From assembly GCF_036077095.1 (NCBI RefSeq), contig NZ_CP107960.1, forward strand, positions 8,246,001 to 8,310,000: DNA of 64,000 nt. The letters are read 5' to 3'. The notes beneath the pieces are model-generated. The model searched no databases and was not told where the DNA came from. It worked only from the letters and a program-made list of their open reading frames with translations. Source of the DNA: Streptomyces sp. NBC_00376. GTDB lineage: Bacteria > Actinomycetota > Actinomycetes > Streptomycetales > Streptomycetaceae. Below are positions 1 to 64,000 of this stretch, one piece after another (the first letter of the stretch is position 1; every line of letters begins with the position of its first letter). A program made the translations under genes and the position numbers.

Positions 1-9
1 GGGCTTGAC

Positions 10-1509
10 GTGACCGGAGAACCCAACACCCGCCTGTCCGACCTGTTCGGCCTCGCCGGCTGGTCCAAGGGCGAACTCGCGAGAATGGTGAACAGAAAAG
101 CGGCGGCCATGGGCCACCCGCAACTGGCCACCGACACCTCGCGGGTGAGGCGTTGGATCGACATGGGGGAGTCCCCCCGCGATCCCGTGCCCAAGGTGCT
201 GGCTGCCCTGTTCACCGAGCGACTCGGTCGTGTCGTGACCATCGAGGACCTCGGGTTCGGCCGACGCGGGCGTGTGGGGAAACGGCGGGAGGCCGGGACG
301 CAGGACAATCCCGACGGACTGCCGTGGGCGCCCGAGCGGACGGCAGCGGTCCTCACCGAATTCACGGGAATGGACCTCATGCTCAACCGACGCGGCTTGG
401 TGAGCGCGGGCGCCGCGCTCGCCGCAGGATCGACCATCACCGGCCCCATGCACGACTGGCTGCACTCCGACCCCGTACTGGCGGCCGACGCTCCACGGAT
501 CGAGGACCCGCTGCACGCGGACCCCGCTGGTTTCGACCGGTACGAGGCCGCGCCCATCGGGTCCGACGAGATCGAGGCGCTGGAGCGGTCCGTCGAGGTG
601 TTCCGCGCCTGGGACGCCTCACGGGGCGGCGGACTCCAGCGCAAGGCCGTGGTGGGCCAGCTCAACGAGGTGGGCGGCATGCTCGCCTACCGCCACCCCG
701 ATCATCTCCAGCGCCGGCTCTGGGGCGTCGCGGCCAACCTCGCGGTGCTCGCGGGATGGATGTCCCACGACATCGGCCTCGAACCGACCGCCCAGAAGTA
801 CTTCGTCATCGCGGCACACGCGGCGCGCGAGGGCGGCGACCGCCCCCGCGCGGGAGAGGCGCTCTCCAGGGCGGCACGTCAGATGGTCCACCTGGGCCGT
901 CCCGATGACGCCCTGGACCTGATGAAGCTCGCCAAGTCCGGCTCCGGGGACATGGTTCTGCCCCGCACCCAGGCGATGCTGCACACCATCGAGGCCTGGG
1001 CACAGGCATCCATGGGCCGCGGCCAGGCCATGCGGCGCACGCTCGGCAAGGCCGAGGAACTCTTCATCTCGGACAAGAGCGATGTGCCGCCGCCCAGCTG
1101 GATGCAGCTGTTCGACGAGGCGGACATGCACGGCATGCAGGCCCTGGCCTTCCGCACGCTCGCCGAACACGACCCGTCGGCCGCGATCGTGGCGCAGCGC
1201 CACGCCAAACTGGCGCTGGAACTACGGGCCAACGGACGCCAGCGGTCCAAGATCTTCGACTACATCTCGCTCGCCTCGGCCTGCTTCATCGCCGACGATC
1301 CAGAGCAGGCCGACCGGTACGCGCGGCTCGCCCTGGTGACGATGGGGGAGACCTCCTCGCACCGCACCTGGGACCGGCTGCGCGAAATGTACCGGCTCAC
1401 AGGCCAGTTCGCGGGCTACGCGAAGATCAAGGACCTGAGAGAGGAGATCAAGCTCTCCCTGCCGCAGAACTCCAGCATCAAGCAGCGCAGGCGATCGTCG
1501 GAGATCTGA
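10..1509 (+). CDS. NsdA/NsdB-like DNA-binding regulator with TPR-like C-terminus
   Basis: A 499-residue protein starting at a GTG ten bases into the window, so an upstream start outside the window cannot be excluded. The first ~90 residues hold a helix-turn-helix-like segment (SKGELARMVNRKA) and a conserved RVRRWIDMG stretch. The rest is helical and resembles the TPR-type repeats of Streptomyces NsdA/NsdB proteins, which are known as negative regulators of differentiation and antibiotic production. Residues ~125-145 (RRGLVSAGAALAAG) look weakly like a twin-arginine region, but the DNA-binding N-terminus argues against export. The family call is from memory of its conserved N-terminus; whether it is NsdA or a paralogue cannot be settled here. 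Confidence 0.8.
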   Translation: MTGEPNTRLSDLFGLAGWSKGELARMVNRKAAAMGHPQLATDTSRVRRWIDMGESPRDPVPKVLAALFTERLGRVVTIEDLGFGRRGRVGKRREAGTQDNPDGLPWAPERTAAVLTEFTGMDLMLNRRGLVSAGAALAAGSTITGPMHDWLHSDPVLAADAPRIEDPLHADPAGFDRYEAAPIGSDEIEALERSVEVFRAWDASRGGGLQRKAVVGQLNEVGGMLAYRHPDHLQRRLWGVAANLAVLAGWMSHDIGLEPTAQKYFVIAAHAAREGGDRPRAGEALSRAARQMVHLGRPDDALDLMKLAKSGSGDMVLPRTQAMLHTIEAWAQASMGRGQAMRRTLGKAEELFISDKSDVPPPSWMQLFDEADMHGMQALAFRTLAEHDPSAAIVAQRHAKLALELRANGRQRSKIFDYISLASACFIADDPEQADRYARLALVTMGETSSHRTWDRLREMYRLTGQFAGYAKIKDLREEIKLSLPQNSSIKQRRRSSEI

Positions 1510-1677
1510 CCTGCGGGCGCCGCGACGAAGGGGCGCCGAGCACAGACCGTCCGACCACCGGCCTTCCGGCCACCAGCTGTCCGAGCATCGCACCCGTAGG
1601 CGGGCACGCCCTCCTGCGTACCGCGCCGTGTCCGGCGTTCCGCGGTTGTCCGTGCCCTGTACGTGTCGAGCCGTGCG

Positions 1678-3156
1678 CTACGCCCCGACGCGGGCGATCA
1701 GCACGCAGGCGTCGTCCAGGCGCTCGGTGCCGCCGAACTCCGCGACGACGGTCCGCAGGCACTCCTGTGCCGAAAGGGCCTGCGTGAAGCGCGGGGCCAG
1801 AGCCAGCAGTGCGTCCGGGCCCGCACCCCGGTCGCTGTGACGGTTCAGCCCGTCGGTGTGCAGCACCAGCACGTCACCGGGCAGCAGGTGCACTTCGTCC
1901 TGCTCGTACGCGACCCCGGAGGCCGCGCCGAGCAGGACCCCGTCCGGCGCGGGCAGCGGACGCCCCACTCCGTCGCGGAACAGCAGCGGTGCGGGGTGTC
2001 CGGCCTGCGCCCAGGTGAGGGCGCCGGTGGACGGATCCAGAAGGCAGCACACCGCGCTGCCGAGAGCAGGTTGGACGGAGGACTCCAGTAGCTGATTGAG
2101 ATGCCCCATCAGGGCGCCCGGCTCGATGCCGGCCACGGCCATGCCACGCAGCGCGCCCAGCAGCAAAGCCATGGCCGAGGTGGCCTGGATGCCATGACCG
2201 GTCAGATCACCGACCGTGAGCAGGGTCCTGCCGTCCGGCATTTCCAGCGCGTCGTACCAGTCGCCGCCGATGAGTGAACTCGACTCCGACGGAAGGTAGT
2301 GCGCCGCGATGTCCAGGGCGCCGGGCCCCTGCGAGGGAAGCCGCAGTGAGCCACGCCAGGGGGGGAGCACGGCCTCCTGGAGCTCGACCGCCAGGCGGTG
2401 CTCGGTCTGTGCCCGGTGCTCCCGGCTGCGCAGCGATTCATGGCTCCGGCGCACCGCCTGCTGGCTGCGCCGCACCTCGCTGACGTCGCGCAGCACCGCC
2501 CACATGGAGGCGGTGCACCCGTTCGAATCGAGGACGGGCTCGCCCATCATGTGGAGAGTGCGCATCCGGCCGTCGGTCCGCGTGATGCGGAACTCGCCGT
2601 CTATCGGCTTGCCGTCCACCAGGCAGTCGGTCACCAGGGCGGTGAGCAGGGGCTGGTCCTCGGGAAGGAGCATGGACGGGAGCTCGTCCAGCGAGAGCGG
2701 TCCGGCGGCGGGGGGCCTGCCGAAGATCTGGAACAGTTCCTCGGACCAGCTGACCTCGTCGGTGAGCAGATTCCACTCCGCGCTGCCCACCCGGCCGATC
2801 AGCGATCCCGGCTTCGAACTGTCGTAAGGCTCCTGCGTGCTTCTCGCGGCCGCGTCCTGCAGGTCCTGCGCCGTTGGAGGGGCCACGGTCTCCGCGAGGT
2901 GCTGCGCGGTTCCGGGCGGCAGGCCCTCCTTGAGCTGACCCAGGTGTGTGCCGAGGTCGTCGAGATGGTGGACCGCCAGATCGCAGAGCGCCCGCTGCCA
3001 GCGCAGCTGCGGGTCCTCCTCGTCGATCAGCACCGTGTCCCGCCGCACGGCATCCACATCGCCACGGAGCCGAAGGGTCCGGTTGATCAGCGCATCGACG
3101 GTATCGCGCTCGGGTGGCTGTGGGGCGGGGCGGTCCGCGGACAGATGGGACGGCAT
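1678..3156 (-). CDS. PAS-domain PP2C/SpoIIE-type serine phosphatase
   Basis: A 492-residue soluble signalling phosphatase. Order: a helical N-terminal part (~1-110), a PAS fold (~125-240, with [19 protein letters not shown] and [12 protein letters not shown]), a short helical linker, then a SpoIIE-type PP2C domain with the metal-binding motifs IGGDWYDA and GDLTGHG and a later LHTDGL. Such proteins usually dephosphorylate anti-anti-sigma factors in partner-switching pathways; no partner gene is adjacent. The reading frame stays open upstream to 3279, but the ATG at 3156 has GGAG spaced 8 nt before it and gives a normal N-terminus, so I chose it. The gene is monocistronic. Confidence 0.85.
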
Positions 3157-3547
3157 CTCGTACTCCGATACAGGCGCGGCACGACCAGGTCTGAAAGGTG
3201 GACCGAAGACGACTGTTGCACAGCCTGCGGGAGCCCGTAAGGGATTTGGCAACACTCGAGACGTTGTTGCTTCCGGCATATGCCATGGGCTGCGGATGAC
3301 GCCGTTCCGTCGAACACCTTTGCCATCGACGGACGTTGGCGCAAGTCATCCGGTGTGTGAGGACGGTTGTGCGCCCGAGTGCGCCGGTCCGCCGCCGCGC
3401 CTCCGGCCCGATCGGGGGCATATGCGAGGCGCCACTGGCCGTGCGGCGGGAATGCGGCAGTGGCTCACCATGTTAAGTGACCAGAACGAAAACGACACCC
3501 ATTCTCACCAAAGGGGATGGGGTCGGCATGGAAGTCTGGAGGCGCCC
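3157..3547. other. 391-nt intergenic region upstream of two divergent genes
   Basis: It holds the promoters of the phosphatase gene (leftward) and rpmG (rightward). No complete small gene is convincing. The only notable sequence is the weak dyad at 3488-3506, listed separately. Confidence 0.5.
3488..3506 (+). promoter_or_regulatory. Possible Zur-like operator upstream of rpmG
   Basis: GAAAACG-ACACC-CATTCTC is an imperfect dyad (5 of 7 arm positions pair) lying 41 bases before the rpmG start. Cysteine-free L33 paralogues in Streptomyces are known to be Zur-repressed, which is why the site was examined. The spacing differs from the usual 7-1-7 Zur box, so the match is weak. Confidence 0.25.
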
Positions 3548-3712
3548 ATGGCCCGCAGTGAGACCCGTCCCGTCGTCACTCTCCGGTCGACGGCCGGAAC
3601 GGGGCAGAGCTATGTGACGCGCAAGAGCCGCCGGAACAACCCCGACCGGCTGGTGCTGCGCAAGTTCGACCCCGTGGTGGGACAGCACGTGCTCTTCCGT
3701 GAGGAACGCTGA
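3548..3712 (+). CDS. rpmG: 50S ribosomal protein L33, cysteine-free form
   Basis: A 54-residue basic protein beginning [10 protein letters not shown] and containing [18 protein letters not shown] and VLRKFDP, the L33 core. It has no cysteine, so it is the zinc-independent (C-minus) type, in contrast to CxxC-containing L33. In Streptomyces this type is usually induced when zinc is scarce, replacing the zinc-binding copy and freeing the metal. The ATG has a GGAGG site at 3538-3542. Unlike some relatives it stands alone here, without L28, S14 or S18 paralogues next to it. Confidence 0.93.
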
Positions 3713-3843
3713 GCGCGGATCCGTCGGGAAGCCGCATTCCGTGCCGTGGATCACAGTGCGGGGTGCGCGTTTCCGGGAACGGGGCGCGGTGGTTTATCGT
3801 TCACCTATATGTGGATGTCGCGCACCGCGCCCACCTATGAGCC

Positions 3844-3885
3844 GCCCCGGCTGGATTCCCCCGATCCGGCCGGGGCTTTCCTCTT
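3844..3885 (+). terminator. Rho-independent terminator downstream of rpmG
   Basis: GCCCCGGC pairs with GCCGGGGC (3844-3851 and 3869-3876), extended inside by GGAT/ATCC around a 7-nt loop, and followed by TTTCCTCTT. It sits between convergent genes; the pyrimidine tail favours the + strand. Confidence 0.65.
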
Positions 3886-3904
3886 CTCTGGACATCGTCG
3901 CAGG

Positions 3905-4579
3905 TCAGCGCTTGGACGCCGCTCTGCGCGCCCACTCGATGAGCAGTGCGCCCGCCGCCGGCACCACCGCCACCGCCGCTGCCGCGTCAGACCATAGGCG
4001 TACGGCCAGCGCGGTCACGGCGGCGCCCGCCACGACCGCCGCCAACCGGCCGGCCACCCAGCGGTCCCCCTGCTCCCATGACCGCAGAGCCGCCCGGCCG
4101 GCGAGGGAGGTGAGCGTGCCGGTGAAATAGTTGGTGGGTGTCGCGCGGATCCGGCCCTGGATGCCCATGGCCACGGCGATGAGCACCAGCAGCCCCAGCC
4201 GGTCCCCGTCCGAAGTGATCAGCCCCAGCGCCCACAGCACGGCCCCCGCCGCCAGCAGGGCCACCTCCACCAGCAGCATCACCGGCAGTGACCACCGCGA
4301 CCGATCGCTCATCCACGCACCGCAGCCGACGCCGACGGCGTAGGCGCCCAGCGCGGTGACCACCCGCAGCGCCACCCCTTGCTCCCCGCCACCGGCGGCA
4401 GAGGCGCCCAGCAGCACCAGATTCCCGGTCATCACCCCGGCGAAGACCTGGCCGACGCAGATGAAGACGAAGGCGTCGGCCGCCCCGGAAGCGGCCGACA
4501 GAAGCAGAAGGGCCCATTCGCCCCAGGGGCCGGGCCCGGCGTGGCGGGTGGGGGCGGAGGGGTGCGTGGGAGTGGACAC
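3905..4579 (-). CDS. DUF1275 family membrane protein
   Basis: A 224-residue protein with about six hydrophobic segments and the DUF1275 (YoaK-like) features: an N-terminal GAADAFVFICVGQVFAGVMTGN block and a second TPTNYFTGTLTSL block. The function of the family is unknown. I used the GTG at 4579 (VSTPTHPS); an ATG at 4615 in the same frame is an alternative, and neither has a strong ribosome site. It converges on rpmG and diverges from the DUF4389 gene. Confidence 0.75.
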   Translation of the reverse strand: MSTPTHPSAPTRHAGPGPWGEWALLLLSAASGAADAFVFICVGQVFAGVMTGNLVLLGASAAGGGEQGVALRVVTALGAYAVGVGCGAWMSDRSRWSLPVMLLVEVALLAAGAVLWALGLITSDGDRLGLLVLIAVAMGIQGRIRATPTNYFTGTLTSLAGRAALRSWEQGDRWVAGRLAAVVAGAAVTALAVRLWSDAAAAVAVVPAAGALLIEWARRAASKR

Positions 4580-4761
4580 GCCTGCATTCTCGGTTCGGGC
4601 CCGGACCGCCGCCATGGGTGAGCCCGGCGGTCCGGGCGCCGTGAGCGGCACGCGGCACCCGTTCGGTCCGTGGCCGATTGCGGGGCATCCCCGCCCGGCC
4701 CAGCGTGGGGGGACGTCGTACGAGCCGACGGCGTACGGATCACCCGCCGACGAGGAGCGAC

Positions 4762-5538
4762 ATGGCCGACGCCCAGTGGAGTCCGGGCCCGAGGGCATGG
4801 GCCGCCGCCGAGTGGCTGCCCGTGCTGGACGTCATCGAGCCGCCCCGACAGCGCCGGCTCACCGTGCTGGTACGGCTGCTTCTCCTGATCCCGCACTTCA
4901 TCGTGCTGTTCCTCCTGTACATAGCGGCCGTGCTGACCGTCATCGTGGGGTGGTTCGCCGCACTGTTCCTGGGGCGGTTGCCCGAACCGGTCTTCCGTTT
5001 CCTCGCCGGATTCCTCGGTTACCAGGTACGGGTCGGCGCGAGCAGCATGCTGCTCGTGGACCGCTATCCGCCGTTCACCCTCGATCCGCCGCCGGACTAC
5101 CCGGTCCGGATCGAGGTCCGGCCCACCGCCCTCAATCGCCTGGCCGTCCTCTTCCGCCTGATCCTGATGATTCCGGCGGCCGTCGTGCAGGGCCTCGTCA
5201 TGTCCGGCTGGTGGGCGGTCGCGATCGTCTGGTGGCTGATCACCCTGATCCTGGGACGCATGCCGCGCCCCCTCTTCGGGGCCACGGCCGCCGTGCTCCG
5301 CTACGAACTGCGCTTCGGCGCCTACGCCATGATGCTCACCCCGGCCTACCCCAAGGGCTTCTTCGGCGACGACGACCTCTCCGTACCGCAGCGGCAGACA
5401 CGTTCCGCCACACGGCCCCTCGTCATGAGCGATGCGGGGAAGGGGCTGCTCATCCTGTTCCTGGTGCTCGGGGTGGCCACCGCCATCACCACGTCCACCA
5501 CGACCACTTGGTCGAACGAGCCCACCGACAGCATGTGA
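4762..5538 (+). CDS. DUF4389 domain membrane protein
   Basis: A 258-residue protein with a duplicated architecture. Two copies of a hydrophobic hairpin followed by a short conserved segment (residues ~32-90 with LLIPHFIVLFLL, and ~130-190 with LILMIPAAVVQGL) match DUF4389, a family of unknown function. A further hydrophobic stretch lies near the C-terminus (GLLILFLVLGVATAI). The ATG has GAGGAG 5-10 nt upstream. The next gene follows after 50 nt on the same strand. Confidence 0.8.
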   Translation: MADAQWSPGPRAWAAAEWLPVLDVIEPPRQRRLTVLVRLLLLIPHFIVLFLLYIAAVLTVIVGWFAALFLGRLPEPVFRFLAGFLGYQVRVGASSMLLVDRYPPFTLDPPPDYPVRIEVRPTALNRLAVLFRLILMIPAAVVQGLVMSGWWAVAIVWWLITLILGRMPRPLFGATAAVLRYELRFGAYAMMLTPAYPKGFFGDDDLSVPQRQTRSATRPLVMSDAGKGLLILFLVLGVATAITTSTTTTWSNEPTDSM

Positions 5539-5588
5539 AAGCTCCTGAACCCTGTCCGGTGCCAGCGCGGACGAGGCGTGATCACGTC

Positions 5589-6104
5589 ATGACATGGACA
5601 GCACCTGAGGTTGTGCGCACATCCGGTTCACTCGTGGCCGAGGAGCGCGAGATGCTCACCGGCTGTCTCGCGTGGTTCCGCAGTTGCCTGCTGCACAAGT
5701 GCGCGGGCCTGACCGGGGAGCAACTCGCCGAACAGACCGTGGAGCCGTCGAACCTCACCCTTCTCGGACTGATCCGCCACATGGCGAAGGTCGAACGTGT
5801 CTGGTTCCGGGAGCGGTTCGCCGGTCAGTCGTTCGACTCCATGTACGACCCGGAGAAGGGCAAGGACGCGGACTTCGAGGACCTGGACCCGCCCCGGGCG
5901 GCCGAGGACTACGCCCGTCTCGTCGAGGAGTGCCGGCTCGCGGACGAGATCGTCGCCAAGGCCTCGCTGGACGACACCTTCGTCCACGGCGGCGAGGAGT
6001 ATTCGCTCCGGCTGATCCACCTGCACATGATCGGTGAGTACGCGCGCCACACCGGCCACGCGGACCTGGTGCGCGAGCGCGTCGACGGTGCGACGGGCTG
6101 GTGA
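5589..6104 (+). CDS. DinB family protein (DUF664 type)
   Basis: A 171-residue protein predicted to form the four-helix DinB/YfiT bundle. The conserved histidines lie in LIRHMAKVERVWFRERF and in HLHMIGEYARHTGHADLVRE; in this superfamily three histidines bind a metal. The clan includes thiol-dependent S-transferases, for example mycothiol- or bacillithiol-dependent ones, so a mycothiol-linked detoxification role is possible but unproven. The start ATG has only a distant GAGG. Confidence 0.82.
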   Translation: MTWTAPEVVRTSGSLVAEEREMLTGCLAWFRSCLLHKCAGLTGEQLAEQTVEPSNLTLLGLIRHMAKVERVWFRERFAGQSFDSMYDPEKGKDADFEDLDPPRAAEDYARLVEECRLADEIVAKASLDDTFVHGGEEYSLRLIHLHMIGEYARHTGHADLVRERVDGATGW

Positions 6105-6160
6105 CGCCGCGCTGAGCGGGGCCCGGCGCGGCCGAGTGTGCGCGGAGGACGTACGCGGCC

Positions 6161-6180
6161 GAGCCGGATTCCACCGGCTC
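6161..6180. terminator. Hairpin between convergent dinB-like and cupin genes
   Basis: GAGCCGG and CCGGCTC form a 7-bp stem with a 6-nt loop, ending one base before the cupin stop codon. It could terminate transcription from either side. Confidence 0.45.
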
Positions 6181-6181
6181 G

Positions 6182-6736
6182 TCATCCGGCGTCGGGCTCG
6201 CCCCCCAGCACGTACAGCTCCGGGAGATTGACGACGATCGCCTCCTGGGTGCTGCGGGCGATCACCACGACCGCCTCCTCGTCGGCGCTGGGATTCTCCT
6301 CGCGGTGCGGCACGAACGGCGGTACGAAGATGTAGTCACCGGGGGAGGTGTGGATCCGGACTTCCTCGGCCGTGCCGCTCGAATCGTCGAGGAACACGAA
6401 CTCCGGGTGTCCCTTGATCACATGGATCGCCGTCTCGGAGTCTCCGTGGTGATGGTTGGACGAGGCGGTTCGCGCCGCCACATGGGTCTGGCCCATCCAG
6501 ATGCGCCGCGACCCGACCCTGTTGCCGCTGATCGCGGCGAACCGGCGCATGCCGCCCGTCTGCGCGGTGTCGCCGTCGAGCGCGTCGGCACGGATGTGGT
6601 GGAGCCGGGCGTGCAGCGGGAGTCCCTGGCCGGCCGCGCCGTCACCGCTGTCGTCATGGCCGGACAGGTCGGGGTGGAAGGCATCGAGCCCGGCGGAACC
6701 GGACGGGCCGGGCGGGGGAGTGGCATGGGAGGGCAT
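6182..6736 (-). CDS. Cupin domain protein
   Basis: A 184-residue protein with a single cupin barrel. The first metal motif is seen as NHHHGDSETAIHVIKG and the second as PGDYIFVPPFVPHREENP, so the histidine and glutamate ligands are present. The N-terminal ~75 residues (PLHARLHHIRADALDG) are less conserved. The frame is open to 6817, but the ATG at 6736 with AGGA 8 nt upstream fits better. Cupins of this size are often dioxygenases or isomerases; the substrate cannot be read from sequence. Confidence 0.78.
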   Translation of the reverse strand: MPSHATPPPGPSGSAGLDAFHPDLSGHDDSGDGAAGQGLPLHARLHHIRADALDGDTAQTGGMRRFAAISGNRVGSRRIWMGQTHVAARTASSNHHHGDSETAIHVIKGHPEFVFLDDSSGTAEEVRIHTSPGDYIFVPPFVPHREENPSADEEAVVVIARSTQEAIVVNLPELYVLGGEPDAG

Positions 6737-7018
6737 GGCATTCCTGCTCGTCGGGGGCGGGCACGGAGCGTGCCGCACCACGAGGCTATGCCGTGGACCG
6801 GACCGACGGCGAGGCACCGGCGTCTTGACGTGAACGCGTCGGTGGGTGGTCTAGGGCAAGTGCAGTGCCCTGTCGGACGTCGCGAGTCCCGGGCGTACGC
6901 GGCAGCGGTTCCTGCCGTGCCCTTCGCACCTCTTGGCCCCACACCGGAGAGGCCGGTCTGCCACACCGGGCCCCCATAGCCCGCTCGTGTGCGGCGACGC
7001 CTCACGTGAAGGAGAAGC

Positions 7019-7534
7019 ATGCACGCGAAAAGGAAGACAGCCGCAGTCATCGGTGCCTTACTCGCCCCCGTACTGGTCCTGAGCCTTCCGGTCGGCTCCG
7101 CCAGTGCCCACGGATACATCTCGTCGCCCCCGAGCCGTCAGGCCCAGTGCGCCGCCGGTACCGTGAGCTGCGGGGACATCAAGTACGAGCCGCAGAGCGT
7201 GGAGGGCCCAAAGGGGCTGACCAGTTGCAGCGGCGGCAACAGCCGGTTCGCCGAACTCGACAACGACTCCAAGGGATGGCAGGTCACCCCGGTCGGCCGG
7301 AGCACGTCCTTCCAGTGGGTCCTGACCGCCCGGCACGCCACTAGCACCTGGCAGTACTTCGCCGGTGGCCGGAAGATCGCTGAGTTCAACGACAACGGCG
7401 CGCAGCCCGGCGCCACCGTCACCCACCAGGTCGACTTCGGCGGCCTGACGGGCAGGCAGAAGGTGCTCGCGGTGTGGAACATCGCCGACACCGCCAACGC
7501 CTTCTACGCCTGTGTCGACGTGAACATCGGCTGA
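7019..7534 (+). CDS. Secreted AA10 lytic polysaccharide monooxygenase
   Basis: A 171-residue exported protein. Residues 1-30 form a signal peptide ending SASA; cleavage would expose His31 (HGYISSPPSRQAQC), the N-terminal half of the copper histidine brace. The second copper histidine is His106 in VLTARHATSTW. Four Cys outside the signal peptide suggest disulphides. Family AA10 enzymes oxidatively cleave chitin or cellulose. There is no extra carbohydrate-binding module. An AAGGAG site lies 5 nt before the ATG. Confidence 0.93.
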   Translation: MHAKRKTAAVIGALLAPVLVLSLPVGSASAHGYISSPPSRQAQCAAGTVSCGDIKYEPQSVEGPKGLTSCSGGNSRFAELDNDSKGWQVTPVGRSTSFQWVLTARHATSTWQYFAGGRKIAEFNDNGAQPGATVTHQVDFGGLTGRQKVLAVWNIADTANAFYACVDVNIG

Positions 7535-7556
7535 CCGGCGAGCCCGGCCGGCGGTG

Positions 7557-7592
7557 CGCCGAGGCCCCCACCCGCTCGTGCGGGCCTCGGCG
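7557..7592. terminator. Hairpin terminator after the LPMO gene
   Basis: CGCCGAGGCCC (7557-7567) and GGGCCTCGGCG (7582-7592) form a perfect 11-bp stem with a 14-nt loop, 23 nt after the LPMO stop codon. There is no T-run, which is common in Streptomyces. Confidence 0.65.
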
Positions 7593-7594
7593 TA

Positions 7595-7765
7595 CCGCCA
7601 AGGGCGTACGTCAGGCGGGACAGTCCCCGCGGCCACATCTCCCAGCGCCGGATCGGACGCTCGGCCGGAAGATTCACCCGACCCTTGAAGCGGAGCGTCC
7701 GGCCGCCGTCGGCCAACTCCGCTTCACCCACCGCCTCAACTTCAGCCCGCTCCGCCGGCCTCGGC
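7595..7765 (-). other. Possible C-terminal gene fragment on the minus strand
   Basis: Read on the minus strand, the segment gives a protein-like stretch (EAELADGGRTLRFKGRVN, then PIRRWEMWPRGLSRLTYALG) with coding-like composition but no start and no recognisable family. It may be a remnant of a gene lost together with the 5' part of the neighbouring fucosidase. Confidence 0.2.
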
Positions 7766-7804
7766 GTCGGCGTCTGTCTCTCACCCGCCCACAGCGCGGA
7801 GATC

Positions 7805-8593
7805 CCGGCCGTGGGACATCGGGGCAAGGGCCGCTTCGGCAACAACAGCGCCAAGAAGACGGTCACCGTCCCGACGCTCGTCGACGGCGACGACGCCCCG
7901 GCCACCACGTACACGTACCGGGCCGACGACATGGTGGTCGCGCCGGAGGGCGGCGACCTCGCCTCCCGGAACGTCCTCACCGCCCACCACCCGGACCACC
8001 TCGCCTGGTACCCGGCGGAGTCGGACGTCTCCATCCGGCCCGGCTGGTTCCGGCACGCCTCCCAGGACAGCCAGGTGAAGACGCCCGCCAAGCTGCTCGA
8101 CCTCTACCGCACATCGGTCGGCCGCAACTCCGTACTGCTGCTGAACGTGCCGCCCAACCGGGACGGCCGGATCAGCGATCCGGACACCGCCGCGCCGGCA
8201 TCCTTCGGACAGACCGTACGCGCCACGTACGGCACCAACCTGCCGGGGTCCCCTCCGGCGGCTCCCCGCTGACGGACGAACAGCTGACCTCCGCGTGGAG
8301 CCCGGCCGGTGACGCGCACTCGGGGGAGGTGGTCGTGGAGTCCCCGCAGCCGGTCACCTTCGACCGCGTCGTGCTCCAGGGAGGACATCACCCGCGGGCA
8401 ACGTGTCGAGTCCTTCGCCGTGGATGTCTGGGACGGCACCGCGTGGAAGACCGTCGTGCAGGCGGGCGCCATCGGGTACAAACGCATCGAGTACCTGAGC
8501 GCGCCCGTCACCACGTCGAAGGTCCGGCTGCGCGTCCTCGGCGCCCGCGCCAACCCGAATGTGGCGAAGCCGGGTCTGTACAAGGCACCCTGA
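7805..8593 (+). pseudogene. Decayed GH29 alpha-L-fucosidase, C-terminal part only
   Basis: Three frames are needed to read one protein. WYPAESDVSIRPGWF and SVGRNSVLLLNVPPNRDGRI occur in the first frame up to 8272. PLTDEQLTSAWSPAGDAH and VTFDRVVLQ follow in a second frame from about 8245. EDITRGQRVESFAVDVWDG and KVRLRVLGARANPNV, the discoidin-like tail, occur in a third from about 8380. This is the end of a family 29 fucosidase; the catalytic barrel with its nucleophile is missing. There are two frameshifts plus 5' truncation, so it cannot be functional. It was probably once a polysaccharide-degradation partner of the LPMO next door. Confidence 0.75.
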
Positions 8594-8689
8594 CCCGGAC
8601 GTATCCGGCCGGATCTCCGGCACGGCGGGGGAACGGACGATCCCCGGTCCGCCCCGTGCCGGCAGGGCGGGGGAGCGTGGGACCCGCGG

Positions 8690-9409
8690 CTATGTCGTGC
8701 GGTCCTCCCGGCCTTGGACGCGCCGGGCATGCGGCACGCAGCAGTGAGCCGGCGGCGGGGCCGCGGGAGCGCTGTGGGTGATGTCCTCGGTCCTCGTCCG
8801 CCGCTCCGGACCGTCATCGAGCGGATGCACGTCGGTCCAGTAGATGTTGAGCATCGTGCGAAGCGTCGTCGGTTCCTGCCCGGGGCCCGTGGGCACGGTC
8901 AGCCGGTCCAGATGCCGCCACAGCTCGTGGTCCGCCGGCTCGGCGCCGCCGCCGTCGCGGGCGTGGACCGCCTGGTGGCGCTGCACGGCAACAGCCAGTT
9001 CACGGAGCGTCTCCCGGCTCTGCTGACCGGAGCTCAGGCTCTGCGCGCGGTTCACGTTCCGCTGCTCCTGGCCCAGCTCGGAGATGGCTCGCTGGACACG
9101 CTGGTGAAAGTTCGCGGTGCGGCGCCGCAGCGATTCGAATTCGGCCCGGGTGGCGAACCATTCCCGCTTGCCGGCCTCACCCCGCGCGAAGCACTCGACG
9201 CGGAACTCCTCGCGCTCGGTCTTCCGGCGGCGCAGAACGCTCGCGGTGCGCTCGTGGACATGCGTGAGGATCTTCCGGGCGCGCGGCAGATTGTCGGGGT
9301 GAGTGATCGCCGCCCACGTTCTGGCGTCGCGGGTGGGCGGGTGAATGTTCGAGGTGAGAATCTGCTCGAACTCTTTGTCGGCGAGCTGCGCGAGGTCCTG
9401 GGCGTCCAC
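8690..9409 (-). CDS. Unknown protein with central coiled coil
   Basis: A 239-residue protein I do not recognise. Residues ~45-150 are rich in Arg, Glu and Lys with heptad-like spacing (TASVLRRRKTEREEF, FHQRVQRAISELG), suggesting a coiled coil. The N-terminal part contains HPPTRDARTWAAITHPDN. The C-terminus is low in structure (APAAPPPAHCC). The frame is open to a TTG at 9469, but the GTG at 9409 has GGAGG 7 nt upstream and is preferred. No export signal or membrane segment is visible. Confidence 0.65.
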   Translation of the reverse strand: MDAQDLAQLADKEFEQILTSNIHPPTRDARTWAAITHPDNLPRARKILTHVHERTASVLRRRKTEREEFRVECFARGEAGKREWFATRAEFESLRRRTANFHQRVQRAISELGQEQRNVNRAQSLSSGQQSRETLRELAVAVQRHQAVHARDGGGAEPADHELWRHLDRLTVPTGPGQEPTTLRTMLNIYWTDVHPLDDGPERRTRTEDITHSAPAAPPPAHCCVPHARRVQGREDRTT

Positions 9410-9789
9410 TACTGGCCTCCAAGCCGGTGTTGGGCGGTATGCGTTCAGCGTGGCGTATGGCACCGACAAGAACGTAGAAATCCGGAAATAGAACGTGCCA
9501 GGTCCGAGGGGTGCGGGGACGGCGTCGATGACGGTGCGTCAGCCGGGGCTCGTCGGCTCGCTCCGTACGGCAGTGGTCAACAGGCACGGCCCACAGGAGA
9601 CCGCCGCGTCGGCGAACACGCCTCGGATGCGACGCGACCGCCGGGTGCGGATTCGTGATCACGGCCCCTCCGGCACGGAGTAAGGCCACCCTCTGCATGT
9701 CCGAAACTGGACGCCGCGAGTCAACGTGTCCGGGTGGGTGTCGATCCTCCGTGGCCTGCTGCCGGTAAGTGCAGGCTAGGCTGCCGCCC
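9410..9789. other. 380-nt intergenic region
   Basis: It lies between the divergent coiled-coil and HAD genes. No convincing small gene was found. A TAGGCT hexamer at 9776-9781 is correctly placed to act as the -10 box of a near-leaderless HAD transcript starting at 9790. Confidence 0.4.
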
Positions 9790-10449
9790 ATGACTCGTCA
9801 TCCTGTCGAACTGGTGATCTTCGACTGCGACGGTGTCCTCGTGGACAGCGAGCGGATATGCGTCAAGGTGGACGCGGTGATCATGGCCGACCTCGGATGC
9901 GCGTTCACGGAGGCCGAGATCATCGAGCGGTTCGTGGGCTCGTCCAGCGAGGTCTACACGGCGGCCGTGGAGCAACGGCTCGGGCGGCGGCTGGAGAAGG
10001 GCTGGCAGCACAAGTACGAGCACCTGTACCGGGCGGCGTTGGACGCCGAACTGACTGCTGTCGACGGCATCGCAGAGGCGCTGAACGGTCTCACCGCACC
10101 CGTCTGCGTTGCCTCGAACAGCGATCACGACGCCATCAGGCGGGGCCTCGAACTCGCCGCGCTGAGCCACCACTTCGAGGCGAACATCTTCAGCGCCGCC
10201 GACGTCACGACGGGCAAGCCCGCCCCCGACCTCTTCCTCCACGCCGCCCGCTCCATGGGAGTGGACCCCGGGCGATGCGCGGTGGTCGAGGACAGCGCAT
10301 ACGGAGTCCGGGCGGCGCGTGCCGCCGGGATGCGGGCCTTCGGCTACTGCGGCGGTCTCACACCCGCCTCGCGGCTGGAGGGGCCGGGCACCACCGTGTT
10401 CGACGACATGCGCGAACTGCCCGGCCTGCTGGCGGCCGTCACCCACTGA
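9790..10449 (+). CDS. HAD-IA family phosphatase
   Basis: A 219-residue haloacid-dehalogenase-type hydrolase. Motif I is IFDCDGVLVDSE with the nucleophile and acid aspartates, motif II is VCVASNSDHDAI, the motif III lysine is in TTGKPAPDLF, and motif IV is CAVVEDSAYGVRAARAAGM. The helical cap sits between residues ~15 and 90. It resembles beta-phosphoglucomutase and 6-phosphogluconate-phosphatase-like enzymes (YieH/YcjU group), which act on small phosphosugars. The ATG at 9790 has no clear ribosome site. Confidence 0.88.
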   Translation: MTRHPVELVIFDCDGVLVDSERICVKVDAVIMADLGCAFTEAEIIERFVGSSSEVYTAAVEQRLGRRLEKGWQHKYEHLYRAALDAELTAVDGIAEALNGLTAPVCVASNSDHDAIRRGLELAALSHHFEANIFSAADVTTGKPAPDLFLHAARSMGVDPGRCAVVEDSAYGVRAARAAGMRAFGYCGGLTPASRLEGPGTTVFDDMRELPGLLAAVTH

Positions 10450-10451
10450 GA

Positions 10452-10466
10452 ACGGGGCGGCCCCGT
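10452..10466. terminator. Short hairpin after the HAD gene
   Basis: ACGGGG and CCCCGT pair around a 3-nt loop, immediately after the HAD stop codon. Confidence 0.35.
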
Positions 10467-10468
10467 CC

Positions 10469-10760
10469 TCAAGCGCGACACCACGGCGCACGCACCACGT
10501 CGTCCTCGGAGACCTGGCAGTTCAGGCCGTTGACGACCTCGTCACCCTTGATGTCCCAGCCGACGACGCCGTTGCCCTTGCGGCCCAGCTCCACGAGACG
10601 TGCACGTTCATTCCCCTGCCCGGTGTTCACATCGCACTCCACGACACTCGTCCAGGCGCGGCCGTCCACCGCCCCGCCGGCGCGATCACCGGGAGCGCCA
10701 CCCGGCCAGCAGCAGGGCGGCCACGGCCGCGGCATCCGCGGTCTGTTCGAGTCACCCGGA
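10469..10760 (-). pseudogene. Frameshifted gene for a small secreted protein
   Basis: The 3' half reads as WTSVVECDVNTGQGNERARL ending in VVRAPWCRA, with Cys residues spaced as in a small exported protein. A plausible signal peptide (DAAAVAALLLAG, then VALPVIAPAG) lies just upstream but in two other frames. Restoring one G in each of two G runs (near 10700 and 10680) would join all three pieces. So it is either a recently inactivated gene or a place with homopolymer sequencing errors. The family is not recognised. Confidence 0.4.
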
Positions 10761-10868
10761 GGACGAGGTGCCGGTGCGTCTGCCGTCGGCGCGCTCGCGG
10801 CGCCCGGTGCGGTACTCGACGATCACGCCGAGACGCAGCGCGTACGAGGCTACGGCCACCGCGGCACC

Positions 10869-11237
10869 TCACCACCATCCGTGGAACGCCCCGACCACCA
10901 GGGCGAAGGTGACCGGGACGACGGCGGCGGCGGCCGGAGTGTGAGCGACGGAGCTGTCCGCGTGCACCCGGGCTCCGCCCCTGGCGGCGAAGTAGGCGTA
11001 TGTGGTGCGCGAGACCACGACGGCGAGCACCGAGGCGAGCAGCGCGGTGTTGAGGAGCATGCCGATCAGGACGTCCGGCCAGTTGGACGGCTCCATGGCG
11101 ACCAGCGCCTCACTCGCCTCAATCCCGCCACCGAGCGTCCAGGCCGGCTTGAGGACGGGCACTGCGAAGACGACCGCCAGCAGGATCATATGGCCGGGGC
11201 CGCCCTTGAGATCCTCCGACTTCTCCTTGTTGCTCAT
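10869..11237 (-). CDS. Small integral membrane protein
   Basis: A 122-residue protein, unrecognised, with three hydrophobic segments: MILLAVVFAVPVL near the N-terminus, a middle LIGMLLNTALLASVLAVVV, and AAAAVVPVTFALVVGAF at the C-terminus. The N-terminus is charged (SNKEKSEDLKGG). The ATG at 11237 is chosen; an ATG at 11261 is in the same frame and neither has a good ribosome site. It diverges from the ClpC-like gene. Confidence 0.55.
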   Translation of the reverse strand: MSNKEKSEDLKGGPGHMILLAVVFAVPVLKPAWTLGGGIEASEALVAMEPSNWPDVLIGMLLNTALLASVLAVVVSRTTYAYFAARGGARVHADSSVAHTPAAAAVVPVTFALVVGAFHGWW

Positions 11238-11603
11238 GACGCAAGTTCTGGCGGGGTCCATGCGGGCGGCGAGGCGACCTGCCGGGACCGCCGCCCGCGC
11301 GGTGCGGCACCGACGGTCCGGTCATCACCCGAACGGCGGATACCCGGCCGGTCCGCCACCGGGCCGGGAAGTCCGTGACGGCATGCCGAGCGACGCCGGC
11401 GGGCGATACATGATCGTCCGCGCCGTTGCGGGACGGAGTGGGCGTTGGTCTAGTGAAATCACCTGCCCGATGGGGGCCACGAGGCGACCGAGATGATCCG
11501 TGACCCCCGGGCGACCCACGCCCGCGTCCGGCGCAGGGCGATCCCGGCAGGCATACCCACCGATCGCGCTCTCCCTCTCACCCGCACTCACTGGACGGTG
11601 ACC
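11238..11603. other. 366-nt divergent intergenic region upstream of the ClpC-like gene
   Basis: No HspR-type inverted repeat (CTTGAGT with ACTCAAG) and no obvious ClgR box is present. GTGAAATCAC at 11453-11462 is a perfect but short palindrome. No small gene is supported. Confidence 0.4.
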
Positions 11604-14156
11604 ATGACCATGTCCTCCTTCGGCTCCTTCGGCGGCCCGGACCCGTTCAACGAACTGCTCAACCGGTTCTTCGGGATGTCCCCGGCGTCCTCGCCGCCAC
11701 AGGTGCAGCGGGTTCCCATCGGGCGGCTGCTGACCGAATCGGCGCGCGAGCTCATAGGCCGGGCGACCACACGCGCGACCGAGGACGGCAGCCGGGACCT
11801 GGACACGGAGCATCTGCTGTGGGCGGCCACCCAGGTGGACCCGGCACGCACCCTGCTCGAACAGGCCGGGGCCAACCCCGACGAGCTGGCCAAACGGATC
11901 GCGGAAGTCCTGCCGGGGGAGAGCGCAACGCCGTCCGCCGAGCCGAGCCTGACGCCCTCCGCCAAGCGCGTACTGCTGCAGGCCTACGAGCGTTCACAGG
12001 CAGCCGGCGTCTCCTACATCGGACCCGAGCACATCCTCGGCGCGCTGCTGGACACACAGGATTCCGGCGCGGCCAGACTGCTCGGCTCCTACGGCACGGA
12101 CACCGGCAGACTGCGGCGCGAGGCGGAGAGCGCGGCACGGGCCGACGGCACCCCGACGGGCGGGACCAGCGACACCCCCACACTCGACCAGTACGGACGG
12201 GACCTGACCGAAGAGGCGAAGGCCGGGAAACTCGACCCCGTGGTCGGCCGGGCCGAGGAGATCGAGCAGACCGTGGAGGTCCTCTCCCGGCGCTCCAAGA
12301 ACAACCCCGTGCTGATCGGCGAGCCCGGCGTCGGCAAGACCGCGATCGTGGAGGGGATCGCCCAGCGCATCGTGGCCGGGGACGTCCCCCGCACCCTCAA
12401 GGACAAGCGGGTGATCGCCCTGGACCTCTCCGGCCTGGTGGCGGGCTCCCAGTACCGCGGCCAGTTCGAGGAACGGCTCAAGAACGTCATCGAGGAGGTC
12501 AGCGCCGCCGCGGACTCGATGATCCTGTTCATCGACGAGCTGCACACCGTGGTCGGCGCCGGGGCGTCCGGCGAGGGCGCGATGGACGCGGGCAACATGC
12601 TCAAACCCGCTCTGGCCCGCGGCGAGCTGCATGTCGTCGGCGCGACGACCATCGACGAGTACCGCAAGCACATCGAGAAGGACGCCGCCCTTGAGCGCCG
12701 CTTCCAGCCCGTCATGGTGCCCGAGCCGACGGTCGAGGAGACCATCCAGATCCTGGAGGGCCTTCGGGACTCCTACGAGGCCCACCACCAGGTCCGCTTC
12801 GCCGACGAAGCCCTGGTGGCGGCGGCCGAGCTGTCCGACCGCTACATCAGCGACCGATTCCTGCCGGACAAGGCCATCGACCTCATGGACCAGGCGGGCG
12901 CCAGGGTACGGCTGCGCTCGCTCGGCCGGTCCACCGAAGTCGTCTCCCGAGAGGACCGGCTCGCCAAGCTGAAACGGGAGAAGGACGAGGCGGTCGCGTC
13001 CGAGGACTTCGAGAAGGCCTCCGGGCTGAAGACGCAGGTCGCGGAGACCGAGGCCGAACTCGCGGGCATCGAGGAACGCCGTGAGGGCGTCATGGACGTC
13101 ACCACCGCGGACATCGCCGATGTCGTCTCCCGCCGCACCGGCATCCCGGTCACGCAGCTCACCGCCAGCGAGAAGGAGAAGCTCCTCAAGCTGGAGGACG
13201 CACTGCACTCCCGGGTGGTCGGCCAGGACGAGGCGGTCACCGCGATCGCCCAGGCGGTGCGCCGCAACCGGGCCGGAATGGGCGACCCCGACCGTCCCGT
13301 CGGCTCCTTCCTCTTCCTCGGTCCCACCGGTGTGGGCAAGACCGAACTCGCCAAGGCACTGGCCGAGTTGCTCTTCGGCGATGAGCACCGCATGGTCCGC
13401 TTCGACATGAGCGAGTTCCAGGAGAAGCACACCGTCTCGCGGCTCGTCGGCGCACCCCCCGGATACGTGGGCCACGAGGAGGCCGGCCAGCTGACGGAGA
13501 AGGTACGCCGCCAGCCGTACAGCGTGCTCCTGTTCGACGAGGTGGAGAAGGCCCACCCGGACGTCTTCAACACGCTGCTGCAAGTCCTCGACGACGGACG
13601 CCTGACCGACGCGCAGGGGCGGACGGTAGACTTCCGTCACACCGTCGTCATCATGACGTCCAACATCGGGGCCCAGCGCATCCTCGCCCACAAGGGCGAT
13701 GTCTCCGAGATCCGTGACGACCTCATGGGCGACCTGCGGGGCCACTTCCCGCCGGAGTTCCTCAACCGTGTCGACGAGACGATCATCTTCCACGGCCTCG
13801 ACAAGGACGACCTCGGCCTCATCGTCGACCTGATGCTGGACGGCAGCAAACGCCGCGTACGGGCCCAGGGAATGGAACTGGAGATCACGGAGGCCGCGAA
13901 GAAGCTCCTCGTCGCACACGGCCACCAGCCGGAGTTCGGGGCCCGCCCGCTGCGCCGCACGATCCAGACCGAACTCGACAACCGCATCGCCTCCCTGCTG
14001 CTGAGCGACGAGGCGGAGCCGGGCGACACCGTCGTCGCCGACGTGAAGGACAACGCGCTGGTCTGCTCGATCCGCCGACCGGAGCCAGGGGCAGAGGCCG
14101 GGGCCGATACCAAGTCGGGTGCCGGGTCCGCGACCGAGGCGACCGAGGCCGAGTAG
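11604..14156 (+). CDS. ClpC-type double AAA+ ATPase lacking a ClpP-docking loop
   Basis: An 850-residue Hsp100 unfoldase. After a glycine- and phenylalanine-rich leader (~1-30) comes a Clp N-domain (~35-165). AAA1 has Walker A GEPGVGKT (~239), pore loop YRG and Walker [10 protein letters not shown] short UVR-like middle segment follows ([18 protein letters not shown], ~460). AAA2 has GPTGVGKT (~573), pore loop GYVGHEE and LLFDEVEK. The short middle segment is ClpC-like rather than ClpB-like. Between MTSNIG and FLNRVDE, however, the loop is about ten residues shorter than in ClpC1 and has no LGF/IGF-like tripeptide, so ClpP docking is doubtful. I chose the ATG at 11604; GTG 11598 and ATG 11610 are alternatives. 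Confidence 0.9.
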
Positions 14157-14179
14157 GCCCCGCCGCCGATCCCCGACCA

Positions 14180-14222
14180 CAGGGCCTGGCGCGCGGTCCC
14201 GGGAACTGCGCGCCAAGCCCTG
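14180..14222. terminator. Hairpin terminator between convergent genes
   Basis: CAGGGCCTGGCGCGC (14180-14194) and GCGCGCCAAGCCCTG (14208-14222) form a 15-position stem with one mismatch and a 13-nt loop, 24 nt after the ClpC-like stop codon and 28 nt before the end of the leftward glycosyltransferase gene. Confidence 0.65.
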
Positions 14223-14249
14223 TCAGGGATCCGCCGGCGTCTCGCCGGA

Positions 14250-15911
14250 TCAGTCCTCGGCGTGCAGGACGCCCTCATAGGCGAGCCACTGGGCGAAGGC
14301 GTGCAGTCCGCGTGCCAGACCCGTCGCGGGCGTCCAGCCGGGCGGTCGCACCGCGTCCGCCGGGGCAGGCCGCCCGTCCCCGGACCCGGCAACGGACCCG
14401 GCCCCGGTCCCGGTCCGCACCGGCACGGGCCGTACGGCCTCGTGCACGGCCTGCGCCAACTCCGCCGCCGTGCACGGTTTCTCGGGCGCGACCGTGAGGA
14501 CGTGCCGTTCCGGCCGGATCCGGAGCACGGCCTCGATCGCGTCGGCGAGATCGTCCACGTACACCGGATGCACCTCGGCGTCCGGATCACCCTCGACCAC
14601 GACGGGACGGCTCCGCAGCGCCTCCCACACCATGCGGCCGACACGGCTGTCGCGCGAGCAGCCGGGGCCGTACACCTCACCCACGCCCAGGCGGTACGGG
14701 ACGGGGTCGCCCTGCGGACGGATCGTCACCTCCGGTTCGGCGCCGTGGAGCCGCGTGAGGTCGACGACGGCGGCGGACCGCTCCTCCCGGTCGGCCAGCC
14801 TGCGCACGAGGTGTTCGCCGAGCGGTGTCGCCGCCCCGCGCCACATCAGGCCGCCCGGCCGCCGGGGCCGCGGCCGGTGCCCGGCGGCAGCCTCGCGCCC
14901 GGCCTGGAGCGCCAGCCGCGCCACCTCGGCCAGGGGTTCGCGACGCCGCGCGATGTGCTCCTCCGTACTGGCGTTGCTGATGCCGCCCGGACCGATCGTC
15001 GCCACCGCCTCCGCGTACGCCGGAGACGCCTCGGGCGGCACCGCCAATCCGGCGCGGGCCGCCTCGAACCCCATCGCGAGTGCCGTCAGCCAGGTCCCTC
15101 GTACATCCGCCTCGGCCGCGCCGCCGCCGGGCGGACGGAGCAGCGCGGGCGAGAGACCGGCGCCGCGCAGGTACTGCTCCGCGTCCAGGTGCAGCCACCG
15201 TTCCGGGCCGGGGCCGGAGACCCGTACCGCGCACTTCGCGACGCCGTACTTGAAGAACGGGATCACCGTCAGGCCGGCCAGGGTCCGGCCCTCGCCCCCG
15301 GCCCCGTCCCCCGGCAGGAAGCAGACCGAGCGGCGCGGGCCGCGGAACGCGTTCCCGGAGATCGAGCCGCGGTCCTCGTGCTCGGCGAGGTTCGGCACGG
15401 CGACATGGCGCGGTACACCGTTGGCACACAGATAGCGGTACATCAGGATGTCGTCGGGCCAGCCGCCGAGCCGCTGCCTCCCGTACGCGACGAAACCCTC
15501 GGCGACCCGGCGCGGCAGAACGATCGCCACGCAGGGGAAGTACTCGTTGACGGCACCGACCCAGCGGGCACCCGCCATCGCCCCGAACCGCACGGCCGCC
15601 CCGTTGCGGGAGTCCCAGAGAGCGAACAGGGCGAGCGCCGAGTCGGGCAACTCCTCGATCGCGCACCGGACCCGGTCGAAGAAGGAATCGGACAACACCA
15701 TGTCGTCCTGGATCACCAGTTGATGCGTGGCCCCGTCCTCGATCGCCGACCACGCGGCCAGCGCGGTGCGCAGCACCGACGGAGTCCCGGTGGGGTCGGG
15801 GTCCATGACGACCCGCAGAAGGCCGGACGGCGCGCTCAACGCCAGTTTCTCGGCCGCCGCGCGGCGCTTGGGATGGGTCATGACCACTGCACTGAGCCGT
15901 TGACGCGCCAT
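14250..15911 (-). CDS. Glycosyltransferase fused to degenerate epimerase domain
   Basis: A 553-residue protein of two parts. Residues 1-~225 resemble a GT-A glycosyltransferase: it opens with LSAVVMTHPKRR, has the acidic metal motif in QLVIQDDMVLSDSFF, and a later GGWPDDILMYRYLC. After a middle region the C-terminal ~200 residues look like an extended SDR epimerase (RLGVGEVYGPG, VHPVYVDDLADAIEAVL). The nucleotide-binding loop has decayed to RGAATPLGEHLV and no YxxxK is present, so this half is probably not catalytic. The ATG at 15911 has an excellent GGGAGGAC site. The N-terminal half is related to the gene at 28469-29608. It diverges from the epimerase gene across 188 nt. Confidence 0.78.
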   Translation of the reverse strand: MARQRLSAVVMTHPKRRAAAEKLALSAPSGLLRVVMDPDPTGTPSVLRTALAAWSAIEDGATHQLVIQDDMVLSDSFFDRVRCAIEELPDSALALFALWDSRNGAAVRFGAMAGARWVGAVNEYFPCVAIVLPRRVAEGFVAYGRQRLGGWPDDILMYRYLCANGVPRHVAVPNLAEHEDRGSISGNAFRGPRRSVCFLPGDGAGGEGRTLAGLTVIPFFKYGVAKCAVRVSGPGPERWLHLDAEQYLRGAGLSPALLRPPGGGAAEADVRGTWLTALAMGFEAARAGLAVPPEASPAYAEAVATIGPGGISNASTEEHIARRREPLAEVARLALQAGREAAAGHRPRPRRPGGLMWRGAATPLGEHLVRRLADREERSAAVVDLTRLHGAEPEVTIRPQGDPVPYRLGVGEVYGPGCSRDSRVGRMVWEALRSRPVVVEGDPDAEVHPVYVDDLADAIEAVLRIRPERHVLTVAPEKPCTAAELAQAVHEAVRPVPVRTGTGAGSVAGSGDGRPAPADAVRPPGWTPATGLARGLHAFAQWLAYEGVLHAED

Positions 15912-16099
15912 ACGTCCTCCCTCTGTCCGGGCCTGCCCGGCACCCGTGTCCCGCCAGCCAGATCCGGACAGTACGGATGGCTCACACGCCCCGCAAGAGT
16001 GCCGAAATCGCCCTCTGGCGGGCATGCGACGGGCCCGACGATGCTTGCGCTCGCATGCCGAGAACCGACTGCATCCCCTGACGCCGGAAAGAGGCTTCC

Positions 16100-17245
16100 A
16101 TGCCCGCGTTACCCTCCTTGGCCGTCGCCGAGGGCTCCATCGCCAACCAGGAGACCGTCCGCTCCCGGCTCGAACAGCTCCGTGACGCCCGCGTCGTGGT
16201 GACCGGCGGCGGCGGGCTCGTCGGCAGCCGGCTGGTCGCGCTGCTGCGGAGCGCCGGAGCCATCGTCACCGTCCTGGACCGGATGGACGCCTACCCCGAG
16301 TCGGGCCACGCGACCTTCGGGGTGGCGCGCAGCGGCGCACGCCTTGTCGTGGGCGACGTCCGCGACGCCGCGGTTGTCGGAGGGCTGCTGCGCGAGGCCG
16401 ACTTCGTGGTGCACGCGGCCGCCTACGCGGATGTCGCCGCCTGCACCCGGCGCCCCGACATCGCCTTCCGCGCCAACGTGGAGGGCACCCAGGTCGTCCT
16501 GGAACAGGCCGCCCGCTTCCCGGTCCGCAGGCTCGTACTGGTCTCCTCCGCCTCCGTGTACGGCGACGGCGTGCCCGGCATCGAGGGACCGCAGGTCTTC
16601 CACGAGGGCATGCCGCTGCATCCGGTATCCGTGTACGCGAACTCCAAGCTCTGGGCCGAGCACCAGACCCGGCTGATGCTCGGTGCCGCCGGCGGCACCG
16701 AGTACGCGGTGGTGCGTTACTTCTCCGTGTACGGCGAGCCCCAGATCCCCAAGCCCGGCAGCCACTCCTGGATGGTGCCCTGGCTCTCCCTCCAGGCCCG
16801 CCTCGGCCGGCCGATGCGCCTCAACGGCGGCGGGATCCAGGTCCGCGACCTCATCCACGTCGACGACGTCGCCGAGGCCACCGCACTCGCCCTGACCGAG
16901 GACCGGATGGCCGGGCAGACCGTCAACGTCGGAACGGGCAGGCCAACTTCGGTCAAGGAAGTGGCCGACCTGATCGCCCCGTACTTCCCCGGCGCGCGGC
17001 GGATCACCACCCCGCGCCCCGAGGGGGACCCGCTCGGCGGCTACGCCTCGGTCGAACACTCCAGGGAACTGCTGCGCTGGCAGGCGGGCATCGGGGTCCG
17101 TGAGGGCGTGGAGCGCTACGTGCGATGGTTGCTCGCCACGCCGGACGCCACGCCGCGCTGGCTGGCCGACGAGGCGGCGGGGCATGAGACGCTGCGCGAC
17201 GACGGGGCCGGGGGGACAGCGACGGAGGCGACACGCACGACATGA
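16100..17245 (+). CDS. NAD-dependent sugar epimerase/dehydratase
   Basis: A 381-residue extended SDR. The cofactor loop is TGGGGLVGSRLV (~35-46) and the catalytic serine/tyrosine region is LVSSASVYGDG with YANSK as the YxxxK motif. GRPMRLNGGGIQVRDLIHVD matches the substrate side of UDP-glucose 4-epimerase-like enzymes, which act on nucleotide sugars. It is the first gene of a coupled trio: its TGA overlaps the ATG of the NUDIX gene (ATGA at 17242). The ATG has GAGG 7 nt upstream. The ~70-residue tail after the last strand is low-complexity. Confidence 0.88.
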   Translation: MPALPSLAVAEGSIANQETVRSRLEQLRDARVVVTGGGGLVGSRLVALLRSAGAIVTVLDRMDAYPESGHATFGVARSGARLVVGDVRDAAVVGGLLREADFVVHAAAYADVAACTRRPDIAFRANVEGTQVVLEQAARFPVRRLVLVSSASVYGDGVPGIEGPQVFHEGMPLHPVSVYANSKLWAEHQTRLMLGAAGGTEYAVVRYFSVYGEPQIPKPGSHSWMVPWLSLQARLGRPMRLNGGGIQVRDLIHVDDVAEATALALTEDRMAGQTVNVGTGRPTSVKEVADLIAPYFPGARRITTPRPEGDPLGGYASVEHSRELLRWQAGIGVREGVERYVRWLLATPDATPRWLADEAAGHETLRDDGAGGTATEATRTT

Positions 17246-17736
17246 GTTATGCCGGTTCCTACATCTGGTCGTTGCGTCAAGAAGTCGGCTCCAGAACCCT
17301 CCTCGTGCCCGGTGCGCAGGTGCTTCTGCTCGACTCCGAGGGCCGGGGGCTGTTCCAGCAGCGCGTGGACAACGGGGTCTGGGAACTGCCGGCCGGTGCC
17401 TGCGAGGAGGGCGGCGACTTCGCCGACGCGGCCGTCCGGGAGGTCGCCGAGGAGACCGGGCTGCGGGTGGAGCGGGATGATCTGGTGGCGTTCGGATCGC
17501 TCTCCGATCCGCAGGTGCACACCCTCACCTACCCGAACGGGGACGTGACGCACTGCTTCGCGCTGTGCTTCTTCGCCCGGCGCTGGTCGGGGACGCTCGC
17601 GCCCGGCGCCGACGAGGTGCGCCAGGCACTGTTCCGGCCGCTCGGCGACCCGCCCCGGCCACTGCATCCGCCGACGGAGGTGGTGCTGTCCATGTACGAG
17701 AGGTTCCGCACGGAGGGAAGGTTCCAGGCACGGTGA
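17242..17736 (+). CDS. NUDIX hydrolase
   Basis: A 164-residue pyrophosphohydrolase. The Nudix box reads GACEEGGDFADAAVREVAEE followed by TGL. The metal-binding REVAEE core is intact, but the first glutamate of the GX5E part is replaced by glycine. Nudix enzymes hydrolyse nucleoside diphosphates linked to another moiety, including nucleotide sugars, which suits a position between an epimerase and a sugar kinase. It is translationally coupled on both sides by 4-nt overlaps (ATGA upstream, GTGA downstream). Confidence 0.88.
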   Translation: MSYAGSYIWSLRQEVGSRTLLVPGAQVLLLDSEGRGLFQQRVDNGVWELPAGACEEGGDFADAAVREVAEETGLRVERDDLVAFGSLSDPQVHTLTYPNGDVTHCFALCFFARRWSGTLAPGADEVRQALFRPLGDPPRPLHPPTEVVLSMYERFRTEGRFQAR

Positions 17737-18698
17737 ATGCCAAACATCCGATACGCGCGGTGGTTCCCTGCCGGGCCTGCCTGTCCGGCGAGGACCTGGA
17801 CTGGCTCGGCGGGGGCCGCTCGGTGAGTCTCGCGCTCGGCCTGATGACGACCGTGGAGGTCGTGCCCGGCCCCGACGGGGAGACCGAGGACAGCTGGCAG
17901 CGGGGGGTGTGGACGTTCCTGCGCGAGCGGCTGCCCGGCCTCGCCGCACACCCGCCCGCCGTCACCGTGCGCAGCGAGGCTCCCGCGGCGAGCGGTCTCT
18001 CGTCGTCGACGGCACGGATCGTGGCGCTGTTCCGGGCGTTCACGGACGCGTCGCTCTCCGGGCGGCGCGTCTGCGACACCACGATCGCGCAGTGGGCGTA
18101 CGAGTTCGAGTTCGCGGTCTTCAACGGTGGCGGCATGGACCACCTCGCGGTCGTCGAGGGCGGCGCGCTCCTTCTCGACGGCCGCGAACAAGGACTTCCG
18201 GCCGTACGGGAGCGGCTGGACCTCCCGGCCGAGTGGCGGGTGGTCGTCGTGGACTCCGGCACCCACAAGGACACCAGGCACCACATCCGGGACGTACGGG
18301 CGCAGCTCGCCGCCGGCGACCCGGCGCTCGCCGCGTACCGGCGCGCGGCCGACGAGGCATCGGGCCGGGTGTGGGAGGCGCTGCGCGGCAGGGATCTGGC
18401 CCGGCTCGGGGCCGCTATGACCGACGCCCACGAGGCCATGCGGGATCACCAGCGGATGTCGACGCCGCTCCTGGAGGAGCTGCGAAGGGACGCGCTGCGC
18501 TCCGCCGGCCTGCCGCTGAAGCTGAGCGGGGCAGGCGGAGGCGGTGCGCTGGTCGGCGTCTGCCGGGCGGAGGAGACCGCGGAACGGGTGCGGCGCCTGG
18601 AGCGGGCGCTGCGCGTCTCCCATCCGGGGGCCCGGGTCCTGCCCACCGCGGCGGCCCCGGGCACCCGCCGGGCCCCGGTGCCGGCCGAGAGGGGATAG
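17733..18698 (+). CDS. GHMP superfamily sugar kinase
   Basis: A 321-residue kinase. CRACLSGEDLDWLGGG resembles the galactokinase N-terminal signature, the GHMP phosphate-binding motif is EAPAASGLSSSTA (~83-95), and the C-terminal motif is KLSGAGGGGALVGV (~262). NGGGMDHLAVVEGGAL corresponds to the substrate and base region. It probably phosphorylates a sugar or sugar-like alcohol; galactokinase, heptokinase and similar activities cannot be told apart by eye. The GTG overlaps the NUDIX stop by 4 nt. Its stop codon lies in the arm of the downstream hairpin. Confidence 0.85.
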   Translation: MNAKHPIRAVVPCRACLSGEDLDWLGGGRSVSLALGLMTTVEVVPGPDGETEDSWQRGVWTFLRERLPGLAAHPPAVTVRSEAPAASGLSSSTARIVALFRAFTDASLSGRRVCDTTIAQWAYEFEFAVFNGGGMDHLAVVEGGALLLDGREQGLPAVRERLDLPAEWRVVVVDSGTHKDTRHHIRDVRAQLAAGDPALAAYRRAADEASGRVWEALRGRDLARLGAAMTDAHEAMRDHQRMSTPLLEELRRDALRSAGLPLKLSGAGGGGALVGVCRAEETAERVRRLERALRVSHPGARVLPTAAAPGTRRAPVPAERG

Positions 18699-18760
18699 GG
18701 CCTGTCCGCCGGATCAGGTCCCTGGGCCTGATCCGGCGGATCAGGGTCGGACAGGCCCTA
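18696..18760. terminator. Nested hairpin spanning two convergent stop codons
   Basis: Outer arms TAGGGCCTGTCC (18696-18707) and GGACAGGCCCTA (18749-18760) are a perfect 12-bp match. Inner arms CCGGATCAGG (18709-18718) and CCTGATCCGG (18727-18736) give another 10 bp. The first TAG is the kinase stop codon and the last CTA is the radical SAM stop codon, so the whole intergenic space is one bidirectional terminator. Confidence 0.75.
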
Positions 18761-19855
18761 GAGGAACGGGTCGTAGTCCTCCATCGGCGGGAGCTCGCCG
18801 GTTCCGCGGGCGATGCGCTCCAGTTCCAGGTTGGAGCCGTGGCGCGCGCAGTGGAACCGGCAGTCCCGGCTCGGGTCGACGATCCCGCGGTCGGAGTCCT
18901 GCCAGATGGTGGCGAGGTCGTCGGTGACGGCGTCGCCTATCCGGGCGAGCGGGTTGCCCCGGTGGTAGGCGCACACGTACACCCCGGAGGGGGTGATGAG
19001 GGTGCGGAGTTCGGCGACCCGGCAGCGGTTGTACTCCTTGGGCTGGACGGGGCCGACATGGCTGCGCAGGGAGGTGAGGGTGGAGGAGTTGACGAGCTGG
19101 AAGCGGTCGCTCTCCAGCCGGGCGGCTTCGATGAGCTGGCGGTCGACCGAGTCCAGCATCTCCTGCGGGACCTGCACGACGTGGTGGTCGTCGTCGAACA
19201 TGGCCTTGGTCTCGAAGTAGTCGCAGCCGATGTCGTGGGCGAGTTCGGCGGCGCGCAGCACCTCGTGGTGATTGGCGACGGTCCGCCCGTCCGGTTCCCG
19301 GCGCGACATCACGAGGAAGGAGTAGCCGAGCGCTCCGGCCTTCTCGGCGGCGAGCAGCCGCATGTTCCCGATCACCTTGTCGAACACACTGCGGCCCTTG
19401 CGGTCCGGCCGGAACAGGCCGTACGTCTCAGCGGTGCCGGCGTCGACGGAGACGCGGACCCAGGTGGCGTACTGGGCGAGTTCGGCGAGGTTCTGCTTGA
19501 TCATCGTGCCGTTGGTGACGACCCCGACGGCCAGGCCCGCCTCGCCGAGGATGCGTAATACCTTGCGGGTGCCGCGATGGGCGAGGGGTTCCCCGCCGCC
19601 TATCAGGACCACCGCCCGGACGGACATCGCGACGAGTTCCTCGGCGAGGGCGGCGAGCCGGTCCGGGGTGAACCGGCCCTGGTTGAGGAGCTTTCCGCTG
19701 ATGCATTCGGGGCAGGCCAGGTCGCAGAACGTGGTCGGGTCCAAGTCCACGACGAGGGGGGCGTGGGAGGGCGTGCCGGAGGCGGCCTGGAGGATCCGGG
19801 GCCAGCCCGAGGGCTGGTAGAGCTTGGAGACGAGGTCGAGGCGGTCGTGCGTCAC
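18758..19855 (-). CDS. Radical SAM enzyme with SPASM-like cysteine-rich tail
   Basis: A 365-residue protein. The [4Fe-4S]-SAM motif is CDLACPEC, that is CX3CX2C at residues 44, 48 and 51, followed by the GGE-type loop VLIGGGEPL and a conserved VVTNGTM. The C-terminal third carries extra cysteines (YNRCRVAEL, GVYVCAYHRGN, CRFHCARHG), as in SPASM or twitch auxiliary-cluster proteins. The GTG at 19855 has GAGGAG 8-13 nt upstream. It is the last gene of the ABC importer operon, 67 nt after the second permease. The substrate is unknown; the sugar-gene context suggests modification of a carbohydrate or small metabolite rather than a peptide. Confidence 0.85.
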   Translation of the reverse strand: MTHDRLDLVSKLYQPSGWPRILQAASGTPSHAPLVVDLDPTTFCDLACPECISGKLLNQGRFTPDRLAALAEELVAMSVRAVVLIGGGEPLAHRGTRKVLRILGEAGLAVGVVTNGTMIKQNLAELAQYATWVRVSVDAGTAETYGLFRPDRKGRSVFDKVIGNMRLLAAEKAGALGYSFLVMSRREPDGRTVANHHEVLRAAELAHDIGCDYFETKAMFDDDHHVVQVPQEMLDSVDRQLIEAARLESDRFQLVNSSTLTSLRSHVGPVQPKEYNRCRVAELRTLITPSGVYVCAYHRGNPLARIGDAVTDDLATIWQDSDRGIVDPSRDCRFHCARHGSNLELERIARGTGELPPMEDYDPFL

Positions 19856-19922
19856 AGGGCTCTCCTCTGCGGGGTGTACGGGGTGTCGTCGGCGGGGCGC
19901 ACCGGTTGTGGCCGGGCGTCGT

Positions 19923-20786
19923 TCAGCCCTTGACCGCGCCGGTGGCCAGCCCCGCGGCGATCTTGCGCTGGACGGCCAGGAAGAACACGACCACGGGCAG
20001 GGCGGTGAGCGTGGCGCCCGCCATCAGCCCGCCGTAGTCGGTGCCGAAGCTGGTCTGGAAGGAGACCAGCCAGATGCTGAGGGTCTGCTTCTGAGGGGTG
20101 GACAGCAGGACGTAGACGAGCACGTACTCGTTCCACGCCTGCACCATGGCGAAGACGGAAGTCGCGACGAGCCCGGGGGCGAGCAGCGGCAGGACGACGC
20201 GGACGAAGGCGCCGAAGCGGCCGCAGCCGTCGACCATCGCCGCCTCTTCGAGCTCGACCGGGATCGCCGAGATGAAGCCGTGCAGCATCCACACGGTGAA
20301 CGGCAGCGTGAAGACGAGGTAGACGAGGATCACGCCACCGAGACTGTCGGTGAGACCCGCCTCGTTCAGGAGCAGGTAGACGGGGATGACGAGGGCGGCG
20401 AGCGGGATCATCTGGACGGTGAGGATCACCACGACGAACGCCTTGCGGCCGGCGAAGCGGAAGCGGGAGAGGGCGAACGCGGCGAGGGTGCCGACCAGGA
20501 GCGAGACGAGGACGGTGCCGAGGCCGATGACGGCGCTGGAGCGGACGTTGGACCAGAAGGTCTCCGTGCGCATCGCACGGGCGAAATTGGCGAAGGTGGG
20601 GTGGGCCGGCCAGAACTCGGGCGGCAGGCTGAGGATCTCGGTCGCCGGCCGGAACGCGGTGATGACCATCCAGTAGACGGGGAAGCCGACGGCGGCCGCC
20701 ACGAGGAGGCCGAGGACGTCGTAACGGCGCCGGGGCCCGCGACGCAGTCCCCTGCCCGCCCCCGGCCGCTTGCGTACCGCGCTCAT
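19923..20786 (-). CDS. Sugar ABC importer permease (MalG type)
   Basis: A 287-residue membrane protein with about six helices and the EAA loop near residue 190 (VELEEAAMVDGCGRFGAFVR), which docks with the ATPase. It belongs to the CUT1 carbohydrate importer group. The ATG at 20786 overlaps the stop of the upstream permease (ATGA). No ATPase gene is nearby, as is usual in Streptomyces, where a shared ATPase such as MsiK serves several importers. Confidence 0.9.
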   Translation of the reverse strand: MSAVRKRPGAGRGLRRGPRRRYDVLGLLVAAAVGFPVYWMVITAFRPATEILSLPPEFWPAHPTFANFARAMRTETFWSNVRSSAVIGLGTVLVSLLVGTLAAFALSRFRFAGRKAFVVVILTVQMIPLAALVIPVYLLLNEAGLTDSLGGVILVYLVFTLPFTVWMLHGFISAIPVELEEAAMVDGCGRFGAFVRVVLPLLAPGLVATSVFAMVQAWNEYVLVYVLLSTPQKQTLSIWLVSFQTSFGTDYGGLMAGATLTALPVVVFFLAVQRKIAAGLATGAVKG

Positions 20787-21697
20787 TCGACCTCCCCCAG
20801 CCGCAGCATCTGCCGCAGGTACAGCACGGCCCCGGCGAGCAGCAGCACGACGGTGACCAGGGCGATCGCGGCTCCGGCGCTGTAGCGGTTGACGGCGAAG
20901 GACTCGATGAAGGAGTACACGCCGAGCAGGTAGTACTCGCGCTCGGGCTGGCCGCCGCGCATCAGCCAGATCTGGTTGAAGACCCCGAAGTCCCAGATCG
21001 ACATCAGGGTGGTGACCATCACGAACAGGGGTTTGATCGCGGGGAAGGTGACGTACCGGAAGACCTGGGAGGGGCGGGCGCCGTCGATGAGGGCGGCCTC
21101 CTCCAGCTCCGGCGGGATCTGGGCGAGGGCCGCGTGCAGGCTGATCGCGGCGAACGGCAGCGCGCCCCAGACGACGACGGCGGTGATCACGGCGAAGCCC
21201 TGCAACGGGTCGGTGAACCAGTTGTGCCGGGCGAGATCGAGGCCGGGCAGCGTCGAGAGCAGCCAGTTGACGACGCCGTAGTCCGCGTCGAAGAGCCAAC
21301 GGAAGATCGCCGCCGCCACCATCACGGGCATCGCCCACACCGCGACGAGGATCCCGGCGAGGACGGCGCGGACCCACGGGGACACCAGCCGCATCAGAAG
21401 GGCGGTGAGCAGGCCGAGCACCATGGTGAGGGTGACGCAGACGAGCGTGAACAGGGCCGTGCGGGCCGTCACGGTCCAGAAGAACCCGTCGCCGAGGATC
21501 GCCCGGAACTGCCCGAGCCCGGCCCAGGGCGGCGCCGTGCCGCTGAACAGCTCCTTGCGGGTCATGTCCTGGAAGGCCAGGGTCACCATGTCGACCAGCG
21601 GGTAGCCGAGGACCACGAGCAGGGCGAGCAGGGCCGGGGCGATCAGCAGATAGGGCAGGAGGGGGCGCAGCCTGCGCCCGGCCGGATCAGCGCTCAT
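20783..21697 (-). CDS. Sugar ABC importer permease (MalF type)
   Basis: A 304-residue membrane protein with six or more helices (LLPYLLIAPALLALLVVLGY at the N-terminus) and the EAA loop IPPELEEAALIDGARPSQVF. It pairs with the MalG-type permease encoded downstream, and its start overlaps the end of the binding-protein gene by 11 nt, so the three are co-translated in stoichiometric fashion. Confidence 0.9.
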   Translation of the reverse strand: MSADPAGRRLRPLLPYLLIAPALLALLVVLGYPLVDMVTLAFQDMTRKELFSGTAPPWAGLGQFRAILGDGFFWTVTARTALFTLVCVTLTMVLGLLTALLMRLVSPWVRAVLAGILVAVWAMPVMVAAAIFRWLFDADYGVVNWLLSTLPGLDLARHNWFTDPLQGFAVITAVVVWGALPFAAISLHAALAQIPPELEEAALIDGARPSQVFRYVTFPAIKPLFVMVTTLMSIWDFGVFNQIWLMRGGQPEREYYLLGVYSFIESFAVNRYSAGAAIALVTVVLLLAGAVLYLRQMLRLGEVE

Positions 21698-22979
21698 TGA
21701 TCACGGCGTCGATCCTGCGGTCCGCTTCCCGCGCGGCGTCCGCCACGGACGCCTTGCCGGTGGCGATGCGCTCCAGCATCTCGGGCAGGACGTTGGACTT
21801 CTCCACCGAGGTCCAGCCGGGGGCGAGGGGAGTGACCCAGCCGCGTGTGGCGGCCTGGGCGGCAGGACCGTTTATGCCGCCGGCGGCGACGTCCGCGAGC
21901 TGGACGGTGTTGTTGGGAAGGGTGTTGGCGGCGATCAGCCGCTCCTGCGACTCCCGGTCGGTGAAGAGGCGGATCCAGTCGTTCGCCAGGTCCTGGTTCT
22001 TCGACTTCACGGGCACGGCAAGGGTGGAGCCGCCGAGGAACGGCGGGAGCAGCTGTCCGGACGGGCCGGGGAAGGCGAAGGTGGCGAACTTGCCCTTGAG
22101 CCGCGGGTCACCGCCGGAGCGGGCGTCGGCCGCGGCCGCGGCCTCCCAGGTGTTGCCGTAGAAGACACCGACCTTGCCCTGCCCGACGACGGCGGGCTGG
22201 TCCCCGTTGTCCTTCGCCCGGTCGCCGACGTAGTAGTCGTCCAGGAGCTTCTTCCAGGCGGTGAGCCCGGCGACGGACTTCGGTGAGGAGAGCGCACCCT
22301 GCCAGCGGCCGTCCTTCTCGACCGCCATCTCGCCGCCGGCGTCCTTGACGAAGCCCATGGCGGCGTACCAGTAGCGGCCGGGCATGTAGAAGGCCGAGAA
22401 GCCGGGGTCCTCGGCACCGAACCGCTTCTTGAGCCGGTCCAGGGAGGAGATCAACTCGGGGTACGTGCGCGGCGCGTGGGTGAGGTCGGCGCGCTGGAAG
22501 TAGTCGGTGCGGTAGACACCGACGCGGGCCCCCGCGTAGTACGGCACGCAGTACGTCCGGCCGTCGTCGCGGCAGGCGTCGGCGAGCGCGGGCAGCCACT
22601 GCCCGGAGCGGTCGAAGCTCTTCGGGTCGAGCGGTGCGAAGGCGCCGTTGACGATGTAGTTGGTGGTCTCGCTGTTGCCCATCTCGACCACGTCGGGCAC
22701 GTTCCGGCCCGCGAGGACCGCGTCGAGCTTCTGGTTCTTCGTCGTCCACTGCTGGTACTGGACGTCCACCTTGACCCCGGGGTGCTTCTTCGCGAACCGG
22801 GCGTTGGCGGAGGCGACCAACTCCGGCCAGCTTTCCCGGGCGTCGACCGTCAGCCACACCGTCAGTCCGTCGCCGCCCCCGCCCCGTTCGTCCGCGTCGC
22901 CCCCACTACAGCCCGCCACCGCCGTGAGCAGCAGGAGGGCTCCCAGGATCACGGATCGGCGGTGCGGACGCAGTGCCAT
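21687..22979 (-). CDS. Sugar ABC importer lipoprotein, substrate-binding
   Basis: A 430-residue extracellular lipoprotein. The signal peptide ends with lipobox LTAVAGC, so Cys24 would be lipidated. The mature part has the CUT1 solute-binding features (LTVWLTVDARESWPELV, NVPDVVEMGNSETTNY, a glycine-rich FLGGSTLAVP). It starts an operon with two permeases and the radical SAM gene. The ATG at 22979 has a GGAGG site. The ligand is unknown, but the neighbouring sugar genes suggest an oligosaccharide or the locus product. Confidence 0.9.
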   Translation of the reverse strand: MALRPHRRSVILGALLLLTAVAGCSGGDADERGGGGDGLTVWLTVDARESWPELVASANARFAKKHPGVKVDVQYQQWTTKNQKLDAVLAGRNVPDVVEMGNSETTNYIVNGAFAPLDPKSFDRSGQWLPALADACRDDGRTYCVPYYAGARVGVYRTDYFQRADLTHAPRTYPELISSLDRLKKRFGAEDPGFSAFYMPGRYWYAAMGFVKDAGGEMAVEKDGRWQGALSSPKSVAGLTAWKKLLDDYYVGDRAKDNGDQPAVVGQGKVGVFYGNTWEAAAAADARSGGDPRLKGKFATFAFPGPSGQLLPPFLGGSTLAVPVKSKNQDLANDWIRLFTDRESQERLIAANTLPNNTVQLADVAAGGINGPAAQAATRGWVTPLAPGWTSVEKSNVLPEMLERIATGKASVADAAREADRRIDAVINER

Positions 22980-23288
22980 GGGTTCCTCCGTGCGGGGTCA
23001 TTGAGACGTACGGGGCTTCGGCGACGGTCTTCTCACTACCCCGCGGGTCGCGACTCCCCGCAGCGGCGCGGAGTTTCGGCCGGAACACGACGGTGCGCTT
23101 CCCACGGAAAGCCCAGCAGTTCCCCGCTGCGCTGTGTGGATGCCGAAAGGCGCTGAGACGGCGAGGCCGTACTCAGGCCACGCTGACGCGATCGGCACGG
23201 TGGGTAGCGGGGTGGCTCTTGACGGTGACGTGACAGTGCCCGCAGTTTGGCCTGCGGCACTCCACGACCCCGATCGAAGGGCTTGTAC
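22980..23288. other. 309-nt divergent promoter region
   Basis: It separates the leftward importer operon from the rightward amidinotransferase gene. TTGACG at 23219-23224 could be a -35 box toward the amidinotransferase, but no good -10 follows at 16-19 nt. No small gene is seen. Confidence 0.35.
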
Positions 23289-24452
23289 GTGACCGAGCAG
23301 AGCACAACCGCCCCCGACATCTCCGCGCGCCCCGTGCGGGTCAACTCCTGGAACGGCTGGGATCCGCTGCGGCACGTGATCGTCGGCCGGGCGGAGGGCA
23401 CCGTGGTGCAGGCCCCCGAGCACGCGGTGCGCCGGGACTACCCCGACGACGGCTTCCCTCTGGGGACGTACGGTCCCATGCCCGCGGACATGGTGGCCGA
23501 GGCCGAGCAGCAGCTCGACGACTTCTCGGACATGCTGCGGCGGCGCGGCATCAGGGTGGACCGCCCCACCCCGTTCGACTTCAGCCGGCAGGTGGGCACG
23601 CCGGAGTGGGCGCATGAGTCGATGTTCGGCTGCATGCCGCCCCGGGACCTGCTGCTCACGGTCGGCAACGAGGTCCTGGAAGCGACCATGTCGTATCGCA
23701 GCCGCTGGTTCGAGTACCTCTGCTACCGGCCGGTGCTGCAGAGCCTGTTCGACGCCGACGACCGGATGCGCTGGGAGGCCGCACCCAAACCGCGGCTGAC
23801 GGATGCCTCGTACAAGACCGGGTTCTGGGACACGTACAACGAGCTGTCGACCGAGGAGCAGCTGGCCCGGGTCCGCGACTACGACCTGGTGCTCACCGAG
23901 GCCGAGCCGCTGTTCGACGCCGCGGACGTGGCTCGGTTCGGCAAGGACCTGTTCGTGCAGCTGTCGTTCGTCACCAACAAGAGCGGGTACGAGTGGCTGC
24001 GGCGCCACTACCCCGACCACCGGGTGCATGCGGTGACCTCGACCAACACCCATCCGCTGCACATCGACGCGACCTGGGTGCCGCTACGGCCCGGACTCGT
24101 CCTGCACTGCGGCGAGCGGCTCGCGGACGCCGAGCTGATGGAGTTCTTCAAGCTCAACGACTGGGAGATCGTCGAGGCCGTCCAGCCGGCGAGCTGGGAC
24201 CATCCGCCGAAGCTGTCCTTCTGCAGTCCGTGGCTCGCCGGGAACATGCTGAACCTCGACGCGAACACACTGTGCGTCGAGGAAAAAGAGGTGCGGCTCG
24301 CGGAGCAGCTGTCGTCGTACGGCTTCGAGATCGTGCCGGTGCCGTTCCGGGCGGTCGGACCGTTCGGCGGCGGGCTGCACTGCGCGACCGTCGACATCGA
24401 ACGGGAAGGCACGCTGGAGGACTACTTCCCGCACAGGTACGGCCGGTTCTAG
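23289..24452 (+). CDS. Glycine-amidinotransferase-type enzyme
   Basis: A 387-residue amidinotransferase of the GATM/StrB/SxtG group, which moves the amidino group of arginine to an amine through a cysteine adduct. The N-terminus has VNSWNGWDPLRHVIVGRAEG. The catalytic histidine region is TNTHPLHIDATWVPLRPG (~255) and the nucleophile is Cys365 in GGGLHCATVDIEREG, so the active site is complete. GTG 23289 was chosen for its GAAGGG site; the frame is open upstream. The HAD gene follows after 2 nt. In secondary metabolism such enzymes make guanidino groups on aminocyclitols, saxitoxin and cylindrospermopsin; the acceptor here is unknown. Confidence 0.92.
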   Translation: MTEQSTTAPDISARPVRVNSWNGWDPLRHVIVGRAEGTVVQAPEHAVRRDYPDDGFPLGTYGPMPADMVAEAEQQLDDFSDMLRRRGIRVDRPTPFDFSRQVGTPEWAHESMFGCMPPRDLLLTVGNEVLEATMSYRSRWFEYLCYRPVLQSLFDADDRMRWEAAPKPRLTDASYKTGFWDTYNELSTEEQLARVRDYDLVLTEAEPLFDAADVARFGKDLFVQLSFVTNKSGYEWLRRHYPDHRVHAVTSTNTHPLHIDATWVPLRPGLVLHCGERLADAELMEFFKLNDWEIVEAVQPASWDHPPKLSFCSPWLAGNMLNLDANTLCVEEKEVRLAEQLSSYGFEIVPVPFRAVGPFGGGLHCATVDIEREGTLEDYFPHRYGRF

Positions 24453-24454
24453 GA

Positions 24455-25225
24455 ATGGAACACGGTCCCGCGATGGTGCCGGTCGGTGTCGGCGCGGTCG
24501 TCTTCGACTTCTACGGGACGCTGGTGCGGATGGTGGAGCCGCTGCCGCCGGAGCACCGCGGGATCTTCGCGCGCCGGGGCCTGGCCGCTCAGGGGGAACT
24601 CTGGGGGGACCAGTGGTCGGTGGGCCCCGGCGAGGGCGAGGAGCACGCGGCGCACTCGGTCGGTGAGGCGGCGTACACGGCGTGGGAGCGGGACCGGCTG
24701 CGGCGGCGGGCACGTGGCTGCGGGGTGCCGGAGGGCGAGCTGGACGGTCTGGTCGCCGAGCTCGACCGGGCGATGAAGGCGGTCCGGCTCGAACTCTTCG
24801 CGGACGTCCCCGGAGTGCTCGCGGCACTGCGGGAGCGCGGGCTGCTCGTCGGGGTGTGCTCCAACTGGTTCTGGAACCTGGAGGAGTGCGTCGAGGCGGT
24901 GGGGATCGGCGGGGCCGTGGACGTGGTCGTCGGCTCCGCGCGGGCCGGGGCACGCAAGCCCCATCCGCTGATCTACCGCGCGCTGGTGCAGCGGTGTGCG
25001 CTGCCGGCCGGGCGGGTGCTGTTCGTCGGCGACATGTGGGTGCCCGACGTGCTCGGTCCGCTGGCGGCGGGAATGCGGGCGGTACATCTGTGGCGTCCCG
25101 ACCGTGCGGTGGAGGGCATCGCGCCGCCCCTGCCGGAGCGGGCGGCGCGGATCTCCGGTCTGCGGGAACTGCTCACCCCGGGAGCGGGGTCCGGTGGCGC
25201 AGGCGGTCGAGGAGGTTGCGGGTGA
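24455..25225 (+). CDS. HAD family phosphatase
   Basis: A 256-residue HAD hydrolase with motif I VVFDFYGTLVRM, motif II VGVCSNWFW, motif III ARKPHPLIY and motif IV VLFVGDMWVPDVLGPLAAGM. The second aspartate of motif I is replaced by tyrosine (DFYGT), as is common in phosphonatase- and dehalogenase-type HADs. It starts 2 nt after the amidinotransferase stop (ATG inside AGGAATG), so the two are coupled; StrB-type pathways also need a phosphatase to release the phosphorylated product. Its last 53 nt overlap the convergent gene. Confidence 0.85.
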   Translation: MEHGPAMVPVGVGAVVFDFYGTLVRMVEPLPPEHRGIFARRGLAAQGELWGDQWSVGPGEGEEHAAHSVGEAAYTAWERDRLRRRARGCGVPEGELDGLVAELDRAMKAVRLELFADVPGVLAALRERGLLVGVCSNWFWNLEECVEAVGIGGAVDVVVGSARAGARKPHPLIYRALVQRCALPAGRVLFVGDMWVPDVLGPLAAGMRAVHLWRPDRAVEGIAPPLPERAARISGLRELLTPGAGSGGAGGRGGCG

Positions 25226-26660
25226 CACGGACGACGCCCGGATCCTGTTCGTGCCCGCAGACCACGGACCAGTCGGTGGTGCCGGCGGTGAAGACGGTGC
25301 CGCCTGCGGTGTGGATGCCCATCGTGGCGGCGCGGGGGCTGCTGATGGCTGCTTCGCGCACCGGGCCGTTCCAGTGGCCCCACTTGAAGTGGTGGAAATC
25401 CTCGTGCACCGGTTCCAGCACGTGGATTCCCAGAATCAGGAAGGAGTCCGGAGTGCCGTCCTCTCCGGTGGCGTGGGCTGTTCCATATGTGTCGTAGGCG
25501 TAGGCGGCGCCGTCGCATTCGTATCCGATGAGGGGTGTTCCCGATCCGAGCCGGTCCGGTGTTCCTCCGTCGGACCCGTCGCGCAGTCCGGTGCCCTCGT
25601 AGATCCAATGACCGGCGTGCTGCACCGTGTATCCGGTGCGGGGGCGGTCGCCGGGCCATTCCGTTGCGGGCCACATTCCGCCATTGCGGAAACTTACTCC
25701 GGTGAGCGAGTTCTCCGGATTTCCGACTCCGTCGGGTTCGGGCGTCCACCATTGGTCGGTGGCAGGCGAATAAGGGTATTCGTCACCGACGTGGTGGTCG
25801 GTGTCGGAGACGAAAGCAGTGTTGCCGTCCGTCGGATGCACACGCCACCAGCAGGTGTTGGCGCTGAGAAAGGCGATGTTTCCGCCCTCACGGACGAATC
25901 GCTCCGCATGGGTGCGCATCGCGACGCTCCAGTATTCGTCGTGGCCGACGCTGAGGAGGAGATCGTACGAGGAGAGCAGGGCGGGGTCCTCGTGCAGATC
26001 GAGGTCGGTGCAGTACTCGACGGGATAGCCGTTGCGTTCCAGCCAGGCGATGAACGGCGCGTCCCAGTAGGCGAGGTCGATGACGCCACCGGGGCGGTGG
26101 AAGCTGACCTTGTGGCCTCGGAGGGTGCCCTCGCCGCCGGTGCGGTGGACGGGGTGGTCGTAGAGGCTGACGGCGCGTTCCAGACCGGGCCGGTCGGAGC
26201 GGTTGTAGGCATGTCGCGTGAAGGTGGACTTCTTGTAGAGGATGCGGGAGTGGCCACCGGGCACGCGCGGGCGTACGACGAAGAACTCCCGCGCGTGCCC
26301 CTCGAGGTGCTCCGCGTCGAGCAGTGGCGGATTCCCGCCACCGTCCGGACCGTGTCCGGTGCATTCGATGAATTCGACCAGATAGATTCCCGGCTGCCAG
26401 TCCTCCGGTACGGGAAGGGAGATCGGCGGCCAGTTCCAGTCGTCGGCGGGCGAGGCGAGGCCGGGTATTCCGTCGGGGTGAGCAGGCGGGGTATGAAGGA
26501 TTCCCCGATACGTGCCGGATTCTCCGACGGGCGCGAGTTCCTGTCCCAGCCGGTAAAAACGGAGACGGAACAGAGGAGCGTCGGTGGAGATGTGCAGCAG
26601 CACTTCTCCGCCAGCGATGACGCTTTCACGGCCCAGATATCCTTCAATCATGGCGCACAT
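25173..26660 (-). CDS. N,N-dimethylformamidase large-subunit-like protein
   Basis: About 495 residues. The N-terminal ~150 residues are beta-rich (VIAGGEVLLHISTDAPLFRL) and the rest matches the C-terminal domain of the N,N-dimethylformamidase beta subunit: PPLLDAEHLEGH, DAPFIAWLERNGYPVEYCTD, LLLSVGHDEYW, GGNIAFLSANTCWW. The family hydrolyses small amides or is uncharacterised; the glutamine-amidotransferase-like fold is known for that domain. The frame is open to 26885, but homology-like sequence begins at MCAMIEGYL, so I used 26660; 26651 is equally possible. It overlaps the HAD gene tail to tail. Confidence 0.78.
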   Translation of the reverse strand: MCAMIEGYLGRESVIAGGEVLLHISTDAPLFRLRFYRLGQELAPVGESGTYRGILHTPPAHPDGIPGLASPADDWNWPPISLPVPEDWQPGIYLVEFIECTGHGPDGGGNPPLLDAEHLEGHAREFFVVRPRVPGGHSRILYKKSTFTRHAYNRSDRPGLERAVSLYDHPVHRTGGEGTLRGHKVSFHRPGGVIDLAYWDAPFIAWLERNGYPVEYCTDLDLHEDPALLSSYDLLLSVGHDEYWSVAMRTHAERFVREGGNIAFLSANTCWWRVHPTDGNTAFVSDTDHHVGDEYPYSPATDQWWTPEPDGVGNPENSLTGVSFRNGGMWPATEWPGDRPRTGYTVQHAGHWIYEGTGLRDGSDGGTPDRLGSGTPLIGYECDGAAYAYDTYGTAHATGEDGTPDSFLILGIHVLEPVHEDFHHFKWGHWNGPVREAAISSPRAATMGIHTAGGTVFTAGTTDWSVVCGHEQDPGVVRVTRNLLDRLRHRTPLPG

Positions 26661-26819
26661 GCTAAGCAGCGACTGTTCGGACGACAACAGTGTCGTGAAC
26701 CGGCCATTCGAGCCACCTTTTTGGACATAGGAGGTATTTTTCGACTCCGTGTCAGGCGGTCCGGGTAGGGCGGAACCAGACAGGACATGGATCCGTCCAC
26801 CGGCCGGTGAGGGGCTCGA

Positions 26820-27665
26820 ATGAGCGGTGAATTCCGCGTACGGGAAATGGTGCTGGGGATCGAGGGGCTCGCGCTGCTGCGCCATGCCATGGATGGCGAC
26901 GAGGAGTTCCTCCAGGAGCGGGTGGCGGAAATACGCCGCTTCGTTCTCGACGAGGAGAAGCTGCCGGACGGCGGGGCCGCGGTCAGCGAGCTCGACGAGG
27001 CGGAGGGGTACGCGGCCTGGTCGGCGGTGTACGACTCACTGCCCAGCTCGTACATCGAGGTGGAGGAGCCGGTCGTCCACTCGATCCTCGACGGCCTGGC
27101 GACGGGTGTGGCGCTCGACGCCGCCTGCGGCACCGGGCGGCAGACCCGGGCGCTGACCGCACGCGGTCACCACACGATCGGTGTGGACCAGTCGCCGCAG
27201 ATGCTGGCGAAGGCCCGCGAGCACGCCCCGGACGCCGAGTTCCGCGTGGGGCGGCTGGAGCGGCTGCCGCTCGACGACGACTCCGTCGACCTCGCGGTCT
27301 GCTCGCTGGCCATGACGCATCTTCCGGACCTCGCCACGGGTGTTGCCGAGCTGGCGCGGGTGGTCCGGCCGGGCGGGCGGATCGTGGTCTCGGACATGCA
27401 CCCCTTCGTCATCTCGCTGCAGGGCCAGTGCCTCTTCGTGCGGGGCTCCGAAGAGCTGGCGTTCGTACGCAACCACGTGCATCTGCCGAGCCGTTACCTG
27501 GACGCGTTCGGCCGGGCCGGGCTGCGGGTGCGCGGCTGCCACGAGCCGCTGTTCAACGGGCGGCTCGCGCCCGGCGGTTACGAGGAGTTCATCGCGGACG
27601 CGGCCCGTGCCGCCTGGGACGGTCTGCCGATCGTCGTCGTCTGGGACGTCGAGGTCCCCTCCTAG
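26820..27665 (+). CDS. SAM-dependent methyltransferase
   Basis: A 281-residue class I methyltransferase. Motif I is ALDAACGTGRQTRAL, the acidic residue after strand 2 lies in IGVDQSPQML, and motif IV is LAVCSLAMTHL followed by LARVVRPGGRIVVSD. The N-terminal ~95 residues are a helical extension. The ATG has a GAGGGG site. Twenty-two nt separate it from the GNAT gene, with which it forms an operon. The substrate is unknown. Confidence 0.87.
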   Translation: MSGEFRVREMVLGIEGLALLRHAMDGDEEFLQERVAEIRRFVLDEEKLPDGGAAVSELDEAEGYAAWSAVYDSLPSSYIEVEEPVVHSILDGLATGVALDAACGTGRQTRALTARGHHTIGVDQSPQMLAKAREHAPDAEFRVGRLERLPLDDDSVDLAVCSLAMTHLPDLATGVAELARVVRPGGRIVVSDMHPFVISLQGQCLFVRGSEELAFVRNHVHLPSRYLDAFGRAGLRVRGCHEPLFNGRLAPGGYEEFIADAARAAWDGLPIVVVWDVEVPS

Positions 27666-27687
27666 ATCTCTCCTGGAAGGGGGCTCC

Positions 27688-28452
27688 ATGACCCTGGTAG
27701 TGGTACGTCACGCGGAACGGCCCGAACTGTGGGACCGCATTCCCGAGCGGTTCGCCGGTGTGGTGCCCGAGTACAACCTGCACGGTGACATCAACGGCGA
27801 CTACTGGAACCGGCTGTTCGAGGACTTTCCGGAGTTCCAGTTCGTCCTGTACGACGACGAGCAAGACGTGATCGTCGGCGCGGGCAGGTCGCTGCCCCGC
27901 TCCTGGGACGGCACCGCGGCCGATCTGGGCCCCGGCCTGGACGACTCGATCGCTCGGGCCTTCGCGGACCGCGATGCCGGGCGAGCGCCCGGCGCCCTGT
28001 GCGCGCTGGGCATCGAGGTGGCCGAGGACCACCAGGGCCGGGGCCTGTCCAAGGTGCTGCTCGACGCGATGTCGGACACCGCGCGCCGCGCCGGGCTCGG
28101 GACGGTCCTGGTGCCGGTACGGCCCACGTGGAAGGAACGGTACCCGCTGGTGCCGATCGAGCGGTACGCGGCCTGGACACGGGACGACGGGGCCCCGTTC
28201 GACCCATGGATCCGAACCCAGGTGGGCGCGGGCGGCACGGTCGCGGCGGCGTCCGACCGGTCCTCGCGGATCACGGGCACGGTCGCCGAATGGGAGAGCT
28301 GGACGGGTCTCGCCTTCCCGGAGGACGGGCAGTACGTCTTCCCGGGTGGTCTCGCGCCGCTCGATGTCGACCGGGCGCGGGACCTGGGGGCGTACTGGGA
28401 GCCCGGGGTGTGGATCACGCACCGGGTCGGGGCCGGCCCCGACCCTTCCTGA
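27688..28452 (+). CDS. GNAT family acetyltransferase-like protein
   Basis: A 254-residue protein with a GNAT core: the acetyl-CoA loop is ALGIEVAEDHQGRGLSKVLL (Q-x-x-G-x-G/A pattern, ~107-125). The C-terminal ~110 residues (KERYPLVPIERYAAWT, DPWIRTQVGAGG) form an extension seen in other large actinobacterial GNAT-like proteins. A GGAAGGGGG site precedes the ATG. It converges with the second glycosyltransferase gene 16 nt away. Confidence 0.8.
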   Translation: MTLVVVRHAERPELWDRIPERFAGVVPEYNLHGDINGDYWNRLFEDFPEFQFVLYDDEQDVIVGAGRSLPRSWDGTAADLGPGLDDSIARAFADRDAGRAPGALCALGIEVAEDHQGRGLSKVLLDAMSDTARRAGLGTVLVPVRPTWKERYPLVPIERYAAWTRDDGAPFDPWIRTQVGAGGTVAAASDRSSRITGTVAEWESWTGLAFPEDGQYVFPGGLAPLDVDRARDLGAYWEPGVWITHRVGAGPDPS

Positions 28453-28468
28453 TGGTCCGGCCGGTCCG

Positions 28469-29608
28469 CTACAGCTCGACGGGCCGGTGGCCGCCGGCGG
28501 ACAGCCCCTGAAGCCGTGTGCCCGCTCGGACGGCGGTCCACGCGAACGCGGCCATCGTACGGACCTCGTCCGGGCCCGCCTCCGGACGGCGTTCGGGCGG
28601 GAGCCCGGCGGGTCCGGCGGTGGCGACTGCGGAGTGCCTCATCCGGTCGAGCGCGTCCGGGGGGACATCGTCCGGCGAGGGGGACAGGCGCCGGGCCGCT
28701 CGGGCGGCCTGCCGTCCGAGCAGCAGACAGTGGATCCACAGCTCCTCCGCGAAGGCCCTGCCGAAGCTCCGGGCCACATCCGCCGCCAGGTCCTCCGGCA
28801 GGTGCGCGTCCTGTGTCTCCCGGACCAGCTCCTCGGTGAGCCCGGTCGCGGGCAGCGCATCGCGCCACCGGTGGTGGCCGCGCCCGCCGTCGGCGTCGTG
28901 TTCCTGGCCGGCCAGACGGATGTATCCCTCTCCGTACCGCATGTACGGGATCCACCCGGGCTCCTCCAGGACGCCGCCCCGGGCGAGCAGGGGAGCGGCG
29001 TCGGCGGCGGAGGTGGGGCAGACGGCGAGGCGGATGCCCTGGGCCGCGTGACCGTTGATGCTGCTGGTGCCGATGTGTTCGACGATGTTCGGTACGGCGA
29101 GCAGGCTCATCCGGCCCCGGCCGCGGCTGCGGAAGAAGACGGAGAGCAGTTCGTCGTCGTGGCGTTCGGCGCTCTCGCGGGCGTACTCGCGGAAGTCGGC
29201 GGCGGTCCCGGACGGCAGGCAGACCCCCAGCGACGGCGTGAACTCATCGGGCACGGCCCGCACCCAGCAGGCTCCGGCGAGGGCGGCGAGCCGGACGGCG
29301 GCGCCGTTGCGGGCGTGCCAGTTGGTGTAGAAGACCAGCGCCTCGTCGGGAAACCGGGCAGCGGCCCGCCCGACGATCTCCAGGAGCTCGGCGGGGGCGT
29401 CGACGTCGTCCTGGACGACGAGATGATGACTGGCCCGCGGAGTCACGGCGGCCCACGCGACCAGGGCGGTGCGCAGGGCGGAGGGCGGCCCCTCGGGGTC
29501 GGGGTCGAGGGCGAGACCGTCGAGCCGCAGCCGGGCGGCGAGGTCCTGGGCCTGGGTGAGGCGCACGGGGTGGGTCATGACGGCCGAACTCACGTGGACC
29601 TCGGTCAC
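28469..29608 (-). CDS. Glycosyltransferase-like protein, paralogue of the 14.2-kb gene
   Basis: A 379-residue protein whose first ~230 residues are related to the N-terminal half of the fused protein at 14250-15911. Shared features are the SSAVMTHPVRL opening, a LDPDPEGPPSALRTALVAW stretch, the acidic VVQDDVDAP, ARNGAAVRLAALAGACWV, and a VPNIVEHIGTSSINGHA segment. Here the C-terminus is an alpha-helical tail instead of an epimerase domain. The GTG at 29608 has GAGGAG 7-12 nt upstream; the frame is open to 29650. A GT-A fold with an unknown donor and acceptor is the likely identity. Confidence 0.72.
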   Translation of the reverse strand: MTEVHVSSAVMTHPVRLTQAQDLAARLRLDGLALDPDPEGPPSALRTALVAWAAVTPRASHHLVVQDDVDAPAELLEIVGRAAARFPDEALVFYTNWHARNGAAVRLAALAGACWVRAVPDEFTPSLGVCLPSGTAADFREYARESAERHDDELLSVFFRSRGRGRMSLLAVPNIVEHIGTSSINGHAAQGIRLAVCPTSAADAAPLLARGGVLEEPGWIPYMRYGEGYIRLAGQEHDADGGRGHHRWRDALPATGLTEELVRETQDAHLPEDLAADVARSFGRAFAEELWIHCLLLGRQAARAARRLSPSPDDVPPDALDRMRHSAVATAGPAGLPPERRPEAGPDEVRTMAAFAWTAVRAGTRLQGLSAGGHRPVEL

Positions 29609-29701
29609 ACGGCACTCCTCGACTGCTCGGCGGGGGTGGTCGCCGGTCATAATCGCAGAGCGCGGCCGCGCGGGGGCCGGCGCGCGGGGACTTTGGCCGG
29701 A

Positions 29702-29986
29702 TCAGGGGCGGTGGCGGGCGCCCCAGTGGGAGCGGGCGCAGGGCTCGCCGTCGGTGGAGCAGCGCACAGCCTGGTGGTGCCGGCCGCCGGTGCCGTCCAC
29801 GGGGACCTCCGGAACCCGGCGCCCCTGAAACAGCAGGACGGCGACGACGAGCCAGCACAGCACGATGGCGGTGTCGGCATACACGACGAAGCCGAGCGGC
29901 AGACCGGCTCGGTGCACAGCAACTACCGCGAGCCCCGCGAGGCCACCCCCGACGACGAGCAACAAGGACCGCAGAGTTCGCCGCAC
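29702..29986 (-). CDS. Small two-helix membrane protein
   Basis: A 94-residue protein not recognised as any family. Two hydrophobic segments (LLLVVGGGLAGLAVVAV and FVVYADTAIVLCWLVVAVLL) are followed by a polar, His- and Cys-containing tail (GGRHHQAVRCSTDGEPC). The GTG at 29986 is preceded by a G-rich stretch 8 nt upstream. The frame stays open further upstream to 30232, but that part is not protein-like. Confidence 0.5.
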   Translation of the reverse strand: MRRTLRSLLLVVGGGLAGLAVVAVHRAGLPLGFVVYADTAIVLCWLVVAVLLFQGRRVPEVPVDGTGGRHHQAVRCSTDGEPCARSHWGARHRP

Positions 29987-30240
29987 TGTGAACGCCCCCC
30001 ATCCGTCGCGCTGCTTGCGAGCTTCCGAGAAGTGAACGGCAGAGCATCCCGTTGTGTGACGGCCCATTCCGGCCAGTCTGGCCCAACATCGAGGCAGGCA
30101 CGGCGCCGTGCGCGGCCGCGTAATGACGAGATTCGGTCGGCGCCGGCAAGGTGCGAGACTCGTAGTAAATATGTTCCGGGGATGAACCTCTGAACCCGTA
30201 AGGGTGATTGACCCCTCGGGCGATACGGCCACGCGCCGGG

Positions 30241-30621
30241 GTGCGGCTAACTCTGCTCCTTGTGATTCACAACCTGCTGCGTACCGCCACGGCGGTCGCT
30301 CTCACCGCCCTGCCCCTCACCATGGCGAGCCCGGCGCACGCCGGAGAAGGCTCCGTCGCACCACAGGCGAGCTCCACTGCTCCACGGACGGGATCCATTG
30401 CCCATCGGACGGGTTCGACTGCCCAACGGACGGGTTCCATCGCTCCACAGGCGAGTCCGTGCGCCGCCGTCGTCGCGCCTGACGGACAGTTCTGTGTGCC
30501 CTCGCCCAAGCAGTGCTTCACGACGCCGTGCCCTCAGTACGACCTCGTGGCCATCCCGTTCCACCCCCGGTCTTCGGGCGGAGAAGCCGTGCCCTCCGAG
30601 GGCTCCGCACCCACCCTCTGA
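30241..30621 (+). CDS. Secreted small protein with heptapeptide repeats
   Basis: About 126 residues, unrecognised. A signal-peptide-like N-terminus (LLRTATAVALTALPLTMA, then SPAHA) is followed by five 7-residue units (SVAPQAS, STAPRTG, SIAHRTG, STAQRTG, SIAPQAS) and a Cys-containing tail (CAAVVAPDGQFCVPSPKQC). The start is uncertain: TTG 30208, GTG 30241 and GTG 30262 are in frame. Cysteines at four positions suggest a disulphide-bonded extracellular domain. Confidence 0.5.
   Translation: MRLTLLLVIHNLLRTATAVALTALPLTMASPAHAGEGSVAPQASSTAPRTGSIAHRTGSTAQRTGSIAPQASPCAAVVAPDGQFCVPSPKQCFTTPCPQYDLVAIPFHPRSSGGEAVPSEGSAPTL
30352..30456 (+). repeat. Five tandem 21-nt coding repeats
   Basis: Five imperfect 21-bp units encode the 7-residue repeat of the secreted protein. 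Units 2 to 4 share the core CGGACGGG and differ at a few bases, so expansion by slippage or recombination is plausible. Confidence 0.75.
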
Positions 30622-30850
30622 CGCCGCCGGGGGACGGCGCGCTCCGCTCCTCCCCGCCGCGTGCAGGTGATCGTCCACCTCCGGCGCCGAAACGTTGATG
30701 CCCTGCTGCGCGGCTGCCGCACGTCCCTGGCCGCAGCCGCGCAGCGGGCGGCGCCGCGGCCGCGACCGGGCGTTGTCAGTGGTCGTAGGTATGTTCGGTC
30801 GTGTCCTGCCGTTGTGGCGAGGAAGTCGCCTTGGTGCACATAGGAGTGGT

Positions 30851-31357
30851 GTGTTGTCAGATTGGGAGAGGTCGAGCACGGCACGGGTGACAACACCCGC
30901 ACGACCGCGCAAGCTGGCCAAAGTCCCGTTCGTCGAGCTGGCCGACGGACGCCTGCAGGGTGTGGTGTCCAGCGGCTCCGACATCGGGCGGGTCTATGTG
31001 TCGTCGGTCGCCGCGGCCACTTACGCGTTCGCCTGCAGCACCAACAACAACCGCCCCTGCGGCGGCGCGCGGGGGTCGTTCTGCAATCACATCAGGGCCC
31101 TGATCAACGAGGCGGTGCTGCAGTACGGTGCCGAGCGCGTCGCCCGCTACCTGAAGGCCGAGCCCGCGGACGGGGAGCCGAGCGCGCAGACCCTGGCCAA
31201 TGACATGAGCGCCGCACGTCCACCGCAGGGGGACACCAAGGCGGCCGCACCCGTCTTCAGCCGGTTCCTGCGCCACCTCGCCTACCTGGAACTCGCCCCG
31301 ACCACGGCACCGTTGCCGGAGATGCAGTGGTTCCCGCCGACCAGGGCGGTGGCGTGA
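30851..31357 (+). CDS. SWIM-like zinc-finger protein of the MoxR-VWA operon
   Basis: A 168-residue protein. Its central region, FACSTNNNRPCGGARGSFCN followed by H, has three Cys and a C-x-H end, as in SWIM zinc fingers, though the first Cys pair is C-x7-C instead of the classical C-x-C. The flanks are RVYVSSVAAATYAFAC before and IRALINEAVLQYG after. SWIM domains bind DNA or protein. In the E. coli yeh group the matching component is YehQ, which is much larger. The GTG at 30851 has an AGGAG site and begins the operon; its stop overlaps the next start (TGATG). Confidence 0.75.
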   Translation: MLSDWERSSTARVTTPARPRKLAKVPFVELADGRLQGVVSSGSDIGRVYVSSVAAATYAFACSTNNNRPCGGARGSFCNHIRALINEAVLQYGAERVARYLKAEPADGEPSAQTLANDMSAARPPQGDTKAAAPVFSRFLRHLAYLELAPTTAPLPEMQWFPPTRAVA

Positions 31358-32745
31358 TGCGTGCCGACCTGTTCGCGGAGGACATCACCGGACTCGACGA
31401 GGCCCTGGAGGCCGTCGACGGCTTCGACCGGGCTCTCGTCGCCGGCCTGCTGCGTCCTCAGCCCACCCAGAGCGCCGGACTGACCGGCCTCGCGCACGCG
31501 GTCGCCGGGACGCCACTGGCCGTAAGGGCCGCCGAGGCGGCCGGGAAGGCGGCGGGCGGAGCCGCGAGCGAGGACCACTTCCTCGCCCTTGCCGCCGCCC
31601 GCACCGCGCTCCTCGGCTCCGTCCACGACGCACTGATGACCCGCATCGAGGAGGCGACCGGCCGGACCCGTGCCGAGGCGACGGTCCCCGCTCCCGCCGG
31701 GCAGCAGGGGGCGAACCTGCTCACCGCCGCCCGCTCCTGGCTGGCCGATCTGGCGCGCTGCGGATGGCAGGGCATCGACCACGAAGTGGTCGCCGGCGCG
31801 GCGCCGGTCGTCTCCGCGATGCTGCCGGATCCCGCGCTGCGCCGCCTGGCGACGCTCCTGGACGGCTTCGCCGCCGAACTCGCGGCGTCCTGCCCTGGCT
31901 TGTCCATGGAACGGATCCCGGCACGCCGCTGGGCCGACCTGTGGTCACGCGCACTGCTGCTGACGGTGCCCGGAGCGGCCGATGTGCCCGTGACCGGTAC
32001 GGCCACCGGCCGTCTCCTGCCCCTCGGTATCGACGTCCATGAACACGCGACCGCCGTACAGGCCCAGGTTCACGCGGTGTTCGAGCCCGCCGACGGCACC
32101 ACGCCCCGTCTGGTACGCGCCGGGGCCGCGGCGCCGAAACCCGACACGGTCGTCGGAGCAGGGCTCTGGCAGCTGCTCCGCCCGCACATGTCGCTGCTGG
32201 CCGCCATCGGCGAAGGCCGCTCGATGGAGCTCACCGACATGCCCGTCACCGCGGAGGGCGACCTGATCTGGAGCGACGAGCACGCACGCCGGGGCGAGCC
32301 CGCCGACGCCTTCGCCACCGCCCGCGTCGCCCTGCCCACGGCCACCGACGCGGCGACAGCACCCCTGGACCGGCACCCGGCGCGCATCGCCGTCCCCGTG
32401 TTCCTGGACGGCTACGCCGCCACCAAGGACGACGACGCGGTCACGTTCACCCTCGCCGCGGGCCCCCTCGCCGTCGACACCGACCGCATTCCGACCGCCG
32501 GACCGCTCACCCCCGAGGCCGTCGCGGCATCCGGCGCGTGCATCGGACTGCTCCGCTGGGACGCCGGGACGTATCGCGTGCAGCCGCTGGCCGTCGAGAC
32601 GACCGTACGGAAGAAGACCGTCACGATCCACGCCGGGGGATGGGCCGGGGGCACGACCGACAAGACCGGTGTCAAGGCCGAGAAGGCCGCCACCGACGCC
32701 GTGGCCGTGCTGCGGGAGCGCGCGGGGAGGCTGCTGCGGAAATGA
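31357..32745 (+). CDS. Unrecognised component of the MoxR-VWA operon
   Basis: A 462-residue, alanine-rich protein I cannot assign. The N-terminal ~200 residues look helical (GFDRALVAGLLRPQP, FAAELAASCPGLSME). From ~residue 205 the composition changes to a beta-rich region (GRLLPLGIDVHEHATAVQAQ, HPARIAVPVFLDGYA). It is locked into the operon: its ATG overlaps the previous stop by one base and its own TGA overlaps the next ATG. It may supply specificity or act as an adaptor for the ATPase-VWA pair; that is inference from position only. GTG 31354 is an alternative start. Confidence 0.8.
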   Translation: MRADLFAEDITGLDEALEAVDGFDRALVAGLLRPQPTQSAGLTGLAHAVAGTPLAVRAAEAAGKAAGGAASEDHFLALAAARTALLGSVHDALMTRIEEATGRTRAEATVPAPAGQQGANLLTAARSWLADLARCGWQGIDHEVVAGAAPVVSAMLPDPALRRLATLLDGFAAELAASCPGLSMERIPARRWADLWSRALLLTVPGAADVPVTGTATGRLLPLGIDVHEHATAVQAQVHAVFEPADGTTPRLVRAGAAAPKPDTVVGAGLWQLLRPHMSLLAAIGEGRSMELTDMPVTAEGDLIWSDEHARRGEPADAFATARVALPTATDAATAPLDRHPARIAVPVFLDGYAATKDDDAVTFTLAAGPLAVDTDRIPTAGPLTPEAVAASGACIGLLRWDAGTYRVQPLAVETTVRKKTVTIHAGGWAGGTTDKTGVKAEKAATDAVAVLRERAGRLLRK

Positions 32746-34226
32746 CGGACCACACGACGGAACGAACCACCGGGACCACGGCCCCGCCGACCCTTCAGCC
32801 CTCTCGGATCCCGGAGGCGGATGCCCAGGACAACCGCCGGCAGGTCCTGTACTGGCGGCTCCTAGCCCGGCTCTTCGACCCCGAGGAGCAGAGCACGCTG
32901 GAATCCGCGAGCCTCGCCGTCGTCGAGGACATCGGCCTGCCCTCCGCACTGCTGGACCCACAGGCTTCCGTCGACTCGATCGTGCAGCGGCATCCGGACC
33001 TGGCAGCCGAGTTCGACGGCCTGATGACGCCCGAGCCCAAGCCGGCTCCGGACCTCGACTCCGAGGGACCCGATGCCCGCGACCGGGCCGCCGAAGTACG
33101 ACGGGCGGCGCTGGTGTCGAAGGTGCTGCTCAATGTCTTCGCCTCCGGCTCGGGCACGGTCACCGCCGGACAACTGGCGCGCTGGCAGTCCGATGCGGGC
33201 TGGCTCGAACGTGCCCTCGGCTGCGTCCCCGGCGAGCTGCGAGGCGGCCGTCCCGGGAAAGGCGCGGCAGGGGCGGGTGCCAGCCCGACCGGCACCGGCG
33301 GTCGGCACGCGTCCCCCGACCTCGGCCGGCTCATTCCGGAGATCGGACCGGAACTGGCCACCATCGAGGCGGACCTCGTCAAACGGATGCACCTGCGCGA
33401 GGTGCTCGCCGATTCCGGGCTCGCCTCGCGGCTCACCCCGAGCATGTCGCTGATCGAGCAGCTGCTGCGGGACAAGAACAACCTCTCGGGCGTGGCCCTG
33501 GCCAACGCCAAGGACCTCATCCGCCGCTTCGTCGACGAGGTCGCCGAAGTACTGCGCACCCAGGTGGAAAAGGCCACGGTGGGTCCCCTGGACCGCTCCG
33601 TCCCGCCCAAGCGGGTGTTCCGCAACCTCGATCTGGACCGGACGATCTGGAAGAACCTCACCAACTGGAGCCCGGAGGAGGAGCGGCTCTACGTCGACCG
33701 CCTCTACTACCGGCACACGGCCCGCAGGACGACACCCCAGCGGCTGATCGTCGTCGTGGACCAGTCGGGCTCGATGGTCGACTCCATGGTGAACTGCACC
33801 ATCCTTGCGTCCATCTTCGCCGGGCTGCCGAAGGTGGACGTCCACCTCATCGCGTACGACACACAGGCGCTCGACCTCACACCATGGGTGCACGACCCCT
33901 TCGAGACCCTGCTGCGCACCAACCTCGGTGGCGGCACCGACGGCACGGTGGCCATGGCACTTGCCCAGCCGAAGATCGCGGAGCCCCGCAACACCGTCGT
34001 GGTGTGGATCTCCGACTTCTACGAATGGCAGACCGAGCCACTGTTCCAGAGCATGGTCGCCATTCACCGTTCGGGAGCCAAGTTCATCCCGGTCGGCTCG
34101 GTCACCAGCTCCGGCCGCGGCAGTGTCAACCCGTGGTTCCGTGACCGCTTCAAAGACCTCGGCACGCCGGTGCTCTCCGGCCACATCCGCAAGCTCGTCG
34201 ACGAGCTCAAGACCTTCCTCGCCTAG
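32742..34226 (+). CDS. von Willebrand A domain protein, MoxR partner
   Basis: A 494-residue protein. The C-terminal ~190 residues are a VWA domain with a full metal-ion site: DQSGSM (~340), the glycine-threonine loop NLGGGTDGTVAMAL and the late aspartate in VVWISDFYEW. The N-terminal ~320 residues are helical with two low-complexity linkers (PKPAPDLDSEGPDARD, AGAGASPTGTGG). VWA proteins encoded next to MoxR ATPases act as adaptors that hand substrates to the ATPase ring. The counterpart in E. coli would be YehP. The start overlaps the previous stop (ATGA) and a GGGGAGG site precedes it. Confidence 0.9.
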   Translation: MTDHTTERTTGTTAPPTLQPSRIPEADAQDNRRQVLYWRLLARLFDPEEQSTLESASLAVVEDIGLPSALLDPQASVDSIVQRHPDLAAEFDGLMTPEPKPAPDLDSEGPDARDRAAEVRRAALVSKVLLNVFASGSGTVTAGQLARWQSDAGWLERALGCVPGELRGGRPGKGAAGAGASPTGTGGRHASPDLGRLIPEIGPELATIEADLVKRMHLREVLADSGLASRLTPSMSLIEQLLRDKNNLSGVALANAKDLIRRFVDEVAEVLRTQVEKATVGPLDRSVPPKRVFRNLDLDRTIWKNLTNWSPEEERLYVDRLYYRHTARRTTPQRLIVVVDQSGSMVDSMVNCTILASIFAGLPKVDVHLIAYDTQALDLTPWVHDPFETLLRTNLGGGTDGTVAMALAQPKIAEPRNTVVVWISDFYEWQTEPLFQSMVAIHRSGAKFIPVGSVTSSGRGSVNPWFRDRFKDLGTPVLSGHIRKLVDELKTFLA

Positions 34227-34238
34227 AAAGGCCCTTTC

Positions 34239-35351
34239 ATGTCCGACCTGTTGCGCGCCCCCGCCGAGATCAAGTACGCCGAGGAACTGGAGTGGCTGGA
34301 GTCCATCGACGACAACCCCAAGCCCTTCTCCTGGCGGCTGTCCCCGAAGATGGTCCGCCTGTTCGTCCTGGGCTCCGAGCGGTCCGACGGCCTGGACCGG
34401 GAGATCTCGCAGAAGTGGTACGGCGACCGCAGTTTCGTCGAGCGTTCCATCGTCACACTCGCCTCCGACCGCGGCCTGCTGCTCATAGGTGACCCCGGCA
34501 CGGGCAAGAGCTGGCTGGCCGAGCTGTTGTCCGCCGCGATCTGCCGCAACTCCACGCTGGTGGTGCAGGGCACGGCCGGCACCACCGAGGACCACATCAA
34601 GTACTCCTGGAACGTGTCGATGGTCATCGCCAAGGGCCAGTCGCGGGAATCGATGATCCCCTCGCCGATCATGACCGCGATGGAATCCGGCGCGATCGGC
34701 CGCTTCGAGGAACTCACGCGTTCCACCAGCGACGTGCAGGACGCGCTGATCTCGATCCTGTCCGAGAAGTACATCTCGGTACCCGAACTCGACAGCGACA
34801 GCATCGTCTTCGCCAAGCCCGGCTTCTCGATCATCGCCACCGCGAACAGCCGCGACCGAGGCGTCAACGACCTTTCCTCGGCGCTCAAGCGACGCTTCAA
34901 CTTCGTCCGCATCCCGGTGGTGACGAACAAGAAGAGCGAGGTGGAGATCGTCCGCTTCCGTACCGAAGAACTGCTGCGCCGCCACCAGATCGAACTGGAA
35001 GTGCCGCCGACCCTGCTCGACGTGCTGCTGCAGAGCTTCGCCGACCTCCGTGCCTCGGCGGCCGCGGCCGGCAGCGACGACGAGAAACTGGAGTCCGCCC
35101 TGTCCACCGCGGAACAGATCGGTGTGCTGGAGGACGCGGTGCTGCACAGCAACTTCTTCGGCGAGCGCGCTCTCACCGCCCGCACGCTGGCCTCCTCGCT
35201 CGTCGGATCGCTGGCCCGGCGCGAGCCCGAGGACCTGGCCATCCTCAACAAGTACCTGCACGGTGTCGTCGAGCCGCGCAGCAAGGAAGAGGGCGGTTCC
35301 TGGCCGGAGTTCCTGGAGGGCGGCCGCGACGCGATCGCCACCCTGTCATGA
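34239..35351 (+). CDS. MoxR-type AAA+ ATPase
   Basis: A 370-residue ATPase. Walker A is LLIGDPGTGKSWLAE (~84). The Walker B position reads IGRFEELTRS, with Glu-Glu in place of Asp-Glu. Sensor 1 and the arginine region are FSIIATANSRDRGVNDL and SALKRRFNFVRIP. A C-terminal helical lid follows (LHSNFFGERALTARTLASSL). It is most like the YehL branch of MoxR proteins. It probably forms a hexameric ring that remodels targets presented by the VWA protein. It sits 12 nt after the VWA gene, and its TGA overlaps the ATG of the DUF5682 gene. Confidence 0.9.
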   Translation: MSDLLRAPAEIKYAEELEWLESIDDNPKPFSWRLSPKMVRLFVLGSERSDGLDREISQKWYGDRSFVERSIVTLASDRGLLLIGDPGTGKSWLAELLSAAICRNSTLVVQGTAGTTEDHIKYSWNVSMVIAKGQSRESMIPSPIMTAMESGAIGRFEELTRSTSDVQDALISILSEKYISVPELDSDSIVFAKPGFSIIATANSRDRGVNDLSSALKRRFNFVRIPVVTNKKSEVEIVRFRTEELLRRHQIELEVPPTLLDVLLQSFADLRASAAAAGSDDEKLESALSTAEQIGVLEDAVLHSNFFGERALTARTLASSLVGSLARREPEDLAILNKYLHGVVEPRSKEEGGSWPEFLEGGRDAIATLS

Positions 35352-38164
35352 CCAGCACCCACGAGGGGACGTTCGAAGGACTGCGGGCTCAGCTGCAGGA
35401 GGCCGCGGCCACGTTCGCCGACGGACCCGACGCGCTGGAGGGCATCCTTCTCGGCATCGTCGACGACGTCGACCACGCGGTCCGTGAGCCGCTCGAGATC
35501 TTCCCCGTCTGCCATCACTCACCCGCCTCGGCGATCGCGATGGCCCGTCGCCTGCGGGAGAAGCGGCCCAAGGTGGTCTACCTCGAACTGTGCGAGGACA
35601 TGGCGCCACTGCTGACGGAGCTGCGCAACTGCAAGCTCCCGGTGGCGGTCCAGTCGTTCGCGACCGAGGTCGACGGCTTCCCGGTCGAGTGGTCCCCGCT
35701 CTCGGTGGTCGCACCGATCACCGAGGCCTCCGCCGAGTACCAGGCGATCGCCTACGCCCTGGACACACCGGGCGTGGAACTGGTCCTCGTCGACCGCTCC
35801 TCGGACCACGTCTTCCAGTGGGACGCACGTGCGACGGAGTCCGCCGAGCCGGCCGCCCCGGACACACCTCCCGCCGAGGAGGAAGCCGCACTGCACGGTG
35901 ACGCGGTCGGCGTGGAGATCGGAGACCTGCGACCGCGCTTCGCCGAACTGGAGGAGCACCTGCTGCACCACGGCAAGGTGCGGCACTGGTCGGAGTGGTG
36001 GCACCAGTACGTCGAGCTGCCGCTCGGCGACAGTGACCACGACACCTACCGCCAGGTCATGCTCCTGATCGGAAGCCTCTTCCGGCGACTGGCACCCGGC
36101 GACTCCCACCGGCTCCGGGTGGACGAGGACCGCGAACGCTACATGTGGACCAGGATGCGCGAACACCTGGCCGCGACCGGCACCGACCCCGCGGACTGCC
36201 TCTACGTGTGCGGCGCCTTCCACGCGGCCAGCCGCGTCGCCGAGTTCGGCGTCCACGGCACGGACACCTTCGAGATCAGCCCGCCCAGTGCCACCACGTG
36301 GCAGCACGGCCTGATTCCGTCCAGCCACGCGGCGATCGAGGCGCAGTTCGGCCTCGCCGCGGGATCGGTGTCGATCGCCGCGACCGTATGGGCGAAGAAC
36401 GTCCGGCGCACCCGCGTAGAGCCCTTCCGCCTGGCCGGACAGGCGGGCGCGAAGAAGTCGAGTGCCAAGGCCAAGAAGGCCGTGGCCGCGGCGGCGGTGG
36501 GGCCCGCGGAGGCGATCCCGCCCTCGGACAAGCTGACCGGATTCCTGCAGCGACCGCCCGCACTGGACCGGCTCGACGAGGCGGAACTGCTCGGCTGGTC
36601 GGTCGAGATCGTGCGCGCCGCGCGCCGCAACGGCTACCTCGCCTCCACCGCCGACGCCATCGCGGTGTTCGAGACGTCGATCCTGCTGGCCGGAATGCGC
36701 GACCGGGCCAAGCCCACCCCGTACGACTTCCAGGACGCGGCCGTCACCTGCATCGAGAAGGACACCGTGCCCGGCCGGCGCGATGTGCGGCGCCTCGTGG
36801 AGATCATGATGGGCGGCGACCGGGTCGGCCGGGTCGGCTACGAGGCGCTGCCGCCCCTGGCCCGCGACGTGCACGACCGGCTCGCGCCCCTGGGCCTGAA
36901 GCTCCAGCAGACCGGTGTGCAACGGGCACTGCTGGACATCGCCTCCCAGCCGGAACTGGAGCGCTGCTCCGACGCGTTGTGGATGCTGCGCCACCTGCTG
37001 CCGCAGGGCGCCGCCCGCCCGATCATGGGCGAACGGAAACTGGGGGAGCGGCCGATCCAGGAATCGTGGGACCTCGCGCTCGGCACCTACCAGCGTGCGC
37101 TCATCGAGCTCGGCTACGAGGGCGTCAGCATCGAGCAGGTACTGGAGCAGCGTCTGCGCCGCACGGCGTACGACCGGCGAGCCACCACCGCGACCGTCCT
37201 GGAAGCCGTCGAGGACGCGACGCTTTACCTGCGCAGCCGCCGCCTCGCCGACGAACTGGGCACACACGCCCTGGAGGTGCTCTCGGCCGAACGAAGCGTC
37301 GACGGCGCACCGGAGGTACTGCGCCGGGTGCGGCGGCTGCTGGCGTACTACCGCACCAGCGAACCGGTGCTGCCGTCCTGGATCGAATCCTTCGCCAAGA
37401 CGGGATACGCCCACTACTGCACCCTGCTGCCGACGGCGTTCACCGACGAAGACGCCACTGTCCGCCAGGTGGCCGCCACACTGGGCTTCCTGTTCAGCAT
37501 GGAGAGCCTGGCGCTGTCGCTGGGCTGCGACCGGACCCAGCTGGAACTGGCCGTGGTCCAGTCGCATCCCGAGGAGCCGTCGAAGACGGCACTGCTGTGG
37601 GCGGCCCGGGTGCAGCTCGGGCACCTCTCCCGCGCGGACCTGCGGGCGAAGTGCGACGAACTGCTGGGCAACCCCTTGGTGGTGCCCGCCTATCCGCGCT
37701 ATCTCAGCGGCTTCGTACAGGCCCTGGAGCCCGTCCCGGGCCTCACGGACTTCGTGGTGGAGGCAGTGTCGAACGCGTTCGCACGGCTGCCGGATCCGGT
37801 GCTTCTACCATGGCTGCCGACCCTGATCACCACTCTGCGATCCAGCGGCTCGGAGCTGGCTCCGCTGCTGATCCGTGAAGCCGGGCGGACCTTCCCCGGA
37901 CGGCTCGCAGCGCTGGACGCATGGGTGCCGCCGTGGCTGGCACAGCCGGAGCCCGAAGCCCTGCGTCCGGGAGTCGGCCCGGAAGGCCCCCACGGCTGCA
38001 CACTGCTTGCCGCGCACCCCGCGACGTGCGACGCGGTGGCGAGTCTGCTGGGCTGCGAAGGCACGTGGGAGACGGCGGAGACCGACCGCCCGGCAGGTGC
38101 GGCGCTGACCGGTCGCCATCCCGAGACGGCCGCCGCGCTGGAAGTGCTGCTGGCCGGAGCGTGA
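35348..38164 (+). CDS. DUF5682 family protein (TraB/EreA-ChaN-like N-terminus)
   Basis: A 938-residue protein, the last and largest of the operon. The N-terminal ~300 residues have the histidine-glutamate pattern of the TraB/ChaN/erythromycin-esterase-like superfamily: FPVCHHSPASAIAMARRLRE (~52), VVYLELCEDMAPLL (~76) and a later CGAFHAASRVAEFG (~287). The remaining ~600 residues are mostly helical and repeat-like and contain a Lys/Ala-rich linker (AKKSSAKAKKAVAAAA) near 375. Family members are predicted metal-dependent hydrolases but are uncharacterised; E. coli YehM is the likely relative. As effector candidate it would be governed by the MoxR-VWA pair. Confidence 0.88.
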   Translation: MTSTHEGTFEGLRAQLQEAAATFADGPDALEGILLGIVDDVDHAVREPLEIFPVCHHSPASAIAMARRLREKRPKVVYLELCEDMAPLLTELRNCKLPVAVQSFATEVDGFPVEWSPLSVVAPITEASAEYQAIAYALDTPGVELVLVDRSSDHVFQWDARATESAEPAAPDTPPAEEEAALHGDAVGVEIGDLRPRFAELEEHLLHHGKVRHWSEWWHQYVELPLGDSDHDTYRQVMLLIGSLFRRLAPGDSHRLRVDEDRERYMWTRMREHLAATGTDPADCLYVCGAFHAASRVAEFGVHGTDTFEISPPSATTWQHGLIPSSHAAIEAQFGLAAGSVSIAATVWAKNVRRTRVEPFRLAGQAGAKKSSAKAKKAVAAAAVGPAEAIPPSDKLTGFLQRPPALDRLDEAELLGWSVEIVRAARRNGYLASTADAIAVFETSILLAGMRDRAKPTPYDFQDAAVTCIEKDTVPGRRDVRRLVEIMMGGDRVGRVGYEALPPLARDVHDRLAPLGLKLQQTGVQRALLDIASQPELERCSDALWMLRHLLPQGAARPIMGERKLGERPIQESWDLALGTYQRALIELGYEGVSIEQVLEQRLRRTAYDRRATTATVLEAVEDATLYLRSRRLADELGTHALEVLSAERSVDGAPEVLRRVRRLLAYYRTSEPVLPSWIESFAKTGYAHYCTLLPTAFTDEDATVRQVAATLGFLFSMESLALSLGCDRTQLELAVVQSHPEEPSKTALLWAARVQLGHLSRADLRAKCDELLGNPLVVPAYPRYLSGFVQALEPVPGLTDFVVEAVSNAFARLPDPVLLPWLPTLITTLRSSGSELAPLLIREAGRTFPGRLAALDAWVPPWLAQPEPEALRPGVGPEGPHGCTLLAAHPATCDAVASLLGCEGTWETAETDRPAGAALTGRHPETAAALEVLLAGA

Positions 38165-38170
38165 CGCATA

Positions 38171-38207
38171 CGGCTGTGCTGCCCGGCCTTGCCGGGCAGC
38201 ACAGCCG
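38171..38207. terminator. Perfect 17-bp hairpin closing the MoxR operon
   Basis: CGGCTGTGCTGCCCGGC (38171-38187) and its exact complement (38191-38207) enclose a CTT loop. It lies 7 nt after the DUF5682 stop codon and 12 nt before the convergent GNAT stop codon, so it can serve both directions. Confidence 0.85.
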
Positions 38208-38218
38208 TGCGGTCGAGC

Positions 38219-38656
38219 CTATGGCCGCACGACAAACCGGTGGACCTGGGAATCGCGGGCCTTGAACCCCAGACGCTCGTACAGCCGATTCGCTGCCTGG
38301 CGGGACGGACGCGAGGTGAGATCGACCGTCCGGGCCCCGGCCACCTCGGCCAGGCGCAGTGCTTCCTCCGTCAGCGCCGCGCCCACTCCGTGACCCCGCG
38401 CCGCCCCGTCGACCACGACATCCTCGATGCGGCCCCGCAGGCCCGTCGGCAACGGAAACAGGATCAGAGTCAGCATGCCGACGACTCGGCCCTCGACCCT
38501 GGCCATCAGCAGGGTATTGGCGTCACTGCGCAACAAAGCGGCCACCGACTCCCGGTCGGGCACACCGGCAGTACTCGAAAGCTGCGGCAGCAGGCGAGCG
38601 ATCGCCTCCACCATTTCATCGGTCGCCCCACGGACGACCTCCACCTCGACGCTCAT
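38219..38656 (-). CDS. GNAT family N-acetyltransferase
   Basis: A 145-residue single-domain GNAT. The acetyl-CoA segment is RIEDVVVDGAARGHGVGAAL followed by TEEALRLAEVAGARTVDLTS, and the end has the common ANRLYERLGFKARD motif. The ATG at 38656 (MSVEVEVVRG) fits the usual length; the frame is open to 38719. It lies 59 nt downstream of a second, unrelated GNAT gene on the same strand. The substrate is unknown. Confidence 0.85.
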   Translation of the reverse strand: MSVEVEVVRGATDEMVEAIARLLPQLSSTAGVPDRESVAALLRSDANTLLMARVEGRVVGMLTLILFPLPTGLRGRIEDVVVDGAARGHGVGAALTEEALRLAEVAGARTVDLTSRPSRQAANRLYERLGFKARDSQVHRFVVRP

Positions 38657-38715
38657 TGTCGTGACCCTACCGACAAGTCCCGCGAACAGGGTGGGAGGGC
38701 GTCCGCGTCGTGTGG

Positions 38716-39231
38716 TCACGGACGCCAGTACAGCGACGGGTCGGGGTGGTTGGTGAAGCCGAGCTCACGATAGAGGGGCTCGCCCTTGGGGGAGGCGTAC
38801 AGATCGACCCGGGCGACATCCCTCTCCCGGAACCAGTCGAGCAGTCCCCGCATGACCGAGCGGCTGTGACCGAGCCGCCGGTACTCCGGGTCGGTGACCA
38901 CGCCGATCACCTGCCCGATCCGGCCGTTGCGCAGGTGCGGGCCGGGCAGTCGTTGCTCGATCGTGCCGATGCCACAGGCGGCGAGGCCACTCCCGCCGTC
39001 CACGACAAGGATGCGTACGGCGTCGGTACCGGAGGCGGCGTCCGCGGCCGCGGACAACTGCTCCTTGAGCACGACGGCCAGGGCTTGCAGCCAGTCGTCG
39101 CCTCCCGACGCGGGGTCGAAGAAATCGCCGCCGAGGTCGTCGAACAGCATCGCCCGCAGGCGTACGAGTTCCGCGATGTCGCCCTCCACCGCCTGCCGTA
39201 CGGCGGTGTGGTTCTCAGTGCGTTGTCTCAT
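38716..39231 (-). CDS. GNAT family N-acetyltransferase
   Basis: A 171-residue GNAT with VIGVVTDPEYRRLGHSRSVM as the acetyl-CoA loop (R-x-x-G-x-S variant) and EPLYRELGFTNHPDPSLYW at the C-terminus. The N-terminus begins MRQRTENHTAVRQ. Neither ATG 39231 nor GTG 39240 has a ribosome site; with only 26 nt to the divergent gene, the transcript may be leaderless. It is probably co-transcribed with the GNAT gene downstream. Confidence 0.82.
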   Translation of the reverse strand: MRQRTENHTAVRQAVEGDIAELVRLRAMLFDDLGGDFFDPASGGDDWLQALAVVLKEQLSAAADAASGTDAVRILVVDGGSGLAACGIGTIEQRLPGPHLRNGRIGQVIGVVTDPEYRRLGHSRSVMRGLLDWFRERDVARVDLYASPKGEPLYRELGFTNHPDPSLYWRP

Positions 39232-39257
39232 GCCGACCACACTGATGTAATGGTCTT

Positions 39258-39779
39258 ATGCACCTCAACCCTTACGGCGAGGATGTCGTGAAGCTGGCCG
39301 CGGATCTGGCCAACCGGCGCCCCGCGAGCGCCGAGGAGCTCGCGGACCGCTGCCGCGCCGCCGGCCTGGTGGTGGAGCTTCCGGTCACGCCGAAGGATCT
39401 CGACCGCACCCATGAAGTGCTGGACGCCTGGGAGAAGGTCGTCGATGCCGAAGAGGAGCACGAGCGCGCCGAGTTGCTCAACCGGATGCTGGCGGCGGCC
39501 GCCGCCTACCCGAGGCTGACCGACCACGCCGAGGACGGCTGGCACCTGCACTACCGGGACGACCGGCAGATGCTCGGCCCGTTGCTGTTCTCACTGCTCT
39601 CCGTCGGCACCGCGCTGCACCTGGCGGGGCGGGGCATGCGGCGGCTGCGGCGGTGCGCCGTCACCGAGTGCGCCGTGGTCTTCGCCGACACCTCCCGCAC
39701 CGGGCGGCAGCGCTACTGCTCGCGGCGGTGTGCCAACCGCGACGCGGTACGCCGGCACCGCGCGCGGACCGCACCCTGA
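39258..39779 (+). CDS. CGNR-type zinc-finger regulator
   Basis: A 173-residue protein of the ABATE/CGNR family. The N-terminal ~125 residues form the putative stress-sensing domain (LAADLANRRPASAEELAD). The C-terminus is a zinc finger, CAVTECAVVFADTSRTGRQR followed by YCSRRCANRDAVRRHR, with four Cys; the signature tetrad reads CANR instead of CGNR. Such proteins are predicted transcription regulators. There is no ribosome site before ATG 39258, and only 26 nt separate it from the divergent GNAT gene, so the promoters must overlap. Confidence 0.82.
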   Translation: MHLNPYGEDVVKLAADLANRRPASAEELADRCRAAGLVVELPVTPKDLDRTHEVLDAWEKVVDAEEEHERAELLNRMLAAAAAYPRLTDHAEDGWHLHYRDDRQMLGPLLFSLLSVGTALHLAGRGMRRLRRCAVTECAVVFADTSRTGRQRYCSRRCANRDAVRRHRARTAP

Positions 39780-39882
39780 CCCGAAGGACGGCCCCTGGTC
39801 GCCACCGACCCCGACGCAGGCTGGTCAACCCGCGCCGAAAAGCAGTGGTCCAAGCCGATCGGCGCCTGGACACTGACTGCTC

Positions 39883-40692
39883 ATGCCTATCAAACCTCCC
39901 TCCGGCCCGATGTGTACCCGTGATTCGCTCGCCTCCGACTTCCGCGCAATGGGCCTGCGCGCCGGTGAGGTCCTCCTCGTGCATTCCTCGCTCAGCTCGC
40001 TCGGCTGGGTCTGCGGCGGTCCCGGCACCGTCGTCATGGCGCTGCTCGACGCTCTCGGCGACAGCGGGACCCTGGTGGTGCCAACCCACTCCGGCGACAA
40101 TTCGGATCCGGCGTACTGGCAGAACCCGCCCGTGCCCGAGGCTTGGTGGGCGGACATCCGCGCCTCGATGCCGGCCTTCGACGCCCGGACCACTCCCACC
40201 CTCGGCGTCGGCATCATCCCGGAGACCGTGCGCAGCTGGCCGGGCGCCCTCCGCAGTTGTCATCCGCAGACCTCCTTCGCGGCCGTGGGCCCACGCGCAC
40301 CAGCGATCGTGGATGCCCACGCGCTCGACTGCCGGCTCGGCGAGCACAGCCCCCTCGCCCGGCTGGAAGAAGCCGGGGCGCGGGTTCTTCTCCTGGGTGC
40401 GGGCTTCGATTCCTGCACGGCGTTCCACCTCGCCGAGTACCGCGTCCCTTCGCCGCGGGTGGACAACTCCTTCGCCGTCATGACTCCGCAGGGTCGTGCA
40501 TGGGCAACGGTGCGTGACACCTCGTTCACTTCGGACCGCTTCGATGAACTGGGTGCGGCCTTCGAGAAGGAACGCCCGGTGGTAAGGGGCACGGTGGGCG
40601 GTGCGGAGGCCCGGTTGTTCGGCCTGGCCGAGGCCGTCGCGTACGCCGAGGGCTGGCTGCCCGAGCACCGTCCGCGCCCGTCCGCGGAGTGA
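39883..40692 (+). CDS. Aminoglycoside 3-N-acetyltransferase-like (AAC(3) family)
   Basis: A 269-residue member of the AAC(3)/antibiotic NAT family. Signatures are LLVHSSLSSLGWVCGGPGTV, LVVPTHSGDNSDPAYWQNPP and the active-site region HPQTSFAAVGPRAPAIV. Related enzymes acetylate the 3-amino group of 2-deoxystreptamine antibiotics; some Streptomyces members act on other amines, so resistance is likely but not certain. ATG 39883 is used; ATG 39910 is possible. No aminoglycoside biosynthetic core is visible in the window. Confidence 0.88.
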   Translation: MPIKPPSGPMCTRDSLASDFRAMGLRAGEVLLVHSSLSSLGWVCGGPGTVVMALLDALGDSGTLVVPTHSGDNSDPAYWQNPPVPEAWWADIRASMPAFDARTTPTLGVGIIPETVRSWPGALRSCHPQTSFAAVGPRAPAIVDAHALDCRLGEHSPLARLEEAGARVLLLGAGFDSCTAFHLAEYRVPSPRVDNSFAVMTPQGRAWATVRDTSFTSDRFDELGAAFEKERPVVRGTVGGAEARLFGLAEAVAYAEGWLPEHRPRPSAE

Positions 40693-41026
40693 TCGGATCC
40701 ACGCCGACCGCCGGTCGGCGCCGGGCTCCCGCACCGGCAGGCGGTGCGGGATCGGGCGCGGGAGCGGGAGCGCTGAGGTGCGGTGGAGCGGTCTGAGGTA
40801 CACCGTTAGATCACGAACTCGGCCTGCCGACCGCCAGCACGTCCGTCACCGACCGGCCAACACCGTACGACGTTCGGTGACGAAGGCAGCGCCGAGCCAT
40901 TGGTATGGGAGGCGATCGATCGCGGAACCCACGGCGAGGCCAGGCCGATGTGGACGAGTTGTTCACACGGATCGAGGCGCGGCCCGTGGGACAGCAGCAG
41001 CGACGAGAGACCCGAAGGAGCATCGA
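40693..41026. other. 334-nt intergenic region
   Basis: Apart from the tandem hairpins at its left end, I see no gene, repeat or operator in it. Confidence 0.4.
40703..40751 (+). terminator. Tandem hairpins after the AAC(3)-like gene
   Basis: Two perfect hairpins follow the stop codon: GCCGACC/GGTCGGC (40703-40719, 3-nt loop) and TCCCGCACC/GGTGCGGGA (40727-40751, 7-nt loop). Tandem GC-rich stems without a T-run are typical Streptomyces terminators. Confidence 0.6.
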
Positions 41027-41803
41027 ATGCCGGCCCTCGGAAGGATCAGGCACGTAAACGGCGCTCCCTGCTGGGTCAGCCTGATGATTCACGATCTGCA
41101 CGCGACCCAGGCCTTCTACGCCGACGTCATGGGCTGGGAATTCGTGGCCAGCAGCCTCGGCAGCAACTTCTCCGTGGCCATGGCGCACAGCCGCCCCGTG
41201 GCCGGGATCGGATGCTGCGGCCCCGCCGCCAGTCCGCCCGCCGTCTGGACCCCGTACTTCGCCGTGGACGACGTGGGCGAGGCCGCGGACCGGGTCAGGG
41301 AGCGCGGCGCCACACTCGCCGTCGGGCCGGTGAAACTGGCCGATGGCCGCGCGGCGATCGCCGCCGACCGGGACGGGGCCGTCTTCGGCCTGTGGGAGGG
41401 CACCGCCCTTGCCTGGTCGGTGGGGCAGGGCAGCGCTCCCGCGCGGCTGGACCTGCAGACTCGCCATGCCTTCGAGGCGGCGATCTTTTACGCGGGGATC
41501 TTCGACTGGGCCGAACCGCCCGGTGGCTGCACGGTCGAGTACGCGCAGGACCACGTTCTCGTCAAGCTCGAAGGGCGAACCGTTGCCACCCTTCGTGGCG
41601 GAGGCATCGAAGCCGCTGCGGATCCCCGGATCCGGCCCCGTTGGATCGTCGACTTCCGCGTCGAGGACAGCGCACGCGCCGCAGCCGCCGCCGTCGATGC
41701 CGGCGGTGAGTCGTCATTGGTTCCCGCACTCGACGACCCGTCGAAGGACGCCTTCGTCATCCGAGACCCGGACGGCGCGCTCTTCACCGTATCCGGCCCA
41801 TGA
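41027..41803 (+). CDS. VOC family (glyoxalase/bleomycin-resistance fold) protein
   Basis: A 258-residue protein of two tandem VOC modules. The first is CWVSLMIHDLHATQAFYADV, ending VFGLWEG; the second is HAFEAAIFYAGIFDWAEPPG, ending DPDGALFTVSGP. Two-module proteins of this type are common in Streptomyces as hydroxylase- or CFP32-like proteins of unknown role; metal-ligand histidines are only partly kept. A GAAGGAG site lies 6 nt before the ATG. It stands alone on the + strand. Confidence 0.85.
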   Translation: MPALGRIRHVNGAPCWVSLMIHDLHATQAFYADVMGWEFVASSLGSNFSVAMAHSRPVAGIGCCGPAASPPAVWTPYFAVDDVGEAADRVRERGATLAVGPVKLADGRAAIAADRDGAVFGLWEGTALAWSVGQGSAPARLDLQTRHAFEAAIFYAGIFDWAEPPGGCTVEYAQDHVLVKLEGRTVATLRGGGIEAAADPRIRPRWIVDFRVEDSARAAAAAVDAGGESSLVPALDDPSKDAFVIRDPDGALFTVSGP

Positions 41804-42154
41804 CAGCAGCTCCGGCACCCACCATGCACAGCTTCGGTCCGTCCACCGAGGCATCCATCCGTTGAACTGCGGGCCGGTGGGCCCGAATTCCCTTGCCGGG
41901 TCACCGGCCCCCGCCTATGGTTCACTCCATGGGAACTCTGTGACAGATGAGGATGCGCGGCGTTGAGCTGGACTCCGTCGCCGCATCCAGCAGCGTGCTG
42001 CTGACACACCACCGCACCGGTTTCGACCGCACCGTCTCCGAGCGCTGCGGCGGCCTGTGTGCCGGTCTCTTTCGGTTGTGCCGCATTCTCCGGCCGTACC
42101 GCTCAGCGCGCTCACGCATTCACCCGTCCTCATCTGGAAACAGGAGATACACGC
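41804..42154. other. 351-nt region with promoter and long leader of the ABC-F gene
   Basis: It contains a promoter candidate at 41893-41921, a four-codon open frame at 41929-41943 and a 78-codon open frame from 41947 that runs into the ABC-F gene. The left ~90 nt show nothing. Confidence 0.45.
41893..41921 (+). promoter_or_regulatory. Promoter candidate for the ABC-F leader
   Basis: TTGCCG (41893-41898), a 17-nt spacer and TATGGT (41916-41921) match housekeeping sigma boxes at 4 of 6 positions each. Transcription would start near 41928, leaving a ~226-nt leader. Confidence 0.5.
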
Positions 42155-42183
42155 GTGTCGATTGCGCAATTCGCCCTCCATGA
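41947..42183 (+). other. Possible leader ORF or attenuator upstream of the ABC-F gene
   Basis: A 78-codon frame starting MRMRGVELDSVAASSS overlaps the ABC-F start by 29 nt. Within it, GAGCGC near 42039 can pair with GCGCTC near 42113 and flanking GC-rich blocks, giving a long stem. ABC-F resistance genes are often controlled by ribosome stalling in such leaders. There is no clear ribosome site for the frame, so the peptide may not be made. Confidence 0.3.
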
Positions 42184-43810
42184 CATCACCAAGCGCTACC
42201 ACGACTGCATCGTGCTCGACCGGGTCGGCTTCAGCATCAAGCCGGGCGAGAAGGTCGGTGTGATCGGCGACAACGGATCCGGCAAGTCCACACTGCTCAA
42301 GGTCCTCGCCGGCCGTGAGCAGCCCGACAACGGCATGCTCACCGTGGTCGCTCCCGGCGGCATCGGCTACCTGGCGCAGACTCTGGAGCTGCCGCTCGAC
42401 GCCACCGTCCAGGACGCCGTCGACCTGGCCCTGTCCGACCTGCGCGAGCTCGAAGCGGCGATGCGCCGGACGGAGGCGGAACTGGCCGAGCACGACGCGG
42501 ACGCCCCCGAATCGGAGCTGTCCGCCATCCTCCAGCGCTACGCCGTCCTCATCGAGCGGTACCAGGCGCGTGGCGGCTACGAGGCCGACGTACGGGTGGA
42601 GGTCGCGCTGCACGGCCTCGGACTGCCGGGCCTGGACCGCGACCGCAGGCTCAGGACCCTCTCCGGCGGCGAGCGCTCCCGGCTGGCACTCGCGGCGACC
42701 CTGGCCTCGGCACCGGAACTGCTGCTGCTCGACGAGCCGACCAACGACCTCGACGACGGGGCGATGGAATGGCTGGAGGACCACTTGCGGGGCCACCGCG
42801 GCACGGTGATCGCGGTCACCCACGACCGGGTGTTCCTCGACCGGCTCACCACCACGATCCTGGAGGTCGGCTCCGGCCGCGTGACCCGCTACGGCGACGG
42901 CTACGAGGGGTATCTGGCGGCCAAGGCCGTGGAACGTGCGCGGCGGCTGCGGGAGTACGAGGAGTGGCGCGCCGAACTCGACCGGAACCAGGGGCTGATC
43001 GCCTCCAACGTGGCGCGGATGGACAACATCCCGCGCAAGATGGCCCTCTCCTCGTTCGGCCACGGTGCGTACCGCAGGCGCGGACGGGACCATGGCGCGA
43101 TGGCGCGGATCCGCAACGCCAAGCAACGCGTGGCCCAGCTGACCGAGAGCCCGGTCCACGCCCCCGCGGACCCGCTTTCCTTCGCGGCCCGCATCGAATC
43201 CGTGGGCCCGGAGGCGGCGGAGGAGGCGGTGGCCGAACTCACCGAGGTGAGAGTCGCGGACCGGCTGTCCGTCGGCTTCCTGCGGATCCGGCCGGGCGAG
43301 CGGCTGATGATCACCGGTCCCAACGGTGCGGGCAAGTCCACCTTGCTGCGGGTGCTTTCCGAGGAGTTGGCACCGGACAGCGGCTCGGTGCGCGTCGGTT
43401 GCCGGGTCGGGCACCTGCGGCAGGACGAGACACCCTGGCCGCCGGAACTGACCGTGCTGCGGGCCTTCGCCCACGGCCGGGGCGGCTACTTGGCGGACCA
43501 CGCCGAAAAGCTGCTCTCCCTGGGCCTGTTCGGCCCGTCCGACCTACGGCGACGGGTGAAGGACCTGTCGTACGGACAGCGGCGCCGGATCGAGATCGCG
43601 CGGCTGGTCAGTGAGCCGATGGACCTGCTGTTGCTGGACGAGCCCACCAACCACCTCACCCCGGTGCTGGTCGAGGAGCTGGAGCAGGCGCTGGTGGACT
43701 TCCGGGGTGCCGTGGTCGTCGTCACCCACGACCGCCGGATGCGTTCCCGGTTCACCGGCGCCCGGCTCACCATGGACCGCGGGCACATCGCGGATTCCGG
43801 GGCGGCCTGA
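42155..43810 (+). CDS. ABC-F family ATPase (antibiotic resistance type)
   Basis: A 551-residue soluble protein with two ABC cassettes and no membrane part. Cassette 1 has GDNGSGKSTLL, LSGGERSRLALA and LLLLDEPTNDLD; cassette 2 has GPNGAGKSTLL, LSYGQRRRIEIA (a variant signature) and LLLLDEPTNHLT. The ~75-residue basic linker between them (RRLREYEEWRAELDRN, RMDNIPRKMALSSFGHGAYR) is the interdomain arm that reaches the ribosomal peptidyl-transferase centre. Actinobacterial relatives (TlrC, OleB, VarM, LmrC types) protect ribosomes from macrolides, lincosamides or streptogramins. GTG 42155 has an AGGAG site 8 nt upstream. Confidence 0.92.
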   Translation: MSIAQFALHDITKRYHDCIVLDRVGFSIKPGEKVGVIGDNGSGKSTLLKVLAGREQPDNGMLTVVAPGGIGYLAQTLELPLDATVQDAVDLALSDLRELEAAMRRTEAELAEHDADAPESELSAILQRYAVLIERYQARGGYEADVRVEVALHGLGLPGLDRDRRLRTLSGGERSRLALAATLASAPELLLLDEPTNDLDDGAMEWLEDHLRGHRGTVIAVTHDRVFLDRLTTTILEVGSGRVTRYGDGYEGYLAAKAVERARRLREYEEWRAELDRNQGLIASNVARMDNIPRKMALSSFGHGAYRRRGRDHGAMARIRNAKQRVAQLTESPVHAPADPLSFAARIESVGPEAAEEAVAELTEVRVADRLSVGFLRIRPGERLMITGPNGAGKSTLLRVLSEELAPDSGSVRVGCRVGHLRQDETPWPPELTVLRAFAHGRGGYLADHAEKLLSLGLFGPSDLRRRVKDLSYGQRRRIEIARLVSEPMDLLLLDEPTNHLTPVLVEELEQALVDFRGAVVVVTHDRRMRSRFTGARLTMDRGHIADSGAA

Positions 43811-43844
43811 GCCACCTTCACCAGGGGGCCCCGGACCCCGCGTC

Positions 43845-44561
43845 AGGCTTTGGCACCGGCCGTGGCCGCTCCGCGGAATGTCCTTCGGTAGGTGAGCGGG
43901 GGGACGCCGATGGCCGCGTGCAGATGCTGGCGCAGCGAGGTGTCGCTGCTGAAGCCGGTCCGAGTGGCGACTTCGTCCACGGGCAGGGCGGTGGATTCCT
44001 GGAGGTGCCGGGCCCGGGCGACGCGCTGCTGGGTGAGCTAGCGCCCGGGGCTGACCCCCACCTCGTTCTGGAAGCGCCGAGCGAAGGTGCGGCGGCTCAT
44101 CCGGGCGTGGGTGGCGAGGTCGGTGAAGCCAGCGGTTCGTGCAGCCGCTCCAGCGCCCACTGGCGGGTGGCGGAAGTGCTCTGCCCGGTCGGCTCCGGTA
44201 CCGGCTGGTCGATGAACTGCGCCTGTCCGCCCTCCCGCCACGGCGGGACCACACAGTGCCTGGCCACCTGGTTGGCGATCGCGCTGCCGTGGTCCGTACG
44301 CACCAGATGCAGGCACATGTCGACCCCGGCGGCGGCCCCCGCCGCGGTCAGCACATCGCCGTCGTCCACGAACAGGACCTTCGGATCCAGCTGGACGTGC
44401 GGGAACCACTTGCGGAGGCATCCGCTCAGGTCCCAGTGGGTGGTGGCCCGGCGGCCGTCGAGCAGCCCGCGGCGGCCGGCACGAACGCACCGGTGCAGAT
44501 GGACACCATGCGCGTGCCGGAAGATCGTCCTGGTGGTGGAGGGCCGGGAGGACCGGAACAC
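43845..44561 (-). pseudogene. Inactivated GlxA-type AraC family regulator
   Basis: Read on the minus strand, the gene starts without its N-terminal third and changes frame near 44470 and near 44135. It also carries a TAG where homologues have tryptophan (GVSPGR, stop, LTQQRVARARHLQE; a TGG to TAG change at about 44039-44041). Recognisable parts are LLDGRRATTHWDLSGCL and VDMCLHLVRTDHGSAIANQV of the DJ-1/PfpI-like domain, RMSRRTFARRFQNEVGVSPG of the helix-turn-helix pair, and GVPPLTYRRTFRG at the end. Several independent lesions make it non-functional. Confidence 0.85.
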
Positions 44562-44729
44562 CGACTGAGCGCGTCGGGCCGGGAGGGCCGGGTGATGCCG
44601 GGAGCGGGGGTACGCGGCGGGTGACGGCCCCGTACCCCCGCCCGCACGCCGGCACGTCCCTCACGCACCGAGGATTCGCAGCCGCTGCGTATCCATTCGA
44701 ACTTTGGCAACTCTCCGAAGTCGCGCATC

Positions 44730-44735
44730 TACACT
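44730..44735 (+). promoter_or_regulatory. -10 box of a leaderless regulator gene
   Basis: TACACT lies 6 nt before the ATG at 44742, so transcription would start at or next to the A of the start codon. A TTGGCA is present upstream, but at 20 nt, longer than ideal. Confidence 0.45.
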
Positions 44736-44741
44736 GTGCCC

Positions 44742-47069
44742 ATGTCGCGCGAAGGTGCGGGACTTGAGCATCACGGGGACGCCATGGGATTCGGCTTCGG
44801 GCAGCGGCGCGGCGGGCAACCCCCCGCCGAGCGGACCAGTTTCGTCGGACGTGCCGAGGAGATCTCGCTGATCCAGGAAGCCTTCCGCGAGGTACGGCTC
44901 GTCACCCTGGTGGGCCCCGGCGGTGTCGGCAAGAGCCGCACCGCCCTGCGTGCGGCGGAGGGCCTGCGGGAACGGTTCCCGGACGGGGTGTGGCTGGCCG
45001 AGCTGTCGGCCCTGTCCGACCCCGAACTGGTACCCGCGACGCTGGCCACCGTGCTGGGCGTCCCGGACCAGGCCGGTATGGAACCCCTGGACGCGGTCGT
45101 CGCCCATCTCAAGGGGCAGCAGCTGCTCATCGTGCTCGACACCTGCGAGCACATGGTCGACGCCTGCGCCGTTCTCTGCGACGTCCTGCTGCGCGAGGCC
45201 GCCGAGGTGTGTGTACTGGCCACCAGCCGGCAGCCCCTCGACGTGGCCGACGAGCGGACGATGCCGATCGCCCCGCTCGGCGTGGACGACGCCGTGGAGC
45301 TGTTCACGCAGCGAGCCGCCCGCGTCCTGCCGGGCTGGACCATCACCGAAGCCAACCGGACACAGACGCTGGCGCTCGTCGAACGGCTCGACAGAATCCC
45401 GCTCGCCCTCGAACTGGCCGCCGTGCGGCTGCGGGTCGCCCCCCTGGCCGAGCTGGTGGCCCGGCTGGACCGCCGGTTCGAGGTGTTCACCGGCGGGCAG
45501 CGCGCGGCCTGCGCCCGGCACCAGACGCTCCGTACCACCATCGGCTGGTCCCACGAGCTCTGCACACCGGCGGAGCGGCTGCTGTGGGCGCGCCTGTCCG
45601 TCTTCGCCGGGCCATTCGAACTGTCGGCCGCGGAACGGGTGGGCGGGGACGACGGGCTCCCGTCCGACGCCGTCCTGGAGGCGCTGTTCGGCCTGGTGGA
45701 CAAGTCGGTCGTGCAGCGCGTCGGCGAGGACGGGGCGCGCTACCGGTTCCTGGACACGATCCGGGAGTACGGTGCCGAGCGCCTCGACGAGGAGAGCGAC
45801 GCGGCCGCCGTGCGCGGGCGGCACTTCGAGTACCACCGGGACACGGCCGGGCGCCTGTGGGCCGAACTCATCACCCCGGCGCAGGCCGAGCTCCATCGAG
45901 CGGTGCGCAGCCAGATCGCCGACATCCGGGCCGCGATGAAGTACGCCTTCACGGTCCCGGACCGTGCGGTGGAAGGGCTGAGCCTCGCCGTGCAGCTCGC
46001 CCCGCACTGGAGGGCGACCGGCACCCTGTCCGAGGGGCTGTACTGGATCGACAAGGGGCTCCGCCTGGTGCCCGAGGACTGCTCGGAGCGGGCCTGGGGC
46101 CTGTTCATGACCGGAGTGTTCGCCACCTGGACCGCCGACCTGGCAGTGGCGCCGGCCTTTTTCCAGCAGGCGCGGGAGGCCGCGCTGAACTGCGACGAAC
46201 AGCGCGTGGCACTGTTCACGGAGCCGTACATCGGATCGATGCGAGCGCTCTGCGGCGAGATCGACGAGGGACTGGCCGATCTGGAACAGGGGCGTCGGCG
46301 GATCGTCGCCGTGGGCGACTCGCTGGGCATCAGCATGGTCCACTACGAAGGCGCGCTGCTGCGCGCGGTGCTCGGGGACCCCGACGGGGCCCTGGAGCTG
46401 TGCGAGGTGGGGCTGGCCCATCTGGACGGCACGGGTGATCGCCAGTTCTACGGTTCCACGCTCTTGGCGCAGGGCTTCATTCTCTGGCTCGCCGGCCGCC
46501 ACGAGGAGGCTGCCGACGCGCTGCGGCAGGCCCTGGACTCCATCAGCGAGATCGGTGACGTACTGGTCGCCGCGCTCTGCTGCCTGGGCCTGGCCTGGCA
46601 CGCCGCGGAACGGGGACGTTACGTCAGGGCGGCGTGGCTGCTGGGGTACGCGGAAGGCGCGCGGCGGCTCAGCGGCGACCCCGTTGCCATGCTGGCGTCC
46701 TTGCTGGACCAGCAGGAGGCAACCCGCAACGCCCTGCGGGAAGCGCTGGGAGACACGGAGTACGAACGCTGGCACGGCGTGGGGGCGCGGCTGTCGGGCA
46801 CCGAGATCCTGCACGCGGTACGGGCGGACACCGACAGCCCGCTCTCCGCGGGGCGCCTGCCCCGCAGCCGGCAGGGGTCCACGCCGGCCGATGTACTCAC
46901 CCCGCGCGAACGGGAAGTCGCCACGCTGGTCGCGAGCGGGCTGTCCAACCGGGAGGTCGCCGAGCAGCTCGTGATCTCCAAGCGCACCGCGGACACACAT
47001 GTCGAGCGCATTCTCACCAAGCTCGCGATCGATTCGCGCACGGAGATCGCGTCGGTGCTGAGCCCCTGA
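44742..47069 (+). CDS. Large LuxR-family regulator with NB-ARC-type ATPase
   Basis: A 775-residue regulator. An NTPase comes first: Walker A LVGPGGVGKSRTALRAAEGL (~65) and Walker B LLIVLDTCEHM (~130), then SRQPLDVADE and a GRFEVF-like region. A helical, TPR-like middle (~360-660) follows (GLYWIDKGLRLVPED, AADALRQALDSISEIG). The C-terminus is a LuxR helix-turn-helix, LTPREREVATLVASGLSNRE with HVERILTKL. This is the predicted-ATPase/LuxR type (STAND-like) common in actinomycetes. The ATG is probably leaderless (see the -10 box); GTG 44736 is in frame. Its target is not evident from neighbours. Confidence 0.9.
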   Translation: MSREGAGLEHHGDAMGFGFGQRRGGQPPAERTSFVGRAEEISLIQEAFREVRLVTLVGPGGVGKSRTALRAAEGLRERFPDGVWLAELSALSDPELVPATLATVLGVPDQAGMEPLDAVVAHLKGQQLLIVLDTCEHMVDACAVLCDVLLREAAEVCVLATSRQPLDVADERTMPIAPLGVDDAVELFTQRAARVLPGWTITEANRTQTLALVERLDRIPLALELAAVRLRVAPLAELVARLDRRFEVFTGGQRAACARHQTLRTTIGWSHELCTPAERLLWARLSVFAGPFELSAAERVGGDDGLPSDAVLEALFGLVDKSVVQRVGEDGARYRFLDTIREYGAERLDEESDAAAVRGRHFEYHRDTAGRLWAELITPAQAELHRAVRSQIADIRAAMKYAFTVPDRAVEGLSLAVQLAPHWRATGTLSEGLYWIDKGLRLVPEDCSERAWGLFMTGVFATWTADLAVAPAFFQQAREAALNCDEQRVALFTEPYIGSMRALCGEIDEGLADLEQGRRRIVAVGDSLGISMVHYEGALLRAVLGDPDGALELCEVGLAHLDGTGDRQFYGSTLLAQGFILWLAGRHEEAADALRQALDSISEIGDVLVAALCCLGLAWHAAERGRYVRAAWLLGYAEGARRLSGDPVAMLASLLDQQEATRNALREALGDTEYERWHGVGARLSGTEILHAVRADTDSPLSAGRLPRSRQGSTPADVLTPREREVATLVASGLSNREVAEQLVISKRTADTHVERILTKLAIDSRTEIASVLSP

Positions 47070-47404
47070 GGGCTGTCCCGTGGCAGCGTCCCGCCCCGGC
47101 CGCCCCACAGTCGTACGTATACCCGTTCCGCCACCGGTACGTATGCCGACGCCAACGGGGTGAGACGGGTCCGACGGCACAGATACGTGTACTGACCTGC
47201 GGTTCAACGCGCGTCGCGGCACCGTGGGGTGCGGCAGGCTGGGCGTGCCGCCGGGGAGGCGGAGTTACTGCGCAGCGTTGGTGGACGGGGCTGTCGCGGA
47301 CCCGAGTGCTCCCACCTCCCTGGCGGCACACCGGAAACATGTGCCCGCGCTGTCGGCGGTGCAAGCGCATGATTCCGACCGCTGAAACCCACCCCCTGCC
47401 CCGC
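47070..47404. other. 335-nt intergenic region
   Basis: Three related words occur: TACGTATACC (47114), TACGTATGCC (47138) and TACGTGTACT (47184). They may be binding sites but are not symmetric as a group. A short frame at 47339 (MCPRCRRCKRMIP) looks like a zinc knuckle but runs into the convergent gene and has no start signal. Confidence 0.35.
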
Positions 47405-47905
47405 CTACCGGCGGCGCGCCTCGACCATGAAACAGCCGAACTCCACCGCGCGGACGTGTACGAGGGCCACTGCCGGATCGGCGAAGACCTCGTGCAGTGC
47501 GTCGTCCACCTCGGCGGCCCGTTCTTTGGGGATCTCGATCAGTCGCCCGCCGAGGATGTGCCCCCGGCCGTCGTAGGCCCGCAGCACCCGGCGAGCACCG
47601 TGCAGCTCGGCCGGATAGCCGGGGCCGGAAGCCGGTCCGTCGCACTCCTCGGCATGAACGAAGACCGGACCGCACTCGTCGTACGGGCCCGGCTCGGCGT
47701 CCGTCTCCGCCGCCCAGCGACGCAACGGCGCGTAGGAGACGAGGACGATGCGCTCGCCCGCCTCGCTGTGCCGCAGACAGCAGCGCAGCGGGGCACCACC
47801 CTCCGGATCGGTGAGGGGTGTCCGGGTCCGACCGGCGTCGTCCCGTTCCCGCAGTCGCTTCAGCACGGCGGGGTCGATGGCCCGCACCTGGTAAGTCGTG
47901 GTCAT
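47405..47905 (-). CDS. DUF1203 family protein
   Basis: A 166-residue protein with the DUF1203 hallmarks: YQVRAIDPAVLKRLRERDDA, the Cys pair and following block RCCLRHSEAGERIVLVSYAP, and the end block LVHVRAVEFGCFMVEARR. The function is unknown. The ATG at 47905 with a GGAG upstream fits the family length; the frame is open to 48073. Confidence 0.85.
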   Translation of the reverse strand: MTTTYQVRAIDPAVLKRLRERDDAGRTRTPLTDPEGGAPLRCCLRHSEAGERIVLVSYAPLRRWAAETDAEPGPYDECGPVFVHAEECDGPASGPGYPAELHGARRVLRAYDGRGHILGGRLIEIPKERAAEVDDALHEVFADPAVALVHVRAVEFGCFMVEARRR

Positions 47906-48048
47906 GGCTCCAGCATCCGCGGACGCCCGTCCCGGAGCTGGCGGGAATCGGACGTTGCCCTGCCCGTTCCGGCTTCGTCGGGGAGCGGCCGCCCGGGGGC
48001 GTGCGGTCGTCGCGCGGTGCCACCGGGGTGTCCGCGTGCCGCAGGCGC

Positions 48049-48519
48049 TCACCCGCCGCGGACCGGGCTCCACTCGTAGACCATCGGGGCGGCCTCGACG
48101 ACCTCGCTGGGCCAGACCTGACGAACGCGCTCCAGGCGGGCCCTATGGTCCTGGACCCAGTCGTCGTGCGGCTGGATCGCGAACAGCGTGGAGAGCCGGT
48201 CGGGGTCGTGGATCGTCACGCTCAGGGACCGGTCCTCGTTGACGCGAAGACCGAGCTGCAGCCCTCGGTCGCCACCGATCTCCGCCGTGCCCCTGGGCGC
48301 CAGGCCCTCCAACTGCTGCGCCCAGGTGGACAGATCCCGCTGGGAGAGGAAGAGATCGAGCCGTGCGTCGAGGAAGTCGGTGGACACCAGTACGTCGGCG
48401 CGCAGGGTGTCGTGTCCGGGCAGAACGCCGGGCTGGTGGCGCCCGGTGACGCGAACGACGCACTGGCCCCCGGCTGCGTCCGCCAGATGGATCAGGTCGA
48501 CGGGCTCCGGCTTTCCCAC
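48049..48519 (-). CDS. DUF5959 family protein
   Basis: A 156-residue Streptomyces-type protein. Matching features are VDLIHLADAAGGQCVVRVTG, PGVLPGHDTLRADVLVSTDF, and RLDLFLSQRDLSTWAQQLEG. The function is unknown; members are often found near regulators. The frame opens at 48561, but the GTG at 48519 (VGKPEPVDL) has GGAGG 7 nt upstream and is the better start. Confidence 0.82.
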   Translation of the reverse strand: MGKPEPVDLIHLADAAGGQCVVRVTGRHQPGVLPGHDTLRADVLVSTDFLDARLDLFLSQRDLSTWAQQLEGLAPRGTAEIGGDRGLQLGLRVNEDRSLSVTIHDPDRLSTLFAIQPHDDWVQDHRARLERVRQVWPSEVVEAAPMVYEWSPVRGG

Positions 48520-48639
48520 TGTGTGCCTCCGCATGGCCTGGCTGGTGCATGTCGCGTGCATTCTCTCCCATGGGCTGCGCGCGGCTGTGGGAGGCCCCGG
48601 AGAACGAGCGCTGCGATCAGTGGTTCCGGGGCCGGGCCG

Positions 48640-49248
48640 TCACGGGACGGCCCGGCATGGTTCGGCGGACCCCAGCGCCTCACGGACGATCGCGGCGGAC
48701 GCACGGGCCGCGGCGAGGACCGGGGCCGTGTCGTGGGCCGCGCGGGCGAGCATGAAGGCACCTTCCAGCAGGGCGATCACCGAGCCCGCGGTGTCCCGGG
48801 CGGTGTCCACCGCGATGCCCGCAGCGGCGTAGAAGGCGGCTAGGGCCTCGATCCACGAGGCGAAGACGTCCGCCGTCGCGCGACGCAGCGCCTCGTGCGT
48901 ACTGGCGACCTCCAGGGCCACGGTGGCGATCGGGCACGGGTCGGTGAAGTCCAGTTCCCGCAGGGTCTCGGCCGCGCCCGTGAAGGCGGCAGCGGTGGCG
49001 GTTGCCGGATCCGCCCCGTGGTCGGCGAACAGACTGCCGATCAGCTCCAGATAAGCGGCTCCGGAGGTACGGATCACCTCCTCGCCGAGCTGGCCCTTGC
49101 CTCCGGGGAAGAAGTGGTACGCCGAGCCGTACGGGGCCCCGGCCTCCGAGACGATCTGCTTCATGCCGGTCGCCGCGTAGCCCTGGCGCCGGAAGAGTTC
49201 GGTGGCGGCAGCGACGATCCGCTGCCTGGTGTCGCCGGTGGTCCTCAT
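48640..49248 (-). CDS. TetR family repressor
   Basis: A 202-residue TetR-type regulator. The helix-turn-helix lies at RIVAAATELFRRQGYAATGM followed by KQIVSEAGAPYGSAYHFFPG, and the C-terminal ligand domain has FTDPCPIATVALEVAS (a YcdC/LmrA-like segment). It diverges from the alpha/beta hydrolase gene across 58 nt containing a clear dyad, so it probably represses both genes. Confidence 0.88.
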   Translation of the reverse strand: MRTTGDTRQRIVAAATELFRRQGYAATGMKQIVSEAGAPYGSAYHFFPGGKGQLGEEVIRTSGAAYLELIGSLFADHGADPATATAAAFTGAAETLRELDFTDPCPIATVALEVASTHEALRRATADVFASWIEALAAFYAAAGIAVDTARDTAGSVIALLEGAFMLARAAHDTAPVLAAARASAAIVREALGSAEPCRAVP

Positions 49249-49263
49249 GCCGGATAGTCTCTC

Positions 49264-49283
49264 ACTAGATCGGTCTATCAAGT
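49264..49283. promoter_or_regulatory. Probable TetR operator
   Basis: ACTAGATCGGTCTATCAAGT is an imperfect palindrome (14 of 20 positions symmetric, pattern ACTnGATnGnnCnATCnAGT) in the middle of the 58-nt divergent spacer between the TetR and hydrolase genes. Confidence 0.6.
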
Positions 49284-49306
49284 AGCGGTCACGGGGAGGC
49301 CATACG

Positions 49307-50167
49307 ATGCCGGAAATCGAACTGAGCGCCGGAACCATCGAGTACACCGACACCCGAACAGACACCGGAACGGGGGACGGGCCGGGCGGGACCGTGGTGC
49401 TCGTCCACGGGCTCGCTTTCGACGGATCGGTCTGGGACGGCCTCGTGGCGGAGCTGCGCGAAGACTTCCGCGTGGTGGTCCCCGTCCTGCCGCTCGGCAG
49501 CCACCGCCACCCGATGCGGCCGACCGCGGATCTGTCGGCACAGGGCGTCGCGGACCTGCTCGCCGAATTCCTGGAGCGGCTGGACCTGCGCGCGGTCACG
49601 CTGGTGCAGAACGACGCCGGCACCGCCCAGCTCCTGCCCGGCGTGCGCGACGAGCGCATCGCCCGCCTGGTGCTCACCTCCTGCGAGGCGCTCGACAACT
49701 ATCCGCCGGGCGTCCAGGGCCGCACGCTCCTGGCCGCGAGCCGGGTGCCGGGCGGCCTGTTCCTGCTCCTCCAGTCCTTCCGGGTGCCCTTCCTGGCATC
49801 GATGCGCCGCTCGCTGGGCGGAATGACGGCGCGCGGGATCCCGTACGAGCGGGTGCGCCGCTGGTACGGGCCGCTGCTGACCGACCGGGCCATCCGCCGC
49901 GACCTCGCCCGCCTTCTGCGTTCCACGCAGAAGGACACCTATCTGCGGGCCGCCGAACGGTTGCGGCACTTCGACCGGCCGGCGCTGGTGGCCTGGGGCG
50001 CGGAGGACCGGATGATGCCGCCCGAGACCGGCCGGCGCCTGGCCGCACTGCTGCCGCGGGGGCGATACGTCGAGATCCCCGGGGCCGGAACGCTGGTACC
50101 CATGGACAACCCGTCGGCGCTCGCCCACGAACTGCGCCGGTTCATGAAGGAGGAGGAGATCGCCTGA
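49307..50167 (+). CDS. Alpha/beta-fold hydrolase with unusual active site
   Basis: A 286-residue alpha/beta hydrolase with VVLVHGLAFDGSVWDGLVAE as the oxyanion side. The nucleophile elbow reads LVQNDAGTAQ, so Asp103 occupies the serine position, as in dehalogenases and epoxide hydrolases. In the segment that normally carries the catalytic histidine, the sequence is IPGAGTLVPMDNP, with threonine in its place. A hydrolytic role is therefore uncertain. The gene has a GGGGAGG site and is probably controlled by the divergent TetR. Confidence 0.82.
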   Translation: MPEIELSAGTIEYTDTRTDTGTGDGPGGTVVLVHGLAFDGSVWDGLVAELREDFRVVVPVLPLGSHRHPMRPTADLSAQGVADLLAEFLERLDLRAVTLVQNDAGTAQLLPGVRDERIARLVLTSCEALDNYPPGVQGRTLLAASRVPGGLFLLLQSFRVPFLASMRRSLGGMTARGIPYERVRRWYGPLLTDRAIRRDLARLLRSTQKDTYLRAAERLRHFDRPALVAWGAEDRMMPPETGRRLAALLPRGRYVEIPGAGTLVPMDNPSALAHELRRFMKEEEIA

Positions 50168-50319
50168 GAGCGAGAGGCCGGTGTGCTGCCGCCGGTGCGG
50201 CCACGAGGACTTCCTGTGAGCCGTGCCACCCGGTTCGGGCCTTGCCCACCGGGGACCACGGGGCAGCCCTTACGCTGTACGGAGCAAGACCGTGCGCGGG
50301 CACGAAAAGAGGAAGCACC

Positions 50320-51096
50320 ATGTCCTTCGCTCCCCTCGGCCGGCACAACGGCGAGCACAGCGACTACTGCAACACCAGCCTGTGCTGCCGCTGTCAGCAG
50401 CGGAACTGGACGACTCAGCAGGGCAACGAGCGGTTGTGCGGGCTGTGCGCGGCCTGCTGCCGCGAATGCGGCCGGGCGCCCGCGCCGCATCTGGACGGGC
50501 TGAACGACGGGATCTGCGTGGACTGCCGCGGCCTGTGCACCCGCTGCCTCAAGCCGCTGCCCGACGGGGGAGTCTGCAACTGCCAGCAGTGGAAGCAGAG
50601 CCCGGGCAGCGACCCGATCCGCTTCATCATGCAGGGCTTTCCCCAGCCACTGCTCCAGGCACTCGGGCATCGCGTCCCGCGCACCCTGCACGACATCCTG
50701 TACGAGGAGCTCAAGCTCCGGACGGCCGCCCAGCTCCTCGACCGGATCGAAAGGCGCTGGAGCAACCGCTGGTCCCACGCGATCCACGAACGCGACGAGG
50801 AGAACCGCCGCCGCTGGGCACCCCAGGAGATCGCCGAGGCCCTCGTAAGCCCCACCAACTGCTCGAACCGGGTCTGCGAGGACGGCTATCTCCTCGCCGA
50901 CGGAGCGCCCTGCCCGTACTGCCGGCGGCCGGCCCACCGCTTCGTCCCCGCCACCGCCGAGGCGATCTCCACCTCGGAGCACGCACGGGCGACCGCCGCG
51001 CAGATCCGGCAGGCGCTCATCAGCAACCGCTCGGCCGGGAAGAAACCGAACCGCCCGGCGCAACCGGGCGCCTGGCCCGCTCCTCCCGCCCGCTGA
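50320..51096 (+). CDS. Cys-rich zinc-ribbon-like protein, unknown
   Basis: A 258-residue protein not recognised as a named family. The first ~95 residues contain about seven C-x2-C or C-x3-C pairs (LCCRCQQRN, LCGLCAACCRECG, CVDCRGLCTRC, CNCQQ), implying several zinc ribbons. The middle is helical (LLQALGHRVPRTLHDILYEE), and another Cys4 cluster comes late (CSNRVCED, CPYCRRP). The layout suggests nucleic-acid binding. A GAGGAAG site precedes the ATG. Its stop codon lies inside the first copy of a 9-nt tandem repeat. Confidence 0.75.
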   Translation: MSFAPLGRHNGEHSDYCNTSLCCRCQQRNWTTQQGNERLCGLCAACCRECGRAPAPHLDGLNDGICVDCRGLCTRCLKPLPDGGVCNCQQWKQSPGSDPIRFIMQGFPQPLLQALGHRVPRTLHDILYEELKLRTAAQLLDRIERRWSNRWSHAIHERDEENRRRWAPQEIAEALVSPTNCSNRVCEDGYLLADGAPCPYCRRPAHRFVPATAEAISTSEHARATAAQIRQALISNRSAGKKPNRPAQPGAWPAPPAR

Positions 51097-51136
51097 CCCC
51101 GCTGACCCCGCTGACCCCGCTGACCCCGCTGACCCC
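51092..51136 (+). repeat. Five perfect tandem 9-nt repeats
   Basis: The unit GCTGACCCC is repeated five times without change. The gene upstream stops at the TGA of the first unit. Unit size and perfection suggest recent slippage. Confidence 0.9.
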
Positions 51137-51139
51137 GCG

Positions 51140-51187
51140 GAGACCAACGGCCACACCGATCGGCTGATCGGTGTGGCCGTTGGTCTC
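51140..51187. terminator. Perfect 22-bp hairpin terminator
   Basis: The arms at 51140-51161 and 51166-51187 are exact complements over 22 bp with a GGCT loop. The hairpin sits between the Cys-rich gene and the convergent MFS gene and can stop transcription from both sides. Confidence 0.85.
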
Positions 51188-51203
51188 ATTGCCCCGCTGG
51201 GGG

Positions 51204-52811
51204 TCAGTGCGCCGGGGTAGCCGGCGACTTCCCGCCGGCGGCGTTCTCCTGCGCGAGCCGCTCCATGCCGCTCTGCGTCTTGAGCGGCTTCTCCTTGATG
51301 AACAGCACCGCGATCAGGGCGAGGAACGCGAAGGGTGCTCCGATCAGGAAGACATCCGCGGTCGCGACCCCGTACGCGTGCTCGACGATCTGCCGGGCAG
51401 GCTCGGGAAGCGTGGACAGGTCGGGAACGCCGTGTCCGGCGCCCCCGTTGTCCGCCGCCCCGCCGAAGCCCTTCGCCATCTCGCTCGCCACCCGGTGGCT
51501 GAGCACGGCGCCCAGCGCGCTCGTGCCGATCGCCCCACCGAGGCTGCGGAAGAACGACAGCACCGAGGTCGCCGCACCCAGCTCCGACGCGGGCACGTCG
51601 TTCTGGGCCGCCAGCACCAGGTTCTGCATCAGCATGCCGACGCCCACGCCGAGCACCACCATGTACACACTGAGCAGCCCGAACGAGGATTCCGCGCTGA
51701 TCGTGGACAGCAGGCCCATGCCCGCGGTCATGATGATGCCGCCCGCGATCAGGAAGCCCTTCCACTTGCCGCGGGCCGAGATGATCTGCCCGGCGACCGT
51801 TGTGGAGATCATCAGACCGAGGATCATCGGCAGGCTCATCAGGCCGGCGACGGTCGGCGTCTTGCCGAGCGAGATCTGGAAGTACTGGGAGAGGAACACC
51901 GTGCCGCCGAACATGGCCACGCCCACCAGCAGGCTCGCCACGGTCGTCAGCGTCACGGTGCGGTTGCGGAAGATGCCCAGCGGGATGATCGGTTCCTTGA
52001 CCACGGACTCGACCAGTACCGCGGCAGTCAGCAGGACCACACCGGCGGTGACCAGGACGGCGGTCTGCCACGACGCCCAGTCGAACCGGTTGCCCGCGAG
52101 GGTCACCCACAGCAGCAGGGCGCTGACCCCGCTCATGATGAGGACGGCGCCGAGGTAGTCGATCTTCACTTCCCGGCGGACCGTGGGCAGCTTCAGGGTC
52201 AGTTGGAGCAGCGCGATCGCGAGCAGCGCGAACGGCACGCCGATGAAGAAGCACCAGCGCCATCCCAGCCAGGAGGTGTCCACGAGCACACCGCCGATGA
52301 GCGGTCCCGCGACGGTGCCGACGGCGAACACGGCACCGAAGATGCCCGAGTAGCGGCCGAGTTCACGCGGCGGAATGATCGCCGCCATCACGACCTGGGC
52401 GAGCGCCGTGAGACCGCCCGCTCCGATGCCCTGCACCACACGGCTCACGATGAGCAGGCCGACGCTGTGCGAGAAGCCGGCGACCAGCGAGCCGACGATG
52501 AACATCGAGAGGGACAGCTGGATGAGCAGCTTCTTGTCGTAGAGGTCGGACAGCTTGCCCCAGATCGGAACGGTCGCAGTCATCGCCAGAAGCTCCGCGG
52601 TGACCACCCAGGTGTACGAGGACTGGGTGCCGTGCAGGTCGGCGATGATGCGGGGAAGTGCGTTGGAGACCACGGTGGAGGCCAGGATGGCCACGAACAT
52701 GCCGGCCATCAGGCCGGACATGGCCTGGAGTATCTGACGACGCGTCATGGCTGGTGCGGCCCCCTCGGGCGCACCGGCCGTGCCGGCTTCGGGTGTGACG
52801 GCAGCGCTCAT
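51204..52811 (-). CDS. MFS drug efflux transporter, DHA2 type (14 helices)
   Basis: A 535-residue proton-coupled exporter. About 14 hydrophobic helices, motif A in WGKLSDLYDKKLLIQ, motif B/C regions VSRVVQGIGAGGLTALAQ and GRYSGIFGAVFAVGTVAGPL followed by IGG define the DHA2/EmrB-type family. The C-terminal tail is charged. It lies 66 nt downstream of a TetR gene on the same strand, the usual arrangement for a repressor-efflux operon. Substrates cannot be predicted. Confidence 0.92.
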   Translation of the reverse strand: MSAAVTPEAGTAGAPEGAAPAMTRRQILQAMSGLMAGMFVAILASTVVSNALPRIIADLHGTQSSYTWVVTAELLAMTATVPIWGKLSDLYDKKLLIQLSLSMFIVGSLVAGFSHSVGLLIVSRVVQGIGAGGLTALAQVVMAAIIPPRELGRYSGIFGAVFAVGTVAGPLIGGVLVDTSWLGWRWCFFIGVPFALLAIALLQLTLKLPTVRREVKIDYLGAVLIMSGVSALLLWVTLAGNRFDWASWQTAVLVTAGVVLLTAAVLVESVVKEPIIPLGIFRNRTVTLTTVASLLVGVAMFGGTVFLSQYFQISLGKTPTVAGLMSLPMILGLMISTTVAGQIISARGKWKGFLIAGGIIMTAGMGLLSTISAESSFGLLSVYMVVLGVGVGMLMQNLVLAAQNDVPASELGAATSVLSFFRSLGGAIGTSALGAVLSHRVASEMAKGFGGAADNGGAGHGVPDLSTLPEPARQIVEHAYGVATADVFLIGAPFAFLALIAVLFIKEKPLKTQSGMERLAQENAAGGKSPATPAH

Positions 52812-52877
52812 CGGCTGGCGTTCCTCATTCTCTGGTTTCTCGGTCGAACGGCCCCGGGCGGGGCCTTCGGATGTGCC

Positions 52878-53501
52878 TCAGTCGTTCAGACCGGCGGCCA
52901 GCGAGGCGAAAGCCTCGCGATAGATGCTCTGGAACGTGCGAGTACGGCCGGAGGCCACCCAGAGCTCCACGGCGGCGCGCACGGCGGCGATCGTCGCGAG
53001 CGCGAGCAGCCGGGGGCGGAGATCGGTATCGGGGTCCCGGCCGAGGCGCTCGGCCACGGCGGCGACCAGCGCGCGTTCGTCCGCGCCCTGGGCGGCCAGG
53101 AATCCGGACAGCAGTGCAGGACTCTTCCTGAGCACGGCCATCTGGAGCTCCCAGCGTTCGTGGTCCTCCTCGATGTGGGCGAGCTCCTGGCCGACCGCCT
53201 CGCGCAGGGCGTTGAGTGCCGTGAGTTCCTCCGGTGCGTTGAGCACCGCGCGACGGGTCCGCTCGGCGTTGTCGTGGTTCGGGCGGGTGATCGCGTCCTC
53301 GAGGCACGGGAAGTAGTTGAAGAAGGTGCGCACGGAGACGCCGACCGCATCGGTGACCGCTTCCACGGTCACGTTCTCGATCCCGCGGTCCGCGGCCATG
53401 CGCAGCGCCGCGTCCGCGAGTGCGTCGCGTGTCGCGCGCTTCTTGCGCTCGCGCAGCCCGAGAGCCGTGTCGTCGGCGCTGTCGGCATTGTCGGCGCTCA
53501 T
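52878..53501 (-). CDS. TetR family repressor of the MFS exporter
   Basis: A 207-residue regulator: RERKKRATRDALADAALRMA leads into the helix-turn-helix VTVEAVTDAVGVSVRTFFNY, and the C-terminus has a helical ligand domain (QGADERALVAAVAERLG). The ATG at 53501 (MSADNADS) is chosen; ATG 53510 is in frame. Neither has a ribosome site. Two dyads overlap and precede the start, indicating autoregulation together with the exporter. Confidence 0.88.
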   Translation of the reverse strand: MSADNADSADDTALGLRERKKRATRDALADAALRMAADRGIENVTVEAVTDAVGVSVRTFFNYFPCLEDAITRPNHDNAERTRRAVLNAPEELTALNALREAVGQELAHIEEDHERWELQMAVLRKSPALLSGFLAAQGADERALVAAVAERLGRDPDTDLRPRLLALATIAAVRAAVELWVASGRTRTFQSIYREAFASLAAGLND

Positions 53502-53505
53502 GAAG

Positions 53506-53536
53506 TGCATGCTATGCAAGTTTGCGTGCTGCGCAA
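53506..53536. promoter_or_regulatory. Twin TetR operator
   Basis: TGCATGCTATGCAA (53506-53519) and TTGCGTGCTGCGCAA (53522-53536) share the minus-strand pattern TTGCnnAGCAnGCA, two tandem dyads directly at the TetR start. The AT-rich base content stands out from the surroundings. Confidence 0.6.
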
Positions 53537-53652
53537 AATTATTCTCGGGCGTTCGCACCCCCGGCCGTGTGCCCGCCAGGGGCGGGATCGGGGTGGTACG
53601 GCGAAAGTCCGGTGCCCACGGCCGACCGAATGATCCTCTACTGTGTCGCCTC

Positions 53653-54483
53653 ATGACACTCCTGGTCATCGGCGGCAGTGGTTTCCTGGGTACCGAGCTG
53701 GTCCGCCGGGCGGTGGCGGCGGGGTACACGACGGCCGCGACCTTCGCGACCGGCGCCGGCGGCACCGCGGAGGCCACCTGGCACGCCCTCGACCTGCGCG
53801 CCCCCGATCGCGTCGAAGCGGTCGTGGCCGAGGTGGGACCGCGCGTGATCATCAACGCGACGAGCAGCAGATCCGACTGGACGGTCACGGCGGAGGGTCC
53901 TGTCCGGCTGGCAATGACCGCGGCGAAGTACGGCAGCCGCCTGATCCATGTATCGAGCGACGCGGTCTTCTCCGGTACCCGCGTCCACTACGACGAATCC
54001 TGCCTCCCCGACCCTCTTACTCCTTACGGTGCGGCGAAAGCAGCGGCGGAGACGGGCGTCCGCCTCCTGCACGCCGATGCCGTCATTGCCCGTACCTCAC
54101 TGATCATCGGCGACGGCCGACGTTCCGAGCACGTACGCGCGGTGCACGGCCTCGCGGCCGGGACCCGCGACGGAGTCCTGTTCACCGACGACATCCGATG
54201 CCCGGTGCATGTCACCGACCTGGCCGCCGCCCTGCTGGAACTCGCCTACGACGACTCGAAGGGCGTTCACCATCTGGCGGGAACCGACGCCGTGAGCCGT
54301 CACGAGCTCGGCATCCTCATCGCCCGGCGCGACGGGCTCGACGCCTCCCGCCTGCCCGCGGGTCTGCGGGCCGAAAGCGCACTTCCCGGGGGACTCGACA
54401 TCCGCCTCGACAGCCGTACCACCCAGCGGAGGCTGCAAACGACACTGCGCGGTGCCCGCCGGTTCCTCGCCGTGGCGGCTTGA
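53653..54483 (+). CDS. RmlD-like NAD(P)-dependent sugar reductase
   Basis: A 276-residue extended SDR. The cofactor motif is LLVIGGSGFLGTELVRRA, followed by VIINATSSRSDW, the active-site area LIHVSSDAVFSGTR, and YGAAKAAAE as the YxxxK. It is closest to the dTDP-4-dehydrorhamnose reductase group, but no other rhamnose gene is near, so the substrate is uncertain. TACTGT at 53639-53644 could be the -10 box of a nearly leaderless transcript. Confidence 0.85.
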   Translation: MTLLVIGGSGFLGTELVRRAVAAGYTTAATFATGAGGTAEATWHALDLRAPDRVEAVVAEVGPRVIINATSSRSDWTVTAEGPVRLAMTAAKYGSRLIHVSSDAVFSGTRVHYDESCLPDPLTPYGAAKAAAETGVRLLHADAVIARTSLIIGDGRRSEHVRAVHGLAAGTRDGVLFTDDIRCPVHVTDLAAALLELAYDDSKGVHHLAGTDAVSRHELGILIARRDGLDASRLPAGLRAESALPGGLDIRLDSRTTQRRLQTTLRGARRFLAVAA

Positions 54484-54495
54484 GGCAGACGGACG

Positions 54496-54519
54496 GGGGA
54501 CGTCCCCGGGGGCGTCCCC
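54496..54519. terminator. Hairpin between convergent genes
   Basis: GGGGACG (54496-54502) and CGTCCCC (54513-54519) form a 7-bp stem with a 10-nt loop, 12 nt after the RmlD-like stop codon. Confidence 0.5.
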
Positions 54520-54564
54520 GCCGCCCGGGAGTGTCCCCTGCGCTCATCCCGCCCCGGAATCCGC

Positions 54565-55476
54565 TCAGGGGGTCTCGTGCGCCGAGGCCGGGTACACCAC
54601 CCCGTCCGCGGAGAGCAGTTCGTCGAGCCGCTCGGTGAGGTCCTGGGCGAGCAGCGGTCCGCCGTCCGCCGAGCGGATGCCCGGGGTCTCACCCGTCAGC
54701 ACCCGCCCCACGCGGCCGCGTCCCGCGCTCAGCACCTCGCCCGTGACCGGTACGTCATCCGCGAGGAGCGCGGCCACGACCGGCGCGACCGCCTCGGGCG
54801 GCGCCTGCTCCCGCATCCGCTCCAGCACCTCCGCCGGCACGCCCTCGGTCGCCGCCGACATCCGTGACCAGGCCACCGGAGCCACCGCATTGACACGGAT
54901 ACCGTGGGGGGCGCCCTCGGCGGCCAGCGTCCGCGTCAGCCCCACGATCCCCGCCTTGAGCAGGGAGTACGCGGCGTTCCCGGCCATTCCGTACAGACCG
55001 GCCGCCGAGGTGACCAGGACGACCCGGCCCCGTCCGCTCTCCGTGAATCGGGGCCAGGCGGCCCGTACCAGCCGCCAGGCGCCGAGGGAGTGAATGGCCG
55101 TCATCCGCTCCAGCAGCGCCTCGTCGATGTCGGTGAAGTCCAGCCCGGGCCGGTAGATCCCGGCGTTCGCCACGATCCCGTCGACGGAGCCGAACTCGGC
55201 GCACGCCAGATCGATCAGGGACTGCGTCCCCTCGATACCGCTCGCGTCCGCGGTGCTCGCGACCGCCGTCTGGCCCGCCGCCCGGATCTCCTCGACGACC
55301 TGCGCCGCCGGGCCCGAGTCCTCGCTCCCGGTGCCGTCCGTCGCCGTTCCCAGGTCGTTGACGACGACATGGGCGCCGCGCGCGGCGAGGTCCAGGGCAT
55401 AGGCCCGGCCGAGTCCGCGGCCCGCGCCCGTGACGACGACGGAGCGCCCGTCCAGCCTCAGCGTGTCCCGCCTCAC
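54565..55476 (-). CDS. Short-chain dehydrogenase/reductase
   Basis: A 303-residue SDR: VVVTGAGRGLGRAYALDLAA with VVNDLG after strand 2, NAG in GIVANAGIYRPG, and the catalytic VTSAAGLYGMAGNAAYSLLK with YSLLK as YxxxK. It is similar to the SDR part of multifunctional beta-oxidation or 17-beta-hydroxysteroid enzymes. The GTG start overlaps the stop of the monooxygenase gene by 4 nt (GTGA) and has a GGAGG site. It is the last gene of the esterase-monooxygenase-SDR operon, likely oxidising an alcohol from the same substrate. Confidence 0.88.
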   Translation of the reverse strand: MRRDTLRLDGRSVVVTGAGRGLGRAYALDLAARGAHVVVNDLGTATDGTGSEDSGPAAQVVEEIRAAGQTAVASTADASGIEGTQSLIDLACAEFGSVDGIVANAGIYRPGLDFTDIDEALLERMTAIHSLGAWRLVRAAWPRFTESGRGRVVLVTSAAGLYGMAGNAAYSLLKAGIVGLTRTLAAEGAPHGIRVNAVAPVAWSRMSAATEGVPAEVLERMREQAPPEAVAPVVAALLADDVPVTGEVLSAGRGRVGRVLTGETPGIRSADGGPLLAQDLTERLDELLSADGVVYPASAHETP

Positions 55477-57098
55477 GCCGACACCTCCGTACCCAGCGCG
55501 AAGCCCTGGTAGCCGGACCGGGCCACTTCCTCGCACCGCTCCCGATAGTTGTTGAGCCCGCCCGCGTACGGCATGAACACCCGTGCCTTTCCTTCCACGT
55601 TGGCGCCCACGTACCAGGAGTCGGCACGCGGGTAGAGCGTCGTGTCGGCGACCTCGTTGACATGGGCGACCCAGGAGTCCTGTGCCTCCGGCCGCGCCTC
55701 GATCCGCTCCACACCGTCCTCGCGCAGCTGCCGCAGGCAGTCCACGATCCATTCGACGTGCTGCTCGACCGCCCGCACCATGTTGACCAGCACCGAGGGG
55801 CTGCCGGGCCCGGTGACCGTGAGCAGGTTGGGGAAGCCGGCCACCGAGAGACCCAGGTAGCTGCGCGGTCCCGAGGCCCACTGTTCCTTCAGGGCCCGGC
55901 CGCCCGTCCCGCGGATGTCGATGCGGGTGAGCGGACCGGTCATGGCGTCGTAGCCGGTGGCCAGCACCAGGACATCGGCCGGGTACGTGCCGGCTTCGGT
56001 GCGGATGCCGTCCTCGGTGATCTCCACGAGCGGTTCGGCCCGCAGGTCGACGAGATCGACGTTCTCGCGGTTGTACGTGGAGAAGTAGCCCGTGTCGACG
56101 CAGATGCGTTTGGTGCCGATGGGGTAGTCCACCGGGACGAGCTTGCGTGCCGTCTCCGGGTCGTCCACGGCGTCCCGGATCTTCTCGCGGACGAACTCGG
56201 CGAGGTGGTCATTGGCCTTCCCGTCCGTGAGTATGTCGTTGAAGACCGACATGATCTCGGTCCCGCCGATGGCCCACTTGCGCTCGAAGGCGGACCGGCG
56301 CTCCTCCTCGCCCACGTCGAGGGCCGAACGGCCGGTGGAGGCGATGTAGAAGCCGGAGAATCCCGTACGGGCATAAGTGCGCAGCTCCTCCAGCTCCGTC
56401 TTGGCCCGCCAGCTCTCGCGGCCCGAAAGCGGCCGGTTGCGGGCCGGCAGGCTGTAGTTGGGGGTTCGCTGAAAGACAGTCAAGTGAGCTGAATTCGAAG
56501 CGAGTTCGGGTACGGCCTGGATGCCGGAGGAGCCCGTTCCGATGACGGCGACGCGCTTGCCGGCGAGGTCCACGCCCTCGTGCGGCCAGCGGCCGGTGTG
56601 GTGCACCTCGCCGCCGAACGTGCCGAGACCGGGCAGGTCGGGGATGCGGGATGCGGACAGGCAGCCCACGGCGGTGACGAGGAACCGTGCCCTGGCGCGG
56701 CGGCCGGTATCGGTGGTCAGGAGCCATGTCCTGCCCTCCTCCTCCCAGACGGCCGAGACCACCCGCGTCTCGAAGGAGATCATCGGCCGCAGGTCGAAGC
56801 GGTCCGCGACGTGTCCGGCGTAGCGCAGGATCTCGGGCTGGGTGGCGAAGCGCTCGGACCAGTCCCACTCGGCGTGCAGCTCGGCGGAGAACGAGTAGCA
56901 GTAGTCCAGGCTCTCGACGTCGCAGCGGGCTCCGGGATAGCGGTTCCAGTACCACGTGCCGCCGACGTCGTCGCCCGTCTCGAAGGCGTGGCAGCTGAAC
57001 CCGTGCGCGCGCAGCTGGTGCAGGGCGTAGAGGCCGCCGAACCCGGCGCCGACGACGAGTGCGTCGTACTCCGGAACGGTGGTTGCTGAGTCGGTCAT
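55473..57098 (-). CDS. Baeyer-Villiger flavin monooxygenase
   Basis: A 541-residue class B flavoprotein. The FAD motif is VVGAGFGGLYALHQL, the NADPH motif is VAVIGTGSSGIQAVPEL, and between them lies the type I Baeyer-Villiger fingerprint FGGEVHHTGRWP (Phe161, Gly163, His167, Trp171, Pro172). These enzymes turn ketones into esters or lactones using NADPH and oxygen. The esterase encoded upstream could open the product and the SDR downstream could make the ketone or oxidise the released alcohol. An AAGGAG site precedes the ATG. Confidence 0.93.
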   Translation of the reverse strand: MTDSATTVPEYDALVVGAGFGGLYALHQLRAHGFSCHAFETGDDVGGTWYWNRYPGARCDVESLDYCYSFSAELHAEWDWSERFATQPEILRYAGHVADRFDLRPMISFETRVVSAVWEEEGRTWLLTTDTGRRARARFLVTAVGCLSASRIPDLPGLGTFGGEVHHTGRWPHEGVDLAGKRVAVIGTGSSGIQAVPELASNSAHLTVFQRTPNYSLPARNRPLSGRESWRAKTELEELRTYARTGFSGFYIASTGRSALDVGEEERRSAFERKWAIGGTEIMSVFNDILTDGKANDHLAEFVREKIRDAVDDPETARKLVPVDYPIGTKRICVDTGYFSTYNRENVDLVDLRAEPLVEITEDGIRTEAGTYPADVLVLATGYDAMTGPLTRIDIRGTGGRALKEQWASGPRSYLGLSVAGFPNLLTVTGPGSPSVLVNMVRAVEQHVEWIVDCLRQLREDGVERIEARPEAQDSWVAHVNEVADTTLYPRADSWYVGANVEGKARVFMPYAGGLNNYRERCEEVARSGYQGFALGTEVSA

Positions 57099-57147
57099 GT
57101 GCGGCTCCTTGAGTGGGGGGAGGGAGTGGGTTCCTTCAGGCGTTTCT

Positions 57148-58101
57148 TCAGACGGCGAGGCCGCGACGCAGCGCGTCCAGCGCGCCCTCGGTCATGCGGC
57201 GGGTCACGGCCGTGTCCGGCACGAAGCCGGCCGCGCCGTGGAAGGTGCCGGGAAACAGGTGCAGTTCGGTGGGGACACCGGCCTGTACGAGGCGCTGGGC
57301 GTAGTCGAGTCCCTCGTCGCGCAGTGGGTCGAGGTCGCTCACGGCGACGTACGCGGGCGGCAGCCCCGACAAGTCCTCGGCGCGGGCGGGCGCGGCATAG
57401 GCGGGCACCGGGGCGGCGGGGTCGCGGTCGGCCCCGAGGTAGGCCCGCCAGCTGTGCACGGCGTTGGTGCGGTTCCACACCGGCGTGTCGGTGAACTCCC
57501 GCATGGAGGGGGTGTCCAGGCGGTCGTCCAGCTCCGGTATGTCGAGCAGCTGGAAACACAACGCCGGTCCACCGCGGTCCCTGGCCAGCAGGGCGAGCGC
57601 GGCGGCGAGACCGCCCCCGGCGCTCATCCCGGCGACGGCGATCCGGGCCGGGTCCACCCCCAGGCCGTCGGCGTTCGCCGCCAGCCAATCCAGGGCCGCG
57701 TAACAGTCTTCGGTGGCGGCAGGATAGGGGTGCTCGGGGGCCAGCCGGTATCGCACGGAGACGACGACGGCGCCGAGTTCGGCCGCCCATCGCGCGGCGA
57801 GGGCCCGGTCCCCGTCACCCTCCTCCAGGATGAACCCGCCGCCGTGCACATAGAGCACGGCCGGCAGCCCGGTACCGGACCCCGCCGGACGGAAGACCGA
57901 CATGGGAACCTCGGGGGCGCCAGGGGCCCCCACTACGCGGTGCTCGCTCGACTCGACGCCCTCGGGGAGGACGAAGGGCGGCGCGGCGGCACCCATCGCC
58001 TCGACGGTGGCCCGCGCGGCGGCGGCGTCACCGACATCGAGGGCGGGCAGCAGGGCCAGCCACGGGGCGAGTTCGGGATCGACGGGCAGGGGAAGGGGCA
58101 C
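57148..58101 (-). CDS. Hormone-sensitive-lipase-type esterase
   Basis: A 317-residue alpha/beta hydrolase of the HSL group. It has the oxyanion HGGGF (LYVHGGGFILEEGDG), the nucleophile elbow VAGMSAGGGLAAAL with Ser, the acid in VSDLDPLRDEG and the histidine in FPGTFHGAAGF, so the triad is complete. The GTG at 58101 has GGAGG 5 nt upstream. It heads the operon with the Baeyer-Villiger monooxygenase (49 nt downstream) and the SDR, and probably cleaves the ester or lactone made by the monooxygenase. Confidence 0.9.
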   Translation of the reverse strand: MPLPLPVDPELAPWLALLPALDVGDAAAARATVEAMGAAAPPFVLPEGVESSEHRVVGAPGAPEVPMSVFRPAGSGTGLPAVLYVHGGGFILEEGDGDRALAARWAAELGAVVVSVRYRLAPEHPYPAATEDCYAALDWLAANADGLGVDPARIAVAGMSAGGGLAAALALLARDRGGPALCFQLLDIPELDDRLDTPSMREFTDTPVWNRTNAVHSWRAYLGADRDPAAPVPAYAAPARAEDLSGLPPAYVAVSDLDPLRDEGLDYAQRLVQAGVPTELHLFPGTFHGAAGFVPDTAVTRRMTEGALDALRRGLAV

Positions 58102-58392
58102 GGGGGCCTCCGGCGGACGGCACGGAGCGGCACCGGACGGAACAGGACCGCCCGGGAGAACCGCTGCTGACGTCGCCAGTCTGTGTCCGCGGCCCCGACC
58201 GGGTCATGAGCCGGGTGGCGCGCGATCCGCCCCCGTCCGCGCCGGTTGGCGGCTTGCGCCTAGCGGGCGGAGGGGACAGGGTGCGACTCGTCCGGCGGGC
58301 GGGGGAGAGGGGCCCCGCCCATTCGACAACGTCCCTCGCTCCACCTGTCGCGCGTCCCGCCCGCGCCACCGGCTCCGTGCGCGCATTCGCCG

Positions 58393-59493
58393 CTACGCCG
58401 GGTTGTCCCGCAGGCGCCGCAGGGCCAGGGCGAGCGCCAGCCGGAAGCGGCCCACCGTCTCGCCCAGCCCGTAACCGAGCGCCGCCTCCGCCCGCGCGAC
58501 CCGCACCGCCACCGAGTTGTGGTGCAGGTGCAACTCCCGCGCCGCCGCGCGCAGCGAACCCGCCTGCACCAGGACCTCGAGTGTGGTCAGCATCTCCGTG
58601 CCGCTGCCCGGCTCCGCCGCGAGCGCGTCCAGGACGTCCAGGTCGCCTATGCCGGCGATGGCCGGGCCGGACAGTTCCCTCGCCAGCACCTCGAAGGCGC
58701 CGAGCGAGGAGTGGTAGATCGCGGGCTCCTCCGCGACCGGGGCCAGCCCCACATCCGAGCGCGACGTCCCCGCGAACCGCAGCGCCCGCACCGCACCCTC
58801 CCAGGAGCGCGGCGCCTCGGTCGCGGTGACCTCGGGACCCACCCCGATCCGGAAGCCCGCCGGGGCGAGCAGCCGCTCGGGCAGCGGGCCCACCACGGCC
58901 ACCGCGTGCACCGAGCCGAGAGCGGCCGTCCGGCGGCGGCCCGCCGGGGCGGGAGGGAGCCGTTCGAGGACCGGCGCCATCCCCTGCGGGCCCCGCCCAC
59001 CGTCGACGGCCAGGACGGTGAGCGGGCCCGAGGGCGCGAAACCCAGCAGCCGCAGCGCGCGCGCCCGCTCGGGCAGCGGCGCGGTGGAGCTGATGACGGT
59101 CTCCAGCAGCGCAGGGTCGAGCGGTACGGCCTCGCTGCCGCGACGGCTCAGCACGGTGTCGCAGGCCAGCGCCAGCCGCTCCAGGAGCAGCTCGTCGAAG
59201 GGCTGCGGTCCACCCTCGCGTGCCAGCCAGGCGTACTGCCCGTCGCGCAGCTCCCGTACCGCCGCGCCCGGGGGAGACCCGCCTGGCCGGGTCCTGCCGT
59301 CCGGCCCGGCCGTCAGACCGTCGCAACCGGGCCCGGACAGCCCGACCGGACACTCGGCGACCCGGGCCGCCATCCCCAGTACCCCGTCGAGGCCGAGCCG
59401 CTGCTCGACGAGGGTGTCGAAGAAGCCAATGAGCCGCATGGCGCTCTCCGCCCCGGCATTGAGCCCGGCCAGCCGCAGCACGAGACCCCGCAT
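58393..59493 (-). CDS. PucR/CdaR-type transcriptional regulator
   Basis: A 366-residue regulator. The N-terminal and middle parts (LNAGAESAMRLIGFFDTLVE, FRIGVGPEVTATEAPRSWEG with RALRFAG) resemble GGDEF-like regions of PucR proteins. The C-terminus is the PucR helix-turn-helix: TLEVLVQAGSLRAAARELHL followed by HHNSVAVRVARAEAALG. It lies upstream of, and on the same strand as, the esterase-monooxygenase-SDR operon, 291 nt away, and is the likely regulator of it. The frame is open to 59748, but the ATG at 59493 has GGAG and fits the family. Confidence 0.85.
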   Translation of the reverse strand: MRGLVLRLAGLNAGAESAMRLIGFFDTLVEQRLGLDGVLGMAARVAECPVGLSGPGCDGLTAGPDGRTRPGGSPPGAAVRELRDGQYAWLAREGGPQPFDELLLERLALACDTVLSRRGSEAVPLDPALLETVISSTAPLPERARALRLLGFAPSGPLTVLAVDGGRGPQGMAPVLERLPPAPAGRRRTAALGSVHAVAVVGPLPERLLAPAGFRIGVGPEVTATEAPRSWEGAVRALRFAGTSRSDVGLAPVAEEPAIYHSSLGAFEVLARELSGPAIAGIGDLDVLDALAAEPGSGTEMLTTLEVLVQAGSLRAAARELHLHHNSVAVRVARAEAALGYGLGETVGRFRLALALALRRLRDNPA

Positions 59494-59872
59494 GTACCCA
59501 CTCCGATCTCCCCCGTCGCAGAGTGCTGTGATCTTGGGACGAGTGTCGTCCACCGCGGCGGAGTGGGGAAGAGGTGCGGCCGCGGTGGGTGGCCACGAGG
59601 TGATGCCGACGGCGCCCGGCCGGGAGTGGGGCGGCGGAGTCCGCGAGCGACCTGGCTCGGCTCCCGATCCCGGGCTCGCGCGGGGGGCGTCGGCGTTTCG
59701 GCCAACGTCGCTCCGAGCCGCCTCCGTACCCGGCAACGGTCGGTGCATCCCGCACGCTCCGTTTCTCGCTCTGCCGTACGGAATCCACCTCGGCTCAAAT
59801 ACATGTGTTCGAAGAATCCGGCCCGGTCGTTGAGCTCCATGACATGCCCAAGCGACCTACCAGGGAGCTCAC
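59494..59872. other. 379-nt divergent intergenic region
   Basis: It separates the PucR-type regulator from the ABC exporter. No gene, repeat or convincing operator was found beyond the AGGGAG ribosome site of the exporter gene. Confidence 0.4.
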
Positions 59873-61783
59873 TTGACCTCGACCGAGACAGGAAAGCAGC
59901 AGTTCACGACAGCATCGCCGCCGCCACCGCAACTGCCACCACCGCCTCCGGCGGAGTTCAGCTACAGCGGGCAGTACGCGGTCAACCCGCTCGCCGAGGT
60001 CTCCTTCCGGAAGATGTGCGGGCAGATCCCGACGGTCCTGCACCGGATCGCCCGGCTGTCGTGGCGTACCGACCGCAATGCGGTGCGGCTGCTGATCGGG
60101 TGCCAATTGCTGACGGGCCTGTCCGCGGCCGTCCTTCTGACGGCGACGGCACGGGCGATGAAACCCGTCCTCGGGACCGGCGCCGTGGCCGAACGGCTGC
60201 GCGACGCCCTGCCGGCGCTCCTTCTCGTGGCCGTCGCGGCCGCCCTCGCCCGGGCGGCGGGCGCGACGGCCACGTACGCCGAGAGGCGCATCACCCCGAG
60301 GCTGACCACCGAGACGGACACCGCCCTGGTCGAGGCGGTCTGCCGGGTCGAGGCCGCGGCCTACTCGGAGCACGGCTTCGCCGACCGCCAGGAGGCCGCG
60401 GAGATGGGCGTGCTGCGCACCCAGGTGATGGTCACCGATGCCCAGAGGCTCATGTCCGCCCTGATCCGCATGGTCACCGCCGGCGGCGTCCTGTCCGTAC
60501 TGAACCCGGCGATGCTGCCGCTGCTGCTCCTCGCCGTCCTGCCCGCCGGGATCGGAGCCGTCCTGACCGCGCGCGTGGACTACGAGATCCACTACGCCAA
60601 CGTCGCCGACCGCAATGTGCGGGGCATGATGCGCTGGTGGTCCACCACGCCCAAGTACGGTGACGAGGTACGCGCCAACGGAATGACCGACTACCTGCTG
60701 TTCTGGTACCGGTCACTGTCCGAACGGTGCGACCGGCGGACCCTGGCCGCCGCCCCGCGCACCCTGCGCATCGCCCTGCTCTCCTCACTGGCCGGCGGTG
60801 CGTTCCTCGTCCTCACCTGGGCCGTACTGGCCTGGCTCGCCGTGACCGGCCGGATCGGGCTCGCGATCGCCGCGACCGCGGTCCTGGCCGTGCAGACCAC
60901 GCTGGCTTCCCTGTCGCAGGTCGTCATCAACGGGGCCGCGGTCTTCCACACCAGCCTCTACCTCGGCGACATGCAGGCATTCCTCGACGCCGCCGCCGCG
61001 CGGGCGCCCAGGCGAGGGGATCGCGCCGTCACCGGTCCGGTCGACGAGATCCGGCTCGACGAAGTCGTCTATCAGTACCCGGGGAAGGAGAAACCGGCCG
61101 TCGCTGGCGTCTCCCTGACACTGAGGCGCGGCCAGATCCTCGCGATCGTCGGCACGAACGGCTCGGGGAAGTCGACCCTGACCCGGCTGCTCACCGGAAT
61201 CAACCTGCCCGACAAGGGCAGAGTGACCTGGAACGGAGCGGATCTCGCCGAGGTCGACCCGGCCTCCGTCTGGCGCCGCACGGGGCTGGTCCCGCAGATC
61301 TTCGCCCAGTGGCCGCTGCGGGTGCGGGAGAACATCACCCTCGGCCAGCCCCGCACCGCCGACGACGGACCCGTGTGGGAGGCGGTCGACGCGGTCGGAA
61401 TGCGTGAGGCGGTCGAGGAACTGCCGGAGCGTCTGGACACCCTCCTCGCCCGCGAGCTCTTCGGCGGCGCGGAGCTGTCCGGCGGACAGTGGCAGCGGCT
61501 GGCCTGTTCCCGCGCGCTGTACCGTCGGCCGTCGCTGCTGATCCTGGACGAGCCCACCTCGCAGATGGACCCACGCGGTGAGCACGGCATCTTCGAGCGG
61601 ATCAAGGCCATCGCCGGCGACCGCATCACGGTCGTGGTCACCCACCGGCTGGAGAACACCAGGATCGCCGACCACATCGTCGTGATGGAGCACGGCCGCA
61701 TCACCGAACAGGGCCGGTACGAGGACCTGGTCCACGCGGCAGGCACCTTCGCCGAACTCCTGGAGCTGTCGCAGGACCGCTGA
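59873..61783 (+). CDS. ABC exporter (fused membrane and ATPase domains)
   Basis: A 636-residue half-transporter starting at a TTG with an AGGGAG site 5 nt upstream. A proline-rich N-terminus (ASPPPPQLPPPPPAEF) precedes about five or six membrane helices. The ATPase domain then has Walker A GTNGSGKST (~427), LSGGQWQRLACSRAL (~535), Walker B LLILDEPTSQMD and the H-loop VVVTHR. It resembles exporters linked to peptide or RiPP export in Streptomyces, but no precursor or modification gene is seen next to it, so the cargo is open. It would work as a homodimer. Confidence 0.88.
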   Translation: MTSTETGKQQFTTASPPPPQLPPPPPAEFSYSGQYAVNPLAEVSFRKMCGQIPTVLHRIARLSWRTDRNAVRLLIGCQLLTGLSAAVLLTATARAMKPVLGTGAVAERLRDALPALLLVAVAAALARAAGATATYAERRITPRLTTETDTALVEAVCRVEAAAYSEHGFADRQEAAEMGVLRTQVMVTDAQRLMSALIRMVTAGGVLSVLNPAMLPLLLLAVLPAGIGAVLTARVDYEIHYANVADRNVRGMMRWWSTTPKYGDEVRANGMTDYLLFWYRSLSERCDRRTLAAAPRTLRIALLSSLAGGAFLVLTWAVLAWLAVTGRIGLAIAATAVLAVQTTLASLSQVVINGAAVFHTSLYLGDMQAFLDAAAARAPRRGDRAVTGPVDEIRLDEVVYQYPGKEKPAVAGVSLTLRRGQILAIVGTNGSGKSTLTRLLTGINLPDKGRVTWNGADLAEVDPASVWRRTGLVPQIFAQWPLRVRENITLGQPRTADDGPVWEAVDAVGMREAVEELPERLDTLLARELFGGAELSGGQWQRLACSRALYRRPSLLILDEPTSQMDPRGEHGIFERIKAIAGDRITVVVTHRLENTRIADHIVVMEHGRITEQGRYEDLVHAAGTFAELLELSQDR

Positions 61784-61822
61784 CCGGTCGTCCGACCGTC
61801 CGGCCGTGAACCGTACGCGGGA

Positions 61823-62899
61823 TCACACCGCGTGATCCGCGGCCAGTTCCACCACCGCATGACCGAGCAGGGGGCGGACCCACTCACCGTCGCGGGCGAC
61901 GCCGAGAACGCCCCCCAGAAAGGCCATCCGGAGATCGCCGGCCGGCGTCTCCCAGCGGAACGGGACGCGCGAGAGATGTGAGGGGAAGTCCTCCTCCACG
62001 GTGGCCCCCGGGCCGAACGACTTCTTGGGAACGGGGCCGTCGTCGGTGTACCGGTGGGCGAAGAAGGTGGTGATCCAGCCCGTCACACGATCGCCGCCGG
62101 AGGCAGACTCCCACTTGTACAGCGAACGCCAGAACTCCCGGTCCGCTCCCCATCCCGAGGCCGTCGCGCAGATCGCGTCCAGCACGGGGTGCAGGGCCTT
62201 GAACCACAGACGCAGACCCTCGAACCACCCTTCCAGTTCACGTACGCGGGCGGCCAGAAGCCGCCAGTCCCGGCCCGAGCCCTCCAGCCTGATCCGGGGG
62301 ATTCCGCAGAGCGAGACCCACTGGAAGCGGTAGTACGGGCTGACCACGTCCATCAGCGCCACCAGCGCGGCCGTGGCGTCACCAGGAGTGGTGGTGGAGA
62401 ACGTGGGCTGGAACAGATCGGCCACGTCGTCGCCGATCCGGGCCCGCAGCGGCTGCTTGACCAGGTTGATCGAGCGCTCCCAGTCCAGCGCCGCCAGGTC
62501 GTCGCGAACGGTGATGAGCTGCTGCTTTCCCGGTGTTTCGGTGAAGACCCCCTCGTACGTACGGGAGTTGAGGCGGATGTGTACGGCCGTCTCGTGCACG
62601 ACGGCGTACCAGAGCAGGTCGGGGGACAGGCTCAGGGGCAAGTGGGCCGTGAAGCATAGGTGGATGGCGCGCAACAGGAGGCTGGAGGCGGGCTCAACGG
62701 CCTCCGGGGCGGTCGTCGGCCAACCGACGAGCCGGTCGGTGCTGCGGTGGTGGAAGCGTGCCGTACCGGGCAGCGCCGCACGGAGGAAGCGTTCGTTCCC
62801 CAGCTCGGTGAGCTCGGCAGCGAGCCGGGCGGCATGGGCATCGGAATCGGCATCAGCACCGGCGTTCTCGCCGAGCGGCAGGTCTATCTCGACAGCCAT
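61823..62899 (-). CDS. DUF4419 domain protein
   Basis: A 358-residue protein with DUF4419 features: HLPLSLSPDLLWYAVVHETA, VHIRLNSRTYEGVFTETPGK, PTFSTTTPGDATAALVALMD and YYRFQWVSLCGIPRIRLEGS. The family occurs in fungi and bacteria and has no known function. It converges with the ABC exporter 39 nt away, so a shared role is possible only by proximity. Confidence 0.85.
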   Translation of the reverse strand: MAVEIDLPLGENAGADADSDAHAARLAAELTELGNERFLRAALPGTARFHHRSTDRLVGWPTTAPEAVEPASSLLLRAIHLCFTAHLPLSLSPDLLWYAVVHETAVHIRLNSRTYEGVFTETPGKQQLITVRDDLAALDWERSINLVKQPLRARIGDDVADLFQPTFSTTTPGDATAALVALMDVVSPYYRFQWVSLCGIPRIRLEGSGRDWRLLAARVRELEGWFEGLRLWFKALHPVLDAICATASGWGADREFWRSLYKWESASGGDRVTGWITTFFAHRYTDDGPVPKKSFGPGATVEEDFPSHLSRVPFRWETPAGDLRMAFLGGVLGVARDGEWVRPLLGHAVVELAADHAV

Positions 62900-62989
62900 C
62901 CCGATCCCCGATCCCCAGCAGCATTCTTCAGCAGCACCGGCCGGCCGCGGCAGCCGCGATCAGCCGCGGCGGTACGACCGGCCGCGATT

Positions 62990-63796
62990 CTAACGAGCGG
63001 CTCCGGGGAGCATGGCGCGCCGCCCGGGGGCCGCGGAGGACTGCATGCTCATGCCGCCGTCGACGACGAGGAGCTGGCCGGTGAGGTATCGGGACTCGTC
63101 GGAGGCGAGGAACACCATGGCGTGGCCGATGTCCTCGGGAGAGCCCAGGTACGGGAGTGCGTTGCCCTTCCGCAGCGCTTCGACGACGTACTCGGGGAGG
63201 TTGTTCTCCAGAGCGGGGGTCATGGCCGCACCGGGGGCGATGGCGTTGCAGCGCACGTTCTGCGGCCCGTACTGGACGGCGATCGACTTCGTGATGCTGA
63301 CCACCGCGGCCTTGACGGCACCGTAGGAGGTCTGCAGGACATCGCCGACGAGCGCGGCGACGGATGCCGTGTTGATGACGGATCCGCCACCGGCGCGGAT
63401 CACGTGGGGCACCGCGTGCCGGGCACCCAGCAGGGTGCTGCGCATATTGAGGGCGACGGCCCGGTCGAACTCGTCCATGTCCATGCGGAGCAGGTCCAGG
63501 TCCTTGCGCGGGTTCGTTCCGCCGACGTGGTTGCACAGGACGTGCAGGCCGTCGAACTCACTGATGGCCGCGGCGACCATGTCGGCGACCGAGCCCTCGT
63601 CGGTGACGTCCACGGTGACCGGCAGCGCCCGTCCGCCCGCCGCCTCGATGATTTCGGCGGTCTCCTCGGCGCCCTGGGTGTTGAAGTCGGCGACCACGAC
63701 ACGGGCCCCTTGCAGGCTCATCAGTTCGGCGGCGGACCTTCCGATACCGCTGCCCGCGCCGGTGATGACCGCGACCTTGTCCTTGAGGCGATCCAT
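62990..63796 (-). CDS. Short-chain dehydrogenase/reductase (FabG-like)
   Basis: A 268-residue classical SDR: VAVITGAGSGIGRSAAELMS, DFNTQ after strand 2 (NAD preference likely), VLCNHVGG in place of the usual NNAG, catalytic serine in VINTASVAALVGD, YGAVKAAV as YxxxK, and YLTGQLLVVDGGMSM at the end. I chose the ATG at 63796 (GGAAGG 8-13 nt upstream); ATG 63802 is also in frame. Its promoter region holds a perfect AT-rich dyad. Confidence 0.9.
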   Translation of the reverse strand: MDRLKDKVAVITGAGSGIGRSAAELMSLQGARVVVADFNTQGAEETAEIIEAAGGRALPVTVDVTDEGSVADMVAAAISEFDGLHVLCNHVGGTNPRKDLDLLRMDMDEFDRAVALNMRSTLLGARHAVPHVIRAGGGSVINTASVAALVGDVLQTSYGAVKAAVVSITKSIAVQYGPQNVRCNAIAPGAAMTPALENNLPEYVVEALRKGNALPYLGSPEDIGHAMVFLASDESRYLTGQLLVVDGGMSMQSSAAPGRRAMLPGAAR

Positions 63797-63853
63797 GATC
63801 ATGTCCTTCCGTGTATGGCTGTGCGGCTGCGCAGGGCTGCTCGATGGGCACCA

Positions 63854-63886
63854 TGCACATAATATGCAAGATGCATATTATGTGCA
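63854..63886. promoter_or_regulatory. Perfect 33-bp AT-rich operator dyad
   Basis: TGCACATAATATGCA (63854-63868) and its exact complement (63872-63886) flank AGA. Both strands carry -10-like words (TATTAT, CATAAT) inside it. In a genome near 70% GC such an element is almost surely a repressor site, probably controlling the SDR and the gene starting at the right edge. Confidence 0.75.
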
Positions 63887-63988
63887 CAATGAACAAACAT
63901 GGTCCGTCGTGCGCCGTGGGGGCAGCAGTGACAGGGCTTGACATGCGCGATGATGAGTGGGAACCCACGGTGGAAGAGGACCAGGCAC

Positions 63989-64000
63989 ATGAGCGAGCAA
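63989..64000 (+). CDS. Start of a gene running off the right edge
   Basis: ATG 63989 (MSEQ) has a GAAGAGGA site 8 nt upstream and the frame is open to the end of the window. Given the divergent operator it may encode the regulator, but only four codons are visible. An upstream ATG at 63943 in another frame is also open. Confidence 0.35.

Follow-up and report, generated by a model that had tools for sequence, protein, structure and literature searches.

This analysis suggests that a five-gene operon in the window, the whole 64,000-nt stretch of Streptomyces sp. NBC_00376 DNA that was analysed, encodes a DNA-damage-inducible protein-remodelling machine in which a MoxR-VWA core is combined with exchangeable adaptors, a reading to which we assign a probability of about 0.6. 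The operon is preceded by a motif that is common to recA, uvrB, ruvC, ung and ogt, which places it with these genes, and this promoter type suggests a role in the DNA-damage response rather than anti-phage action. We consider damage tolerance or repair to be its likely main job. As one damage promoter type is found on three adaptor versions in a single genome, a concrete and cheap functional test is available.

The operon itself is real. Five same-strand ORFs, referred to as gp1 to gp5, are located at positions 30851-38164 of the window, and the observation of the operon in an earlier note on this DNA was confirmed, including the coordinates and the junctions (TGATG, ATGA, a 12-nt gap and ATGA). 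The closing hairpin that it described is present as a perfect stem, although it is 18 bp in length, one pair longer than the 17 bp that had been given. The operon and its borders comprise the following features:

30773..30795, + strand: predicted RecA-NDp / PafBC-type promoter, TTGTCAGTG-N8-TATGTT, located 78 nt upstream of the start codon of gp1
30851..31357, + strand: gp1, 168 aa, a small zinc-binding protein of the CCCH kind that resembles SWIM only in its ligand set and predicted topology
31357..32745, + strand: gp2, 462 aa, no known family, N-terminal half helical, C-terminal half beta-rich
32742..34226, + strand: gp3, 494 aa, VWA protein (CoxE-like), YehP relative
34239..35351, + strand: gp4, 370 aa, MoxR AAA+ ATPase, YehL relative
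35348..38164, + strand: gp5, 938 aa, YehM relative, a divergent member of DUF5682 with helical repeats in its C-terminal part
38170..38208, no strand assigned: 18-bp perfect inverted repeat with a 3-nt loop, stems 38170-38187 / 38191-38208, fold z = -6.9

The inverted repeat is a probable terminator common to the operon and a convergent GNAT gene. All five genes were found in a single order and on a single strand in 102 of 104 gp5-carrying loci; the remaining two (L060 and L066) are cut by contig ends and were left out of the five-gene and upstream counts. In a draw of 296 genomes from the class, 22 were found to carry gp2 (E<=1e-5), among them all 21 with gp5 (E<=1e-10). The conserved order and the co-occurrence of gp2 and gp5 indicate an association beyond chance, and a lack of co-occurrence across actinobacteria, which the earlier note had named as a finding that would refute it, can be dismissed for the sampled genomes.

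With regard to the promoter, the pattern TTGTCRGTG-N8-TANNNT has a single exact match in the window when both strands are scanned, and this site matches the published RecA-NDp/PafBC consensus TGTCAG-10N-TA-3N-T (PMC8151990). Of the 102 distinct upstream regions, 91 (87/89 in clade A) have the published consensus no more than 150 nt upstream and 73 have the exact motif within 400 nt, among loci that were chosen for carrying gp5 (or a SWIM or DUF4132 protein) and whose relatives are not independent; L127 had been removed as a duplicate of L056. Divergent actinobacterial copies are mostly without the motif, which was present in 4 of 13. As controls, the consensus was found in 8 of 20600 simulated regions, in 1 of 103 regions on the opposite strand, and in 16 of 5100 random 400-nt stretches, the last being an over-count in which some hits may overlap the operon's own motif. 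The position and direction of the promoter, defined by TGTCRG-N10-TANNNT, are conserved, and there is almost no variation in the motif columns, unlike in most flanking columns, a contrast that is partly built in, as the hits were aligned on the motif. Judging from the sequence, the operon very probably belongs to the DNA-damage regulon. LexA control of the operon is not supported, LexA-like boxes having been found in 0 of 103 upstream regions. The earlier note contains no mention of the promoter before gp1.

The genome itself contains 32 exact motif sites (reversed control, 0), and 30 of these were retrieved and inspected. Pfam scans covered the downstream proteins of 20 sites, and an NCBIfam scan covered four more downstream proteins and three of the 20 again, with L143, L151 and L157 outside both scans. 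Downstream of the motif, Pfam identified RecA, UvrB, XseA, Ogt, a DnaN-family protein, a RecD2-like protein, ThyX and a macrodomain, and NCBIfam identified RuvC, Ung and a DinG/YoaA-like helicase. Several of the 24 non-operon downstream proteins scanned showed no clear repair role or no match (methyltransferase, amine oxidase, ABC permease, acetyltransferase, DUF4253, PhoH and others). Three sites (L139, L149 and L167) are those of the three DUF5682-type operons, as the motif also stands before both other DUF5682-MoxR-VWA operons of the genome, one with WGR-DUF4132 and one with SWIM/DUF5691. Among the loci fetched in the genus, own loci included, the exact motif was found in 28 of 30 SWIM/DUF5691 and 4 of 4 WGR-DUF4132 loci.

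The genome also encodes PafA and has two WYL genes in tandem that are presumably pafBC. Between 11 and 44 exact sites per genome were found in 26 of 26 Streptomyces genomes; these counts point to a RecA-NDp regulon with many members in Streptomyces, at variance with a remark made in the LexA study of S. venezuelae (PMC9380542). In S. coelicolor, a RecA-NDp promoter belongs to SCO6735, which rises 5-fold after UV (PMC5087735). The window promoter resembles those of the PafBC / RecA-NDp regulon in motif, spacing and direction, with RecA, UvrB and RuvC as co-members here. In the portions of the literature on this regulon that were available, no MoxR-VWA-DUF5682 operon was found named as a member. 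Changes of -1.6 for MoxR1, -1.7 for MoxR2 and -1.6 for a von Willebrand factor protein, all possible relatives of gp3 or gp4, are listed for a pafBC deletion in M. smegmatis (PMC5656591).

The core of the putative machine is formed by gp3 and gp4, which carry the following motifs:

33759..33776, + strand: gp3 MIDAS motif DQSGSM (residues 340-345), invariant in 104/104 aligned sequences
34488..34514, + strand: gp4 Walker A GDPGTGKSW (residues 84-92), invariant in 105/105

The VWA domain with an intact DQSGSM site that the earlier note had recognised in gp3 was borne out by the match to PF05762 (E 5.1e-28) and by the MIDAS motif, which identify a CoxE-type VWA protein; D425 is present in 104/104 sequences and the MIDAS threonine is replaced by asparagine in 30/104. 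The assignment of gp4 to the MoxR-type ATPases also held (AAA_5, PF07728, E 3.3e-37), and gp4 falls within the YehL subfamily, its Walker A/B, sensor and arginine motifs all being intact (motif positions conserved in 102-105 of 105 sequences). In these 105 sequences, 220 of 370 columns are invariant, and the mean identity to the window protein is 95.3% for 91 clade-A sequences. A role of VWA-MoxR as the remodelling core, as had been proposed, is supported by family. Sub-threshold NCBIfam/PADLOC matches of gp4 (GvpN 7.8e-11, MadB 1.5e-8, mad8 2e-6), of gp3 (TerY 0.0013, PADLOC) and of gp1 (an SSB model, 0.0048) were read as generic or chance. Sequence searches gave no relatives in the PDB, with profiles for gp5 and gp1-gp2 (E<=1) and single sequences for gp4 (E<=0.001) and gp3 (E<=0.01).

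Such a core could alternatively have a maturation role like that of the CoxDE / NorQD / RavA-ViaA chaperones, in which MoxR-VWA would insert metal into, or mature, one dedicated enzyme that the cell requires once its DNA has been damaged (an Fe-S helicase, for instance, or a nucleotide-reducing enzyme), and gp1, gp2 and gp5 would recognise this enzyme rather than DNA. Characterised MoxR proteins have been proposed to mature specific complexes (PMC3893208), gp3 is of the CoxE type, and the damage promoter fits equally well. We nevertheless consider this unlikely, as the neighbourhood contains no conserved candidate for a client enzyme and the model of gp2 resembles, albeit weakly, OB-fold proteins, many of which bind nucleic acids.

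The proposed kinship with E. coli yehLMP was corroborated by hhalign for gp4 (YehL, E 1.2e-50), gp3 (YehP, E 1.6e-31) and gp5 (YehM, probability 91%). The E. coli region yehF-yehI-yehL-yehM-yehP-yehQ encodes PF05406/WGR, DUF4132, MoxR AAA+, DUF5682, VWA and SWIM proteins, of which the MoxR, VWA and DUF5682 proteins are homologous to those of the window, whereas the window operon has another gene order and is without a DUF4132 gene. A LexA-like site with both half-sites lies near yehF, but it is weak (13/20 positions).

Closer at hand, the Streptomyces SWIM-DUF5691 / MoxR-DUF5682-VWA system (L006, C1:3.49 Mb) has the core in common with the window, a RecA-NDp motif before its SWIM gene and a MoxR protein to which gp4 is 44% identical. 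It differs in having two divergent transcripts and other adaptors, and it is near-universal (37/41 Streptomyces). The WGR-DUF4132 / MoxR / DUF5682 / VWA operon (L005, C1:1.30 Mb) has the core and the upstream motif in common with the window, but it encodes one 1197-aa WGR-DUF4132 protein in place of gp1-gp2 and is rare (4/41). Given that the same core occurs twice more in the genome with other adaptors (SWIM plus DUF5691; WGR-DUF4132) and with the same promoter type, the adaptor probably sets the target of the machine.

In the window operon, the putative adaptor pair consists of gp1 and gp2, with two features of interest:

31034..31090, + strand: gp1 C-x7-C-x7-C-x-H motif (residues 62-80)
31981..32631, + strand: gp2 tentative tandem OB folds (about residues 209-425), an approximate position transferred from residues 389-605 in the L039 fusion

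The SWIM-like finger that had been described in gp1 stands with respect to its zinc ligands, C62, C70, C78 and H80 being invariant in 103/103 sequences, but not with respect to its spacing (x8 before the last cysteine in some relatives), which differs from the canonical SWIM CxC...CxH. Pfam made no SWIM (PF04434) call and gave no match at all for gp1 at E<=1. In hhalign, gp1 reached a probability below 1% with 120 SWIM proteins and with YehQ, a test which lacked power since the SWIM set itself scored only 0.4% with YehQ. The 462-aa gp2 stays without a known family, as no match was found in Pfam (at E<=1, DUF5691 included), NCBIfam or PADLOC, and its hhalign probability with the single L006 DUF5691 protein was below 1%, in a comparison with no positive control. 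These low-power tests detected no similarity of gp1 and gp2 to YehQ, to Streptomyces SWIM proteins or to DUF5691, and an origin of gp1-gp2 as a split YehQ or a SWIM-DUF5691 pair is not supported.

The idea that gp1 and gp2 act together is supported by their fusion in 25 of 102 loci. The AlphaFold model of one natural fusion (L039) has a pLDDT of 80.2 and a pTM of 0.70, and the predicted structure of gp2 aligns weakly with OB-fold proteins, many of them ssDNA-binding. The C-terminal part of gp2 may tentatively be modelled as tandem OB folds. DNA binding by gp1-gp2 is possible, but we regard it as somewhat doubtful.

The largest protein, gp5, contains one feature that is central to its assignment:

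35510..35518, + strand: gp5 invariant Cys55-His56-His57, 104/104

The Pfam model of DUF5682 (PF18934) does not match gp5 at E<=1, and a genome search with it at E<=10 found only the two paralogues. The DUF5682 label of the earlier note holds because profile-profile comparison (hhalign) with a three-member DUF5682 set gave a probability of 99.2% (E 5.6e-20, 460 columns), and the shared HHxP / E / G-x-H motifs are in line with remote homology to the YehM-like DUF5682 superfamily; some close relatives of gp5 have a precomputed PF18934.6. Residues C55, H56, H57, E80, E83, C288 and H292 are invariant in 104/104 sequences, as are 296 of the 938 columns. No TraB/ChaN Pfam match at E<=1 was obtained for gp5, the L005 DUF5682 protein or YehM, and the TraB/ChaN likeness of gp5 appears to be one of motifs only. 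The structure model of gp5 has a mean pLDDT of 52 and is confident only at about residues 600-820, with values of 23-58, in blocks of ten, for the first 350 residues; the helical C-terminus gave structural matches to generic helical repeats only.

An invariant His/Glu cluster behind a damage promoter would also suit a hydrolase that is released after irreparable damage and causes growth arrest or cell death. This role of gp5 is highly improbable, given that none of the five proteins was recognised as an antitoxin-like partner, that conservation is strong without effector exchange, and that nearly all genomes examined in the genus have the paralogous system.

For the damage-inducible remodelling machine, we propose that DNA damage would activate PafBC and that the operon would be switched on from the RecA-NDp promoter, assigned by sequence and conservation, together with recA, uvrB, ruvC, ung and others. 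The MoxR AAA+ ring would then be formed by gp4, and the VWA protein gp3 would couple this ring to a client, as in pairs of the RavA-ViaA type. The adaptor subunit, with its CCCH zinc finger, its helical domain and, tentatively, its two OB folds, could recognise DNA that is damaged or single-stranded, or else a nucleoprotein complex that has stalled. The client may be held or hydrolysed by gp5, through its invariant cluster and helical-repeat scaffold, and ATP hydrolysis would finally dismantle or remodel the complex.

The distribution of the operon bears on a different role. Window-type operons are patchy (9/28 same-genus genomes), some copies nest between different orders in the tree, suggestive of horizontal transfer, and some are on records labelled plasmids. 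Such a pattern would fit an anti-phage module in which gp1-gp2 sense an invader, MoxR-VWA is a threshold switch, gp5 is a toxic effector and damage induction is a phage-stress trigger. MoxR-vWA ternary conflict systems, which resemble the operon in their MoxR and VWA pairing, do occur in Streptomyces (Kaur et al. 2020, PMC7159879), and gp4, a generic enzyme like gp3, has a weak PADLOC match to mad8 (E 2e-6, 25.6 bits; others above E 0.01). However, the conflict systems are described with displaced effectors and variable segments, whereas 102 of 104 loci here have one architecture apart from the gp1-gp2 fusion, with many invariant columns in gp4 and gp5. No VMAP, iSTAND or beta-propeller third component and no variable or exchanged effector was seen in the five proteins, and the bpMoxR score was 12.6 against a cut-off of 27. 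The near-universal SWIM-DUF5691 paralogue also argues against this role, which we judge to be quite improbable. PADLOC gave no match for gp1, gp2, gp5 or six neighbouring ORFs of the window, and among the 104 regions no family of flanking genes was seen in more than 8 (crude gene calling); a location in a defence island is not supported, nor is phage carriage, with no match in the phage collection. The biological-conflict role in the earlier interpretation is thus not supported, whereas its single machine, yehLMP kinship, VWA-MoxR core and pairing of gp1 with gp2 stand.

Systems of the yehL/yehM/yehP type were seen in Actinomycetota, Pseudomonadota, Deinococcota and Bacteroidota. In the literature searched, no assigned function was found for them and no mention of DUF5682 or DUF5691. 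Where a family was absent from VIA-align lists, this was not counted as evidence. The alphaproteobacterial LexA box GTTC-N7-GTTC was found in none of five loci (L217-L221), and L216 contains three such boxes, one of which, at 7175-7189, precedes the ATPase gene by about 700 nt. In D. radiodurans, the DUF4132 protein DRA0166 and the WGR protein DR2173 are DdrO targets that go up with mitomycin C in the wild type and not in the irrE mutant (PMC8533742). In Deinococcus taeanensis (1 genome), the sole RDRM-like (DdrO-type) site in 24 kb is located 19 nt before a SWIM-DUF5691-AAA-DUF5682-VWA operon.

The operon of five same-strand genes was found to be preceded by a match to an actinobacterial DNA-damage promoter. 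With both strands searched, the window holds a single match to TTGTCRGTG-N8-TANNNT, the form known as RecA-NDp:

30773-30795, + strand: RecA-NDp / PafBC-type promoter TTGTCAGTGGTCGTAGGTATGTT (sequence match)

This site also fits exactly, and in the correct direction, the PafBC consensus (TGTCGG or TGTCAG-10N-TA-3N-T) as it appears in excerpts of PMC8151990. Among 103 upstream regions (the window and 102 loci; 102 distinct; L056 and L127 are one record twice), 74 carry the exact motif within 400 nt, and 75 exact matches occur across the loci in 4.64 million strand-bases. The published consensus was detected within 150 nt upstream in 92/103 regions (91/102 distinct), against 8/20600 Markov-simulated regions, 16/5100 random 400-nt stretches and 1/103 on the opposite strand. 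By clade, it is present in 87/89 regions of the close group of copies (clade A) and 4/13 of the divergent group (clade B). LexA-like boxes were found in none of the 103 upstream regions.

With regard to the rest of the genome (10.04 Mb, with the window at 8246001-8310000 of the 8.94-Mb contig C1), 32 exact motif sites were identified and none of the reversed pattern. Genes downstream of the 30 fetched sites include RecA, UvrB, XseA, Ogt, a RecD2-like helicase, ThyX, RuvC, Ung and a DinG/YoaA-like helicase, and some sites precede genes with no obvious repair role. Unexpected neighbours, at L158, L152 and L138, encode PhoH-like, DnaN-family and macrodomain proteins. All 26 Streptomyces genomes tested (this one and 25 others) contain 11 to 44 exact sites each, with 0 or 1 in controls. 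Given these counts, a PafBC-type regulon seems to be general in Streptomyces. The counts point the other way from a remark in PMC9380542, according to which the PafBC motif of M. smegmatis did not prove to be conserved when S. venezuelae was first searched for it. SCO6735, a RecA-NDp gene in Streptomyces, rose 5-fold after UV, as stated in an excerpt of PMC5087735. PafA and two tandem WYL-domain genes lie at C1:6.98 Mb; the latter, placed by WYL matches and position and named by NCBIfam in neither case, are presumably pafBC.

The two sister DUF5682 systems of this genome carry the motif as well. L005 (WGR-DUF4132/MoxR/DUF5682/VWA) has an exact copy before WGR-DUF4132, and L006, in which SWIM-DUF5691 is divergent from MoxR-DUF5682-VWA, has one before SWIM. 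The SWIM type occurs in 37/41 Streptomyces genomes, and 28 of 30 fetched loci, our own included, bear the exact motif (30/30 in relaxed form). The WGR-DUF4132 type is present in 4/41, with the motif in 4/4 loci, again including our own. For the MoxR-DUF5682-VWA transcript of L006, TTGTCAGTG-N8-CACGGT was noted by eye on the minus strand just above 9694, a few tens of nt before the start; its -10 element differs from the consensus by one base. A fourth layout was seen on Streptomyces plasmids (L223:1-12576 and L224:1-12588): DUF4132, a ~1640-aa 'DNA-binding protein', AAA, a ~1255-aa DUF5682 protein and a hypothetical protein.

The five reading frames and their overlaps are as the earlier note described them, and the closing hairpin is present, at 18 bp instead of 17. 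Pfam assigns gp3 to the CoxE-type VWA proteins and gp4 to the MoxR AAA+ ATPases. The Pfam DUF5682 model did not match gp5 in either the protein scan or the genome search; the label previously given to gp5 nevertheless holds by profile-profile comparison (99.2%, E 5.6e-20, 460 columns). The nearest named relatives of gp5 are from Streptomyces. No family was matched by gp1 or gp2 in Pfam, NCBIfam and PADLOC scans, the single NCBIfam hit of gp1 being an SSB model far under cut-off (E 0.0048). Downstream, past two GNAT genes, window 39258-40692 contains two genes, one of the ABATE/CGNR zinc-finger type and one of the aminoglycoside 3-N-acetyltransferase family (PF02522, E 4.2e-90).

A gp5 scan of 84,980 species, one genome each, yielded 342 related stretches. 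The best 80 of these, 20 loci from further genomes and 4 from plasmid-labelled records form a set of 104, in which all five genes are open, in one order and strand, at 102; the other two operons are cut by contig ends. At 25/102 loci gp1 and gp2 form a single continuous frame, which points to their acting as a single subunit. Conservation extends to the gp4 Walker A (105/105 sequences), gp3 DQSGSM (104/104), the gp5 His/Glu/Cys residues (104/104) and the gp1 zinc ligands (103/103). The MIDAS threonine of gp3, residue 399, is asparagine in 30/104 (20 clade A, 10 clade B), a recurrent variation of the metal site. The gp4 ATPase is the most conserved part, its mean identity to the window protein being 95.3% in 91 clade-A and 86.2% in 13 clade-B sequences.

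Of 296 genomes drawn evenly from the class, 21 contain gp5 (E<=1e-10) and 22 contain gp2 (E<=1e-5), the latter including all 21; the one gp2 genome lacking gp5 is an 87%-complete draft. A draw from the phylum gave gp5 in 5/246. Within the genus the operon is present in 9/28 genomes and is therefore an accessory module. In the gp3-gp5 tree some Pseudonocardiales and Streptosporangiales copies nest among those of Streptomyces (support 0.93-1.0), a placement which suggests that the genes have been transferred together. Among the 104 regions compared (103 loci and the window), every flanking gene family is confined to 8 regions or fewer. Five plasmid-labelled records of 0.93 to 11.9 Mb carry gp5, the largest of which may be chromosomes. 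In the Streptomyces cadmiisoli plasmid copy (L137:15001-17634), for which the PLSDB table has no annotated gp5, the match stops at residue 883, and this copy may be broken.

An AAA+ ring, a VWA protein, a two-gene adaptor and a large protein with His/Glu motifs and a helical scaffold fit a remodelling machine, and the predicted promoter says when it is made. A role in biological conflict, as proposed earlier, predicted effector exchange and rapid change, neither of which was seen. This outcome, together with the promoter match, suggests that the machine belongs in the DNA-damage response, where the gp1-gp2 adaptor would direct it to its substrates, either DNA or nucleoprotein. The strongest rival is a role as chaperone in the maturation of an enzyme that is induced by damage. 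DUF5682 and DUF5691 were not mentioned in the literature searched, and no link between MoxR-VWA-DUF5682 systems and DNA damage was found in titles, abstract openings and passages of non-subscription papers. The nearest published results there concern DUF4132/WGR (PMC8533742) and rows on MoxR1/MoxR2 (PMC5656591).

In other lineages, a LexA box is absent from five alphaproteobacterial loci (L217-L221) and lies ~700 nt upstream of the ATPase gene in a sixth (L216), one Nocardia locus has no PafBC motif, and in E. coli the site preceding yehF is weak. These sequence comparisons speak against the generality of damage control. According to excerpts of PMC8533742, D. radiodurans DRA0166 (DUF4132) and DR2173 (WGR) are DdrO targets raised by mitomycin C in the wild type and not in an irrE mutant; their likeness to the DUF5682 systems is by domain. 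The Deinococcus taeanensis operon on plasmid p_TS293_3 is arranged SWIM-DUF5691-AAA-small ORF-DUF5682-VWA. Located 19 nt upstream of this operon is the sole site in the 24-kb region resembling the DdrO operator RDRM (L214:7723-7739), a sequence that differs from the published 15-mer at two positions.
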